DNA of 64,000 bases from Isoetes taiwanensis. Its lineage: Eukaryota > Streptophyta > Lycopodiopsida > Isoetales > Isoetaceae. Both the position numbers and the translations under genes were made by a program. Where the stretch lies: NCBI GenBank assembly GCA_021234155.1, contig JAJEKV010000028.1, positions 13,284,134 to 13,348,133 of the forward strand, in the 5' to 3' direction. The first letter of the stretch is position 1, and every line of letters begins with the position of its first letter. Positions 1-64,000 of this stretch are shown piece by piece. Under the pieces are notes generated by a model. The model saw nothing but the letters and a program-made list of their open reading frames with translations. It had not been told where the DNA came from and made no database searches.

Positions 1-110
1 TCATCAGAATTTGCTTGTCAAGGTGAGTATATTGAGTCCTGTATCCAACTATTTGAAACTACTAGAACTAAAAGAGCTCCTATTTACAAAAGAATGGATA
101 TCCAATCAAT

Positions 111-3100
111 TTATGAAATAAGGGTTGTGGACTTCAGAGCTGCTTCTGCTACCAAGGCAGGAGGAAGGTGACCTTGCAAATAAGTACCAATATCCAAGGG
201 TGATAACCACTTCCCATCAAAAATCAAATTTATGCCGGGAAGAGGGACTTCACCAACGTCAGCTTCATCAAGAAAATCCGGTTTTGCCAGCAAGGTAGTT
301 GAAGAAAGGTTCAAATTCATTTTATTCCTTTCTTGGTATGCTGGAATAAGAGGAAAAGACCTGAAATTCAAATAGTTTAGGAACTCTTGGCTCAAAAGGT
401 ATAAGACTGCATAAATGCCATTAAATTACCTTAACACATCGCCATCAAAACTTAGTATTTCTGATCTCCGCCTTCGACGATCAAAGCGAGGGGCCTTTGA
501 GTCCCTAGGACTAACAAGGTCTGGTTCTGCAAAGGGATTCCATTTACCACTTGGAGTCTCTGTCAGGGATGGCCCTCCGGGACTTTGCTGTTCCCCACAA
601 TAAACCAATCTGGACATAGGTCCACCAGCCTGATATTCTGCAATGAATTCATGCAATTTTTTCTTTAAGTCACACATTGCTTCACGTTGTCTTAGAAATG
701 ACTGTGGCTGGAAAATTTCAGACTGGACAGCTGCTTCACATATACGCTTAGTAAGTTTTGTGTCAGAAAGTGGAAAACCAAATTCTACACTTTGGGGTAC
801 CCATTCCTCTACCCTATCCATCTGAAATGACCATGATTTTGGAATCCGTAGCATGCGCACATACCCAGTGGTCTGGAGTTGAAGTTCCTCCACAACATCA
901 AGCAATATATTAGATGCAGGACTGATTGATGCCTTACTTTTTACAACAACGTCACGGCTCCATGACTGTAAAGCAGTGCCATCAAAACTGGAGGAACTTA
1001 GCGGCAGTGCAATATCACAGGTAACTAGATCATCTTTTCCAAGATGGTCTTTTGTGAAAGGTTGTATGAGTATCGCAGAATGTCTTAGCAAGGAGTTCAA
1101 ACAATGCAAAAGAAAACCACCAGGAACCAAAGTGCCTTCAAACTTGCCTCCTGCTCCACCAACAATGCTTCCATCCCATGTCCAAAGGAGTGCTTTGTAG
1201 CAATGAGCAAGAGGTGGTGGAAGAAATCTCAAACGTTGCCCTTTAATAAGTACTATAGAAACTGGTCCACATTCACCAATGGAATACAACAGTAATTTCA
1301 TCCAAGGTGTCATAACGGCACGGGATGGAGGACCAAAATGTAGGGGACCTTGCCCTTCAACTGTTACTACTGGAGGCGGGGATGCCAGTGGGACCATGGA
1401 TACTACAACATTATAATCTCGCTCAAATATCCGCTGCAATGTTGCAGAAGGTAGTCCAGCCAGACTCTCACAACGAAGAATGTCAACTTTGAATTTCCTA
1501 ATCCTCTTTGAACGATGCTTTCCTTGGACTTGATTGTCTGCTGCAGTAGGCGACACCGGCATTTGTTGAACTGTTTCTCCATTCAGTTCCAATTCAGCCA
1601 CACTCTCGCTTAACTCTAACCCTGTCTCATTTGTTTCGGAAAACTTGCTGCTGTTGTACTGCACAGGAGTCCCCACTGTGCTCTCAGGAATATCAGGCTT
1701 CTGATGCGGTACACTAAAATCCTCAGGAACTTCCTTCCCAGGAAACTTCAAATCTGTCACTCTTTCATCTTCCAGTTCATTGACCTCCAATTCCAAAGAA
1801 GCATCAGTAGCTGTGCCACCAGATCGAAGGCATTCTAAGACATAACGCAGGCTCAATGCGTGATCCAAAAACTGTTGCAATTCACCTTCTAATTTTGTGC
1901 CTTCCACTTGCCTCAAGTCGTTACACAACTCTGTGACACTTACATCTCCAAGCTTTCCAGCTTCATAGAGTGTCACAGCATGACCTTTCAAACCTGTATC
2001 AGATTATTAGCCAAATAATGTTCCAGAAAAACAACATGTTTACTTGCCCTACAGAGGTTGTGGCTTTAAAGCAATGTAAATACCTGGAGAAAAGCTACCC
2101 ATCATCAAGTAGGATGTCAAATTTGCATCAACTAGAAGAGCGACCCTAATGGAGGATGAGTGTTGTTTTCCCGACTCATTGCTAAATACAGTCCGTTCAA
2201 TGTCATGGCTGGGACTTTGTGAACCAGGGCTTCCTGCGCCAAATATGTCATCAATTCCGCCACCCTCACTAGTAGGGGACCCCAAAACATTTATATCCTG
2301 CAGAACAGATGTTAGATCTAATACTTTCTTAGCCCAGCCAAGACGGCAAGCCAAAGAGACAGCAGCTTCCAACTGGGATGGCTCAGCCTGCAACATCGTG
2401 GCTAGCTCACCAATTGTTGAGTGCTCACTAGATGCAACAAAAACAGTATACAAAAGCCTGAATAAAAAAATTAGTCAGCTTAGTTGTCCCAACTGATATC
2501 ATCCTTTCAATGAACAACTTTAACACATACTCTTCAGTTGGATCTTCATATGACTGTTCACGGTTAGAGATGAATCCTTCCAGGTTAGAAACTGTCACGA
2601 AAACATGTCAAAAGAATTAGTTAGAAAAAAGCCTATCTTATATAATCAAAATCAAGGTTAATACTCAATTTAATCTAACAGTCTACGAACCTTGAAAATG
2701 GTCATCTGGATACACGGGTACATCCAAATAAACCAGCCCCTTTCTATACAGGGCGCGCACAACATCAATATCAAGTTCTCCAACAAGACCTGTTTCTTCT
2801 TTGCAGACCTTATCAACAACTGTAAGCTCCTCATCAGAAAGTTTCTGTCATAAGATCCAGTAGTTAGTTAACTTAAATCAAGACTCTATTCCCAAGGAGT
2901 GACAACCTCTTCCTGATGGTGAAAACTTGTAAGGACTGAGGATGATGAGGAAGATACAGAAAGGTGCACTTATGGAATTGATGGAGTTGGTTTCCAAAGG
3001 CTAAAAACTGGCAAATGCATTTGGAACTAACTATAATAATTTGCCAGGCTGAAGGGTTGCAGCTTGTAGAGGTTATTCCTTGCATTATCCATGACATAGT

Positions 3101-4996
3101 TTTCTGGGAAATTTCTCGACTAGAATTACAAGCTAATAACTGAAAGCAACACAAGATCAAGCATCATGGTTACCCGATACTCCTCTAGAGTCAGATTGAC
3201 CACACAAACGGTCCACCATGATTCTATAGGAAAATCCACAGGTTGAACAGGTAGCATTTCCTTGATTATGGATCTGTTCAGTTTCCACATAAGCTTCTGC
3301 AATCAGGGTTTCAAAATCGTCAGTTCTGCAGGCCAAGGGCAACTCTGGAAGCAAGTCATTCTTAATCATTAACTTAAGCTAGATGCTACTTATTGCACTC
3401 TGAACTTTCAAAGCTTTTTCTGGGTATCCTATATTTTGATGTAGCAACGTATTTTCTTTCTTTGCTTATGTTTTTTACAAATTGTATTTCATTTTCTTAT
3501 AATTAAAAGCATGGCATTAATGCTTTGGCATTATTTTAGCGATGACTGAGCGAGATTCTCACCTTTGCCCTGCACTTATTCATTATGTCAATAAACTCGT
3601 TTCTACCAACTCCTGTGACCCTCATAGCATCAGCTGCACTGAAGTTTGGAATACTATCATAGGCCTTCTCTGCAAATTAAATCATATGTATATAATGCAA
3701 GATTGCACAGGACTTGAATTATTGACATGAAAGATGCACAGTACCACTCTTCATAACTTCGTACACCATATCACAGTAGTAACGAAATGGTGTTATCCTC
3801 ATAATGCGGCAAACATTCTCTGATAAATGGTAAGGATATAACTGCAAAACAGAAAGAGCTTTATCTATTACAAGAAGTAACAATAAAAAGTTCTAATGCC
3901 CTCATTACTATTATAGTAAGAGCTAAATCTATAACAAGAAGTAGAAAAGACTCAGCATATTAACAAACAGCAAAACTTGGTATATTTCTAAGTTAACAAA
4001 CAGAAAAACTTGGTATATTCCTAAGTTGAACATTTTACGTCGTTTTACACATGCATTTCCTTCCCAAAAAGTTGATCTACAGTATAGGTATTTATTCCTG
4101 ATTATCTCTGTGTCAAGTTCTTTTCTATGCTACTAAAAGTATTTATATTGTTCTTCAAAATGACAGTATGATTCAGAGGAAAGACACAGTGATATAAAAT
4201 GCTCCTTTCTCTACATGTCAGAAACGGATGGCCAAACAAACTCAAAACTGGAAAAACTATGAGAACAACCCAAAGGAAGTATATTTTGATAGAAAAATCT
4301 TGAGAGGCTGGAATGCACACCGCAAGATTCTTACGTAGGTAACGCATTAGATCTTCATAATATTCATTCTCCTTACAAGCAGTCCTTGCAAAACAGTCAC
4401 TCCATTTGAATCGCCTCTTGATACAATACTCCTTGACTCTGGATCAAAGGTAACAACTCAAAGTACTTAATAAGGGACTTGCAATTACAAGAAGAAAACT
4501 AGCAACAATAAAATCAAATGACAGTGTTCAGAGCATACAAGGAACAAAGCAGATCTTACAAAATATGCAACAAGTAAGCAATCAGAAACATATTTGACTA
4601 CTCAGTTTCTCCTTCCAGAACACATATTTTAATAACACCTAATCAACAAGACACTGCAGGGCAACTGTCTGCAAAGAGTGAGACTCTCTGTAAAGAGGTA
4701 TAAGCAGGAAAGTAAAAGTAAAACCCTCTGCAAAGAGATACAAAATTTGATGAGTCCAATGCAACGCATCTCCATGCCCATTGCCTAATATTATATGGAA
4801 CAAGTGAACATGTAGGGAGAACCTCGTCTGTCTTTTGCATGAGTGAAAGAGCAAAGATGGGGATGTACTTCCTGTAATAGTCCTCCTTGGATGAAAGAAA
4901 AACTTTTAGTCGTTTGGGTAGACTTTCCCATGTGGCTTCCTCCTGAATAGCCTTAATAAGTATCTGCTCCTCCACATTTGAAGCTAATCGATGCAT
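111..4996 (-). CDS. FAM91A1: FAM91 family protein, complete ten-exon gene
   Basis: Spliced gene; exons on the minus strand are 4996-4869, 4438-4321, 3841-3745, 3669-3563, 3296-3174, 2844-2691, 2591-2531, 2457-2084, 1993-430 and 360-111. All junctions are GT-AG and in phase, giving 991 residues. Human FAM91A1 helps WDR11 and TBC1D23 in vesicle capture at the trans-Golgi; the same role here is inference. Recognisable stretches in family order are [17 protein letters not shown] and [20 protein letters not shown] (N-terminal domain), [15 protein letters not shown], then LRCESLAGL in the C-terminal domain, ending with a [12 protein letters not shown] block near the C-terminus. The start ATG at 4996 follows a stop in its own frame and opens directly into the conserved region. 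For the last intron the acceptor at 361 is preferred over one at 391, which would leave a 39-nt intron. No frameshift or internal stop is seen. It is the best-preserved gene in the window. Confidence 0.93.
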
Positions 4997-7688
4997 TTCC
5001 TCACTAAATCACAATCAATCCCGTGTTCAGAATAAATAATCATAAAATAACTGTAGCATTATCTACACTTTGTTGATTGCCCAAAACGAAAATAACTCCA
5101 AGACAAGGTTAGATCTCAAGTGTTTTTGCCAGATTATGCTGATCGAGCTAGATGCAGCTACATCCAACAGTTTCTTACCCAGAAGAGTTGTTTTTATTTG
5201 CTATAAAGATAAAACAAGGGTTAGGGGGATGCGGAACCTGAAAGGTGAAGCTCCAAACCAAATGTGATGTATCTGCTTCCCGTCAATTACTATTGAATCA
5301 CGCTCCAAACAATGCGCGAGAACAGCCAGAACCCATTATTCTGATACCTTGAAGCATGGAGCACGGCAGTGCAACAAAATTAAGGATTAAATTAGTATGA
5401 TTGAGAGAGATCTCGATCCCTGTACGCAATGCTCGAAGCAACCATTTCAATGTTGCATTCTGTGGAGTCAAGGGCCGCACCAAATTTTCCCATTTCAGTC
5501 ACGAGATTGTTGCCACGTTGGTGCCATAAAGGCGCCACGTCATTTTAACTTTTATTTATTTATTGAGGATCATTGCAACTAGGCCTATTAATTTTTCAGG
5601 GCCATACCCCAGAGGTGAAACCTAAGGAGCAATATAGCAGGGTTGTCATTGAAGAGGGTTTGGATCATGGAAAGGTCTTCCTTCTCTGTGATTATATTCT
5701 AGGCTCTAATCCATCTTTTCAAGTCAAAATGTGCTCATTTTAAGTTCTTTGTCCAAAAGAATGGCACTTATTAAGGTAATGCTCGAGCAAGATGGGAATT
5801 GGGTGTTGATTTGGTTTTAGGCAATCCTATAAAAATATTTGGCACCTAAGGCTCCTTGATGTTCTAAATCACCATGCCCTCTATGACTTTTCCTTTTGCA
5901 ACATTCAACCATAAAAATTGGTGTCCACCAGCTCTTATTGCCACTACATATGTATTGAATCTACCAAGAACACTTAAAATGTATGAATAACCCTTATTAG
6001 GAGCCAAATTAATGTATGATAGATTGAGAAGCGCCTATAACCGGGCTTTCTGGTTCAATTGGGACACGCCTAGGTCTTGCCACAATGATCAACACCATAA
6101 CTAGTATATATTGTTGTGGTGGGGTGGGGGTTGTGCCCATGCCCTCCAACATTTATCAAAATATATATAAGCAAAGCAAATGATGCCCTAAGCCTATTTG
6201 TTAGAAATTACCATACTAAGAGATTGTTATGGGGTCTTTCCTAAGACAAGAGTGTTCGTGACAAGTCTAGCCCTTTACGTGTAAATAGGACAGGCTTCTA
6301 CTTTCGTCCACCCTCTCAGGAGAGGATCAACCATGTAACTCTAAAGGCAGGACCTTGGGCTGACGCTCACAGCAAAGCCAAAGGTGCTGCCCCAAGGGTC
6401 TAGATATCGCTAACAATCACCTTGACAACCCAATCTGAGTATGGTCCTTGATATCCTAAGAATAACAGAGGATCGGTACCCCTTGAACTTACACTAGGAT
6501 ATAGTTCACTAGGGAGAGAATATGCATTTTCAGTAGACAGGCCAAATCAGGAACTACTCCTATCAAGCTTCGCCCTTCAACCTGGTGCTAATATTGGCTC
6601 CCTCGTTTTAAAGATAGCTCGAGCTAATCACTGTGAGTTGCTCACAAGAATCACGTAATTAGGTCGAACTAATCAAATGAAAATGACATGGCACGAGACG
6701 ATAGCTAGAAGCACTCTAATGCAATGATGTTTTCACATGTTTTATTGCACATCTATTGCGTGCATGTGTTTGGTGATCAGCTCAAACTAATTACACATTT
6801 CCAAGAATCGTGCCAAGGTTCTTCCCTTACTTATTGCATCAGAGGGTAAGCTTCTGGGAAAAACTTTGTGTCAACTGTGATTAGCTCAAGCTAAAAATCC
6901 TACCTCGTGAAGCATGTGGGATACACTCACGTGTACAGGTCGGATTTGCAGGTGTGTGAACACACGATCGGGGATTGCAAAAGAACATGCCACACATTGC
7001 ATAAAGAACACGCCACATAAGCACCACATCATGTGGTTAGCTCGAGCTAATCACGCAATTCGCTCCCAAGAATTTGAAGATTCACTTGAGCAAATCATGT
7101 TGGTGCCCCGATTAAAACTGTGGACACAATAAAGTGTGTGCCTTCCACGTGACATACCATAACATAGTGGCAGCCACAGCATGGCTCCCACATCAAACTA
7201 GAAGATGGCTAAGCCAACTCCAATAATGTTTGGCATATGCCTAACCCTCCAAGAGAAATATAAAGATCACAAATGGGCTTAGCTAAATAGGTTTAATATG
7301 GCCTTTAGACTAGGAGCATACATTTTGGCCTAGGACTTAACTAGCTTAGAGTTCCTTTTTTGCATGCATGCATGATGAACGTTGCAACATTCACATCAAG
7401 ATTAAGACAAAGCTTAAGAATAATCAAGTCCATGTCAAAATCCACCACCACAAATCATTAACAAGGAACATCATACCTCATAGATTTCTAAAATGTATTG
7501 AACTTGAATAACCCCAACCCCCACCTTAGAAACATTAGTTATGACATCTAGGCCTCTTCTTTGAAGGCAGGTGCATAACACCACGATAAAATAAATTTCA
7601 TGACTATAAAAATATCACTTTATTAAATAGTGAGCATATGTACAAATCGACCAACGTTCGTTCATAATGATGCACAAAACAATATTCT
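4997..7688. other. Gene-free stretch between FAM91 and the kinase
   Basis: No convincing coding region on either strand. The first few hundred bases lie upstream of FAM91 and should hold its promoter and 5' leader; an AG just before the start (about 5005) could be the acceptor of a 5'-UTR intron. From about 6.2 kb the sequence has a dispersed-repeat look, with recurring copies of a palindromic motif described separately. Confidence 0.5.
6615..7054. repeat. Recurring palindromic motif around TTAGCTCGAGCTAA
   Basis: A near-perfect 22-bp palindrome (GTGGTTAGCTCGAGCTAATCAC) lies at 7033-7054. Related copies lie at 6615-6631 (TAGCTCGAGCTAATCAC), 6773-6794 (GTGATCAGCTCAAACTAATT..) and 6877-6894 (GTGATTAGCTCAAGCTAA), with a weaker one near 6660. 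They are irregularly spaced in otherwise unremarkable DNA. Function unknown; this could be part of a repeat family. Confidence 0.55.
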
Positions 7689-8630
7689 TTACACTGCTAT
7701 TCTGGGTGTATATACATTGGGATGCCTGAAACTGAGATGCTTTTGAATTGGACATCTGTGGACTTCCTTTCTTACTTGCAATTGGAAGAAGGGATGTTTT
7801 AATGCTTGTGATGCAGTAAGACGTTTGGTAGGGCTCCAAGAGAGCAACTCTTGAATTAGATTTATTGCCTCATTACTTGCTCTTGGAATTTGCTGCCTCA
7901 GAGTCAAGTGGAGATTTTTCTTCTTAGCAAATGGAGAAGAAAACAAGCCATAATTTTTGGCAAGCTGCAAGCCATATGGCCAATCATCCGGCGCCCCAAG
8001 TAGTTCCCAAATCTTTAACATCTGATCCATCATGTTGGCTTCACAAAACAAAGGTGCAGAATTATAAAGCTCTGCCATAATCACACCAACTGCCCACATA
8101 TCGATCGCCTCGTCATAAGTTTGTGCTCCTAATAGAATCTCCGGTGCTGTATACCAGAGAGTAGACACTTCTTTCTCTAGTTCGTCCTTGGAATTGAGAC
8201 GCCTGGCCATGCCAAAATCTGCAATTTTAAGAACATCATTTCGCAGGAGAAGGTTCTCTGGTTTAATATCTCGGTGGAAATATCCTTTCCCATGGATGTA
8301 GTTCAATCCTTGCAGAAGCTGGAAAGTTAAGTTGCGAACTGTATCTTCAGAGAGGGGTTGTCTTTGGATGAGTCGAAGGAGATTGGAATCCATGTATTCA
8401 AAGACTAGATACATGCTTTGATTTTGTGAGTGTGCATAGTTAAGGCGGATGATATTTGGGTGGTCAAAGTTAGACAGAGCTTTCCACTCTGCCCATTCTT
8501 CCCAGTTCGCATAGGATTGATTCTTCAAAACTTTGATAGCCACATCTTTCCCTGTTTCCAAATCTAAAGCCTTCCATACAATTCCATAGCTCCCTTCTCC
8601 TAATTTCTTTAAAACACTATACCGATCCAT
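7689..8630 (-). CDS. Intronless RCK/CDKF-4-like protein kinase
   Basis: A 313-residue Ser/Thr kinase in one exon, starting at the ATG at 8630; an upstream in-frame TTG is not needed. Counting residues from that ATG, the glycine loop GEGSYGIVW is at 12-20, the ATP-binding Lys in VAIK at 33, HRDIKPEN at 119-126, DFG at 138-140, APE at 162-164, and a C-lobe Arg in KRLTA at 270. The WEEW segment after the catalytic Lys, YMDSNLLRLIQ and FQLLQGLNYIH match the plant MHK/CDKF-4 and animal MAK/ICK (RCK) group. RCK kinases carry a T-x-Y activation motif and STRWYRAPE; here the T-x-Y is missing (EKEVS) and the latter reads STLWYTAPE. Plant relatives are multi-exon, so an intronless copy suggests a retrogene. 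No poly(A) tail or target duplication was recognised. Catalysis looks possible; activation must differ from the family norm. Confidence 0.85.
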   Translation of the reverse strand: MDRYSVLKKLGEGSYGIVWKALDLETGKDVAIKVLKNQSYANWEEWAEWKALSNFDHPNIIRLNYAHSQNQSMYLVFEYMDSNLLRLIQRQPLSEDTVRNLTFQLLQGLNYIHGKGYFHRDIKPENLLLRNDVLKIADFGMARRLNSKDELEKEVSTLWYTAPEILLGAQTYDEAIDMWAVGVIMAELYNSAPLFCEANMMDQMLKIWELLGAPDDWPYGLQLAKNYGLFSSPFAKKKNLHLTLRQQIPRASNEAINLIQELLSWSPTKRLTASQALKHPFFQLQVRKEVHRCPIQKHLSFRHPNVYTPRIAV

Positions 8631-8819
8631 TTTCAAAACCTAAGCTTGGTTTCCAATCGATGAAGAAATGCTCTACCTTGCTTTCCAATGCTTTCGTCTC
8701 AAAACCTTGCTTATGCTCTCGTATCGATGGCGAAACTTTCTTCTTGCTCTACTAAAAACCCTTCTCGCTTTGCAAACTCCATGAAGAAAATTGGTTGTGC
8801 CCGGGTTATTTATTATTTT

Positions 8820-8860
8820 CAGGAAATGCAAAAGGCATTTCAGGAAATGCAAAAGGCATT
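8820..8860. repeat. Two tandem copies of a 21-bp unit upstream of the kinase
   Basis: The unit CAGGAAATGCAAAAGGCATT occurs twice back to back about 190 bp upstream of the kinase start. It may lie in the promoter or leader. Further upstream, a 26-bp segment (CCAACTCAAATTCTTTATCT..) is also duplicated, near 9066 and 9152. Confidence 0.7.
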
Positions 8861-10607
8861 GATCTCTGCCGTTGGTTGGATTGAAGATATCCATTGATCT
8901 CAAATACCTTTTTCAATCACCAAATATCAAATGCCTAAGTTTAGGTTTAATGGAAGTATCCAGACCCTAAGTCTGAACGCGGCTTCCATAAATGCGACAG
9001 AAAATTTCACCTGCAGTCAGGAAGCCTCCACCTCCAGACATTTTGTGGTAGAAAATGTAGAAATCCAACTCAAATTCTTTATCTTCCAACTCAGGAAGCT
9101 GCGCTTGAACAGGAAGCTCTTGATTTCACCTGCAGTCATCTAACTCAGGAAGCTCCAACTCAAATTCTTTATCTTCCAACAAACTTAGATGATGAAAATC
9201 ACCTTTATGCCGATGGATCGGAGCTGCAATGTTCGATCTGCATAAACAGATCAGAGAAAAGAGGTGCGCCATAGCTCAGGGTTTACGCTAGGGTTTAGGG
9301 CTTAGTCCAAATGTCTAGTCATTAAATTCTCTAAAGCATATTATACATGCTAGACATTTGGAGTAACAATACATAGAATATTTAGTAAAAATATATACAC
9401 AAAACATTTGTATTCTGAGTGTTGCAGCCACAATATGAGTGATCCGACAGGTGTCAAGTATGGAATATGTGGGACACACTATGCTCGACAATTTGCATAT
9501 GGATTTGTCTGCATTTCTCAAGGATGCCAATACTGCTGCATGCATTCAAGCTGCTGGAGAAAGTAACCTTGTTTGTTATTATGCCCTCAGATTGGGGAAG
9601 CAGTGGAACTTAGTCATTGAAGATGTTCGTCGGCAAGTGTTCATGTTTTATGCTCTTAGTCTTGCATAGTTTGTCTTTTGTTGGACAAATAAGGTCCTAT
9701 GGTGTTTAAACCCATCATGTCTGCCTCGATGAATGCCATATTCATGTAAAATAGCCCCCAAATGGCCTCCAAGTAACTTTGTCCCAAATTAGGACTTTGC
9801 AGCCCCTTATAAGAACGTATTTCAGAGCCAATCCAGAATATCCTAGGCATGAAATTCCAGGGAGATGTTGTAAATTTGAAGTTCATACTATAAGAAAATA
9901 AGGTTACCACTACAAAATAGAATTTAAAGCAAACAACTATCGCGAATCTAAATTCCAATAGAATTAAAATTTGGATTTGTCTAATTTCAATTTACCAGCA
10001 TAGTCTTCACGAATATTTGATTGGCTTTTAGGCAGCTTTATGTAACAAACTTCATTGACATTATGGTAAATCTATGGAATTTGTTCTACTCTTTATGGGC
10101 GTTTGTTTAAAGCAATATTTATTTGAATATGTCTAGATTTTTATGAACTTTCTTGTTTTGCTCCCAACTTCATTGACATTATAATAGACTTGCTATACAA
10201 TATACCCCAATTTATGGAGACATAACCCAAAAATGAGGACCACTATTCATGGCAAAAAATAAGGCATAACTGGTGCATATGCCCCTCCAATAGCTCGTGA
10301 TGATTGAAGTTACCCAAACAGAAGGGGGTTATAGGGGGAATTTATTGATGATGTAAGGGCTAATGGTTTGTGTTGTGCATATATGAGATATATTAAAGTC
10401 CAATATCACATCATACAAATACAAATAGAACAATCTATAAAACCATGGGGCATCTCCAAAATGAGAGATATGCCTTTGAAGACCTCAGGAAACTTGGATA
10501 GTCTGCCTTTGCATAGGCCGACAAGAAATATATTCCAGCTACGAAATCCTATTTGAAATAGCTCGAGCTTCGCATGTTAAGATAATGTTCCTTCTTTGTT
10601 GATAAAT
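8861..10607. other. Gene-free stretch
   Basis: Apart from the short duplications upstream of the kinase, nothing here supports a gene. Short open frames near 9.44-9.67 kb lack recognisable motifs. The stretch from about 10.29 to 10.38 kb (a run of G then an AT-rich tail) resembles sequence at 41.69-41.87 kb, so a dispersed repeat is likely. Confidence 0.4.
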
Positions 10608-10619
10608 ACATATGAATGT

Positions 10620-11394
10620 ATATTGTCAATGGTGATATCCTTCCGCCATCCACTAAGTGGTCCCTTCAGCTCTCACCTCCTAGTTAGAGACATATGTGGA
10701 CTTGCGCTTGGGATAAACTACTCCATCCTAAGGTGGTTGTGCTTTGGTGGCAGATTCTTCACAGATGCCCTCGTGTGAATGTGTTTGTCCATAGATTTGA
10801 TGCTCGAGTGTTAGCACTCTGCCCACTATGCAAGCAAAAGGACGAGACCATTCAACATTGTTTCTTTTTATGTGATCATCTCCAGCCTGTTTGGTCTCAA
10901 CATTGTTTCTTTTTATGTGATCATCTCCAGCCTGTTTGGCCAATCGGTCTCCGTGGACGCTAAAAAATCTATTCTATTCTATTCTATTCTTTTTCATATG
11001 ACATTGACCAGTCAACAAGTGCTTCTGGCTATTTATCCGGATACTTGGAATAAGTTGGCGGAGCCAAGCATTTCATTTAGCATCAGGATGGTTGTTGTGG
11101 TCCATCTGGAAGCGCAGAAGATTGTGTATCTTTCAGGGTATATTCCTCCTGCAGTTGTCCTCCAGGACGCACAGGCTAGAATCGCTAAGGCCTACCATTG
11201 CTCTTCTCTTGCTCCTACCAAGCGGCAGTTGATATTTGAGTCCTATTTGAGTGTGTTGTCTTATGCATAGGCTGGTGGTTCTACTCAGTGGATCATGATT
11301 ATCCTCTGAGATTTTATTCCCGCCTCTGCATTTGTATCTGGCTTTTGGCTTGGAGTTTCAATAAAGTTTGTCATTCTTCAAAAAACAAAAAAAA
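10620..11394 (+). mobile_element. 5'-truncated LINE, 3' end with zf-RVT domain, flanked by a target duplication
   Basis: Insertion of about 775 bp flanked by a 12-bp direct repeat (ACATATGAATGT) at 10608-10619 and 11395-11406. The plus strand encodes a zf-RVT-type segment (WDKLLHPKVVVLWWQIL, then CPLCKQKDETIQHCFFLC), the zinc-binding region at the C-terminus of many plant LINE polyproteins. The coding frame is broken. The element ends with an AATAAA-like signal and an A-rich tail at 11380-11394. A second member of the same family is at 40458-40960. The copy is too truncated to move. Confidence 0.85.
10852..10939 (+). repeat. Internal 43-bp tandem duplication within the LINE fragment
   Basis: 10852-10894 and 10897-10939 are almost identical and repeat the coding segment HCFFLCDHLQPVW. 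The sister copy at 40.5-41.0 kb carries the segment once, so the duplication arose in this copy or its direct ancestor. A short (CTATT)n run follows at about 10967-10990. Confidence 0.85.
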
Positions 11395-11706
11395 ACATAT
11401 GAATGTTGAAAACTAATGTTTGTATGTGCACTCTAGATGCAGACATTATGATAGCGACCCCATAGAAAACTGGCAGGTAAGGCGGCTGCAAACGTTTATT
11501 TGGTTCTAAACTGTGAAGTTGAAATATTCGTCGCGGCCAAACGAACATTTGCCCCTGCATTGGATAAACTTTTGTCTAGTTGTGATTGTGTTGGTTGTAT
11601 AATTTGGACGAGAGACAAATTTAAATTTAAATGGTCATGTGAGCAATTGGAATGGTATAGACAGTTGAGTGTTGTATATAGATACATACTATTCTATTTT
11701 TATTTT

Positions 11707-11760
11707 TGCTTGATTGAGCATTGTTTTTTTTTTTTTTTTTTTTTTTGCTTGATTGAGCAT
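11707..11760 (-). mobile_element. Insertion consisting only of a poly(A) tail, with target duplication
   Basis: A 15-bp sequence (TGCTTGATTGAGCAT) occurs at 11707-11721 and again at 11746-11760. Between them is a 24-bp tract that is almost pure T (poly(A) on the minus strand). This is what an extremely 5'-truncated target-primed retrotransposition event would leave. Slippage within a T tract would not duplicate the flanking 15 bp. Confidence 0.7.
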
Positions 11761-13299
11761 GTTGCCAATGCATATAAAGTTATACCTTGGGAACATAATA
11801 AACCAATCATTCCCCGAAGCCCCATTAATTAACTATCACTATTCTCCTATTTCGTGTTTTAATGCGATTTTAAGCTACATAGGATATGGTTACTAATAAA
11901 GGCTCTATATAAACATCCATAGTCAAAATGGAATGAAATATTCACTTGTATCACATGAGAAAATCATAAATTATCTACATGGGTTTGCACCAATTAGAAT
12001 GAGAGGCTTCCACCGAAGAGAAAGCGAGCTAGATATCCACTAAACGAGAGCAATAGCCCCATATATTATCATCATGGGTTTGCACCAAATAGACTAAATG
12101 AAAGCAAAACTTGGCACGATGTATCTCATTAACCATGAAGACAATCTCTTCACCTTAAACCACCCCAAACATTCAGACAAAAGAACGTAATACAGGCAGG
12201 AACATGACTCGATCTTTTAATTTCCTAATTCTTTCCTGGATATAAGATCATGACAGGATATGTATAGCTATTAATTTCTTGTGAAGCACATGCGACTTGA
12301 GTGTGACAAGTTTACCAAGATAATTATATGCATCCCAACAACAGATATGGACCTACTAGCAGAATTTGGATAAGCACAAAATTATTTCAGCACATACCAA
12401 AACATAGACTACTTTCTTGAATAGCACATATGTCCTCGACGTGACATTTCACGTCTTTGAATCACACAAATACTAGCAGGACATGTCAAAAATATCCATC
12501 TTAAATCTGAGATGAAATGCACAAAAATATTCAGAATACTGTCACTAGATCCTACTTTTCTCATGGCCAGGAAAAATACATGTTGTTATCAAATATGTTC
12601 AAGCTATATTCAGTGTAAGCTAAAATGAATGTACAATCGAGCGTTTCTTAGGTAGTGGCCGTCCTCAGTTGGTGAGTTGCTTCTTTTGCCAATAATCTGC
12701 AAGGAGGGATTCTAAAATAGTTTGTCAATTTGTCTTTGTAGAACATCTCTTCATGTCTAGAAATTTGGATAGCTAGCCTTGAGTGTTTCCAGCTCTATTT
12801 TAGGCCTCTCTAAGAAGACTTATCTGTGGCAAAAGGCTTAACATAAAAATTACTATTTTGAGCTTTCTATAACCACTCTCAGAGTGAACAACCTTGCTTC
12901 TATACTCTAGTTATATTCATTTGAACATAGCTTGAGCCAGTTCCATGCGCTTTCTATATAGCCACTTGTTATTCACTTTAACAAATTGGCTCTTCTCTAT
13001 TAAATGTTTTCTTTTCCCCTGCCATAGCCAAAGGCATACAACAAATAGCATGAAAGCCATAAAAGCCTGGAACGCATTCAACAAAAAAGGCTCAAGGTGG
13101 GCTTAAGTTTTAGGTGATAGTAGGGGTGAGTGGCCAAAGGTGCTCATTCATAAGAAAATTTGTAGCAGCTGCATATGCCAGCAGGTCCTCCAACTGCAGT
13201 TCACAGTTCATTTTGTTGTCAAGGCCATCAGCATTTCTAAGTATCAAGAAGTGATCATTAGTAAGAAGCATATTAGTACAAACAAAGACACTATGTAAG
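11761..13299. other. Gene-free stretch
   Basis: No coding region, RNA gene or repeat structure that I can support. Composition is ordinary AT-rich plant intergenic DNA. Confidence 0.4.
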
Positions 13300-14160
13300 C
13301 CCTCAAAGATGTCAATAGCATTATATGTCTTATCCTACAATTTATTTTGTAAGCCTTAGCAATTTGGAAGGAGACTTCGGTCCAGACAACATTAACTTAT
13401 ATTCCTGAATAATTGACTCTATTCCTATGCTTCCATAAGACCCAAGATGCACTTTCTCTTACAGTGTTCAAAAATTTATTTCTTCCCCTTAAAACATCCA
13501 TAGGATTCGCCCAGTTACCAATGTTATATCCTTATCTTAAAGGCAATTATCTAGCCATCTCCAAAAATCCCTAATTTTAGGACCAAAAAAAAAAATGTGC
13601 CGGATTGTTTCAGCATCATGACCACAGAATTCACATCGAGTGGATGTATCATCAGTGTTATTTTTTATACATGTCATGCATAACCTTATTGGTTGGAATA
13701 GCTTGATGAAAGCATCTCCAAATAAAGGCTTGAACTTTGGTTGAGAATAAATTTTGCATACATTTGCAATGATATTGGCAATGTATTGTTGAGAGGTCTG
13801 CCACTTACTAGCATGAGTACTAGATTTGTCTAGGGCAATCACTTTATATCCCGTATGCAACAGAGTTTTTGTTATGCCAGTTTGGGTTTCTAGACACATC
13901 ACATTCATCTTGAGTTTTAGCTACATTCGTGATGGTTTTTCTCTCCAAATTTTCCATCTGGTATCATTACAAAGATGTTGAAGTTGGGTGATGCCTGCTT
14001 CTTTCCGTTTCTTCCAAATTAGGGGGTTGTCTTATAGCACAATAGACATCATTAGCTTTGGTAAAAATTGGGACCAAAATAAAGAGAAAGAGGCACTATC
14101 ATAGCTAACTTCTTTATGATCAAACTAGAAAATTGCCTGCCTTCGGTAGGCTTTCCATGT
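13300..14160 (-). mobile_element. Decayed LINE 3' region (zf-RVT type)
   Basis: Read on the minus strand, broken frames give NPLIWKKRKEAGITQL near 14.0 kb, then CEFCGHDAETIRHIFFF near 13.6 kb, then RESASWVLWKHRN near 13.45 kb. These correspond in order to the spacer, zinc-binding (zf-RVT) and C-terminal segments of plant LINE polyproteins. The longest open piece is 13537-13908. No reverse transcriptase is left and no target duplication was found, so the element is old. It differs clearly from the family at 10.6 and 40.5 kb. Confidence 0.65.
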
Positions 14161-16018
14161 GGTTGTATATGAAGATTGGGAGACTAATGCGTTCTGTATG
14201 AATGGGTGATGTTAAATTGCAATGTGTTGAGGTTATATATATTAGATTTTTTATGTATATATTTAATAATGGGAAATTGAATAATAATTTGGAAACCCAA
14301 TGTATTCTGTTTAATGTATGGTAAGACTTGGTTGTATATTATGTTGGATTTTAGCATTTTTATTTTATTTAATAAAATCTTTGATTTATCTATGTATTGT
14401 ATTGGATTAACATCTTGAATTGTAATTTTCTGTCGGTTTTGATTCATGTAGTTGTCGTGTTGTACAGACAGTTGGAATGTATGTGGAATCCATTTTGCTT
14501 TTGCCAGATTTTGTTGGTATAATTTGCCTTCGTTGTCCTAGAAATAGACATGAAATTAGATAAGTATTGTTCAATTGCTTTGTTACACATGATATTTGTT
14601 CTACCCGAGGTTCTTATTTCATGCAGTTCACTAAAGGATTTTTGTAGTTTCAGCAGAGAGTCCCAACGACTTTCTCAAATTTTTATGAATTTAATACACT
14701 TTTCTCTGGTTGCCTAGAAGTGCATGCAGCACTATAATTGTCTCAATGCGGCCAACTTATTTCAAGATTTCAGAGCAAAAAATGTAGATATCTTTAAACT
14801 GCAAGTCCAATGATAAAAGCAGAACCCAGTTTTTTAACATAGGAAATCATGGCCATTCCAGACCAACAAACAGCAATCCTAATTCCAATGGCACGACAGA
14901 TGTTTCCTTTTAATTTCTGGTGATATAGACATTCAATAATTACATGGCAGATCCAGATCATCCTGTATCTAAATCGTTCTTTTGACAGTAACATAATGCA
15001 TCCTTCCCTTCTATCTGGAGCTTAAAACTTTGTTTGCATTTCCAGATACTGAGCAGAACCCATAACCTTTTAATGTTTCCAGGAGAACTTCAAGGAGTTG
15101 ATGCTGACCTGAGCAAGACAGATGTCATTGTGCTGATGATTCAGATTCTCGACAAGTTAAAACATGTTCTACATCTAACAACAATATGCTCTTTTCATCC
15201 TCTTGATTCAGGAGGCTAAACATTATTTCTAACTTATGACTGAACTGTTGATTCTAAAATTTCAGCAATCAATGAAGGCTAACTTATGGTCTTCTAAGGT
15301 GGTAGATTCAGCTGGTTTTCCAGCATTGGCACTCATCAACATTGCAACCCAGAAGGCCTCGAGCCATGCAAATAATGACACAGATGGATGCATTGTAGCA
15401 TTGTAGATGAACATTGCAGATAATATTGCAAGAGCACATGAAAACCTATAGCAAGAATGTTGGTTAAAAAGCCCAAAGTATAAGCCAGGCTTTTCCAAAC
15501 TTGATTATCTGGTAGTATATTCAAGTATGTATAAAAAACAAATTGACTGACTATGACTGTGGATCAATGACATGGTTTTGAAACTCTAGTTGCAGCGAAA
15601 AAGATAGTCTTCTTACACTCAATGTTTTGTTCAAATGATAATAGGTTCGTAATGCTGCATGGACACTTGTCTTCAAAGAAGGATAATATTTCCATGGGTG
15701 CATAGCCAGATTCTTCTTCATGTAAAGTATATAAAACTAAATGATTCATTTTTCCACTTACATTTACTTCTTTAGTAAATTATTCGAGAAGTGTATGTAG
15801 CTGGTTAAATCTGGACATAGAGATATAAAGATAACATATGCAATGCGTCTTAAATTCCTATATGTAGGATTATGCCCTTTAATGTTCACGGGAGAACTTG
15901 ATGGAATTCATGCTGATCTGAGCTTATAGGTAAATAATATAAAGCTCGATGGATGTAAATAATATAAAGCTCAATGGATGCAAGAAGCAAAATTGTGAGA
16001 AGTGAAGATTGCTTCTAG
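14161..16018. other. Gene-free stretch
   Basis: Very AT-rich at 14.2-14.5 kb. Two similar short segments (around 15078-15110 and 15888-15925, both reading GGAGAACTT..GATG..TGAGC) suggest duplicated debris, perhaps connected with the ATPase remnant that follows. No supported gene. Confidence 0.35.
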
Positions 16019-16517
16019 GTTCGTATGGTGTTTAGGGACAATCTTATCATAGCGAAAGCAATAGCAGCTGAGTGTGGCATTCTTACAGAACATGGAACAA
16101 CAATAGAAGGCAAACGTTTCGTGCCATGACCGCTGATGAGCAATATCATATTCTTTCCTCGGTTCAGGTACAAAGCCTTTTCCCACCATTTATTGTTTTT
16201 GGTGGATATAGACATAAAACTTGTGCTGCAGGTGATGGCATGCTCTTCTCCAACAGATAAATATACTATGGTTAAAATGGTTACTGAGCTAGGAGAGATT
16301 GTTGTTGTTGCAGGGAATAGAACCAATGATGCACTAGCTTTAGATGAGGTCACCTATTTTATCTTGCAATGCAATTCTGAGATATAATATCTTAACCACC
16401 TAGTGTTGTTTTCTTTAGGCATCCATTGGGCTTGCGATGGGCACTGCTGATACAGAGGTGGCAAAAGAGACCTATGACATAATAATCATGGACGACAACT
16501 TTGCAACCATTGTAAAG
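16019..16517 (+). pseudogene. P2B (ACA-type) Ca2+-ATPase fragment, three exons
   Basis: Three exon-like blocks with good splice borders: 16019-16167, 16232-16348 and 16419-16517. They cover the end of the P domain of a plant autoinhibited plasma-membrane/ER Ca2+-ATPase. Block 1 reads VRMVFRDNLIIAKAIAAECG, against the family VRMVTGDN..TAKAIA. Block 2 reads VMACSSPTDKYTMVK, then AGNRTNDALAL in place of TGDGTNDAPAL. Block 3 reads [17 protein letters not shown] and [13 protein letters not shown]. Block 1 contains a frameshift near 16115. Loss of the TGDN and TGDG residues, which bind Mg2+ and phosphate in these pumps, means it could not work. No ATP-binding or membrane-domain exons were found nearby, so this is an isolated relic. 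Confidence 0.85.
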
Positions 16518-17080
16518 GTCAGGCCAGGAAAATGCTGCTCTTTGTATTTCAGTTTATCACTTGAATATTAAAAAGAATGCGAAGAATGTTCAGTATGACG
16601 CCAAGATGCTGGCCTGTTCTCAAGCCATTTGTTCCTGAGGAATTTAAATTGAAGATGCTTGCCAACTTAAGGAGCTTCTCATACCTAAAGGATGGTGTTT
16701 TTTGCTCTGTATAAAAATGTGGCTCTTAAATAGTTATTACATATTTGTTTTAACATAGAAAACATGTCGAAAGTTCAAGAACTTGGAGCTCACTGCAAAA
16801 TGAGCTGCCACAGAAATAATATACATCAACACAAAAGTAATAGCTCAAAGCATAAAGTTCAAAACCTTTAAATGCCATCATTATGTATAAACCAAGCCGA
16901 AATGCAAAGCAGTCAATAGAAACCAGGATTAAAGGAAGGGACTTTAGAAATGTAGTAAAGTTCTTTTACACATGCATTGATGCAGTATATTATCTAATTT
17001 ACTGCTCTATCATTCAAGGATCGGAGAACATGGTCAGATGACCTTTCATCCGTGGCATAAGGAATCGGTTTCTAGAAATC

Positions 17081-17476
17081 ATGCATTTTATCTCAGACAA
17101 TAATTCAATTTCATGTTAATAACCTTGGTAACAGGCCGAAATTGATGCTCATCCTTTTGTCACAATTTCTGCCAGTCTGTCATTGAAGGTTGTTTGGATA
17201 CATACTGAGAAATTCTTGCAGCTCAAGATTGTCAGAATTTTTGCATGTGGCTGATACTAGAACATTCCAAGCTAGCAATTATGCATTTCAACTCAGACAA
17301 TAATTCAATTTCATGTTACTAATCTTGGTAACAGGCCAAAATTGAAGCTCATCCTTTCGTCACAATTTCTGCCAGTTTGTCATTCAAGGTCGTTTGGATA
17401 CACACTAAGAAATCCATGTAGCTCAAAATTGTCAAATTTTTTGCATGTAGCCTATACCAGAACATTCCAAGCTAGG
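17081..17476. repeat. Tandem duplication, two 200-bp units
   Basis: Units start at 17081 and 17281 with ATGCATTT..CTCAGACAATAA and run in parallel to the shared end ACATTCCAAGCTAG. They differ by scattered substitutions, so the duplication is not recent. No coding potential is evident. Confidence 0.85.
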
Positions 17477-18164
17477 AAGGATTGTTGCAAACACTAACAT
17501 GGAAACTTGACTACCAAAAACCCCAGATGGCATGCACACAGATGACATGCACACTTTGCGCAAGTAACGCTAGTCACTACATCTGCCTGCTCCTTATGTT
17601 GACCAAAATCTCATTTGCAAGCCCCCTGGGATGCACTTATGTATAAAGGGGATATGCCATTCATGTAACATATGAACACAAGCTATTGTTTTTAGTCTTG
17701 GGACCAAAATAGTATAATAGATATCATGCCACCGGATTTTGAGACATCTCCATTAATCCATTTGTGTGCACAAAACTTTTTTCGTAGCTAAGCAGTATTA
17801 GTGGAATACATGTGAAAGGAATTATAAGAATTCACATGCCTTTGAATAAGTTATCTGAGTTTCATTTGAAGTCCAGATATATGCAACCTGCAAAAAGCTC
17901 ACGTACTACATCTAGATATGTCCATAGCTAACAAAACATACAAAAAAACAAACTTGAATGCTCTAGGAGCTATCACCATGTGAAAATAAGTTAAGGCCAT
18001 GTTGCAAGGTAAATGTTAAAAAAGCAAGAAACAATTGTTGTAAATTACCCCTGAATATGTGTTCAAATGTTTTTGACCAGGTTTTGAAGGGATAAAAGCA
18101 ATCTGCAAAATAAAATATATGATCAGTCTGACATTGATGTGGAATGGTCTCGCTACCCCATGCA
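17477..18164. other. Gene-free stretch
   Basis: AT-rich sequence without supported coding regions or structured repeats. Confidence 0.35.
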
Positions 18165-18283
18165 GCATTTGTGGTCTCAGACTTCACGGGGGATTATGGA
18201 TCCATTGATCATTACAAAGCAGGATTAGTGGCAAAAGGATATTCTCAAATTGAAGGGATCGACTGCTTTGACACTTCCAAATA
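18165..18283 (+). mobile_element. Ty1/copia polyprotein fragment (start of reverse transcriptase)
   Basis: The plus strand reads GSIDHYKAGLVAKGYSQIEG followed by IDCF, matching the copia segment RYKARLVAKGFTQ.EGIDY that opens the reverse transcriptase domain. It ends in a stop. The fragment at 18738-18905 may belong to the same element, with about 450 bp of other sequence between. Confidence 0.75.
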
Positions 18284-18375
18284 AACTATAACTGATTTAA
18301 TGAGCCATTGTGGTTTTACAATACAAGGTAGCTTATACTTAACCATCAAATAAACTATAACTAAGTTAATGAGCC

Positions 18376-18510
18376 CTTCAGGGCATGGTCTAGTAGCAGG
18401 ACCTTAAATTACCACACCCGAGATCACGGGTTCAAACCTGGCCAATATTGATCTAATAATGGGGACCTTAAAAATCCATTGCCTTGAGGTCACGGGTTCA
18501 AGTATGACCA
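18376..18510 (+). mobile_element. tRNA-derived SINE-like fragment
   Basis: TGGTCTAGTAGC at about 18386 resembles a Pol III A box. GGGTTCAAACC at 18428-18438 is a good B box, and a second B-box-like GGGTTCAAG lies at 18494-18502. It lies between two copia fragments and is preceded by a duplicated 28-bp segment (AAATAAACTATAACT..) at about 18281 and 18348. No clear cloverleaf, tail or target duplication was established. Confidence 0.45.
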
Positions 18511-18737
18511 ACTGGTCCTGTGATAGAGACTTGCCATATATACGTGATAATCACATGCAAAGTAGCTCCTAGCATATTGTGTCTAGGTAACTTTCTCTTA
18601 TGTTGTCAAAATGACATCTATAAGAACTCACCTTACACTTGTTGCTGCTCAAGATACACACATCCATCAAATGGATATTAAGACTGTATTTCCTAATTGA
18701 TAATTTAGAAGAAGCTATCTCGCACGCAAGTTTCAAG

Positions 18738-18905
18738 TCTTGATACGGCCTTAAGCAATCTCCAAGAGAATGGCATCAACAAATTCACACATTTCTTAAG
18801 TTACAGAGCTATGAGCAAGGGGGAGCAAATAACAATAACTATACCAAGAAGAGAAACTTCGATATCTTGCTCTTAGCTATATGTGGATGATGTCATATTG
18901 ATAAG
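18738..18905 (+). mobile_element. Ty1/copia reverse transcriptase fragment
   Basis: The sequence gives LKQSPREWHQQIHTFLKLQS and, further on, LLLAIYVDDVILISN, with frame changes between. These are the GLKQ..R.W and catalytic YVDD blocks of copia reverse transcriptase. The fragment ends directly at the GC-rich sequence that follows. No LTRs were recognised. Confidence 0.85.
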
Positions 18906-19245
18906 CAATCGCACAGATCGCCCGTGCGTTGTCACCTTCACGGTGGCAGACATTCGCGTGTGTGAGGCAATTCTGCGTCAGAGTAGGCAATTGAAGGGGA
19001 CTACCCTGTATGTCGACCAGGATCTTACTCCGATGCAACAGGAGTCCCGCCGACAGCAGCTGGCTCAAGTCAGGGACGTCCATCGTCGAGGGGGTGCTAC
19101 AGGCCTGGTCCGAGGCAAGCTTCACATTTTTAGGCCGGCGTCTGCTGAGGTCACCGATGCAATGCGTCAAGCTGCTGCCACTCCTGCTACTGCCACCAGT
19201 ACCCCTACTGCACCTCTTGCTCCCGCTGCTGCAAAGATTCAAGTC
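18906..19245 (+). mobile_element. L1-ORF1-like C-terminal domain, GC-rich, fused in frame to copia RT
   Basis: The open frame continues from the copia YVDD block into DRPCVVTFTVADIRVCEAIL, then LKGTTLYVDQDLTP, RRQQLAQVRDVHRRGG and LVRGKLHIF. This pattern (R-P-x-V-V-x-F, then LKGT.LY...DL.P, then R..L) resembles the C-terminal nucleic-acid-binding domain of L1-type ORF1 proteins (Transposase_22-like). GC content and codon use differ sharply from the AT-rich flanks. The piece lacks the N-terminal coiled coil and is probably an inserted LINE ORF1 fragment. The in-frame join to copia is most likely accidental. Confidence 0.55.
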
Positions 19246-19401
19246 CCAATGCTTTCACATCATATCCTACCAAAATTCCCCTTGCCTTTGAATTCAAAAA
19301 AGATTCAAATCTCAAGAGGGTACATAGGAGGAAGAGCCGAAATGCAGGTGTCAAGAAAAAAAAATTGAACCTTTAATAATTTTGTTCCCTGAAAAAAAAT
19401 C

Positions 19402-19935
19402 CGATCAATCCGCATAGCAGATCGAGATTCTAGAGCAAGACGAGCATGCAGGCGTCGCATGCATTTTGGAGCTTCTCATTCGGATGGGAGATCACTATTT
19501 ATTACAGAGTCCTTCATCAATTTCTCATCGGCGCTTTCTCATTTTTCAGCAATTTCCCTTGTTTTTGTTTTTATGATCTCATTGAGAGGAGGGTTTTTTT
19601 CTAGCATGGGTTGACCTTTCTTGGCAGTCCTTATCCTATTTTCTAACCTCTTCTATCTTAGCCTTTTATTCAGCATGGGACAATCCTTCGAACTTCGCCT
19701 CAGATCTAGTTTTGGAAGTTCTCTGGTATCGGGATGTTGTTGTCTGATACGAGTCATCACATGAGAAAACTATCGATCTGCACAGCGGATCGGGATTCCC
19801 GAGCAAGATGAGCATGCATGCATCGCATGCATTTTAGGGCTGCTCATTCAAATGGGAGATCGCTACTTATTGCAGAGTTCTTCATCGACTTCTCATTGGT
19901 GCTTTATTTCTCAACAATTTCCCTTGTTTCTCACC
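19402..19935. repeat. Pair of ~163-bp direct repeats
   Basis: 19402-19565 and 19772-19935 are similar throughout: CCGATC...CGCATAGCAGATCG, GAGCAAGA.GAGCATGCA, GATGGGAGATC.CTA.TTATT and CAATTTCCCTTGTTT. About 206 bp separates them. The sequence is not LTR-like (no recognisable TG...CA ends or retroviral interior). Confidence 0.75.
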
Positions 19936-20649
19936 ATCCCTCCCTTAATATTCTTCTTTTATATAATAATGTTGTTTGTTAAAATTGTCACGCGGCACAC
20001 GTGATCAGCCCCTCGATTTTCAAGGTTTTGTGGCGTGGGATGCCTGAACAACCCCTCATTTTTTGAGGTTTTTTTATTTTTTCATATTGTGTTTTACTGT
20101 TGGTGATATGCAGGCCAGGGGTGATGCGCGACTCCGGTTTCTCCGTGAAGTGTGATTTTTTTTGGAGCATTTAGCAGCCTTGCGTTTGTCTAAGCCCCTT
20201 GACGAGAGTTTATCGCTAGGGTTTTTCCTCGAAGACCCAAAAGGGCGAGGTTTTTTAATCTCGGCAATAAGCTTCAGTAGGTACACTAGCCAACATCTGC
20301 AGCAAACAATTTTATTTTTGGAGTCCAGGTGTTATAACTGGATACTTTCTTTGTTTTTTTTTTCATTTTCTGGGTAGCTTTCAATGTGCAACTACCCACT
20401 CTATACCATTGTAGACAAACTGCCTATCTGTTATTGTTTCATGCGACTCACAACACGAGAATCGACATTTGTTGGCCATGCAAGCAAAAAATAATGGAAT
20501 ATAATCAAAATAATACAACTGCTAGATATTGAACAACTACTTCCAACACCAGAACGACTTCTCCACAAATGGGTCTAGTTATCTGATCCTTGTTTCTAAC
20601 GTAAGTAAATAGGCGTGTCAATTTTTTCTTTCAGATATGTATGAGAGAA

Positions 20650-20795
20650 AACATAAACTCATAAACTAGTAGGTGGTATTATATGTTACTGTTAATTGTA
20701 ATACATAAGCTCTTCCAGAGGGCAACATAGACTCATAAACTGGCAGGTGGTATTATATGTTACTGTTATCTATTGTAATACAGAAGCTCCTCCAG
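20650..20795. repeat. Pair of ~70-bp direct repeats
   Basis: 20650-20718 and 20724-20795 share CTCATAAACT.G.AGGTGG and TATTATATGTTACTGTTA followed by TGTAATACA.AAGCTC. A local duplication of unknown origin. The rest of 19.25-21.31 kb shows nothing I can support as a gene. Confidence 0.8.
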
Positions 20796-21030
20796 TATTT
20801 AAGCAAGAATTAATTAATTAGAGAAATTTGGAATTCCCGTTTAGCATGAAATAGGTTCTAGGTTAGCCATAAAGTGCAGAAACTGATAGCAAGTGAGTAA
20901 AAGTTGGCGTTTTTTAGTACAAGTTCTACCAATCAATCGCAGTCTTTCAGAAATATAGTTTTTACTGCCCATGCAAAGGTCCATTGTGGGTAAAAGGTAG
21001 TAGTATGGAATGCTCGATGTTCTCTCAAGG

Positions 21031-21044
21031 ATCGCGAACGCGAT
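21031..21044. promoter_or_regulatory. Variant palindrome ATCGCGAACGCGAT
   Basis: Matches ATCGCGNNCGCGAT, with AA in place of GG-CC symmetry at the centre. It lies about 270 bp downstream of the ParB/methyltransferase-like stop and shares both 6-bp arms with the other two sites. Confidence 0.5.
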
Positions 21045-21180
21045 CTTTCGCAGCTGAAAACAGACAAAACAATGGCCTTTTTATTAACACCATATGAGAG
21101 CATTATGTACTCCAAATGAGAAGTGGAGTAGGCACATCACACACATTGCACTATTTTAAGCTATGTATTTGCTACAGAGG

Positions 21181-21194
21181 ATCGCGGCCGCGAT
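21181..21194. promoter_or_regulatory. Second copy of ATCGCGGCCGCGAT
   Basis: Identical to the intronic palindrome at 23287. It lies about 120 bp downstream of the stop codon of the ParB/methyltransferase-like gene. Confidence 0.6.
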
Positions 21195-21309
21195 TATTTT
21201 CAACAGTAAACATGCACCAAGTAATAATAAAGACACAAAGGTAAAGTAAATTAAATTCCTGAAGCAAAACTTTCCATTGATGGATGTACTGTACAATAGG
21301 GATGCAGTA

Positions 21310-24300
21310 TCATTCAAATGATTGTGTTTCAGAAACACTATCAGGGATCACACCCAATTCATTGGCTATACGGATTACATGTGCTCTACCCAATTTCATA
21401 GCTTGTGTTGTGTCCATCTCTGAATAACCTGTGACATCCGGAATTTGCACGTCCATGGCCTTTGCCAAGAGCTCCACATGTGGATCAGGTTTCTCACTTT
21501 CACTATCTCCTGCATGGTATAAATTCTTTCTCCGACTCGGTAGCACTCTCGTCTGGATGAAAGGTTTGCAGCTTCTTGCAGGCGCCCTGATGCTCTTGTG
21601 TCCCAACACGCTCATCTTGGTTTGTTTCCATGTGGTCCACGCCCATATATTCAAACCTAGGTTGGCCTGTCAAGAATGGCATGTACCCATCAAGCTTCTG
21701 GTTTAGTGCCTCTAGTTTTTGAAAAGTAGGTTCGAGCTCATGAATACCTTTTTTCGTCGCTTCCAGCAATCGCTTTGTTTCCTGCATTCTCTCTTCGTAG
21801 CTTTTAGCATCGAGGTTATAATGGCATCCAACCCAGATATATCTGTCTGTTGGGTAATATTGATATCGGGCAGCAAAGGATTGGCCTCTGCATTCTCTGC
21901 TTTCTCCTCTTCTTCAGATCCCCCAGTAGTTTGGCGGGCCATTTTCTCAAGCGTTTCTAAGAAGGACCTCAGGAAATGGCACACTTTACCAGAACTTTCA
22001 AAGGCCACGCTCTTTTTCCCTTGCATTAGAGCGACACGAGAAGCTGTCCCAGCCGAAAAATAATCCAGGACGCAACCGTCAGTGGGCACCAGCTGATCAA
22101 CAATATAATAGGCATATGAGGTTTTCAGCTAGCATTTCAATACAAGATCTCCTTCCATTGCTGCCCATTTATATCTCGGTTTGCCTGTAAAAAGAGTTTG
22201 GAATTTCTTTTTTATCTTTTCATCGGCATCCTCATTTCCTGTAAGCGGCATTGGAGGCAATGGTGTTTGCTTCGGAGCCTTGTCGTGTGGAGATAGACGA
22301 AGCTCCAGCTTAGGTTGCACAGGTGCTACACGAGTGTCACTCCTGTTAATGCACATATGACTAATATAATACTGATGCTCTTTCACCTTTCTTTTGCTCT
22401 CCCAGCATACTTCTTCATAAGAACCCAAAGACAGATGACCCCTTCCCTGAATCTGCTTCTGACTGTACATGCAATTCGGCAAATTCACAAAGCGCATGAT
22501 AACAACCAAATGATAAACTTTTGCAGTGGTTGTGGTGGCTATCCTTGTAAAAAGGTCTGTATATTTCTTGCAATCCCATATCTTGTTGATCCCTCGGATG
22601 TCAATGAATATCAAAGTGGCGTTCTCGGAAACTGTGGAGGATGTAGGGATGCCATCCTTTGTCACTACCAGCACAATGTTTTTCTTTTCCTTTCTTTTTC
22701 TAGCCTCTTCTGGCTTTAGAATATTTCTGATTGGCTCCAAGAAGGCCACAGGCAGGTTGCCTAGTGTATGGTCCTTGTTATAATTTGCCTTCACGTACTC
22801 TGTATCAGTATCTGATATATCTAGTATTCTCTGCTTTGTAAAATCAGGAAAAGACTGAAGCAATTCCTCGAAGCTATCGAAATCACTTTGTAGCAAATTA
22901 GAGGCATAGGATAATATTTCACGCCTCATAAAAGTCAGGGTTCTAATGTCAGTTGCCCGTTGCTTGCAATCAAACCTGCCGCTATACCCTGACTGCACCT
23001 TTAGATACGTCTTGCCTTCCATAATTTCATCTAGCAACTGTGCCACCTCTGCATTCGACATACCTCGAAGGAACCGTAGCCAGGTCTTGTTAAAGAAGTC
23101 CTTGCTTGGCTTATCTGGAAACTCACCATGGTCATCACTGAGCTTACGATTCACCCACAACTTCCATTAATTTCTTGAAAACTTTTTCCTCCATAAAGAT
23201 GAATTGTTTTTCATCTTTAAGGTCCTGCACTTTCAAAGTGGTGGTTGCAATTTCATGGAAGTCCTGCAGAAACAAAGGTCGTCAATATCGCGGCCGCGAT
23301 GTTGGTGAGTAGAAAATGAATAACTACCTTCCAAGCTGAACTCGTTGCAGTCCCTATAGGTCCTTGAGGAGGACAGCCATTAGCCTTGTGCTGATGACGA
23401 AGTTGTTGCAGCTTTTCTATTAGAGGCTCTCTGTAGACGGTGTTTGCAATCACTTCGTTGCATTGAATGCTCAACTCTATGTATTCTTTGTCTGTCAGAT
23501 TTCCGTTGAGCACTCTCGATCTTCTTCTAGCATAAACTTTAGCAAATTCTAATTGCTGCTCTAACTGCCCGACGACCGAACAAAGAAGCTGTGTCGCGCA
23601 AATACTGTGATTGCCGGATATAATGTAAAAATTTTTGCCCTTCAGATCCTCTGGATTGCTCCATGTCACCCTCTTCCTAAAAAATGGATAACGATCAAGT
23701 CAAACCTAAATAACGAAAGTCCAAAAGAAAAACAAGCAATCACCTCGTAATGGGGTCAAATGGTACGACGTCAGCAGGCGTGAGGACCTCTGTTGGGTAT
23801 GTCTTGAAGCTTTTAACCAGTATTTGAACATGGTCATTTGAGCGCATTCGGTGTGTCAGGTTTGCCGGTGTTGGTTCACAATCAAAAATAGAAATCTTAG
23901 TAAACCAGTTAACCCCTAAGGGGTAGAACCGTTTAAACTGTTCAAGCTTTTGAGTAGTCTGCTCTGCCATCTTGCGTTCCTCTTCCAGATTGAACTTCAA
24001 TTCGATTGGAATGGCAGGTGATGTCAATAACTTAGCAGAAGAGACTTCAAGGGGGGGTTTGAGAATTGCTGGGTTGTGGGCTTTCCTCAGTGTTCAGATT
24101 ACGAAGGTTTATTTTGAAAGTAGTACTTTTCGTAGGAATGAAGGCACCAGAAGTAGAGCTATCTGGGCCTTTTATAGCAAGTGGAATAGTAGGGTTAACA
24201 ATACCGGAGGGGTTCAAGGTGGATTGTGGTTCTTCAACATGTATCTTTGCTGCTGAAGGCTCTCCTAAAGTAGCTATTCCTAGGATGGGTCCTATGATAG

Positions 24301-24334
24301 GTATATACTGGCCGAAGTGAAGTGGTGTTCTCAT
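21310..24334 (-). pseudogene. Decayed ParB-like / beta-class DNA methyltransferase-like gene
   Basis: Spliced minus-strand gene with at least four frameshifts and one in-frame stop. The order is a Pro/Ser/Thr-rich leader (24334-24050); a ParB/sulfiredoxin-like domain (24045-23744 joined to 23676-23328, with RSNDHVQILVKSF then FYIISGNHSICATQ); a linker (23263-22700); and a methyltransferase-like region to 21900 followed by a coiled-coil tail. In the methyltransferase region, LIFIDIRGINKIWD sits where motif IV (DPPY) is expected and VLDYFSAGTASRVAL at motif I. Motif IV before motif I is the beta-class order of N4-cytosine/N6-adenine methyltransferases. Introns of 67 and 64 nt have GT-AG ends. 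Breaks: frameshifts near 24050 (a seven-C run), 23157, 21805 and 21530, and TAG near 22131. Motif IV has lost PPY, so this copy cannot be active. The ParB and methyltransferase calls rest on motif reading only. Domains that bind and modify DNA suggest a mobile or horizontally acquired origin, which is inference. Confidence 0.6.
23287..23300. promoter_or_regulatory. 14-bp palindrome ATCGCGGCCGCGAT inside an intron
   Basis: A perfect palindrome within the 64-nt intron of the ParB/methyltransferase-like gene. The identical 14-mer recurs at 21181-21194 and a two-base variant (ATCGCGAACGCGAT) at 21031-21044, both downstream of the stop. In AT-rich surroundings such a GC-rich 14-mer should be rare. 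It could be a binding or modification site; that is inference. Confidence 0.6.
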
Positions 24335-24687
24335 TGAGCTTTGTAAAACATTGAGTACAAATGGATCCCTCACTAGGGATAGATAAATTTGGAAATATGA
24401 ACTTTAAATGCTCCGAAACTAGACAATCATCGAGAGCATGATGAAACTGAAGAATACAACATAAAAGATGGTTTAATCTGCCACTTGGTCGATGCAAAGT
24501 TGAGAAGACCCAGTGACTGCTTCTCATCGGGAAGAAAAACCACGCCTTCTTAGGTTTTCGAGGAAACCCAAGCAAATAGTTGAAGCACGACCCCACGCAC
24601 TATGGCAACCACGAAGCCTTAAACAATCCTGCAGAATCAAGGCTGAAAGAAAAATAACCCGTCAATGAGTTAGATGCCATAGGCAAG

Positions 24688-25012
24688 AAGACTCGGAGGC
24701 TCCAGGGCCACGCCGAGAAAGAAACAACAGCCGACCAATCGGGAACCATCCGCAGAATGACCATCGCGGGAAAAAACAACTGATTAGTGCTGCCTCGGAG
24801 GCTACAGCGCCACGCCGAGAAAAAACAATAAATATGATCTCGGAGGCAACAGCGCCACGCCGAGAGAAAACATGAATAATAAATATTGACTCAAAGGCTA
24901 CAAAGCCACACCGAGAGAAAACATGAATGAATAAATAAAATACTAGTGCCATGCCGAGAAAGAGTAAACCAATAAGTATGCCTCAAAGGCTGCAAAGCCA
25001 CGCTGAGGAAAT
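24688..25012. repeat. Minisatellite of imperfect units that can fold (CTCGG...CCGAG)
   Basis: Six to seven degenerate copies of CTCGGAGGCTACAGCGCCAC followed by GCCGAG, separated by variable A-rich spacers. Each unit can pair CTCGG with CCGAG and AGGC/GGC with GCC, giving a short hairpin. Later copies change to CTCAAAGGC...CCGAG and lose part of the stem. On the minus strand it reads as a repeated FSRRGAVASE, which looks incidental. Confidence 0.75.
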
Positions 25013-25216
25013 AAAGAATGCAAAATAAAGGACATAGAAAAGGAAATAACAAACACGATCAAATGAAAAAACCATCAAGGGAGGGAGGGTGAGGGAAACT
25101 GATAGGATAGAAAAGAAGGAGAAATCTAGCTCAAGAGAACGCCGATGATAGAACAATGAAGAGAGGCTGAATAAATAGGAGGAGTGACAAAGGGACGTCC
25201 CCATCTAAGGAATGTC

Positions 25217-25242
25217 GGTTCTATTGCTGTCGCAATAGAACC
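25217..25242. repeat. Perfect 11-bp inverted repeat hairpin
   Basis: GGTTCTATTGC, a TGTC loop, then GCAATAGAACC. An imperfect version lies at about 36280-36310 within a 140-bp segment that matches this locus in the opposite orientation, so this is part of a dispersed repeat family. Confidence 0.8.
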
Positions 25243-25299
25243 GTAGCATTCCTAGGATGGGTCCTATGATAGGTATATACTGGCCGATAGAAGAGGAAC

Positions 25300-25859
25300 A
25301 AACTCAAAAACTACTCAGCATGGAAACTGAAAGAAAGGGAAGCTAAAGAGAAATATAGTATAAAGAACGGGAGAAACGAGTCTACAAGGTCACTGGAAAA
25401 GAATGCATAGATAAGGTTGACGGCAATCAGAGTAAAACGAAGGAAGAGGAAACTAAGAAAAATGGAGGAAAAAGGGGATAAAGAGAAGACAGAGACAAAG
25501 GAACAATGAAGAAGCAGAAGGAGCAAGTAATGCCGGAATGGAAACAATGGAATGAATAAAAATGAAGGAGAACACGATGGAGGAATGTTATGAGAGATGG
25601 AAACGGGAACATAAGAATGAAGAAGACAATGGAATAGTGCAGTAAGAGATGAGGGAAGGAACTTATGGGACAACAGAAGACAGAGCCACGAACATGATGT
25701 CATCATCAAAGTAACGATCTCAAATGACTAATGTCCAATAAATACTACACTAACAAAGATACTATAAAAGCAAACGATCCTAACTAGCAATAGAAAAAAG
25801 AGCAAGAAGACAAAGAAACCAAAGAAGGAACCAATGTGACTAATAATGTTAAAAATAGG
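25300..25859. repeat. Purine-rich tract
   Basis: The plus strand is dominated by A and G (GAAAGAAAGGGAAGC, GAAGAAGCAGAAGGAGCAAG and similar) over about 500 bp. The long minus-strand open frames here reflect low complexity, being Ser/Phe/Leu-rich, and are not treated as genes. Confidence 0.6.
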
Positions 25860-26987
25860 GAAAATGCTTCTTGGCGCTGTTGCCTCCGTCTGCGGCTAGG
25901 GCGGCAAGGGGAGAGGACGCCGCCCTCCTCTTCCCTGATTCCGGCACTGCCTCAGTACTCCTTGCAGATCAGAGATTGAACTGGATACTAGCGGGGTTTT
26001 GCCATCAATTTCAGGTGGATCTTTCTTTTCTTTAAAGAATGTTCCGGAGTGCTTGCCTGAAACTGCTTCAAGGCGGTCCTAATGTTTTTGCCTGATGCCA
26101 CTAACGTGGCCCGATTTGCTAATGGATGAGCAAGATCATGTAAGTTTTCTGGAATTTACCATTTTCTTGTTTATCAAGATCCGAAAAGGCATACAGCCTA
26201 TAAGGTAGCAGATTTTAGCAGAAACATAAAGAGAGCAGTTCTCGTGTAAATATATTCTGGGCAGTCTAATCTATGGTGGATCTTCTGAATGATGGCTTTT
26301 TCCCCTTTCCTCTTGCTCTTTCTTTCTAGTGGAAAGATCTAAGAATGTTGTTCTGGAAGGAGTCAGGGTAAATTCTTGATTTCGATTTCACAGTTTAGGA
26401 ACAAAATGCTTAATTTTTCTGAGATTACCGAGCTAGGGAGATAACAGTGTCCAGGAAGACGCTTCCATATCGATCCAGATATCATGAACCAAAATTTAGG
26501 GAGGTTTTGGTGCTGGGCTATGTGTCTAGCTTTACAGGTAGGCTGACTGGCACATCCCGACAATGCAACATCTCCTTTTAATTTCGCATTCTGTAGAAAA
26601 ATTGCTGAATCAGATCATAGTTTGAAGCAGTTGGGCTTCTCTGAGCAGTGCGGGAGAATTGGTCAGATTACTCTTCAGCTCTTTTCTCTTCATTTTTAGT
26701 TTTGCAAGAGGTTTTTTGGAGCATTCACGACTTATCTGCAGTTTCTGGAAAGCTTGTGCTAAGCTCCTGTAGTATTTTATCTAAACAGGAAGATTGGTTT
26801 TAATCATGTAGTATTGGTTAGATAGAAGAAGATGTTGAGAAAGGCATATTAGTACAGAAATTATGGATATGAAATCTGATCTACATGAGATCTTTGTGCT
26901 TAAATTCTTTCTGGTCTATGTGAGACCTATGATGTAATTCTTCCTATCTTTTAATAAAAATTTTCTTACCTTAAAAAAAAAAAAAAC
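25860..26987 (+). mobile_element. Possible poly(A)-tailed retroelement
   Basis: The segment begins with a GC-rich stretch (GGCGCTGTTGCCTCCGTCTG), becomes AT-rich, and ends in an AATAAAA signal followed by a run of 13 A at 26974-26987. This shape fits a LINE- or transcript-derived insertion. No conserved coding region and no target duplication were found, so its boundaries are uncertain. Confidence 0.35.
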
Positions 26988-28387
26988 CCAGCCAGAGCTA
27001 GCCTTGACATAAGCCTAACTAGCACTGCTACATACTTCGGTCAATCCCTCAGTACTGTTAACACCCCATATGTAAACTGAGCTAATTTACAATGGCATAC
27101 CAACTCAAAGATATCAATATCATATCCCAGTCCATATCTCACATGTCCTTATTCAATTTACCTTTTACATCATTCCATTATCACCACCATATATGGTTCA
27201 TAACTATGGTTCATACCACATTGTACATATTTCTTTATCTTTAACATTTTATTATCTTCAGACAATTGGTTACTTGAACCATTATAGTATTACTATAAAT
27301 TATGCTGCTCATTTTATGTACCACATCACCCATTTCATATTTTATTTATGCCACATACAAAGATTATCATGTCATTTCCCAATTATACTTCAAGAGACTC
27401 TATGTCTAGTTTTTATCACAACTACATGCCATAATCTATATTTCAATTCATATTTCCTTTTATACCGTGGTATCCATATGTGTTATTCATAACTTCCCAT
27501 AATCAGACCTACCACATGCTAATTACCACATATTGTTTTAAACAAAATAAAACGGATGCACACAATATAAGTGAAAAAGGAGTTTTCCTGTTTAATATCC
27601 ATCCCCGTAAGCCTATATGCTTTCAAAACTTTTCATATTATCTACTTTTCAACATAAGCCCACTTATCGCTTTAAAAAATCAGGCTTATCTTTTCGTTAT
27701 AAGGGGATATCAATCCGTGATCATATACTATAGCCTTTAATCTCACTAGTAACATAATGCTTTACTTTGCTTTCTTTAAAAACCACCGTAAACCCTATGA
27801 ACATTAGATAGGTAAGAGAGAAGTCTTCCTGCTTAATATCCAAATCCAGAGGTCTGTATGCTTTGAAATCCTTTCATGCAGCTCACATTTTTCTTCTATA
27901 AGTCAAAGTGTCATAAAGTTCATCCGTATCACGTGTTCAATATATTTTTACCATCCTTTCCCTATTGATCTTGAGCACAGGAACAAAAATAGACAATGAG
28001 AGAAGAAACCCTCGTACCTGCAGCCAACCAAGCCCACGTTAGCAATAATCTTGGTAACGGGACCAGGGCCAAAAGGTACATATGGAGTTTCTTGGCTCAT
28101 CGCCTTTCACTCATTGTACACTTTTGCCCTAGCCCAAAACCAAATAGAGAAAGAAAGGGTTATAACAGTTTTATCAAATAAATGGAAGTCCATAGCATTA
28201 ATAAATTTATGCTTTTACTATTTAGCTACTTTAGCTTAATCTCTATGACTATGCAGTGTAATATCACAGTGCTATATCAGCCATAGCTTCACATCATTAG
28301 AAATCCAGTAAATATTGCCTTACCACAGTTCCACCATATCATAGCAGATGTTAAGATTTTATATGCCTATAATCAGCACTTCATTTA
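26988..28387. other. Gene-free AT-rich stretch
   Basis: No supported gene. Two related segments, near 27575-27680 and 27815-27890 (GTTTTCCTG/GTCTTCCTG..TTAATATCCA then TATGCTTT.AAA), point to an old duplication of repeat DNA. Confidence 0.4.
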
Positions 28388-28750
28388 TCATTTTCCTCCC
28401 ATATCTACCTGTAAGTCGTCATTCTCCAAGACATACGCCTCCTCTACTTGTGTTTCAGGGACTTCCGCATACGAGGTTCCACCATATCTTGCATTTGGCT
28501 GCTTATTTCTATTGAAATATGCTGGCCTCTTACTATACTGCCCGGTATTACCATCACTGAAGCCTCTTTTAGGATCAAAATCCCTGTTCTTCCCATATTT
28601 ATCCATGTTACCAGCTTGCTGATTTGAATTTAGCCGACACCAGTTTAGCTCCTTCTCTAAGATTATCTCATTCAGCGTCTCAGTGTCGATGCTTCCCTCA
28701 GAATCCAAATCTGAGTCATACCCCATATTATCAGATTTGCTTATAATCAA
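28388..28750 (-). other. Unrecognised open frame downstream of the RT fragment
   Basis: About 120 codons, rich in Asn, Asp, Gly and Lys (DFDPKRGFSDGNTGQYSKRP), with an acidic start and end. It lies 3' of the reverse-transcriptase fragment on the same strand and could be part of that element or of a gag-like protein. No family is recognised and no ATG is certain. Confidence 0.3.
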
Positions 28751-29210
28751 TTCCCGTCACTTCCTAAGCCATAAATGCCAGCGACTCCGCCCACCAGTTT
28801 TGGGTTTGCGCTCCAAATATGCATTCGTATCAATATTGATTTCCTTGTAACCCTAATCCAATAAATATCATATCCATTCGGTATCTTAACTTATCTTAGA
28901 ATGATAATCATATCCTATAGAGTTAGCCAAACATATATAGTATGACTCCCCATAATATTATTCCTATGATGTTTCATACCACATCATCATATTATATTCC
29001 TATTCAAGATAATAATAAAAAAAAACCCTACCTCCACCCGTAGGATGAAGGCAATCTCCCTTGACAAAGTCATACTATAATAATAGGATGGGCAAGCCCC
29101 TACTATTACAGCAGGGGTCATGCCACATCCCATAGTTTTTTTTAAAAAAAATTCAATACATGCTGATAAAAATTAACACTACCATCTATATATGGTGTGA
29201 GTAGTACCTC

Positions 29211-29523
29211 TTAAAACTTCTCCAGCATTTGTACGAGTGTATTAGTGTCATATTTAAGTCCAGGAAAACTTGCTGAACTGATGTATTTGATAACTTTTCG
29301 TTTTACTCCCTGTTTATCAAAGCCATTCCGGCAGAAGACTCCCCATCGGGCCCATGATGTCCTTTTGGCAAATTTCTCAAGACCTGAATTTACATACATA
29401 TATGGTAGTATTTGGGATAACACCACATTTCTTGCCTGCATATATGGTCTACAAGCATTAGCATGAACAAATTTTACTGCCACAAACTGTAAGCAATCCC
29501 TTTTATCATATCTTGTCGTTCTA
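29211..29523 (-). mobile_element. C-terminal reverse-transcriptase fragment, Penelope/TERT-like family
   Basis: RYDKRDCLQFVAVKFVHANA and CRPYMQARNVVLSQILPYM align with the C-terminal part of the longer element at 55.2-57.0 kb (RYDKRNQLPFEVLRFIKADS, CRPYWHALKVIISQVLPYM). The open frame extends further here (YVNSGLEKFAKRTSW...) than in that copy. The homology stops abruptly at about 29523, exactly where the CACTA-like terminus begins, so the element was cut by that insertion. Confidence 0.7.
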
Positions 29524-29692
29524 CACAACAAGAAAAGGGTCATTTAGCGACGCCAATAGCGACGTCGGCGGCGACGTCGCTGGCGACGCCCGACGCTGCC
29601 GCCGCTCGCCGCGTCGCGCAGACGCTGGCGGCGCTATGCAGACGCCGCTCACCAGACGCGTGACGTGACGTCGCAGACAGACGCCGCGATGG

Positions 29693-29980
29693 CACGTGAC
29701 ACGTGAAATATACACGTGGAATATACACGTGGAACATCACCAAAATCCACGCGTGCCGTAAAAGCCACGTGTATACGTCGCATGCGACGTGACACGTGGA
29801 ACAGACACGTGGAATATACACGTGGAAAATACACGTGGAATATACACGCAGCGTAAAAAGCCACGCGGTATACGCCGCGATGCGACGTGACACGGAATAT
29901 ACACGCGGAAAAAACGAAAATCCACAGATAGAAAATCCCGTGGCAAAAAAAAAGCCACGTGGATACGTCGCATGCGACGT
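29693..29980. repeat. Array of ten CACGTG boxes and two 16-bp palindromes
   Basis: CACGTG occurs at 29693, 29700, 29713, 29726, 29766, 29793, 29806, 29819, 29832 and 29956, often 13 bp apart within GGAATATACACGTGGAA. The perfect palindrome ACGTCGCATGCGACGT lies at 29775-29790 and 29965-29980, with a degenerate form near 29870. CACTA subterminal repeats normally bind the element's transposase. CACGTG is also the core G-box recognised by plant bZIP and bHLH factors. Confidence 0.85.
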
Positions 29981-30029
29981 GTAGGGGAAAAAAAAAAAAA
30001 AAAATAAAAAATATATTTATATAAAAAAT

Positions 30030-30175
30030 ATAAATATAAAAATATTTTTAAATAATCACAAAAGTGTTTTTATATTCATATTTTTAAATAGTCACAAAAT
30101 TATTTTTATATTTATATTTTTAAATAATCACAAAAGTGAATTGTATTTATATTTTTAAATAATCACAAAAGACTC
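30030..30175. repeat. AT-rich tandem repeats, ~43-bp unit
   Basis: Four related units built on ATTTTTAAATAATCACAAAA with a TATATTTATA spacer. They follow the CACTA subterminal region and are probably part of that element. Confidence 0.75.
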
Positions 30176-30180
30176 GTTAA

Positions 30181-31412
30181 GAGGAGTATCCACCCTTTTA
30201 GCCTAGAGCTACTCTCTCTCAGATTCAGTGGAGTAGTCATCCGAGTACGTAGTTAGAGGACGCCTCAAACCGCCACCAAGACGGTTGCGATTGGATGGCT
30301 CTCCAGCGACGTTTGCAGATCCCTCGCCCGAGCCAGCCCCATGTCATGCTCTAGACCTTCATTCATATCCGCCACTGCTTCCTATAAAAACCAAAAGAAT
30401 ATGGCGTTAATGTAGTTCATAGAATTATAATAATTTTCTACAACGCACCCCCGCATTCCCGCGAAGTGGGAGAGTTCCCTCGTCGTATAACTGTTGATAC
30501 AGATAAACAGACTCCACGCCCGTGGCTACTTGTAACGTCTTCGCTTGTTAGGGGCAAACCCGTATAGATGTTCCTATGACAATATAACGAGTATTAGCTA
30601 GTGACATTTAAAGTTCTTATTAAAATTAATGTGAACTAATATAGCTCTACGAATCTATAGAGAAACCCTTTTTCGACCACGGAGTCCAAATGAGACGCTT
30701 TTTGGTCACTTTTAGTTGCTTTGTCTGGTCCCGAGCTCTATGTTTGCTTTCTCGATCCTTTTGCACGCTCGAATGCAACTGATTGCAAGGCACACAACAT
30801 TATCACAAGTTAAAGTGAACGAATGACAAAAAAAAAATAAGAAATACCTTGATATCTTCCTTGTGGAGATTAAGTGGTTTAGGGACTTTTGACCAATCGC
30901 CTCCCTTCTTTTCGCAAGTCCGCTTCAGTTCCTTGACCACATGGTGCCTTTGACATAAATCGATAGATCAACGCCATATCAAAATAATAAAAACAAGACT
31001 ATGACTAGGTCATGTACCTCCTCCTTTTCAGATAAGCTCGCCCATCATCGGTGAGCTTCTTCCGCTTAAACGCCTTTGTTTTTTTCTATCTCCGGGAAAC
31101 TCGTTTCATTTTATTTTTGACGCTCTCTATTTCGTTGGTCATAAGCGCCAAAGCCACTCCCCTATACCGCGGGGAGGCCATAAACGAGAGATATTATTTG
31201 TGACCGCGTCCCTCAGTGTAGTATAAAAGACACTTCCCTCATCATCCTTCTTAGGAAGAGCGTCCCTGAAGCATAAATGGTGGGTATATAAAAGCGTGTT
31301 TATGTCTACCGTCAATATACATATCCCGTCCCGATTAAGAACCTTTTGAGCACTTTACAAACACAAAGGCCTCTCCAGATCATTCGAGAAGGCGCGAAAC
31401 GTTCTGATTAGC
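30181..31412. other. Region beyond the CACTA terminus, no certain gene
   Basis: Possible minus-strand coding debris (short frames rich in Arg and Lys, for example near 31.03-31.26 kb) may be transposase remains, but no conserved motif is visible. Nothing else is supported. Confidence 0.3.
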
Positions 31413-31478
31413 TTCCAGAAAGACCCGATACCTTCCAGAACGGCTTCTAGAAATGCTCGATCCTCTCGGAATCTTCTA
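31413..31478. promoter_or_regulatory. Cluster of heat-shock-element-like sites
   Basis: TTCCAGAA at 31413-31420 and 31433-31440, TTCTAGAA at 31445-31452 and GGAATCTTCTAG at about 31468-31479 are all TTCnnGAA-type inverted pairs. GAA and TTC half-sites also occur at 31388-31405. The cluster is about 280-340 bp upstream of the ATG of the 435-aa ORF. Spacing between pairs (12 and 4 nt) is not the contiguous 5-bp register of classic elements, so binding by heat-shock factor is only a possibility. Confidence 0.45.
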
Positions 31479-31563
31479 GTAGGGTTGCACGTACCATTGA
31501 AATATCTGCATTTGACGTCTAATTATAGAACATTCTAGGATCTACCCTATTATAATTATATGT

Positions 31564-31590
31564 TAGAGATAGAGATAGAGATAGAGATAT
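31564..31590. repeat. (AGAGAT)n microsatellite
   Basis: Four uninterrupted AGAGAT units between the heat-shock-like cluster and the 435-aa ORF, possibly in its 5' leader. Confidence 0.85.
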
Positions 31591-31753
31591 ACGAGTTGAA
31601 GGAGTTTTCAATGGTAAATAAAAACTACCACATTTTAGGAATGTTAAATATTGCTGACATGAAAGCCAGCTAGATACCGCGCTGGAGAGAAAATTGAACA
31701 GTATTGGTAGATTCAATTAAAAAAGAAATTGCATTGGTAGCTTTTTCCGAGCT

Positions 31754-33061
31754 ATGGCTCCATGGAAGTCTAGAAGTATTCCTCGCCGGGATTACCCCAA
31801 GCTTCGGGAGCTCGAATCTTCCAAGTGGATGACTCAAGCAGGTTTGTGGGATTTTTTCAACCTAGAACTGGACAATATAGATGTCAATCTTGTTTCCCAG
31901 TTTGTCCCGACCTTTGAAGATGCTAATGCAACTGGAAGCCTGAATGGAGTGCAGTTACAGCTTACTACGGAGCTTGTTACCCAGGTTTTGAAGCTTCCCT
32001 ACAGTTTGATCTCCGTTGATCCCACCTTTAAACTTGGAAAATCAGAGATAAGTGCTAAGTTTGGTCTTAATGCCTTAACCAAATGCGGTTATAAGATATC
32101 TATGGCAAAGAGTGAATCCTTCGGTGAGCTTCTTCAATTTCTAGTGGATCGGTTATGTCTGAGGCACGAGATGCAGTATGCAAATGATGATATCATCGTG
32201 GCTGCTTTTGAAGTTTCTAAAGGGAATACTTTAAATTGGTCTGACTATGTCATTGACAAGATCAAGAAAGAGATTGCATGCATTAAACGAGATTCTAGAA
32301 AGACAATATATTATGGGCAGCATCTTATGACCATCATCAATTTCTGTTTGCAAAGGAACGCTGTCACTAGTTGCCAGAAGACTATTGGTCTAGTTGAGCA
32401 AGATGAAGGGGGGAAAAAGAAGAGGAAGATGGACGAGATCTTGATGAATGATATAGACCCATTGAAACAGGAGAAGGTTCTATTGGCAAGGCAGGAACAA
32501 CATGTCACAGAATGTATTACTGAAGTGACCATGTTTATGAGACGGGGTTCATGCTTGCAGATACAATTAGGACAGAGTGTGCAGAAAGTAGGAAATGCTT
32601 TAGAAGAATGCAAGCACCAACTTTTGTATGGCAGCAGATTGCATGATAATGCATTAGCCACCTCAGAAGTAGGATTAGGATTGGTAAAAAACACTGAAAC
32701 TGAGGATATAGAAAATGGAAAGCAAGTAGATGTTCCAATCATGGATCGCACAGATGAGTCTAAAATGGTGCAGATCATTCCGTTGGATAAGGATGCAGAG
32801 CTAGAGAATGTCAAAAAGAGGAGGATCGAGTTGGGAGAAATTTTAACGCAGAAGCAAAACGTTATAAAAAATCAGGAGAGTTTGGTTGCTCGGTGGGTTG
32901 CTGAGGGAAGCTTTTTTACCATAAGTATTACAGTCCTTCAGAGTAAGGTAGGGAACATGAGAGGAACTCTAGAAGCATGCAAGGAGTCTTTAGAAAATGT
33001 AAAACAATATCTTGCAGATCTAAGGAAGTTTCTGAGAGAGTTCTGCTGGACGCTTGACTGA
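31754..33061 (+). CDS. Intact intronless ORF of unknown function, 435 aa
   Basis: One uninterrupted frame from the ATG at 31754 to a TGA at 33059. Residues 1-200 look globular: WMTQAGLWDFFNLELDNIDV, LTTELVTQVLKLP, then LNWSDYVIDKIKKEI and YYGQHLMTIINFCLQ. The pattern resembles, in layout only, N-terminal domains of repeat-encoded or plant-mobile-domain proteins, in which a W-x-FF start is followed by a V..VLKLP helix. Residues 215-230 are a basic GGKKKRKMDE patch, a plausible nuclear localisation signal, and the second half is predicted coiled coil. No catalytic motif, signal peptide or membrane segment is visible. Being intact and intronless in a decayed neighbourhood, it is either young (mobile) or under selection. 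A cluster of heat-shock-element-like sites lies upstream. Confidence 0.7.
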   Translation: MAPWKSRSIPRRDYPKLRELESSKWMTQAGLWDFFNLELDNIDVNLVSQFVPTFEDANATGSLNGVQLQLTTELVTQVLKLPYSLISVDPTFKLGKSEISAKFGLNALTKCGYKISMAKSESFGELLQFLVDRLCLRHEMQYANDDIIVAAFEVSKGNTLNWSDYVIDKIKKEIACIKRDSRKTIYYGQHLMTIINFCLQRNAVTSCQKTIGLVEQDEGGKKKRKMDEILMNDIDPLKQEKVLLARQEQHVTECITEVTMFMRRGSCLQIQLGQSVQKVGNALEECKHQLLYGSRLHDNALATSEVGLGLVKNTETEDIENGKQVDVPIMDRTDESKMVQIIPLDKDAELENVKKRRIELGEILTQKQNVIKNQESLVARWVAEGSFFTISITVLQSKVGNMRGTLEACKESLENVKQYLADLRKFLREFCWTLD

Positions 33062-33934
33062 GTCGGGTTTGATTTCTAGAATGAGCCAATTCTGTTTTTG
33101 TAAGAAAATTGTAGTATACATGCCTATCTGAGTGCCTTTTTGTGAAGTTGGCATTTCAGTTTTACTTCTTGGTTCTGGAGGAAATGTTAACATGTATGTA
33201 TGTATGTATGTGAACGGCTAACTATCTATTACTCAATGTGAGTTCTGCATCCATCAGAATGATTTACTGCTGGTGCTATTTAATGTATCAGTGCTTTTAA
33301 ACTGGCAGAACGCTTATGAAATTGCTGCTTCTTATTGCACAAACTTTGGAAATTTGAGATATTGCTAACAGGCTCTAAAGAGGTAATATGAGTTATGTTT
33401 TTGCAGTCCCATTAGAAACTTTAAATATGCAGGTTGCACTAGAGTTGAGCTGCACAGGTATTCGTTCTAGGTCCCCTTACCTTTTCTGCTTCTTTGTCAC
33501 TGTCGATATTGTAATCTATCCATGGTGGAAGAAAGATACAGAGTATGAGTGCCTAAGAGAAACCACTAGCTTTAGGAAAACAGGCTAACGCGTGAATATG
33601 GTTTATATAGAGAATATAAAGAATGCCATGTCAGCAACAAGTGTGCCAGACCAGCAGTGTGACATCATCATACGCGGCAGCATATAAATCTAACAGCCCT
33701 CCTGATGACTAACACTGCTGCAAACTGAAAATAAAACTGGTGGAAGACGTCAACCTATAGAGTAGATTTATCCAGAGTAGAAGCCATGACTGGCAATGAA
33801 CCACAGTCTTGGAATAGCAACAAGACATTCATGTAGCAATGAGCAGACGCTGCTTTCCTTGTGAAATTGAACCCCTCCTGGATTCATAAGTTCATGGAAA
33901 CATTTTCTAAGCTTGAATAACCAAATGTTTTATT
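33062..33934. other. 3' flank of the 435-aa ORF, no gene
   Basis: Contains a short (TGTA)n run at about 33192-33212. Nothing else supported. Confidence 0.4.
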
Positions 33935-34115
33935 CATGAATAAAGACCATCCAATTATCTGCATTTCAGCAGCTAACCAAGAAAATTCTAATTGTCATGA
34001 ATAAAGATCATCCAATTATCTGCATATCAGCAGCTCCCAAGGAAATTCTAATTGTCATGAATAAAGACCATCCAATATCTGCATATCAGTAGCTAACCAA
34101 GGAAATGCTAATTGT
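33935..34115. repeat. Three tandem copies of a ~60-bp unit
   Basis: Units begin CATGAATAAAGA at 33935, 33996 and 34056 and end CTAATTGT. They differ by a few substitutions and one short deletion in the third. Confidence 0.9.
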
Positions 34116-34130
34116 ATCGATCATCATAGA

Positions 34131-34440
34131 ATTTACCTGTTTCTAATATTGAAAAGAAATGCTTGAACTTTCTGTTATCATCCAAGCAAGAAAAATCCAA
34201 AGGCAAATGGTCAGCAAATTGATGAACTGCTAAGAATGAGGGAATAGTAGCAATGTCGAGAATATCAGTAATATAAGACACTTCTAATGGCTGTAATATG
34301 CCTCCAGCAACTTGTTCTAAACGACTTGAATACTCAAGATTATTCAAAGAGGAATCTAGCTGTTCTAGAATGTTATATTCCGTTTCATGATCACCGTTAT
34401 AAAGCTGACAGTTTGTTGATGACTGAAGTAGTACCATGTT
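34131..34440 (-). other. Coding-looking orphan exon
   Basis: The minus strand has a splice-acceptor-like TTGCAAG, then an open block starting at the ATG at 34437 (LDSSLNNLEYSSRLEQVAGG, ILQPLEVSYITDILDIATIP, HLPLDFSCLDDNRKFKHFF) and ending at a good donor (ACAG|GTAAATT). Composition and borders look like a real internal exon. A preceding open stretch at 34440-34634 may be related. I do not recognise the family, and no partner exons were identified. Confidence 0.4.
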
Positions 34441-34634
34441 CTTGCAAGAAATTCAGAGTGGTACAAGAATGCAAAGTTATCCCAAGAAGTGCCAATCAAA
34501 TGGTAATCATCACTAATTCCAGCTGGAAGATAGACAATAGCATTAGAAAACTTGGAATTTTCTTTCACAGTCTTCCATGCAGATGAGTCATTTTTTGCAA
34601 CGCTATACTGGAAAATCATCCCAAGATCTATCAA

Positions 34635-36279
34635 TCAAATAAGAATCAACATCATGAAAATCAGAAACTTGAAGATAGAAAACTATCAAAAATTTCCCAC
34701 CAAGCCACATTGCTCAAACCTGAGCTGTAAACAATCCCATAATTCGCGGGAAGTAAAATTACATAAGACCCATGGATATATTTTCTGATTAATGTTGGAT
34801 CCAAGGCATTTCCCTAAAGCTTTGGGGATCTTGGGTCCCTGATATTGTATGCACACCATTCACATTAACTGTGATAGTAAATAAACTTCTTCATGAAGCC
34901 TTCCAAAGAAAATAACTGTCATGAGAAAGGGACTCAAATGCATACCATTCTGCCAAGGGTATGTCTCAAATAGTCATACCATGGATCAATAGATCGTGCC
35001 CTGCCCAAATTGAGATGTTAGATACTGCCACAAATCCTTAGAAGTAGAAAATGAGTGCTGCAAAACCCTTGAACACGAAGAATCATCAATGGTGAACATT
35101 ATGGATTTGTAAACTTTGTCTTCTTCATCAAGAGTTCTTTCCTCTCACAACATGCCACAAAACTTGAAAAATCAATACACAAGTCATATGAAATCCCCAT
35201 TCCTCATAATTATGCATGGTCAATCTCTTCCAGAGGTGCTATTTTTGATAGAGTTGTTGTGCAAACTGGGAAGAAAAGCTGACCACGATGACATTTTCTA
35301 AGAAACCAATTTGCTCCTGACTGGAATTCCCTCCTAAATGCTAAACTACTCAAGGAACAATATATTTTCCCAAAAAATTGGTTAATCCTGTCTCAAAGAA
35401 CAAATCCGACTCCCTATCCCACAAGAATCAGTTGAGTATTGCAAAAATTCATCTCAAAGACACAATCTTATTCGGTTCATCATAAAGAAGTTATAGTCAG
35501 TTTATCAAAAATACCCTTAAAACAGTTAAAACAGGGGCATTTTCACAATTTTGCAAAGAAAAAGGGTATTTTTACATTTTGCCCATATTTCTATTACTGT
35601 TGCCGTTGGTATGGCATGCAAGATACCATAATCTCTGTTCGGCTGACGTTTCAAAATTCTTTCACAATGATCCCAGCAAAAAAAAATAAACTAGCCAAAA
35701 GGCATTTTTGATTATTTTGCAAAGCAATTAAACTATGGCAAAGTCGTATATATCCATGATCATGAGGTTCATAGTTCAAATCGTGAAAAGAAAGTTACCC
35801 TTCTCAGGCTAATGTGGCACAGTTCCAATAAGTTACCCTTCTCAGGCTAATGTGGCGCAGTTCCAATGGTTGGTGATTCCATCCCGTAGAATAACCAACG
35901 GTCATGATTGTGCCACGACCCATAACAAGAACAAGGGTTACTTTATTTTCACTCATTCAAATCAGTACACGGGTGCACGTATGAAGACCTATGGAAATAT
36001 AATGTAAATTACTATAAATTGTGATATTGGATTTACAATGAAATATGGAAATATGATGTAAATTACTGTAAATTATAATGTTGGATTTACAATAAATTCA
36101 GGTCACTGTAAACTAGTAACGGGTGTCGCCGGGCATAAATACAATTCTATTGCAACTTGATTCTTTTTTTTTCGCAAATGATGTTTTGGATTTGCAATTA
36201 GTTTTTCTTCTAGGTCTCCTATGGATTCCTATAATTTTTTAGTTTGAGTTACATAAATATAGGAGTGGATAATGTCATG
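34635..36279. other. No supported gene; local duplications only
   Basis: Contains a 37-bp tandem duplication (AGTTACCCTTCTCAGGCTAA) at 35793 and 35830, and a 54-bp tandem duplication starting ATGGAAATAT at 35991 and 36045. Otherwise ordinary AT-rich DNA. Confidence 0.5.
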
Positions 36280-36425
36280 GTTCTATGGCGAAGCATTCGC
36301 AATAAAACCGACATTCTTTGGCAAGGCAAGGGGTGTTGCTATTTTGGGACCGTCTATATGCTCTTCATTTTTAGTTTTTCCTTGATCGGCGTTCTCTTGA
36401 GCTAGTTTTCTCTACTCTATTTTGT
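36280..36425 (-). repeat. Inverted, diverged copy of the 25.13-25.24 kb repeat
   Basis: AATAAAACCGACATTCTTTG and, further on, GATCGGCGTTCTCTTGAGCT match the reverse complement of sequence at 25.13-25.24 kb. The imperfect hairpin GGTTCTATGGCGAA..TTCGCAATAAAACC corresponds to the perfect hairpin at 25217-25242. Confidence 0.7.
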
Positions 36426-36925
36426 TCCTTCTAACTTGAGCTGGTTTTTGTTTCTTATCTTACAAGTTTCTTTCTTGTCGATCATCTACTTATTAGATGT
36501 CTTACAATTAAATGTTTGGTCTTGCTTGTTGCCTCAATCTTCTAGGAAGTCGCTCCAATGCTACTCTTCGCTCTGGCGGTGGATTTAGCTGTGCCAAGCT
36601 GTTGCTCGCCATCATTTGAAGCAGCTTAGATTTCTGTTGGTGGTTAATGTTTTGATAGAGTCTGGTTGAAAGCTGGTTCATGCTTGAGGAGTGGATGCAT
36701 CTGATCTGATCATGCAGGGTAGTGGACCCCTCTGTATCTAGCTGGTGTTAGGACCGGATCTGCTTGCCATGCCATTTTAAAGATTGTCTACACATCAATC
36801 CTGCTTTTGTTTTCATGTTTCTGGATTGTTAGGGTTGCTATACATGTTTTTCTGCTGGTGCACGGATGTTATCTCTGCTATCGAATTGTATTAGGTAGCT
36901 AATCGGATAGGCCTGCCTGATCTAT

Positions 36926-37015
36926 TGAACAATGCATGTCATGTTACAGGATGGGCACCCGATTGTTTACACCTCATTTTCCATTAATAAGCACAATTTC
37001 ATTAAATATGAAATA
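36926..37015 (+). mobile_element. Possible Ty3/gypsy fragment (RT-RNase H boundary)
   Basis: The frame reads LQDGHPIVYTSFSINKHNF. Gypsy elements have QDGHPIA..S..L at the start of the RNase H region. The match is short and ends quickly in AT-rich sequence, so the call is tentative. Confidence 0.35.
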
Positions 37016-37142
37016 TACAAGGCAAGTTGGAATAGTTTTAATATAGGGTTACTAGAGGGTTATATATACCTCTATACTAGTAGGATTATGTGTATTAAAA
37101 AGGGTTATGCATATCTGTTGTAGAACAAGATTACATGTATTA

Positions 37143-37427
37143 TTACTCTGAATCATTGTCAACAGTCGCTCCACAGATCCTTTCGATTCTGAACAAACCC
37201 CACTCTCGATTGCATAGAAGGTGGATCACAACTTCAAAGGGATCAGGATAATTGTGGGCAGGATTGATAACAACAACAGTCAACCAGTCTTCAAGTGGTA
37301 TACCTCGCTGGCGGCACCTACAGAGGTCCTCATGATTCATCGTGCATGTAATGGAATCACAATCAGGATCAGAATGTGCCATATCAAGGCGGAGGTCAAT
37401 GTCGATGGTGTCAGCAATTTGATGCAT
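37143..37427 (-). CDS. Small unknown ORF, 94 aa
   Basis: Starts at an ATG (37427) and has a balanced composition (LTVVVINPAHNYPDPFEVVI, then NREWGLFRIERICG) with several Cys and His near the middle (CDSITCTMNHEDLCRCR). It could be an exon or a small gene. No family is recognised. It lies divergently from the small Cys-rich gene that follows. Confidence 0.35.
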   Translation of the reverse strand: MHQIADTIDIDLRLDMAHSDPDCDSITCTMNHEDLCRCRQRGIPLEDWLTVVVINPAHNYPDPFEVVIHLLCNREWGLFRIERICGATVDNDSE

Positions 37428-37926
37428 ATCTATTTATACCCACAAAAATTATTGATGGTATATCTAAACATGTATAAATATTATACAATGATTCCTTTAG
37501 AATATTCGTGTCACCGGGGCACTTATCCAGACTGTCCCTTCTTCAACGATTCTTGGTTGCGATTCACTGCCCAATCAAATTTCTTCCAGCTTGCATCGAA
37601 TGGACATGAAAGCGACCATGATTGCATCAAAAAATGTTGAAAACAACATAGGTAAATCTTGAAAAGGACATCGGCATGCTGTTGGCTGACAAAAAATTTG
37701 GTTTTTTGAAATTGTGTGGATCAATTTTGTGTGGATATAGTTTATTTGAGCTCAAATTTAGAGGTTTTAATGGCGATTTGATATGGGTTTAGTAGTCGAT
37801 TAGGTGTTTGTTGCTAGAAATTTGATTAGAAAGATTTAAATTTGTAATTATTATGGACGTTGGAGAGGAAAGTTGGCATACCTATATAAATTAGGGTGGT
37901 ATGGAAAGGTTTGCATTGCAGATACT

Positions 37927-40159
37927 ATGGTTGATAGGAAGAGGAAGTTTGATGAAGCTATGAATGCATCTGATGGGTTTATGCCTGAAGCTAAGAGAGT
38001 TAGATTAGATGAATGGGCAGTGATTAAAGGCTGGATGGTGTGTGAGGATTTGGAATACACTAGAGATGATGATATGGTGTCTGAATTGGAATCTGAAGAT
38101 GGTGCCAAATTGGAAAATTCTGTAGATGGCGGTATTGATTTATCTTTGTCAGTAGTTGCAGATCTCCAGTAGTTGTAGATTCTCCAGTTGGTGATGGTGG
38201 AATTGGAGAAATTTATTTATTTATTTTATTTATTTGTCTAGTGCTCACTTAGGACCTTGAAAGGCCATGGAGCAAATATTTACAACTTTAACAAAAATGT
38301 ACGGTGTGTATCCGCCCTGTTCATATACTCTCCTACAAAAAATGGTTCCAGATTTAACAATGTATAAAAACTGTCTACGTATACCTCGAACTCTTCCCTT
38401 ATATGCTCATATGCTGTGCAGTGCAAAAAGGTGTGGGCTTCATTCTCCACTTCATCGCCACATATCTTATATTTCCTGTCTTCTATGGGAATGTTAAACC
38501 ATCTGTCTACTTCAATCTCTAGCCGATGAGAGCTGGTTCGGTATCTAGCCATTACTCGTTTATATGCCTTTGGAATATCTGAGCACATATAAGCTTGGCT
38601 TTTGTACTCTCTCATGTCACTTACTGTATTTCTGTAATAAGACATTTTGCTACCCGGGGCAGCCCATAAACTGTCTACTGCAAGTTTTTCCAGCAAGGTT
38701 CTAGCTTCATTTTTATCAGTAGGCCAGTTTGCTTCCGACAACCCCCATCTTTTTGCCCAATTCCAGAAATCTCTTAGCCACCCTTGTTCTGAATTTGCCA
38801 TAGCTTGATAAGAGATTCGAGTTGACTCTTGTTCTTGTAGCCTGTTCATAAAGTTTACAGTTTGATAAAGAGCTTCAAGCTCGAGAGGTAGCAACCCAAC
38901 TTCTGCTAACATTATTGCATACGGAGTTTGAGCTTTGATCCCAAGCTCTTCTCGTATAAACATTTTTTGCACGGATTCTACTTGACTCCATAGCTTAGCC
39001 GGACAACCGGGTCCCCACACTGGTGTACCATATAACAGCACCTTTGCACAAGAGTCTTGAAAAGCGTTTTTTTCAGCTCCCAATCAATTAACGAAGCTTT
39101 ATCACATCTTGTTAGCATACTGTATAAGGCTGATTTTCCACCCGTGACTCTTCTTTTCACGCAATCTTTCCAGCTGTAATTTGAAGCAAAATCAATGCCC
39201 AAATATTTGTAGCATTCTACTGTTTCAAGAGCTTGACCCTGATATAAGAAATCTGGTCTTTCCCTGGTACCAAAAACCATAATTTTGGACTTAGCTATGT
39301 TTACCTTCATCCCCTTTGCAATGCAGAATAATTCCAGCCCGTGCAAATGTTTCTGCAATACTTGCTTTTTGTTGGCAAGCAATACAATATCATCTGCGTA
39401 TAACAACAACTGAATAAGACAGTTACCTAGTTGTGTGCCCTGTAATGATTGGTCTTTGAGCCATTCTTCCAGTTCGTCTATGAAGATGCCAAACAGGGTT
39501 GGCGATAATGGGCAGCCTTGGCGTACTCCGACCGTGCTTCTCACTAGTGTGCTCAAATCTGTTGAGATTTTAATCAGAACTTCAGAATATAACTGGGCTA
39601 TGGCTGCTCTGATTTCTTCAGGAACCCCTAGCTGCACCATCCTCTCGCTTAGCTTGTCTCTTGGAACGGAGTCAAATGCTTTGGCGAAATCTATAAATGC
39701 TACAAACAGAGTTGCATTCGGATGTCTAGCTTTCTCCACCAATACTCTGAGTGCAAGAGCATGATCCAACGTACTATGTCCTTTCCTAAAACCAGCTTGG
39801 CATGGAGAGCGTTTATCATTTCCTTCTGCCCACAAACTAAGCTTAGATTCCAACAGGCTGCCCAAATTTTTTGCAAAAGTACTCCCAATAAGAATTGTTC
39901 TGTAATTTGATATCACTCTCTTATCACCTGCTTTGTGTATTGGATGAACCCTGTTTATGTTCCAATTATCTGGCAAACCATGCCTAATCCCTTCATTTAT
40001 CAAATTGAACGTGAAGATTGTGGGATCGTAGTTGTGGTTATGTGCACCTGTTGTCTGTGTATTGTTCTTGGGAAAGAGACAGATGAATTTGGTAGATGTA
40101 AGAAATGCTTGAAGTGTTTTGGAGTTCCTGATGGAGATGTAGTTGTGGATATTGAGTAG
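37927..40159 (+). pseudogene. Small Cys-rich gene split by a LINE insertion
   Basis: The ATG at 37927 opens MVDRKRKFDEAMNASDGFMP, a basic nuclear-signal-like start, followed by an acidic middle (VSELESEDGAKLE). After 38213 the sequence is interrupted by a minus-strand LINE and resumes at about 40003 with EREDCGIVVVVMCTCCLCIV and GRCKKCLKCFG, ending in a stop at 40157-40159. A paralogue at 45.05-45.35 kb has the two parts joined without the LINE, which proves the interruption. A frameshift near 38160 precedes the LINE. The Cys cluster (CTCCLC...CKKCLKC) may bind metal. Family unknown; the intact product would be roughly 150 residues. Confidence 0.7.
38214..40002 (-). mobile_element. 5'-truncated LINE (non-LTR retrotransposon) with near-intact reverse transcriptase
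   Basis: Two minus-strand frames, 40002-38978 and 39083-38280, are joined by a single-base shift in a seven-A run near 39070. Reverse-transcriptase blocks in order are AGFRKGHSTLDHAL, FIDFAKAFDSVPR (catalytic Asp), GVRQGCPLSPTLFGIFIDEL, and LLLYADDIVLLA (catalytic YADD). A C-terminal Cys/His segment (YKICGDEVENEAHTFLHC) follows. The 3' tail is an (ATTT)n-type microsatellite rather than pure poly(A). A probable AAATT target duplication lies at 38209-38213 and 40003-40007. The endonuclease and N-terminal part are missing. Few lesions suggest a fairly recent insertion. Confidence 0.9.
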
Positions 40160-40457
40160 TTATGTTTGTTATATGTGCGTGATATGATATGAGAGACGGT
40201 TGTGAATGAGAGGTGGTTGTGAATATATAAGATGTAATATACAACTATGATATGATAATACATGAGTTTTTGTAGATTCATCTTCAAATTGTTCTATTTA
40301 TATTTTGAATGTATGAACATCGTTTATAAGTCTCTCCTCATCTTTAGGTGGTATCCTGAAGGTTTCTCTGTCAAAATTAGTATTGTCCATGATAAGGTTT
40401 ATCAAATCTTCGAAGGGCCCACTTCAAATTCCATGGTGAGCATGACAAAATAGAATT

Positions 40458-40960
40458 TTTTTTTTTGAAGAACGACAAACTTTATTGAAACTCCAAGCCA
40501 AAAGCAAAATACAAATGCAGAGGCGGGAATAAAGTCTCAAGAGGATAATCATGATCCACTGAGTAGAACCACCAGCCTATGCATAAGACAACACACTCAA
40601 ATAGGACTCAAATATCAACTGTCGCTTGGCAGGAGCAAGCGAAGAACAATGATAGGCCTTAGCGATTCTAGCTTGTGCGTCCTGGAGGACAACTGCTGGA
40701 GGAATACCCAAATCCTGAAAGATACGCAGTCTTCTGCGCTTCCAGATGGACCATGACAACAACCATCCTGATGCTAAATGAAATGCTTGGCTCCGCAACT
40801 TATTCCAAGTATCCGGATAAATAGCCAGAAGCACTTGCTGACTTGTCAATGTCACATGAAAAAGAGAAAGCAGCCAAGACCAAACAAGCTGGAGATGAAC
40901 ACATAAAAAGAAACAATGCTCAATGGTCTCGTCCCTTTGCTTGCACAATGGACAGAGTGC
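40458..40960 (-). mobile_element. 5'-truncated LINE 3' fragment with 15-bp target duplication
   Basis: Same family as the copy at 10.6-11.4 kb, in reverse orientation: LCPLCKQRDETIEHCFFLC, then a shared C-terminal tail ending ESYLSVLSYA. A T-run (poly(A) on the minus strand) opens it at 40458. TGACAAAATAGAATT flanks it at 40443-40457 and 40961-40975. The frame is open over the retained piece, so this copy is younger than the one at 10.6 kb. Confidence 0.9.
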
Positions 40961-40975
40961 TGACAAAATAGAATT

Positions 40976-43900
40976 GGATCTTTTTCTGGGGCAAAAGCTT
41001 GCTGAATGCAAAATCTGTTATGCAAATAAGACCCTCATGCAAAATCTGACCCTGAAGAACCCTGAGAAAAGGCATTTTGCATTCATTTTTAGCTAACTGG
41101 TTTTCTTTTTAGCTAACTTCTGATCCAGATTGCCATTTTTAGTTAACTAGAATGTGGTTTCATGCCATGGAGTTGCAAAATTGAAGGATACAAGTTAGTT
41201 ACTGGTGAATTGCTTGGTAGATTTTAATGAGATAATTTATTATGATAGAATTCAGTGGAACTCCTACATGGGAAGCAGGTTGCTGTTGCCCATGTTTACT
41301 AAGCTATGAGTACATCTGCATCTATTCCTAAACAAGGAAATGCATAAGTGGTTGGTTCGTGACATGAGGCAGTGTTAGTCAGATATCATCATCTCACAAC
41401 ATTGTGGATGTTAACCATGTAATTAGTCTAGTCTAAAACAATAGCACGCATTAGAAATTTTTGGTTCCCATTGTGGCTGTTGGATAGGCATATTCACCCC
41501 TTATTCCTTAATCTACACCGTACGTAAAGTTCCTCGTTTGTGGGGTATGCAAGTACAAAATTTGCTATACTATATAACAAGATTCGCAAAATACTATAAG
41601 ATTTCAAGCGGAATACTATATGGTGTTGATTTTGTACGTGCAAAATACAATTATGAGGGCTCTCGCTGCCCTACGTCACCCGTGTGAATATGCACCCAAA
41701 CCAAAGGGGGTTTAAGGGGGATTTTAATTTAAATGTGTTGGACCCAATGGTTGTGTTAATTAATGTCAATGTTAGTTATGTGTTGGTTGTTAATGTCAAT
41801 GGTTGTTATGTGTTGGTTGTTATGTGTTGAGGGATTTAATTTTTATATGTTGAATGTTAATGGTTTGTGTTGCAAAAAAATTTTTTTTGGCCCCTTCGGG
41901 GCCTTAGGGACGTCCCAGGTGTGACAAAAATTTTAGAATTCAAACCAGAAAAAAAAAACTAGAATTCATTTGAGGATTTCATCACTTGTAGCTTTTGAAT
42001 TTCATCACAATAAAACAAATAGAACATAAGTAAAAGTTACCATAAAGATAGAGCGGATTGATCCCATTATTCTGAAAGTCATAAAGTTTGCAACACCCAT
42101 ACACAAACATTTTTCAACTGGAATTTAACAGCAGCCTTTGGCCGCCATGGATTCTTGTGGTGAGAAACCAAAGTGGGAAAGTTTTCTGCTTGTTAGCACA
42201 AGGATCTAGAAGCCTTGGAATTTGCTTAATAACTGCCTCAAAATCTAAAAATGCATGGTAATTTTTTGCAACCTTCATTCGGAATGAGCCATAAAACAAT
42301 ATCCAATAGCGCAATTCTGTATTAATCAGCTGGTAGGATGTGAAAGCCTACCAAACCCGGCCGAAAAATTGCTGTTTTAGCATAGATAACTTAACCAAAC
42401 ATATCCATATCATACACTATCAAAAAGATCTCGGAGAGAGCTTTCCAACGCAATAAAAATCATCTCAAACATAGCTCTGGATCAAAAGTTATGATAAGAA
42501 ATGTGTTGCTGGTGGGGAAACTGCACTACATGCGCCCTTCAAGCCCTTCATGTGCCCATTATGCACCACACACACAAAAAGAGAGCTTTTGTTGTGAGCC
42601 ATTGATTGTTGACCATTATGCACCACACGCACAAAAAGAGGGCTTTTGTTGTGAGCCATTGGTTGTTGACCATTATGCACCACACCTAAAAAAAAGGGCT
42701 TTTGTTGTGAGCCATTGGTTGTTGACCATTGGAAAAAAAAAGGCTAAAATCAATGGCTCAGAAATGGTGCACTCTAGATGTACGCATTAGTACATTCATT
42801 TGAATACATCACGAAATCATAGGAAAACCTTAGTGAAAAGCGTACAAAAACACAAAGAAAACCCCCTGTTATTATGCTACATATTCATCTTGGCTATTAT
42901 CAACAGGATACAAATATTATGTGGCTCTGAAATCCCTTTGCCCATTTTCTACCTGATGCAGATTTTCAAATAGCATGTGAATGCTAATCGCCTTTTACGA
43001 GTATTGGTTGATTCACAGCAGCTGCATCCTGGTATGCATGACTAAGATGTGTTAACTGCCATCCAGCGTACACCTGTATTCGCGAAGATTGGGATTAAAA
43101 TGAAGTTTCTTAGCATAGAAACGTTTGGAGGGTTTTGCTAGTTGAAAAGTAATCTGAGGACAGTCTGTACAATGCATGCAAATTGTTGCAAATGCCTTTC
43201 AAAGAAGTCAAGTGATTTAAGACTCGTTTTAAATAGTTGAAAAAAATTTCAATCAATGGCAGGGGAAAGTGATGCGCAAGATGGCATACCTTGGCCCAAG
43301 GAAGAAGGATACCTGAATTTTCAAGCTTCCAACCTTGTAAAGCTAGGGTTATACGGGGTTGATATTCAATTACACATGTGGTCAAACCACTGTCAGCATT
43401 TTTTAAGCAAAGAAAAATGAAGAGTTTGATCCTGCATTTACTAACAGTGTGAGTCAGGATTCTGAAACAACTGACAGCACTGGTTCAATTGTGGGGTTTA
43501 TGGTGATGCCTAGATTTCATGTTGAGAAATGAGCCATAAGATGTGTTGTATACTTGGGTAGCACACTTTCTGATGGTTGATCTCCATCCAGATTCCAATA
43601 GCATTACATGCTTCTCGGAATACTGGCTCTGTCGAAAGCCAGTTGCAGCTGTAAATTTTTACAAGTTTGAGATGCACCAGATATTACTTTTATTAGTTAA
43701 AGCTTCCGAAGGTGATGAATGGATTAAATCAACTAAATTCTTCGCCTATAAAGGTTCAGGTTCAGGATCACATCCAAACAGACCTGATGCTTGATGCCCT
43801 TCTCCTACCAAAGGTAATTGTGTTGCATAGTAAAATGATGTAAACTTAGCTCAAGCACTGAGCTTTCTCTAAAAGTTCTATTGTTGATCATTCTCTCTCT

Positions 43901-45046
43901 TGCAAACTTGCAAGGTTAGGATTTTGATTTAATAAATTAAGATCCATTCTTGCATCTGTGGCATTGTTTGCTCTGCTCTTTCTGCTATAAGACAGATTTG
44001 TGAGATATTAGGATCCAGATTTTTTATGGTATTTGCAGTTATTAATAATGAATAATACTCAAACAAATAGAATATGCAGAAAATAATTGGACCATAGCGT
44101 CTCCTTAGAATTGCAACATGCCATACTTACAAAACAACAACGATGTTGTCCTTGAAAGCCCCCAAATGCCAACTTCAAAAATTTCAAATTTCTTAATCCT
44201 ATACTTTATATCAAACTGCAGCCATAAAATTGGGTGTGGTTTTTATTTGTCTCATGCTGAGATCTTGCCCTAGCATAATTTACGAACTCCAAAAGAAATG
44301 CAATTTTATATTCCCAACTGATGGAACCACAATGCAACGTTAGGGGAAGAACAGAGGTGATTATATGGCATCTCAGTTACTGCATTAACTTCTGAGAGCT
44401 TCCTCACGCAAGCTAGCTTATGAAGCAAATATTACTGTTTAGATTAAGCAAGCTATGATTCCATGGAGTGATGTTGCTATAATGGGGAATAGTAACTTGA
44501 TGTCCATGCCTTTTTAAGTGGATAGAATTCAAGATTCTACTTAAACGTCCTGGTCCATTTCTCAAAAGGGATGAATGCATTAGATTGCTAAAAGTCATAA
44601 ATCCAATGCAAGTGGGAGACCTCTTGTGCAATATGATGAAAGGCCTGCTAATTTAAAAACTTTAGAAAATGCAGACTTCATTTAAGAATGCAATGTATAT
44701 GATGCTTTATAAACAGCATGTGCTTCTCTTTGTATATGATGCCTAGTTCTGTAATCTACAATGTACAGTAAATATCATGAAAACAACATGATTTTTGCTG
44801 GAGATGCCATAATAATCTTGTGCGATCTCACAAAAGGTCAACTAATTTTAGAACTTTAGGGAATTTCAAGATGCTAGGTTTATCTGCATTTAGATTGCTT
44901 GCCTTGCAAGATAAGTATTTGTACATGTAAAGATGATGATGTGACAACCATCATACTAATTGTGCAGTAAGATCATGTGATCTATGGAATTGAGATGCAG
45001 TTTGAAATGAACCGCCTATTTATTGCTAATTAGAAGCTTTGGAACT
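40976..45046. other. Long gene-poor stretch
   Basis: No gene supported on either strand. Includes a short GGCCCCTTCGGGGCC hairpin near 41891-41905, a low-complexity GTTGGTTGTTA run near 41785-41830, and the tandem repeat at 42.56-42.73 kb. Isolated frames near 43.11-43.79 kb lack recognisable motifs. Confidence 0.45.
42557..42730. repeat. Three tandem copies of a ~57-bp unit
   Basis: Units begin CATTATGCACCACAC at 42557, 42613 and 42671 and contain GGGCTTTTGTTGTGAGCCAT. A partial fourth copy follows. Confidence 0.9.
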
Positions 45047-45353
45047 GTGATGTCTGAATTGGAATCTGAAGATGGTGCCAAGTTGGAGAGTTATGTAGAT
45101 GGTGGTATTGATTTATCTTTGTCAATAAGATCCTCCATTAGTTACAGATTCTCCAATTGGTGATGGTGGAATTGCGGAAGTTGAATATGAAGATTGTGAG
45201 ATCGTAGCTGTGGTTATGTGCACCTGTTGTCTGTGTATTGTTCTTGGGGAAGAGATAGATGAATTTGGTAGGTGTAAGAAATGCTTGAAGTGTTTTGGAG
45301 TTCTTGATGGGGATGTAGTTGTGGATATTGAGTAGTTATGTTTGTTATGTGCC
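45047..45353 (+). pseudogene. Second copy of the Cys-rich gene, without the LINE
   Basis: Starts abruptly within the acidic segment (SELESEDGAKLESYVDGGID), lacking the N-terminal part present at 37927. It continues without interruption into the Cys cluster (MCTCCLCIVLG, then GRCKKCLKCFG) and the shared stop and 3' flank. A frameshift near 45130 breaks the frame. Because it spans the point where the LINE sits in the other copy, it serves as the empty-site reference. Confidence 0.75.
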
Positions 45354-47144
45354 CGGGGGGTTCACCTCTTTTTTCCGTATAAAACATGTGCGTGGGCGAT
45401 GGAGGGGTTTCTTTGAGTTTTTGAAGTACGTATACCTAAGGTGTCTCCCACGTTTTGGCGCCGGAGGAGCTGTATTTCCACGGTTTGAGGAGCGGTTTTC
45501 CTGCAGGGGTATGCACTTAGAAATACGTTAAGGGGGTTAGATGCTTTGCTGGTTGCCGGGCAGATACGTTTAAGGGTCCTTGGATTTCCGGAGGTATGTT
45601 TTTAATTTTTTTTCCCTGTACAGTTTTTGCCTTAGAAAACTTGTTTCTATAGTTTCTTATGAACGGATTAGTTTCTTATCAGGAGATGCATGATTCGCAA
45701 TGCTACTATGAAAGCATGTTGCCGCTACCAGTGATGCTCCCATCTACAACGATCCGGAAGCTACAAATCTAGAGCATGGAGTGGAGCCGGATTACACCAG
45801 AGACGCTTCTGTTGAGGTTTTTTTTTGCCACTTTTTGCTTCTTATTTGTCAGGCATTCGATCTGCTACACATGAATCTGGAACATGAGAACTGCAATTAG
45901 AACAGATTTTATGATCTTAGAGTTGTTCTTATTCTTCATAACATGTCTGCATAAGGATTTCGGCCTTTAGAACAAAGATGTGCAGGTTTTACTTCATACT
46001 TTGTAATTCCTGCTTCATGCTTTTCCAGAACTGTTTTTCCATGAATGTTTATCTATCTAGTTAGTATTTATGAGGAAAACTTTGTGTCCATATGCTTTAA
46101 TCTTCCAGGATACAAGCACATGCATCCACTGGTCTTCATGTACTTGGCTGCATAAAGATTTTATAAATCCTTATGCGTAGAGAGTAGAGGAACCAGAATG
46201 GAAGGTAATCCACCAACTCACTACTAGTAGTATTTGTATGAATTTTGGAGTTATCAATATCAAAGTGTTTAATTTGGTAAGGAAATTCTAATGCAAACAT
46301 GAAAGGGCATATTCAATTCTGGCCCGTTTTTAGTAGAAGCCTTGTATTGTTACTAACTAGTTTTAGCTGAAAAATTTGTGATTTTAGTGGTTCTAGACGT
46401 GCCAAATGCATCACTTAGACTGCTCGTAGAAAGTGAAGTTGGCAAGGGGACAAATATATTTGTCAATCCCAGGGGAAGTACAGAAAGAGATACATTCCTT
46501 TTTCAGGGTGGGTTTCATCACTAGAAAGAAAGCCCGTGTTATGAAGTACTGATAATTTTATAAACCTACTAGTCTTACACAGCTTCTACTTTTGCAAACC
46601 AAACCAGTGATAGAGCAAGGCTTTTTCGGAACACTCAGGTACTGGTTATTAATTTGAGTATTTCAAATGTTTTTCCTGTCTGAAACGCAAGTTATATAGT
46701 TGGATGGTTATCTGATTCAATTTTCTTCATTGGAGGAGTCAGCTTATGAATCCTTCTAAAAAGTTCCAATTCCTGGAGTTGCACCTTTGACATATTTCTC
46801 TTCCTTTCAGTGTGCCTTTATTGTCAATAAACTTTTCTATTATGTGTTTGTAATGCATGCATTTTAACTACCTCGACTCCAACTAAACTGATGAGGCCTA
46901 ATAAAACTTTTCTATCCAAAAATTGTCATTTAATCAAGCTTCTAAATAACCACAAAGGTCTTCAAAATAACGTGTGGTGTTACCTGATTAAGTAAGCCTT
47001 TTAAGGCTATAGAAATGCATAGTTTTCTAGTAGGATGCACAGTCCTTCAAGAAACAGAGATATGGAGGTATGTTGAACCTCAGATATTGTAGTTTATCAG
47101 TATATATCTTTTATGTGATTTCAATATATGGAACTTCTTTGCAG
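45354..47144. other. Region upstream of the SET-like exons, no certain gene
   Basis: May contain 5' exons of the SET-like gene, but none could be identified by motif. A 263-bp segment at 45907-46169 recurs at 48713-48975. Confidence 0.35.
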
Positions 47145-48975
47145 GATTTAGCAAATTGGTATTGTCTAGCTACGGAGGAGTGAATAACAATAGGCATCTC
47201 ACTTTGCAAATAGCATCAGATGCAGTCAATATGATTGCTGCTAGAATGGATTCAGAATCTTCTCAAGATATGGGAGATTTTTCTATTGGAACTAATGGAT
47301 ATGTTGATCCATGCATGATCTGTATTCTTGCAACTTTATCATATGCTAGGGAGTTAATGATTCTTTACAATAATAACACCTCAAATCAGATAACTCCCTT
47401 GGATTTTGTTAGCAAAGATGGTACTATGTGGGAAAGAATCTTAAAATCTATAGGGGAGCAAAGCCTGTCAATCAATCTTCTCTTGTTGAAGGGCCATTTA
47501 GACTTCTCTCAAGCCTTTGATTTTGTGTCATCGGTTATTCAAGCACGGATATTTTTTCTGCTCAAATCTTACTCAACAGATTTAAAAGAAGATCTTCTCT
47601 TGTTGAAAGCAGCAGATTGGGAAGGCTTTAGCAGTGATGATGGGAGCCAGTTGTGCCCAACCTGTCGATGGCAAAATGAGGTGCAAAGTTATAATGATAA
47701 CCTTGCAGTACAGTATCGAGCTTCAAGAAAAGCTCTGATGCATGCTGTTTCTGCCCAACTTCTTAGTAATAGGAGAGGGGAGAGTGGTAACTCGACTGGG
47801 ATGGGCGTTGTTGATACAGAGACTGAATCTGGGGTGGAAGTAATTCGAGAGGTATGGTTTCTTTTCCAAGTCATACTTGGTTATGAGGTCCAATTATTTA
47901 TCTTATAGGTTAATGTTTATTTTTAGTTTGTAAATTGGGGGGAAAGCAATGGTTTGGATATTTCAAATAAATTGGAAATTGCAAACTTTGTGGTGGATGA
48001 AGACCATGATCATGATGTTTCTCATGGAAACGGAAGCCTAGTACGTGGTGTACTTGTCATAGAGGAATATAGAAGGTGAAATTCTTTGCACGCTATCGGT
48101 GAGTTTTATCTGGCTTTATTTGTTATCTTCTCATATTTGATTTGAGAAAATGATTGCGAAGCTTTTATGTTATCTTCGTAGATGCATGCGGGTCTATTTG
48201 ATAAAAATGAAGCAAGTAACAATATAGGAGACAGTTGGGACATGGCTGCGGCTCGGTTGCTTCAGGAGAGGTACATACAGTTCAGTAGTTCTTTACCGCT
48301 TCTGGTTGGTCTGACTCCAGGTTAGTTTTGATGTCCAGAGCTCTTGGGAATCTGTCCAGGTGGGCTCCTTATATTAAAGTACTTCCCCGTGATGTTCCAA
48401 CCCCAATAAGTATGGATGTGGAGGTCAGTGTATAGACCTTATGTTGCTTGGCATGTAATGTCTTGCTATCTTTTAATTTTGTGCACTGGGGCATACACAG
48501 GAACTTGAAGTTCAGTAGTGGCTAGTGATTAGGGAGACTATACAAGCACGGAAGGCTATCAAAGAAAGTTTTATTATGTTTGAAAGAGCAAATCTTGCAT
48601 GGGCAGAAATTCAGGAATATCGTGAGCAAAGTCATTTGAGGAATTTAGCATTTTATTATTTCAATATTTTGTAGAAATATTGTTTTTTCTTGCAGAATGG
48701 GCTGCAGTCTGGTTTTATGATCTTAGAGTTGTTCTTATTCTTCATAACATGTCTGCATAAGGATTTCGGCCTTTAGAACAAAGATGTGCAGGTTTTACTT
48801 CATACTTTGTAATTCCTGCTTCATGCTTTTCCAGAACTGTTTTTCCATGTATGTTTATCTATCTGGTTAGTATTTATGAGGAAAACTTTGTGTCCATATG
48901 CTTTAATCTTCCAGGATACAAGCACATGCATCCACTGGTCTTCATGTACTTGGCTGCATAAGGATTTTATAAATC
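45907..48975. repeat. Two ~263-bp direct repeats 2.8 kb apart
   Basis: 45907-46169 and 48713-48975 are almost identical (TTTTATGATCTTAGAGTTGT to TTTTATAAATC). A third, diverged partial copy follows at about 48976-49110. They bracket the SET-like exons. In the downstream copy the repeat starts directly inside an exon-like sequence (AATGGGCTGCAGTCTGG), so it has replaced whatever came next. Confidence 0.85.
47145..48640 (+). pseudogene. SET-domain (Rubisco LSMT-like) protein fragment, several exons
   Basis: Exon blocks: 47145-47851 (a long N-terminal region with a CPTCRWQNEV motif), 47927-48075 (FVNWGESNGLDISNKLEIAN, then GSLVRGVLVIEEYRR), 48182-48271 (SWDMAAARLLQER), 48320-48422 (SRWAPYIKVLPRDVPTPISM) and 48502-48619 (ARKAIKESFIMFERANLAWA). 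F..W...NG...L followed by G...RG....E, then a ..WAPYI.VLP..VPTPI block, is the layout of SET proteins of the Rubisco/cytochrome c Lys methyltransferase group. The catalytic half of SET (NHS and Tyr motifs) is absent: the gene stops where a direct repeat begins. A TAG interrupts the last block and one exon phase does not fit, so it is probably a broken gene. Confidence 0.5.
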
Positions 48976-50593
48976 GTGCTTGATGCTTTTCCAAAACTGT
49001 TTTTCCATGTCTGTTAATCTCTCCAGCTATTATTTATGAGGGAAACTCTGTCCAGGTAATTGAATCTTGTAAGGAACATGCACATGCATCTACTAGTCTG
49101 ATGTACATGCAGCTTGGCCTCTTTATTGTCGTTTATGAATACGTCTTCTTAAAAATGCAGATGTGGACGTATAACCAACATCCAGGATTACCTTTCTATG
49201 CTTATGATAAAAATTGGAAGTGATTAACCAGTCTTGCTAACATATCCATTATCCATATTCATAAATGCTTTGTGCAAGTTTAGATACAGTTAGGAAACGG
49301 ATAAAAAACAGAGTTTCTCTTCGCTTACCTGCTAGTTGCTCCATGCTTACCCTTATCCGGCTAACGCATGTCTGGTTTGACTGCAGGTAACATGCGGAAC
49401 TCACCTTTCTATGTTTAAAATATTTAAGTGCAAGATGTACTTCGGTTCTACGAATACAAAACGAGACTTATACGGGAGTTTTTCTGAAACTTTACTATGC
49501 TGCTGTATTTTGAAACATAATATGACAATTGTGCTTTATCTTGGAAATTTTGGGTATCGTTCTGGCTTTATCTAGATAGCAGACCCCACTCTGGATGGTT
49601 TTTCCAAGCCGATGTCTATTTTGAGATCTTAAAAGGCTGCCTATAATAATGTCATAAAATTGCTGGCTATATGACAGGAAATATGAATCTTAGGAGCTTG
49701 TGACACTTGTCATTATATTTGCCAAGTGATTTAACAACATATACTACTCTTAATATGAAAAATGCTATCTACCTGGCTATCTGGAACATAATGTCATGTC
49801 ATAAAGGTGTATGCATTATGGATTTGCACACTCATAGTAAAGAGGTCACTTGGCTTTAATAATGAATATGTTTGATTTTGAGTGGCCATATTCATCATGA
49901 CAGTGGAAAGTTTGACTGTAAATAAGTAAGAATGTTGACCTCTGCCCAAAGTTTGTACATAGCCACACCATAATGGTTGTTTGTGAAAATAGATCGGGTG
50001 TATTGAATCTAAAAATTGGACATTTATAGAGATGTCTTTTCACATGACCTTAATCACACTGCTATCTATTTCTATTCGTCTCTTAGTTGCTGCATAAATG
50101 TAGTATTTAACTACTACATGGTGCTCGTTTCATGAACGTGGAGGGGTTTGGACAAGTGTATCTTTGCTTGGGACTGAACATTCAATCTCTTCATTGATTG
50201 CTTGGTTTTATCACTCCATGTTAAAATATGCACTTAACCTTTCTAAGTTTTCTTGAAGCTGTTTGGTCTGTTTGGGTCTATTATCGTAGTCCCCTTCATT
50301 CTTTGATGCCTTTGAAGAATCCAGGAAGGAACCTACATTTGCATTCACTACGATTAAGGGTCGGGGCCTGGGTAACGCTAGGGTAGACTCATTCTCAAGC
50401 TCTAACGAGGTTTAGTGTTTGGAGTAAAGGTTTTGCTAGATAAGACCCTAGTAAACGGGGGGCAGAACTATGGTTTTAGCACCGGACCTTAGTTCAACTA
50501 ATATGAATTTAGCATTGGTATGCAACCAACCTTGTGGAGCTTGCAAAATTTGGAGGTTGAATGTAAATGTAAGGTAGAGGGTAGGCTACATTA
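48976..50593. other. Gene-free stretch
   Basis: Beyond the partial repeat copy at its start, no gene or structured element is supported. Confidence 0.4.
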
Positions 50594-51314
50594 GTGATAT
50601 ACTTGACTAAAAATACGGTTAAGGGTAGGGTCAATGGGGACTGGACTAGGCGTAAAAGTATTGAATCAGGTATTATTTTTCACCAACACCAGACTGTATA
50701 CATAGGGGTTTCTATGGGGGGCGAGCCATATACGGAGGGGTTTCTCCCGACCCCTGGAACGCACATGCCATATCCCCTTTACATAGAGGTGAACCCCCCG
50801 TGTGGGATGTTTGATGAGGTATATGAGAGTGAGTTAAGGGCCTATGATCAACAGCAGAATACAGATACTTTTTCTGTAATGGAGGCGCCTCAGAATGTCG
50901 ATTCTTCAGCAGGTTAGTAATTTTAATTAGTAGTTATTAGGATTTATAAATTAGTGATAGTAGTTGAATAGATTATTCTACTTTTGCAGGTAATATGAAA
51001 TTAGTTGGTAATGTTGCAACTGAAGATTCTGCTGCTGTTGAGAGTAACCACCTGTAGCTGCTGCTGTGAATCCCATTATTCCGAGACCTCTGTGTGATTT
51101 AGATGTTCCTTTCTTCGACAATGTTTCTCTTGAAGAAATTGCAGGAAAAGATGTGAGATTGAGGAAGGCCTTCAACTTATCAGTGGAAGTTGGCAATACT
51201 AGCTTTTTAGGAGGAACATTTCATAACTGTATCATTGTATCTGGAGGAAGCAACATTGATCTGTCAGAATTTGTGAAGAATATTGCAGCTAGATCAAGTG
51301 TGAAGGAGATTTGA
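50594..51314 (+). pseudogene. Unrecognised two-block coding sequence with a frameshift
   Basis: Block 1 (to about 50915) reads VYIGVSMGGEPYTEGFLPTP and YIEVNPPCGMFDEVYESEL. It ends at a GT donor after DSSAG; an acceptor follows at about 50990 (TTTTGCAG). Block 2 (to 51314) reads NPIIPRPLCDLDVPFFDNVS, then VEVGNTSFLGGTFHNCIIVS. The frame changes near 51050, so block 2 is not joined openly. The second half (a short 82-aa module ending in a stop) looks globular. Family unknown; it could be repeat-encoded. Confidence 0.4.
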
Positions 51315-51581
51315 AGTATTTGCAATTTTACCGAGGGCAAGGGCCTCTTACTCGACTTTCCATGTCTTTGCTTTTTCAATGTAACCAATTTTAGAACTTT
51401 TTCAATGAATGGAAAATCTTGAACTGATATATTGAAGTGATTTTATCAGTACAAGTGAAGCAGAGCTAATATGGGTTTTCAAGTTCGGGGAAAATCTAAA
51501 CCAATCCACCTTTAAACCCCATCTTCACCATTTGACTGCAAAATAAACATTCAGCATGATAAGCATGATATAAAGTAGTAC

Positions 51582-51770
51582 CTTCTCTGGCACATATGAT
51601 CCACGACCAATTTGGAAAAGTATAGAAGGAAATCCAAGAGAAACCAGAACCCTCCGACATGACAGTGAGTCTGCTGAGCGTACGAGTGCATCAAAGCTGG
51701 TAGTACCAACAGTTACAAATACAAGCTTCTCTCCTTGAATTGGCGTCTTTGAAACTTTTCCATCAACCAT
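51582..51770 (-). pseudogene. ALG13: ALG13 first exon only (UDP-GlcNAc transferase subunit)
   Basis: ATG at 51770, then KLVFVTVGTTSFDALVRSAD, a GFPSILFQIGRGSYVPEK block and a good GT donor (GAGAAG|GTACTA), 63 codons. This matches the N-terminal Rossmann strand and first helices of plant ALG13, the catalytic subunit that with ALG14 adds the second GlcNAc to the dolichol-linked oligosaccharide on the cytosolic face of the ER. Later exons, with the conserved ISHAGSGS segment, were not found to the left before 43 kb. It is therefore either an exon of a gene with a very long intron or, more likely, a captured or duplicated exon. Confidence 0.8.
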
Positions 51771-52560
51771 TGTTGTGCATCCCCAGCCTATTCCTAATAT
51801 GAATCACCCAAAGGAAACCACTCTTTGATGCTGCAATTCGTAAAAGATATAACAAGGGACATGCTTCCCTAGTTCCAGGATTGATTCAAAAATAAAATAC
51901 AATGTCCTTCATGTGGAAGAGAGGGCTAGTGCGATAGGACAGTGGTGGAATGACTTGGCACATGGAATTCAAGCAAGATGGCATGTAAAACGAGATTTAC
52001 TTACTAGTTGGTATCCCTGTAAATGTCGGACGTAGCCTAGATCTGTATTCTGTAGTCTTGTGAATGACGTGCACTCTCCAACAGTAAAACTGACCTGAGT
52101 TGCTTTTTGAAGGTGTTTCCATAGCGTCACACATAAGACTTGTACAGTAGCAACACAAGGAACTAGTGCATGAGTTTGCTCATATTTGGGAGCAAGACAT
52201 TGAAGAGGATAACATGAAATGGAAAATCTTCTAGGAAGTGAGCCACAGCTCTGTTATCTTTACAGAAACTGGCTATCTATTAATCAATATCTGTGTCTTC
52301 CATATCTTGGATCTTATGAAAGAGAATTTAATCTTTTCTTCTCCTCTTTCTCTCAGGAATTGAAGCCCACAGGGTCTGTATCGGGCCATTTTTCATATCC
52401 TGTAGTCCAAAGATCAGGCCTTCAAACCGAATCGAGTAAAAACTGCCCGCAAAGCTTCCGATTTTCCTTCTTAGCAGGCAAAAGAGCGAGGTAAGCTTTG
52501 GCAGCTTACTCAACCAATCTATTTTTTATGGGTATTCTTGCAACAATGAAATATTCAACA
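51771..52560. other. No supported gene
   Basis: This is the 5' flank of the ALG13 exon. An open frame at 52219-52494 has no recognisable motif and is not treated as a gene. Confidence 0.35.
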
Positions 52561-52921
52561 AAATTTGGACTTATTCAGATTTAATAGATAACACTTCAAG
52601 AACGCCATTATAAGAATATATGTATTGTTTGATTCTTCTTGATTATTATAATTTTTATAAGTTTATCTTTAAATTAAAACTATATTGGTTATCAAAGAAT
52701 AAACTTGATTTCCAAACTGATTTTTATTTGAATCTATTTAGAATTAGACATTTCAAGAATATAAAATTTTCAATTTTTAGTGATTTAACAGATTCAAGAT
52801 TTAGCAATCATGATAATTAAATAAAATCTGATGGTTTGATAAGCGACTGACTTAAAACTATTATTAGAATTTCATAATTTACAAACTTTTACACTTTTGA
52901 AAATACTTTAAAATTTTAGCT

Positions 52922-53066
52922 GAAATTAATTAAATGATATAAAGTTATTGGTTTAATAATAACTATTGAATAATTTATTATTGATGAAATAAAATATATT
53001 GACATTTAATCAATAATAAATTATTCATTTTTTATTAAACATAAATGTAATCATTTAATTAATTTC
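52922..53066. repeat. Nested foldback (145 bp) in very AT-rich DNA
   Basis: Three perfect inverted pairs nest inside one another: 52922-52938 with 53050-53066 (17 bp), 52951-52959 with 53032-53040 (9 bp), and 52968-52985 with 53009-53026 (18 bp, loop 23). The DNA on either side is AT-rich (52.56-53.1 kb) and ends in an A-run at 53090-53104. It may be a foldback or MITE-like element, or the origin of a structured RNA. Confidence 0.8.
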
Positions 53067-53104
53067 AATCTAAAACTTTCTTTAAATATTAAAAAAAAAA
53101 AAAA

Positions 53105-55235
53105 CCCCAAATCTGTTTCCAGACTTCCACCCTTGATAACTCCTACAGCCTTAGGAATATTACAGGTCATTATCCCTAAGCCAGGATAAGGTCATATCCA
53201 AATACTAAGAAATTAAACTGCTCTTAAATAATATAGAAATAAACTCTTATTCATAATCCAAAAGATAACATACTCCATTTTACAACCAAGTCAATAAAAA
53301 TCTTTCACATCATAAACATGACATCTAAGCCACAAATGTACCTGCAAGAAACCTAGTTACCTGCAGTTAAACAACCAAATATTAGCCAGTGAGGGTAATA
53401 ATGGAAGAACTAGCAGGTAAGCAATAGGTCTCTTGGGTATTCCCCTTCACCATGTCTTTAATGGTAAGTTTTTGCATGCAAACCCTGGAGCACAACTCAT
53501 GAATGTACTATCATAATGTAAGTCTGTCACAGATCTGTTCAATAAGTGGTCTGATCTGCTTAACTACTTCTGTAAAAAATGCCACACAGACTCCCTTACC
53601 TTGGAGTTACCTAGGGTCTACCAGTTGCAGCCATAGTAAATATTAATATGTATCCAAACAGCATAGAAATTGAAAGTTTAAGTTATGCTTCCAACTTTAC
53701 TCCTCTGTCCTTTCATAACTATGGTCTGATCAAAGAATTTAACAATTTTTTATCCGATAATCTACCCAAACTTCTAAATGGTGCATGCACTTTATATCAA
53801 GATGAACCAGGTGGTAGACTCGAGCACATGCTCCACAACCCATTAAATTATAAAATACAATTAATCCACCGGCCTATACTTCTACAAATCTGCTCATCAA
53901 TCTATTAAGTGCAATATAGGCCATTATATGTTGCACGAGCTATTTTATGCTACTATGCAGTCGCTTAAGCAGAGCACCCTCTTATCATTACCATCATAAT
54001 TATTCCAGTAACCCATTTATCTAGTGGTAATAAAAATTGTGTTTATACTTTCACAAACATATTCCTACAAACATCCCAAGCATGAAAGCTTATCATAGAT
54101 CCACAATTATCTGATCTATCTCAAGCCTAAATTATCTTTACCCTATTAACTTCATAAGAATCTGCTAAATATAACTACAAATTTCTAGAATTTAGCATGG
54201 ATAGCATTAACCTGAGTAGAGTTCGCTCCAAGGGGAAATCCCATGTGTCGAACTGCATCAGTCTTGTTTGCATAAATATCTTTGTTGCTGGCCACCTTAT
54301 TGGCATGCATTTCCTCCTTTCCTTTATTCTTGGGGGCCTGCTCTACGATTTCAACACTCTTCATGCTCCCATCACATACAGCAGCAGCATTGCATTTATT
54401 CACCAAAGGGATATCTATAGTCAGATTTGGATTTGAAGCACTAGTCGCCCTTGGCGAAATTCCTGGATCTTTTTTCTCTTTGGTGCAAGACTAGCTTCCA
54501 GCTCTAGCTTTCTTCTCGTAGACATGTTAAGATCACCCTTCTTTCTGCCCATGCTAGCTTGTGTAAGACTGGACGTGTCCTTAAGTAAGCCCTGTTCATA
54601 TCTGTGATGCCAGAAATTGTACGAGCTTTCATCATTATCTCGAAGGTGCTGATGCCAGGCATTCTTCTATCTCGATCATTCACGCCGTTAGCCGGATCCG
54701 GAGCCCTAAGGAATTTTTTTCTTTTTTCTTTGGAACTCTAACAAACATTTGCTTACGTCATTTAAAATACATACCTTGTCATTTATTTACATCTGTGCCA
54801 TAGTTTTTAACAAGGTCATCTTATTGTCATACCCAAAGGGTCATATGGCTATCAACTTATATTTTGTCCTGCATAACAACTTATACCATTAATAAAAAAT
54901 CCTACCTCCGACCTTTGTTCAGGGGGCTATTGCATATTTAGCCAAATTATGGAGCCAAAATCGCATAATATACATAGTAGGGTGTGCAGGGCCTTGCTAT
55001 ACCAAGGCCCTACCCTCCCAATGCTTTTATTTTCATTATCAGCACCTATAACATTTTTTCAGCAACATTATCATATCCCCTTTGTTATACAAAAGTCCCG
55101 GGAACTGTTTCTTTCTTCAGATAAATCTCAAAAAATGATTGCTAGTTTCTTTTTTTTCCAAAGCCATTTGTGATAAAAGTCTCTACCAAGCAAGCTATAT
55201 CCCCCGGCAACATCGTGATGGACTGAATAAAAGTA
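53105..55235. other. Gene-poor region downstream of the reverse transcriptase remnant
   Basis: On the minus strand, 54185-54420 gives a Lys-rich frame (VEQAPKNKGKEEMHANKVAS) and 54540-54700 gives MPGISTFEIMMKARTISGIT. These may be the 3' portion of the neighbouring element or an unrelated gene. No family recognised. Confidence 0.3.
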
Positions 55236-56995
55236 TTACATATACGGCAATACTTGTGATATGATAACTTTCAATGCATGCCAGTATGGTCTGCAGCTGT
55301 CTGCCTTAATGAACCTCAGTACTTCAAATGGGAGCTGATTTCTTTTATCATACCTTAAGATTGAAAAAAGTCCTCTGTCTCTGTCTAAAACCTGTATGGT
55401 GATATTCAGAAAATTACACTTGTATCCATACCTCATTGGACCATCAGTTTTGTACTCCGTTTCATCCTTCATACCTAAATGGTGCATATTGTATATTGTG
55501 GTTTCTGATTCCTGATTAAAAAACTCGTCAATGTCATTAGCATTTAACATCATAAGGTCATCCACGTACCTAGCAGCATTGTCAAACCTCTTTATATCTT
55601 TGAATCTTCCATCATGGGCAAGTTTAAGCATGAATCTAAGTTCGTACCATGCAAGGTAGAGATTACACCAAGCAGGACTACAGGAGAATCCCATAGGTAT
55701 GCCTTTTTCTGTCGCCATATATCCTGCCCCAATTTTAAATAACAGTGTGCTAACAGCCATCCATTAGCCTCTTTGAATTTATTTTTATCTACTACTCTCC
55801 AACAACTACTGTCCATGTCTTTTTTTATTAGTCTCACCTATTTTACTTCAAAGGAATCAGCTTTTTCTTTTATGAGCATATGTAATAGTTTCTGGTCTTT
55901 TCTCATATATTCCCATGTGACTTCGATAATGTCGTTCATAATCTCAATGATACCATCATCTCCAAATAACGGCATATTTTCGTAGCACTTCATGATATCA
56001 GCTGCAAATACACTATTTATTTTAAATGGTAGATTTAATACCACATCATATGAAGAGTTAACCATCCATGAAGCATTTATCTTTGTCTTGTTAAATAACC
56101 TGTATGGGGCTGTTTGCCATAGGCATATATTTGGCCATAATTCAATAATGTTGTTAAGCACTGTAGTAATCCATTGTGCAATGCGTACATAGATCGAATC
56201 ATAAGCATTTGTTAACCGCCTGTAATCAGCTTTATGAGCTTTGTAACTAGCCATAAGGTATGGTAGTTTTTCCACATCATTCTGTTCTTTTCCCAACAGC
56301 TCATAAATTATAGTGTTGCACATGCTTTTAATCTGTTCTGGGTTGTACTTGGTTTTCTCAAAGTCTGGACCTTCAAGTCTTTTCCTTGTCATTTCTAGGA
56401 TATGCTTTTTGCATATAAATCTAGGGTTATTATTGGCCTTATCCAATCCAGATATAAAGAAATTTCGGACTAGCCAATCCAGGTTCTTTTTTCACCTGTT
56501 GATCATCCCATAAAAACTTTTATTGGGTAGTTTTTTCTTCACCAAGATTATTTCCTCATGAGCATACTGTAATAACATCATGTTAATATTTGTTGTATCC
56601 GTGTCTGACAGGTCCATGGTGTCATATTTATGGACTTCCCAAAACTGTTGACAAAGTTTGAGAAAATCTTCTCTAAAACTTTGTATGCTAAGACTGCAAT
56701 CAGGGATGTGGTTTAAACCTTTGGCAAATGCCTCCCTCAACTTAGTACAATGGATAATCATTAAATCCGTTGTTCTAACATGCCCAATGCTAGGGTCAAT
56801 ATATTTAAGCATGTTTGGATTACTACATGGACATTTAATGTCCAAACCTTCAGCAAATAACAGATTTGGTCTGTAAATTTTGTCTTTAATCTGTTCTATA
56901 TATCTCCAGGCAAATGTAGTACTATCCATAAGCTGTTTACCTCTTTCCTGTAAAGCTTCATACCAGGCCAAATATTTTCCTGATGTCGATCTCAT
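55236..56995 (-). mobile_element. Decayed reverse-transcriptase element, Penelope/TERT-like
   Basis: A single frame from 56995 to about 55750 is broken by TGA at 56492 and TAG at 55838. A frameshift near 55750 then leads into 55760-55236. Order of motifs: a Cys pair (KCPCSNP), GHVRTTDLMII and LREAFAKGLNHIP; LPYLMASYKAHKADYRRLTN; palm block A with catalytic Asp (FAADIMKCYENMP); block B (GIPMGFSCSPAWCNLYLAWY); catalytic RYVDDLMMLN; then the C-terminal helices shared with the fragment at 29.2 kb. Block B (IPMG..C.P...NL.L..YE) and RY.DD..LN resemble Penelope-like elements rather than LINE or LTR reverse transcriptases. No GIY-YIG endonuclease was identified. Confidence 0.7.
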
Positions 56996-58301
56996 CTAAA
57001 GCCTTTGACAAAAACGTAAGATGTACTATTTTTTTGTCATTTGTTTCCTTACAATCACAAGGCCCCCAAAAATTAACTTGCAGTCATAATCATGATGGAA
57101 ACATGTATAAGGGTGGTTTTTAATACATGCAAGTCATAATGTCAATAAAAACTAGATGACTTTCATGGTTTTGTAATATCACTACTAGTTTGATCATAGT
57201 TCTTATACTAATTCTATGTCTTACACTAGTTTCTTAAAATTAGTACTAGTTTAGGAGGTGATTTTTAAGCATGCATTGCAATATTATAATTAGAGATGAT
57301 TTTGCATACTAGTTAACACTATCGTATACATAGTTTTAACCCGGTTTTAATCCTCCAAAGTTTTTTTTATTGGTTCAAAAACCATGTTTGATTTTGAAGG
57401 GTGTTATGTTTTTTGGCACATGCTTATTTACTATGCTTGTTAGCAGTCTATTATGTTGGTTTATATTGTTGTTTATTTAATATACTTATTTCAATCCTTA
57501 AAGTTATTACGAACTTTGAGCATAATTTTTTACATTAACTAGTATTTCCAACTATTATATCTAATTTTGCACTACTTTTAGAGCATGATCCCTATTTGTA
57601 ATTATAGACTATGTTATGTACATTGACTTGTTTAGTGGTTGCATGGTGTGGTCTATGTTTTCTACCTAAGTGTACATTTGTACTTTTCTTTTCGGCAATG
57701 TATTATGTGTGGTATACTATTTAGTATCCATACAGTGTGCACATTTTGTCAAAGAGGTCTTAGATTATTTAAAATGTTTATCATGCATGATTTAGGTGTT
57801 CCCTTGCATATTTAGAGTGGTGAAGAGCTCTAGAGGTATGGTGTAGAGCATCATTGTCAAGGATTCTCTTATAGCAACAATGACAAATCCTTTCGTTACC
57901 AACAATGTATCATTCTAGCCTAGATTCTAGCGAAAGTTGAGGGCATAAGTCACTTGTGATAAGGGGTATTAATGTCCAAAACTCTAATTAACGTCGAGCA
58001 TGTTCCTAAGACTTTTATTTCTTATAATAAGCAATGTTCAATTTTAGATGTATGGATAGAGAAATAATGTAGTGAATCAATGATACATTTCTCCATCCTC
58101 ATTTCCATCTAACCTTATTTTAGAAGTCCGTTAGCCAAGCTAAAATCATAAAATCTCAAGAAAGTACAAGATCCTTTTTTAGACTCCAACAATATTCATA
58201 TCCATTGTAACATCTAGAAATAAGGCGCCAAACGTTCAAATAATTAACTTCACCTAGGCAACAACGTAAAACAACATGCTTTACTTATATTCAACACTGA
58301 C
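56996..58301. other. Gene-free AT-rich stretch
   Basis: Nothing supported as coding, RNA or structured repeat. It is directly upstream (5') of the reverse-transcriptase remnant, so it may include that element's eroded leader. Confidence 0.4.
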
Positions 58302-60790
58302 AAAACCTAAACCCTACATATTTCGTAGGGTTTAAGTATCAGGGTACCAAAACCGCTCCATCTGCTAATTCCATCGTTCAAACGGTAGCTCATCTCCCAA
58401 GGAACGTCTCCGAAAAGAAAAAATGGCCATCCACCGCACGGATGTGCCAAACCCCAAATTCTCCCCTTTTCGACATAGGGGCACTAGGGGGAAATGAAGC
58501 GTTCCCCCAGTTCGCCACTCTAGCAAGCTCGGAATGTGGTTTTGAGTTCGCGCATGAGTCCGTAGCATCCAATTTACTCTAGGGACCAACTATTATGATC
58601 GGCGAAGCCAAACTCGACTCGCTATGGGCAACTAGCAGACCTTCCGCTCAACGCACTTGGCATTGCTCAATGCACTTATAATCCAAAGATAGCATGTAGT
58701 CGGCAATCCGGGCTTTTGAACGATCTCTGCAAACATGTGTCATAGGGTAACTCTAGCCTTCTGGATGCAACCGTGCAGTCGAACTATTGTTCCATACCTT
58801 CTAGCATGCTCGGTCGCACAATGTCTAGCTTGTTACGAGCCATCGCGACGAGGCAAGTCTGGAACTGGTACTTGGGGGAGGGTTTTTTGTTCTCCTCCTC
58901 TTCAAACCCTAGAGAAAACCCTGCAAGCAAGCTCTCGGCCACTTCAGAGGCAGGGAGGGCTGCCAAAACCTAAACCCTACATATTTTGTAGGGTTTAAGT
59001 ATCGGGGCACCAAAACCACTCCATCTGCTAATCCCACCATTCAAACGGTAGCTCATCTCCCAAGGAACGTCTCCGAAAAGAAAAAATGGCCATCCACCAG
59101 ATGGATGTGCCAAACCCCAAATTTCCCCCCTTTTCGACGTAGGGGCACTAGGGGGAATTGAAGTGTTCCCCTAGTTCGCCACTCTAGCGATCTCGGAATG
59201 TGGTTTTGAGTTTGTGCATGAGTCCATAGCATCCAATTTACTTTAGGGACCAACTATTATGATCGATGGAGCCAAAAATCTTCTCAACAAAAAACATCAA
59301 CTCAAACAACTCAAGCCAATATAGAATATTCTGGAATATTCTAGATACACACGGGTTCGACTCGTTCTAGCCGACCTTTCGCTCAACACACTCGGCCTTG
59401 CCTAGTGCACTTATAATCTAAAGATACCATATAGTCAGCAATCCGGGCTTTTGACCCATCGCGACGGGGCAATTATGGAACTCGTGCCTGGGGGGTGTTT
59501 TTTGTGCTCCTCCTCTTCGAACTCTAGAGGAAACCCTGCAAGCAAGCTCTCGACCAATTCAGAGCCAGGGAGGGCTGACACAAAACCTAAACCCTATATA
59601 TTTCGTAGGGTTTAAGTATCGAAGCACCAAAACTGCTCCATTTGCTAATCCCACCATTCAAAGGGTAGCTCATCTACCAGGAACGGCTCCGAAAAGAAAA
59701 AATGGCCATCCACTGCACGGATGTACCAAACCCCCTTTTCGACGTAGGGGCACGAGGGGGAAATGAAGTGTTCCCCCAGTTCCCCACTCTAGCGATCACG
59801 GAATGTGGTTTTGAGTTCGTGCATGAGTCTGTAGCATCCAATTTACTTTAGGGACCAACTATTATGACCGATGGAGCCAAACTAGACTCGTTGTGGGCAA
59901 CTAGCCGACCTTTCTCTCAACGCACTCGGCCTTGCCTAGTGCACTTATAATCTAAAGATATCATATATTCAGCAATTCGGGCTTTTGAGCGGGCAAGTAT
60001 GGAACCGGTACCGAGGGTGTTTTTGTTCTCCTCCTCTTCGAACTCTAGAGGAAACTCTGCAAGCAAGCTCTCGACCACTTCAGAGGCAGGGAGTGCTGCC
60101 AAAACCTAAACCCTACATATTTCGTAGGGTTTAAGTATCGGGGCACCAAAACCACTCCATCTGCTAATCCCACCGTTCAAAGGATAGCTCATCTACCAAG
60201 AAACGTCTCCAAAAAGAAAAAATGGCCATCCACCGCACGGATGTGCCAAACTTCAAATTTCCCCCTTTTCGACGTAGGGGCGCGAGTGGGAAATGAAGTG
60301 TTTCCCCATTTCCCCACTCTAGCGAGCTCGGAATGTGGTTTTGAGTTCGCGCAGTCTGTAGCATCCAATTTACTCCCTAGACCAACTATTATGATCGACA
60401 GAGCCAAACTCGACTCGTTATGGGCAACTAGCCGACCTTTCGCTCAACGTACTCGGCCTTGCCTAGTGCACTTATAATCTAAAGATAGCATGTAATTGGC
60501 AATCTGGGCTTTTGAGCCATCGCGACGGGGCAAGTATGGAACAGGTGCCGGGGGTGTTTTTTGTTCTCCTCCTCTTCAAACCCTAGAGGAAACCCTGCAA
60601 GCAAGCTCTCGGCCACTTTAGAGGCGGGGTGGGCTGCCATAACCTAAACCCTATATATTTCGTAGGGTTTAAGTATCAGGGCACCAAAACTGCTCCATCT
60701 GCTAATCCCATTGTTCAAACGGTAGCTCATCTCCCAACGAACGTCTCCGAAAAGAAAAAATGGCCATATTTTCGACGTAGGGGCATGACG
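58302..60790. repeat. Tandem array of five 520-660 bp units, each opening with a telobox-like hairpin
   Basis: Units start at about 58302, 58965, 59582, 60101 and 60640; the last is cut off near 60790. Each opens with CCTAAACCCTAC.TATTT.GTAGGGTTTAAG, in which AAACCCTAC and GTAGGGTTT pair as a 9-bp stem (58309-58317 with 58325-58333 in the first; the AT-variant units read TAT). Length differs through deletions in the second half of the unit. Units share GAACGTCTCCGAAAAGAAAA and ATGGCC..CCAC. AAACCCTA is the plant telomere unit and the telo-box promoter motif, but no perfect telomeric array is present. Open frames within units are repeated shadows without conserved motifs. Confidence 0.85.
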
Positions 60791-62330
60791 AGGCAATATG
60801 TTGCAGAAAGACATTTTATAAATTTCGATTTAATATCATGTTCCTCTTCATTGCAGTTGAAGAGCTGTGTACATAGAACTTATCAGATGTCTACATAGTG
60901 TGTTTCCGCTTAGGAGATGTCTACATAGAACTAATGTCTACTGTGTTTCTCGAGAATGCTCGTCTTAATAAAAAGGAAACCTTTCGAATTAAGATTGTCC
61001 TGTCGTGCATCAAGTCTTGTGGTTTAGACGGAAGCATTTGCATTGATCACATATATATTTCAAAAACAAATGAACAAGATCACTTAAAATTCTAAATGTC
61101 AGAATAGGGCAAGAAATGGCAGACACACAATTTTAATATTCTCTCTCCTTTTGAGTTCTCCATAACTCTAGCTCTGTGTATACATAGGGCATTACCAACC
61201 CATGTGAGTTCAAAATGGTCGTGTCTTGCTTCTAGACCTTAACCTTGGGCAATTTAGGCAGTCATGTCTGCTTCTAGAATTTTAAGTGCTGATGAAGTAA
61301 TAAATCATTACTTATGCTTTAGACATGGCATATGGTCTGAGTCCTTTATCCTAGCAAGTTTCACAACTAACCCCCATAGCCAGTACTGCATATTATTCTA
61401 AGGATTCGTTGGCAAAATTTCTTGCAATTATATGAGGCTGGGAATGACTATGGTGCAAACAACGACACTATTAAAGAGGTAAGTCACTAGGATATGCTCT
61501 AGCATTTCTCAAATGATAAGTTTAAAAATTGTCTCAAATTTGGAGTTTGGTATGAATTTAAGGAAAAAAATCTTTGTTGTGATATTGCGGAACTTCCACC
61601 CAAATTCGTCCCCATTATTAGATCATGACTTGATTTGAGCAGTTGATTGTGCATGATGGTCAGATTATCAGTATCGATATTGCAATCTTTATGGTTTGAA
61701 TTCAGGGTATGTAATGGAAGGCACCCAAATGGTGGAGCATAAAAAACAATCATGTTTCTGAGACATAAATCATACAGGCGTTTTATACTCTCTATAATTT
61801 CATTTAACACTGTGGTGATCAAGGGGGAAAGTACTTAATACTCCCAACAAAGATTTTCCTTAAGTTCATACCAAGGAGAAATAGAAATGTATTCTAAGAA
61901 ATATGGAGATGTACGAAAAAAAAAAACGGCAAATCCAGCATAGTTACCATCAACGACAAATCCAGCATAGTTAAAAAATCCGTATACAAAATGGAATACC
62001 GTTACAAAAAACGTCGTATTTGTGTTAAAACTATGCCGTATATTTTTTTTTCTAGTTTTTTTGTAACAAAAACTTATGAACGAATTTTTTCCGTCCCTTA
62101 ACCTAACCTAATACAGACCGAAGCTGACTGAAGCCGCTGCCGGAAATGCTCGTCTCACCTACAGATTGAAGCCCTGTCACAGATCGAAATTGCATGCACT
62201 AATTAGATGAGAGGTCGGAATCACAGATTGTAGCCGTTTAAGCAGGTAAGAACCAGATTAGATTTAGATTTAGAACCAGTTCTGAAACCAAGTACCCCCT
62301 ATATAAAGAAGTAGATCTTTGCGAGTCAGA
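60791..62330. other. No supported gene
   Basis: Includes a short duplication (AGATGTCTACATAG near 60886 and 60916) and a segment at 61925-62050 with repeated GACAAATCCAGCATAGTTA and its partner ACTATGCCGTAT, which could pair weakly. Otherwise ordinary. Confidence 0.35.
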
Positions 62331-64000
62331 TGGTCCTCGAATCTTAGCACATCTATGATGACCAGGAAGAAGAGTGGCTTTATTCTGAAAATGAGCGCTT
62401 TATGCTACAGGTGGATGAGGAGAGGTTTTTGCGAGACTTGGTGAAATTGTTTCTGAGTTTGTTGGCAAAAGAAAACATCATAGGCATAGATTGAAAAAGA
62501 AACAACACCGCTCAAAGCCACTGATTTGAGTCAACTAGTGCTTCTTGTCCCTTTGGCTTCTTGCTTGAACATAATATCTCCCTTTCATTTTTGTAAATGA
62601 TGTTGTGGGGATACTAACTGTATAGTTTGTTATGTTTTGGCAGATACATATTATCACTGGCTGGCATTGAGAAAGATCTTCTTATAGACGGGCCACGGGG
62701 AATATCTGCTGTGGAAGCAGTGATGCCATTTTTGTCCTACAACATGATAACCCGCCTATTCCTCTCAGGTGGGCATCTGAGGTTAAAGTGTTATATGATA
62801 TTATAATGTTAACAAAATCTCAACTATCTGCAACTAACTGGCTGCAGTTATGTGACAGAGACAGAGAAGAGAGGCACTTCCTTTATATCCTCATAGGCAT
62901 ATTATAGCAGGACTTGCATCAGTTATTGGGGGGCTTGTTGCACCATATGAAAGGGCCACTCATGTACATCAGAGACCTCTAGTCAACTGGCTGTGGGCAT
63001 GCAGTCATCATCCCTTCGATCCATTTTCGAACACTTTAGGCATTAGCTAACTATTGCTGGACACTGCACTGGTGATTTTCCAGCTATTGCAATTTTCCAT
63101 GCTGAGGGCTAAGCATCTGTCTTTCAAAATTAGGAAAACATTGACAAACAAGAACATAAATGTTTCAGTAAGCATTCTTTTATATGGAAGTGGAATCCTT
63201 TATTCTAGCTGAAACTGGTTGCTGATCCACCTTCCGCTTCCACTTCCCCTTGTACTTGGTGGGAATGCTGGGTATTGTTTATGCTCATCTTGTTTGCTTG
63301 CAATGTGAATGTGTTCGAAATTTTCTCAACAAATATTTGTCTATCTTTATGGTCCTCTCTTCTGCAAATGCATGGTTATGAAAGCTTTCTGTGTTTATTC
63401 TCTAATTGATGTAACTGAGCTAGACATCTCAATTGGAATCCAGTTGGACAAGCACTAAGTTGAATTGCCAATTTGGGCAGCCAGGCTTCATTGCTGCAGC
63501 CTTTGGTGGTAGGAGCTCCTAGCCCCCTTAATCTACGACAAGACATCCCTGTTTCCTGTAAAAAGATTGGGCGTGGATTGTATATTTTTAGTTGCATCAT
63601 CTCATGCTTGCATCTTATTATTTACTAACTTTTCATATATTTGTTTTGCAGCGGAACTCAATATATGCACAAGTAGATGAGGCACTGCATACTATAAGAG
63701 AGTCTACTCAGGTCAGCATTTATGCTTGTTGATATGTTTAGACATGAATATCTTTTTATACTAACTGTTTTTGTGATTCTAAGACTAGATACAAATTTAA
63801 TCTATCCAAGGCATTTTATAATTTGCAATCCGGTGATATGACATACAGGCTATTCAATCCTTCACAAATCAGTATTTGAGGACACCACTTGGAGAAGCTG
63901 TGAAATGTCAAAAGCCAAATCTGTACCAGAACTTTGGCTTGACAAGTTTTACAAGAAAACCACTAATCTTCTAGAACCAATTCCTCATGAATTAGGACAA
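62331..64000 (+). other. Possible exons of an unrecognised gene running off the window
   Basis: Coding-looking blocks with plausible splice borders: about 62350-62500 (EEEWLYSENERFMLQVDEER), 62642-62767 (YILSLAGIEKDLLIDGPRGI, then AVMPFLSYNMITRLFLS), and 63652-63711 (RNSIYAQVDEALHTIREST). The last could join 63849-63960 (AIQSFTNQYLRTPLGEAVKC). A segment near 62905-63000 also reads as protein in places (IGGLVAPYERATHVHQRPLV) but contains breaks. The family is not recognised; it could be the 5' part of a gene continuing past 64000 or a decayed copy. Confidence 0.35.

Follow-up and report, generated by a model that had tools for sequence, protein, structure and literature searches.

The DNA analysed here, which we call the window, is a stretch of 64,000 nucleotides from the genome of Isoetes taiwanensis. 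Its segment 20801..24278, on the minus strand, is, judged by its sequence, a dead and 5'-truncated fragment of a Sola-like DNA transposon of about 10.2 kb. The limits of this decayed copy come from blastn matches to 27 loci, which represent 24 distinct genomic copies: the homology ends at 20796-20803 in 10 loci, or 8 copies, and the exact end, 20801, was fixed from the GCTT terminus of the relatives. On the other side, none of the 27 loci is homologous past 24278, which in relative L242 falls inside the open frame of exon 1, about 219 codons from its beginning. The right terminal inverted repeat, TCTCTAATTAATTAATTCTTGCTT in gene orientation, occupies 20801..20824, and the relatives end in the same way; paired with the left end of four complete elements, it forms an imperfect inverted repeat of about 24 bp. 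An inverted pair at 25119-25227 and 36299-36412 was considered as the element ends and rejected, since related copies have other termini. No transposase was found in a Pfam scan of the interval 16.0-30.9 kb covering three of the six frames, and no Rfam family at gathering threshold between 18 and 28 kb.

The gene remnant in this copy, also on the minus strand, has three exons. What is left of exon 1 (23744..24278) includes the helix RSNDHVQILVKSF and, compared with relatives, a frame change within 24047-24093; it is followed by intron 1 (23677..23743, 67 bp), exon 2 (23328..23676), intron 2 (23264..23327, 64 bp) and exon 3 (21310..23263). Both introns are GT-AG introns that join the frames exactly: the position of the first is common to the three full gene models obtained for relatives, and the GT...AG bounds of the second lie at the identical place in all 20 relatives fetched. 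Exon 3, which is open over about 600-670 amino acids in several relatives, is interrupted here by frame changes and by an in-frame TAG at 22129..22131; beyond the one in exon 1, frame changes fall within approximately 23144-23166, 21712-21913 and 21503-21669. The open frame 22129-23166 has 345 amino acids, compared to a maximum of 220 and a median of 153 for the longest frames of 40 simulated windows. A first-pass annotation, made from the letters of the window, had described this locus as the relic of a plant gene; the peptides that it quoted are all present on the minus strand, its two introns are real, and so is the decay.

The relic is not a lone one, however. The gene belongs to a family with at least 117 scored matches, window included, in the 1.66-Gb host genome, at 59-100% protein identity. 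As the annotation had supposed, intact intron-bearing relatives exist and are carried by transposons: their open frames, spread over three exons, total about 1160-1190 codons, full gene models being obtained for three of the six copies tried. Four complete elements were delimited, DNA transposons of 10.1-10.4 kb, and all four have imperfect terminal inverted repeats of about 24 bp and perfect 4-bp target duplications, read from the flanks as TAAG, TATG, AATT and AAAG. A 4-bp target-site duplication is characteristic of Sola DNA transposons (PMC10741241), whose terminal inverted repeats range in the literature from 11 to 1124 bp; the two Sola features, duplication and inverted repeats, are thus present in each complete element.

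In the complete elements, the gene of interest and a second gene are divergent, on opposite strands. In three of the four pieces scanned the second gene matches PF25273 (DUF7869), with E-values between 1e-42 and 4e-37, the DUF7869-side piece of one complete element yielding no domain on scanning. We take DUF7869 to be the catalytic domain of the DDD transposases of Sola elements, and this gene is presumably the transposase. In the other gene, dN/dS is 0.28-0.42 in five close pairs of the family, six more pairs being saturated, and 0.11-0.12 for the 345-codon frame of the window against two relatives. There is little doubt that a Sola-like transposon carries this gene, whose product resembles a ParB domain joined to a DNA methyltransferase.

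The ParB-like box of the window copy, FYIISGNHSICATQ, lies at 23589..23630 on the minus strand. It is found in 14 of 20 relatives, which were chosen for SGNHS in frame. The family has the GxH box after a helix, in the form IISGNHS, that is seen in phage ParB-methyltransferase proteins. A family profile built from nine copies, preselected for the family's own box form, scores 25.0 over 15 columns against the phage ParB profile (null maximum of 100 shuffles, 19.9) and 20.6 against a second ParB profile (null maximum 19.1), each match spanning just 15-16 columns. Taken alone, the box of the window copy is weak: 203 of 5000 shuffles do as well. The curated profile PF02195 (ParBc) gives no row for the exon 1 and exon 2 pieces of the window or for three exon-1 frames of relatives.

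The same division between copy and family is seen in the methyltransferase-like half. The motif-I-like segment VLDYFSAGTASRVAL (22027..22071, minus strand) is weak in the window copy, where 4 of 5000 shuffles are equally good, and is supported by the family: its profile scores 43.5 against a beta-class C-terminal profile, the half that holds motif I (hhalign probability 88%; null maximum of 100 column shuffles, 28.2), and 37.3 against a profile of phage-fusion methyltransferases (null maximum 29.4), while the best hmmsearch score is 13.6 bits, with a maximum of 6.8 among 2700 shuffles. The family profile thus supports a C-terminal SAM-binding half in beta-class order. Three further rows, each weak, share one register: PADLOC MTase_II on the window copy (E 0.012, correct place), PF01555 below cut-off in two of six exon-3 proteins of relatives (E 0.045 and 0.15), and phrog_3008.

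Could these likenesses be chance motifs in an unrelated accessory protein of the transposon? Several searches would allow it. The window copy alone matches nothing significantly among Pfam, PHROGs, NCBIfam, PADLOC and PDB profiles, including the Pfam ParBc and N6_N4_Mtase models that had been suggested as a check on its pieces, and against our first phage-based profiles it does no better than shuffles. The Pfam, NCBIfam and PHROGs models give no acceptable match to either domain in window pieces or in the exon 1 and exon 3 frames of relatives; rows that look like chance reach similar or better E-values in such scans (Cas9_PI in relatives, E 0.0025; in the PDB scan, a cytochrome c555 trimer at E 0.0008, with RsrI methylase at E 1.1 in row 60). 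No relative of the conceptual protein or its parts appears in protein databases, nor in a phage tblastn and viral-contig scan, and an AlphaFold2 model of the exon-3 piece of the window alone is useless (mean pLDDT 34). Two other candidates were discarded: a Csn2 row for exon 2 (E 0.022), which does not fit in place, and a motif-IV match at 14447-14674 (E 0.023), whose alignment lacks the motif. Against chance stand the family's beta-class match, above all 100 column shuffles and in the right place, the single register of the three weak rows, and a published Sola element in which the genes are combined and oriented alike (PMC12477816). Chance motifs are consequently an improbable explanation, and the protein is very likely ParB-like in one part and derived from a methyltransferase in the other. 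The proposal of a ParB plus beta-class methyltransferase gene is thus partly supported, through the family profiles, and falls short of significance in the window copy.

Whether the protein still methylates DNA is a different matter. The first-pass annotation placed motif IV at LIFIDIRGINKIWD (22573..22614, minus strand), which respects the expected order and lacks DPPY; profiles lend this assignment no support, since 2720 of 5000 shuffles equal the window copy against a motif-IV profile and the family score, 16.8, is inside the null. The motifs were aligned in 18 of the 20 fetched copies, two being excluded for short frames. None of the 18 has (D/S/N)PP(Y/F/W) at the expected place, and all read [IV]F[IV]D[IMVF]R there. 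The FxGxG of motif I is also absent: 16 of the 18 have FSxGT, within FSxGTASRV, the other two being out of frame at that point. With no DPPY at its place and FSxGT instead of FxGxG, ordinary catalysis is doubtful. The intact copies that the annotation had proposed to look for in this genome were thus found, but without DPPY at its place; the beta-class profile match speaks, at the level of sequence, against another fold.

It is conceivable that the protein remains an active DNA methyltransferase with a diverged catalytic motif, methylating the palindromes described below. For the Ectocarpus protein, N4mC or N6mA is the predicted product (PMC12477816); the SAM-binding half FSxGTASRV is kept in nearly all aligned copies, dN/dS stays below 0.43 in measurable pairs, and a defined short target word is present. 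The uniform absence of a DPPY-like motif and the null motif-IV score weigh on the other side: an active N4/N6 methyltransferase is doubtful, not being supported by the relatives, and we regard this possibility as unlikely.

The non-coding DNA of the element contains a conserved 14-bp palindrome, ATCGC-N4-GCGAT, which is new here. The window copy has three sites: ATCGCGGCCGCGAT inside intron 2 (23287..23300), and, on the 3' side of the gene but still within the element, ATCGCGGCCGCGAT again (21181..21194) and ATCGCGAACGCGAT (21031..21044). The flanks of the three are unrelated to one another, and the 60.5 kb of the window outside the copy contain no palindrome. The four complete elements hold 24 sites in 41,044 bp, compared to 0 in 38,956 bp of flanking DNA, and the 59 other half-site permutations, used as control words, occur at most twice each. 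Genome-wide, the 12-base form occurs 2,244 times, and its reversed control 9 times, these occurrences being placed on elements for fetched copies only. In the elements, the sites are distributed outside exons 2 and 3: on the 5' side of the two genes and in the DNA that separates them, within intron 2, and along the 3' flank; upstream of the ParB-like gene, arrays with a 34-bp spacing adjoin exon 1. The first 4.3 kb or so at the transposase end of the four elements have none.

The intron 2 site is present in 17 of 20 copies, which could suggest that the palindrome merely hitchhikes with recent copies, or that it acts in the splicing of the intron 2 RNA. But its core columns are 0.98 conserved, versus 0.68 for the remaining intron 2 columns, and the same word recurs in the spaced arrays upstream of exon 1 and, in the window, among unrelated flanks: hitchhiking or splicing is a very improbable account.

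What binds the palindromes? Their co-occurrence with the gene, which is the whole of the link, makes the ParB-like protein a rather probable binder; this role could instead fall to the transposase or to a host protein. Transposases commonly bind repeated subterminal motifs, and many of the palindromes are found near the starts of both genes, in the DNA between these starts, and in the 3' flank. If they were binding sites of the DUF7869 transposase, the ParB-methyltransferase-like protein would do something else. However, sites also occur in intron 2, arrays adjoin exon 1 of the ParB-like gene, and the transposase end is empty of them, all of which makes transposase sites a minority possibility. 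Transposon self-recognition is the best reading of the palindromes, its purpose being a matter of inference.

The bacterial ParB-parS partition system offers a functional comparison: there too, a ParB-type domain goes together with short palindromes carried by the element. The plant protein differs in having no curated ParB match, and the sequence of parS is not that of ATCGC-N4-GCGAT. A second parallel comes from the VANC proteins of Arabidopsis VANDAL transposons, believed to recognise short repeated words in the non-coding DNA of their own elements and to oppose silencing; the likeness, a transposon protein and short words in its own non-coding DNA, supposes binding in the plant element, and VANC belongs to another protein family, VANDAL to another superfamily of elements. 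Phage ParB-methyltransferase fusions, represented by a set of 36 proteins of which 31 have DPPY, share the order of parts: a ParB-like box comes first and the methyltransferase follows, its motif I lying close to the C-terminus. An ISGNH-form box is found in L074. The phage proteins are mostly about 390-480 amino acids long; the plant family is more than twice as long, has no DPPY, and its motif I is not of the GSGST form.

The closest parallel is a published one, so that the combination is not new to eukaryotes. A gene of ParB-methyltransferase type is described in the brown-alga transposon Sola1-1_Ec32 of Ectocarpus, green and red algae being cited in the same source, and ParB plus methyltransferase proteins in algal transposons are thus already on record (PMC12477816). 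Both elements are large Sola-type DNA transposons in which an accessory gene runs counter to the transposase gene, provided that DUF7869 marks the transposase here. By description, both products are ParB-like and of N4/N6-methyltransferase type, with 1104 amino acids in the alga and about 1160-1190 codons here, and the elements measure 21.5 kb and 10.2 kb respectively. The present family differs by its plant host, by the absence of DPPY and by its conserved palindrome, no palindrome being mentioned in the accessible part of that paper.

On balance, we favour the reading of the locus as a dead fragment of a Sola-like transposon whose ParB/methyltransferase-derived protein recognises the element's own palindromes. 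The ParB-like part would recognise them as bacterial ParB does parS, and the bound protein would label or coat its own transposon; the methyltransferase-like half may be a module that binds SAM or DNA, or a non-canonical modifier. The likeliest benefit would be that the element escapes silencing by the host, followed by autoregulation of the two divergent genes, and anti-silencing as the purpose is put forward tentatively. A fuller, partition-like version, to which we give an even chance, is that a ParB-like protein fused to a catalytically altered methyltransferase-derived domain recognises the 14-bp word, planted thousands of times in non-coding parts of the family's copies, and so marks or shields the element in the host nucleus.

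The absence of DPPY in all 18 aligned copies, together with purifying selection, suggests that a bacterial-type DNA-modifying enzyme has been turned into something else. For the ParB-methyltransferase proteins of algal transposons, binding and modification of the element's own DNA have been proposed, and the accessible part of PMC12477816 nowhere names a target: a plant genome now offers a likely target word. Because this word is visible at so many places, and its control at so few, whether a eukaryotic transposon recognises itself can be tested directly.

The window copy of the ParB-like gene lies on the minus strand. Splicing out its two introns (67 and 64 bp) brings the open frames together exactly, as the first-pass annotation had claimed. 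The decay that it had described is also there: a TAG stands at 22129-22131, and the frame changes several times. Even so, the longest open frame covers 345 amino acids (22129-23166), while 40 simulated windows reach at most 220. This frame, searched against the 1110 contigs (1.66 Gb) of the host genome, yields at least 117 scored matches, the window included, at 59-100% identity. Twenty of them were taken as 10-kb stretches, picked for long open frames and a spread of identities rather than at random. Exon 3 is open in several relatives, over up to about 670 amino acids, and full gene models were obtained for three of the six copies tried: L242, with 1185 codons, L249, with 1162 (1157 if the conserved acceptor is used), and L252, with 1189 in its second-ranked model, the one with the conserved intron 2; these counts run stop to stop, without assigned start codons. 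Synonymous change exceeds replacement change in five close pairs (dN/dS 0.28, 0.33, 0.34, 0.38 and 0.42), the window frame gives 0.12 and 0.11 against two relatives, and dS is saturated in six more pairs.

The left end of the element was traced in the stretches upstream of four copies. The four complete elements measure 10,145 to 10,368 bp, and each has inverted ends of type AAGCATGATTTCATTAATT and a perfect 4-bp duplication, read from the flanks (TAAG, TATG, AATT, AAAG). A DUF7869 protein is encoded opposite in strand to the ParB-like gene in three of the four pieces scanned (E 1e-42 to 4e-37); the fourth, a shorter frame, returned no domain. A passage of PMC10741241 describes 4-bp duplications and terminal inverted repeats in Sola elements, and names the moss Physcomitrella among their hosts.

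The window copy is without the beginning of exon 1, the intergenic region and the DUF7869 gene, because it stops at 24278. This end falls within a 46-bp direct repeat (24270-24315 and 25243-25287, 98%), whose second copy lies about 970 bp off, in sequence absent from the compared relatives: the arrangement suggests that truncation and local duplication were one common event. Nearby, at 24692-25013, a 32-bp repeat of type CTCGGAGGCTACAGCGCCACGCCGAGAAA recurs in five imperfect copies, whose starts are 45-102 bp apart. Two related stretches, 25119-25227 and 36299-36412, form an inverted pair 11 kb apart (38 nt at 87%, 21 nt at 90%) that could be another element; a 446-aa open frame (31721-33061) lies between them. 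The window also contains a reverse transcriptase domain (PF00078, 38978-40159, E 5e-34) and a weak one (55236-55763, E 7e-4). Its host genes, FAM91 and a protein kinase among them, are consistent with a plant genome.

For the window copy taken alone, no match in Pfam, PHROGs or NCBIfam was acceptable, and shuffles score equally well against profiles from phage ParB-methyltransferase proteins; searches of protein, phage and viral collections returned no relatives. Against a broader set, 97 pieces of beta-class methyltransferases taken from phages and viral contigs, the motif-I piece is equalled by 4 of 5000 shuffles and ranks first among the window's 736 open frames of at least 40 aa (E 0.12); the PADLOC MTase_II model matches the same stretch (E 0.012). 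The ParB box is equalled by 203 of 5000 shuffles, and by 225 of 5000 when another profile is used; motif IV, equalled by 2720 of 5000, is unsupported.

Profiles of the family can be set against their own controls. The exon-3 profile (15 copies) aligns with the beta-class C-terminal half in the correct register, with an hhalign probability of 88% and a score of 43.5, where the best of 100 column-shuffled controls reaches 28.2; with the phage-fusion methyltransferase profile it scores 37.3 (null maximum 29.4). In hmmsearch with 2700 shuffles, at most one shuffle equals 13 of 18 copies, three equal four more, and twenty equal the last; the best copy reaches 13.6 bits, the null maximum 6.8. Domain scans place PF01555 at motif I, below cut-off, in two of six exon-3 proteins (E 0.045, 0.15), phrog_3008 'DNA methyltransferase' in one of six (E 0.029), and RsrI methylase in the PDB scan (E 1.1), among chance-looking rows of similar or better E (Cas9_PI, 0.0025; cytochrome trimer, 0.0008). 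The ParB-part profile was built from nine spliced copies preselected for showing the box as the family has it; over 15-16 columns around IISGNHS, its score is 25.0 with one ParB profile (best of 100 controls 19.9) and 20.6 with another (19.1).

The exon-3 alignment holds 18 of the 20 copies, two with frames under 420 aa being omitted. Motif I reads [VI][LI]DFFSxGTASRV in 16 of the 18, and the remaining two are out of frame there. The fusion of a ParB-like domain with a beta-class methyltransferase, as first proposed, is partly supported: the C-terminal half and the ParB-like box beat their family-profile controls, but the DPPY that the first-pass annotation wanted sought in intact copies is in none of the 18, which all have [IV]F[IV]D[IMVF]R at the motif-IV place. 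Judged from sequence, the C-terminal half is probably methyltransferase-derived and the box likely ParB-like, while ordinary catalysis is doubtful.

The DNA itself carries a second signal. The palindrome ATCGCGNNCGCGAT occurs three times in the window, always within the transposon copy, against an expectation of 0.02 if one mismatch is tolerated. Clusters of three copies of a 6-2-6 palindrome inside 3 kb appear in none of 300 simulated windows; besides this one, the real window has another, with half-site CGTCGC, at 29.6-30.0 kb. This second cluster (29575-29980) includes two perfect ACGTCGCATGCGACGT and lies among local repeats.

The word conserved across relatives is ATCGC-N4-GCGAT. It stands at 24 places in the 41,044 bp of the four complete elements and nowhere in the 38,956 bp that flank them, and the 59 other permutations of the half-site letters have at most 2 sites each (mean 0.08). 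The genome as a whole contains the 12-base form 2,244 times and the reversed control 9 times; of the 2,244 sites, those in the fetched copies were assigned to elements. Of the 116 sites in the 20 copies, counted by fixed intervals, 72 precede exon 1, 17 fall in intron 2 and 18 in the 3' flank; the nominal intervals of exon 1 and intron 1 have 6 and 3, and at least one of the 6, in L259, really belongs to intron 1. Exons 2 and 3 have none, nor do the 72 kb past position 6400. At least one site is present on the 5' side in 15 of the 20 copies, in intron 2 in 17 and in the 3' flank in 10; none of the 16 sites in the three fully modelled copies falls in an exon. Over 21 intron-2 sequences, window included, conservation is 0.98 in the ten core columns, 0.75 in the central four and 0.68 in the other 47.

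In some copies the word forms arrays upstream of exon 1 with a spacing of 34 bp, about three helical turns, so that the sites would share one DNA face. L246, L247, L248 and L250 have such runs at about 1900-2300 in gene orientation, some of the palindromes with one mismatch. In the related copies L253, L254, L258 and L259, one additional palindrome stands close to where intron 1 begins (3391-3414, gene orientation).

The association of the word with this element and its gene is directly observed. The word is missing from exons 2 and 3, persists between the genes, in introns and on the 3' side, and is partly arrayed, a distribution that points to DNA recognition rather than coding or splicing. 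The ParB-like protein is probably what binds it. It could also actively methylate the word, a possibility weakened by the missing DPPY. PMC12477816 already describes, in the brown alga Ectocarpus, a Sola element whose ParB-like and methyltransferase-type gene runs opposite to the transposase, and it cites works on green and red algae that may cover land plants or a target word. Among the papers listed in a literature search, no title or abstract opening mentions a land-plant element of this kind or a target word.

As to purpose, the VANC protein of Arabidopsis VANDAL elements opposes host silencing. By analogy, our first guess is that the ParB-like protein would coat or mark its element against silencing by the host; our second is that it may control the element's divergent promoters.
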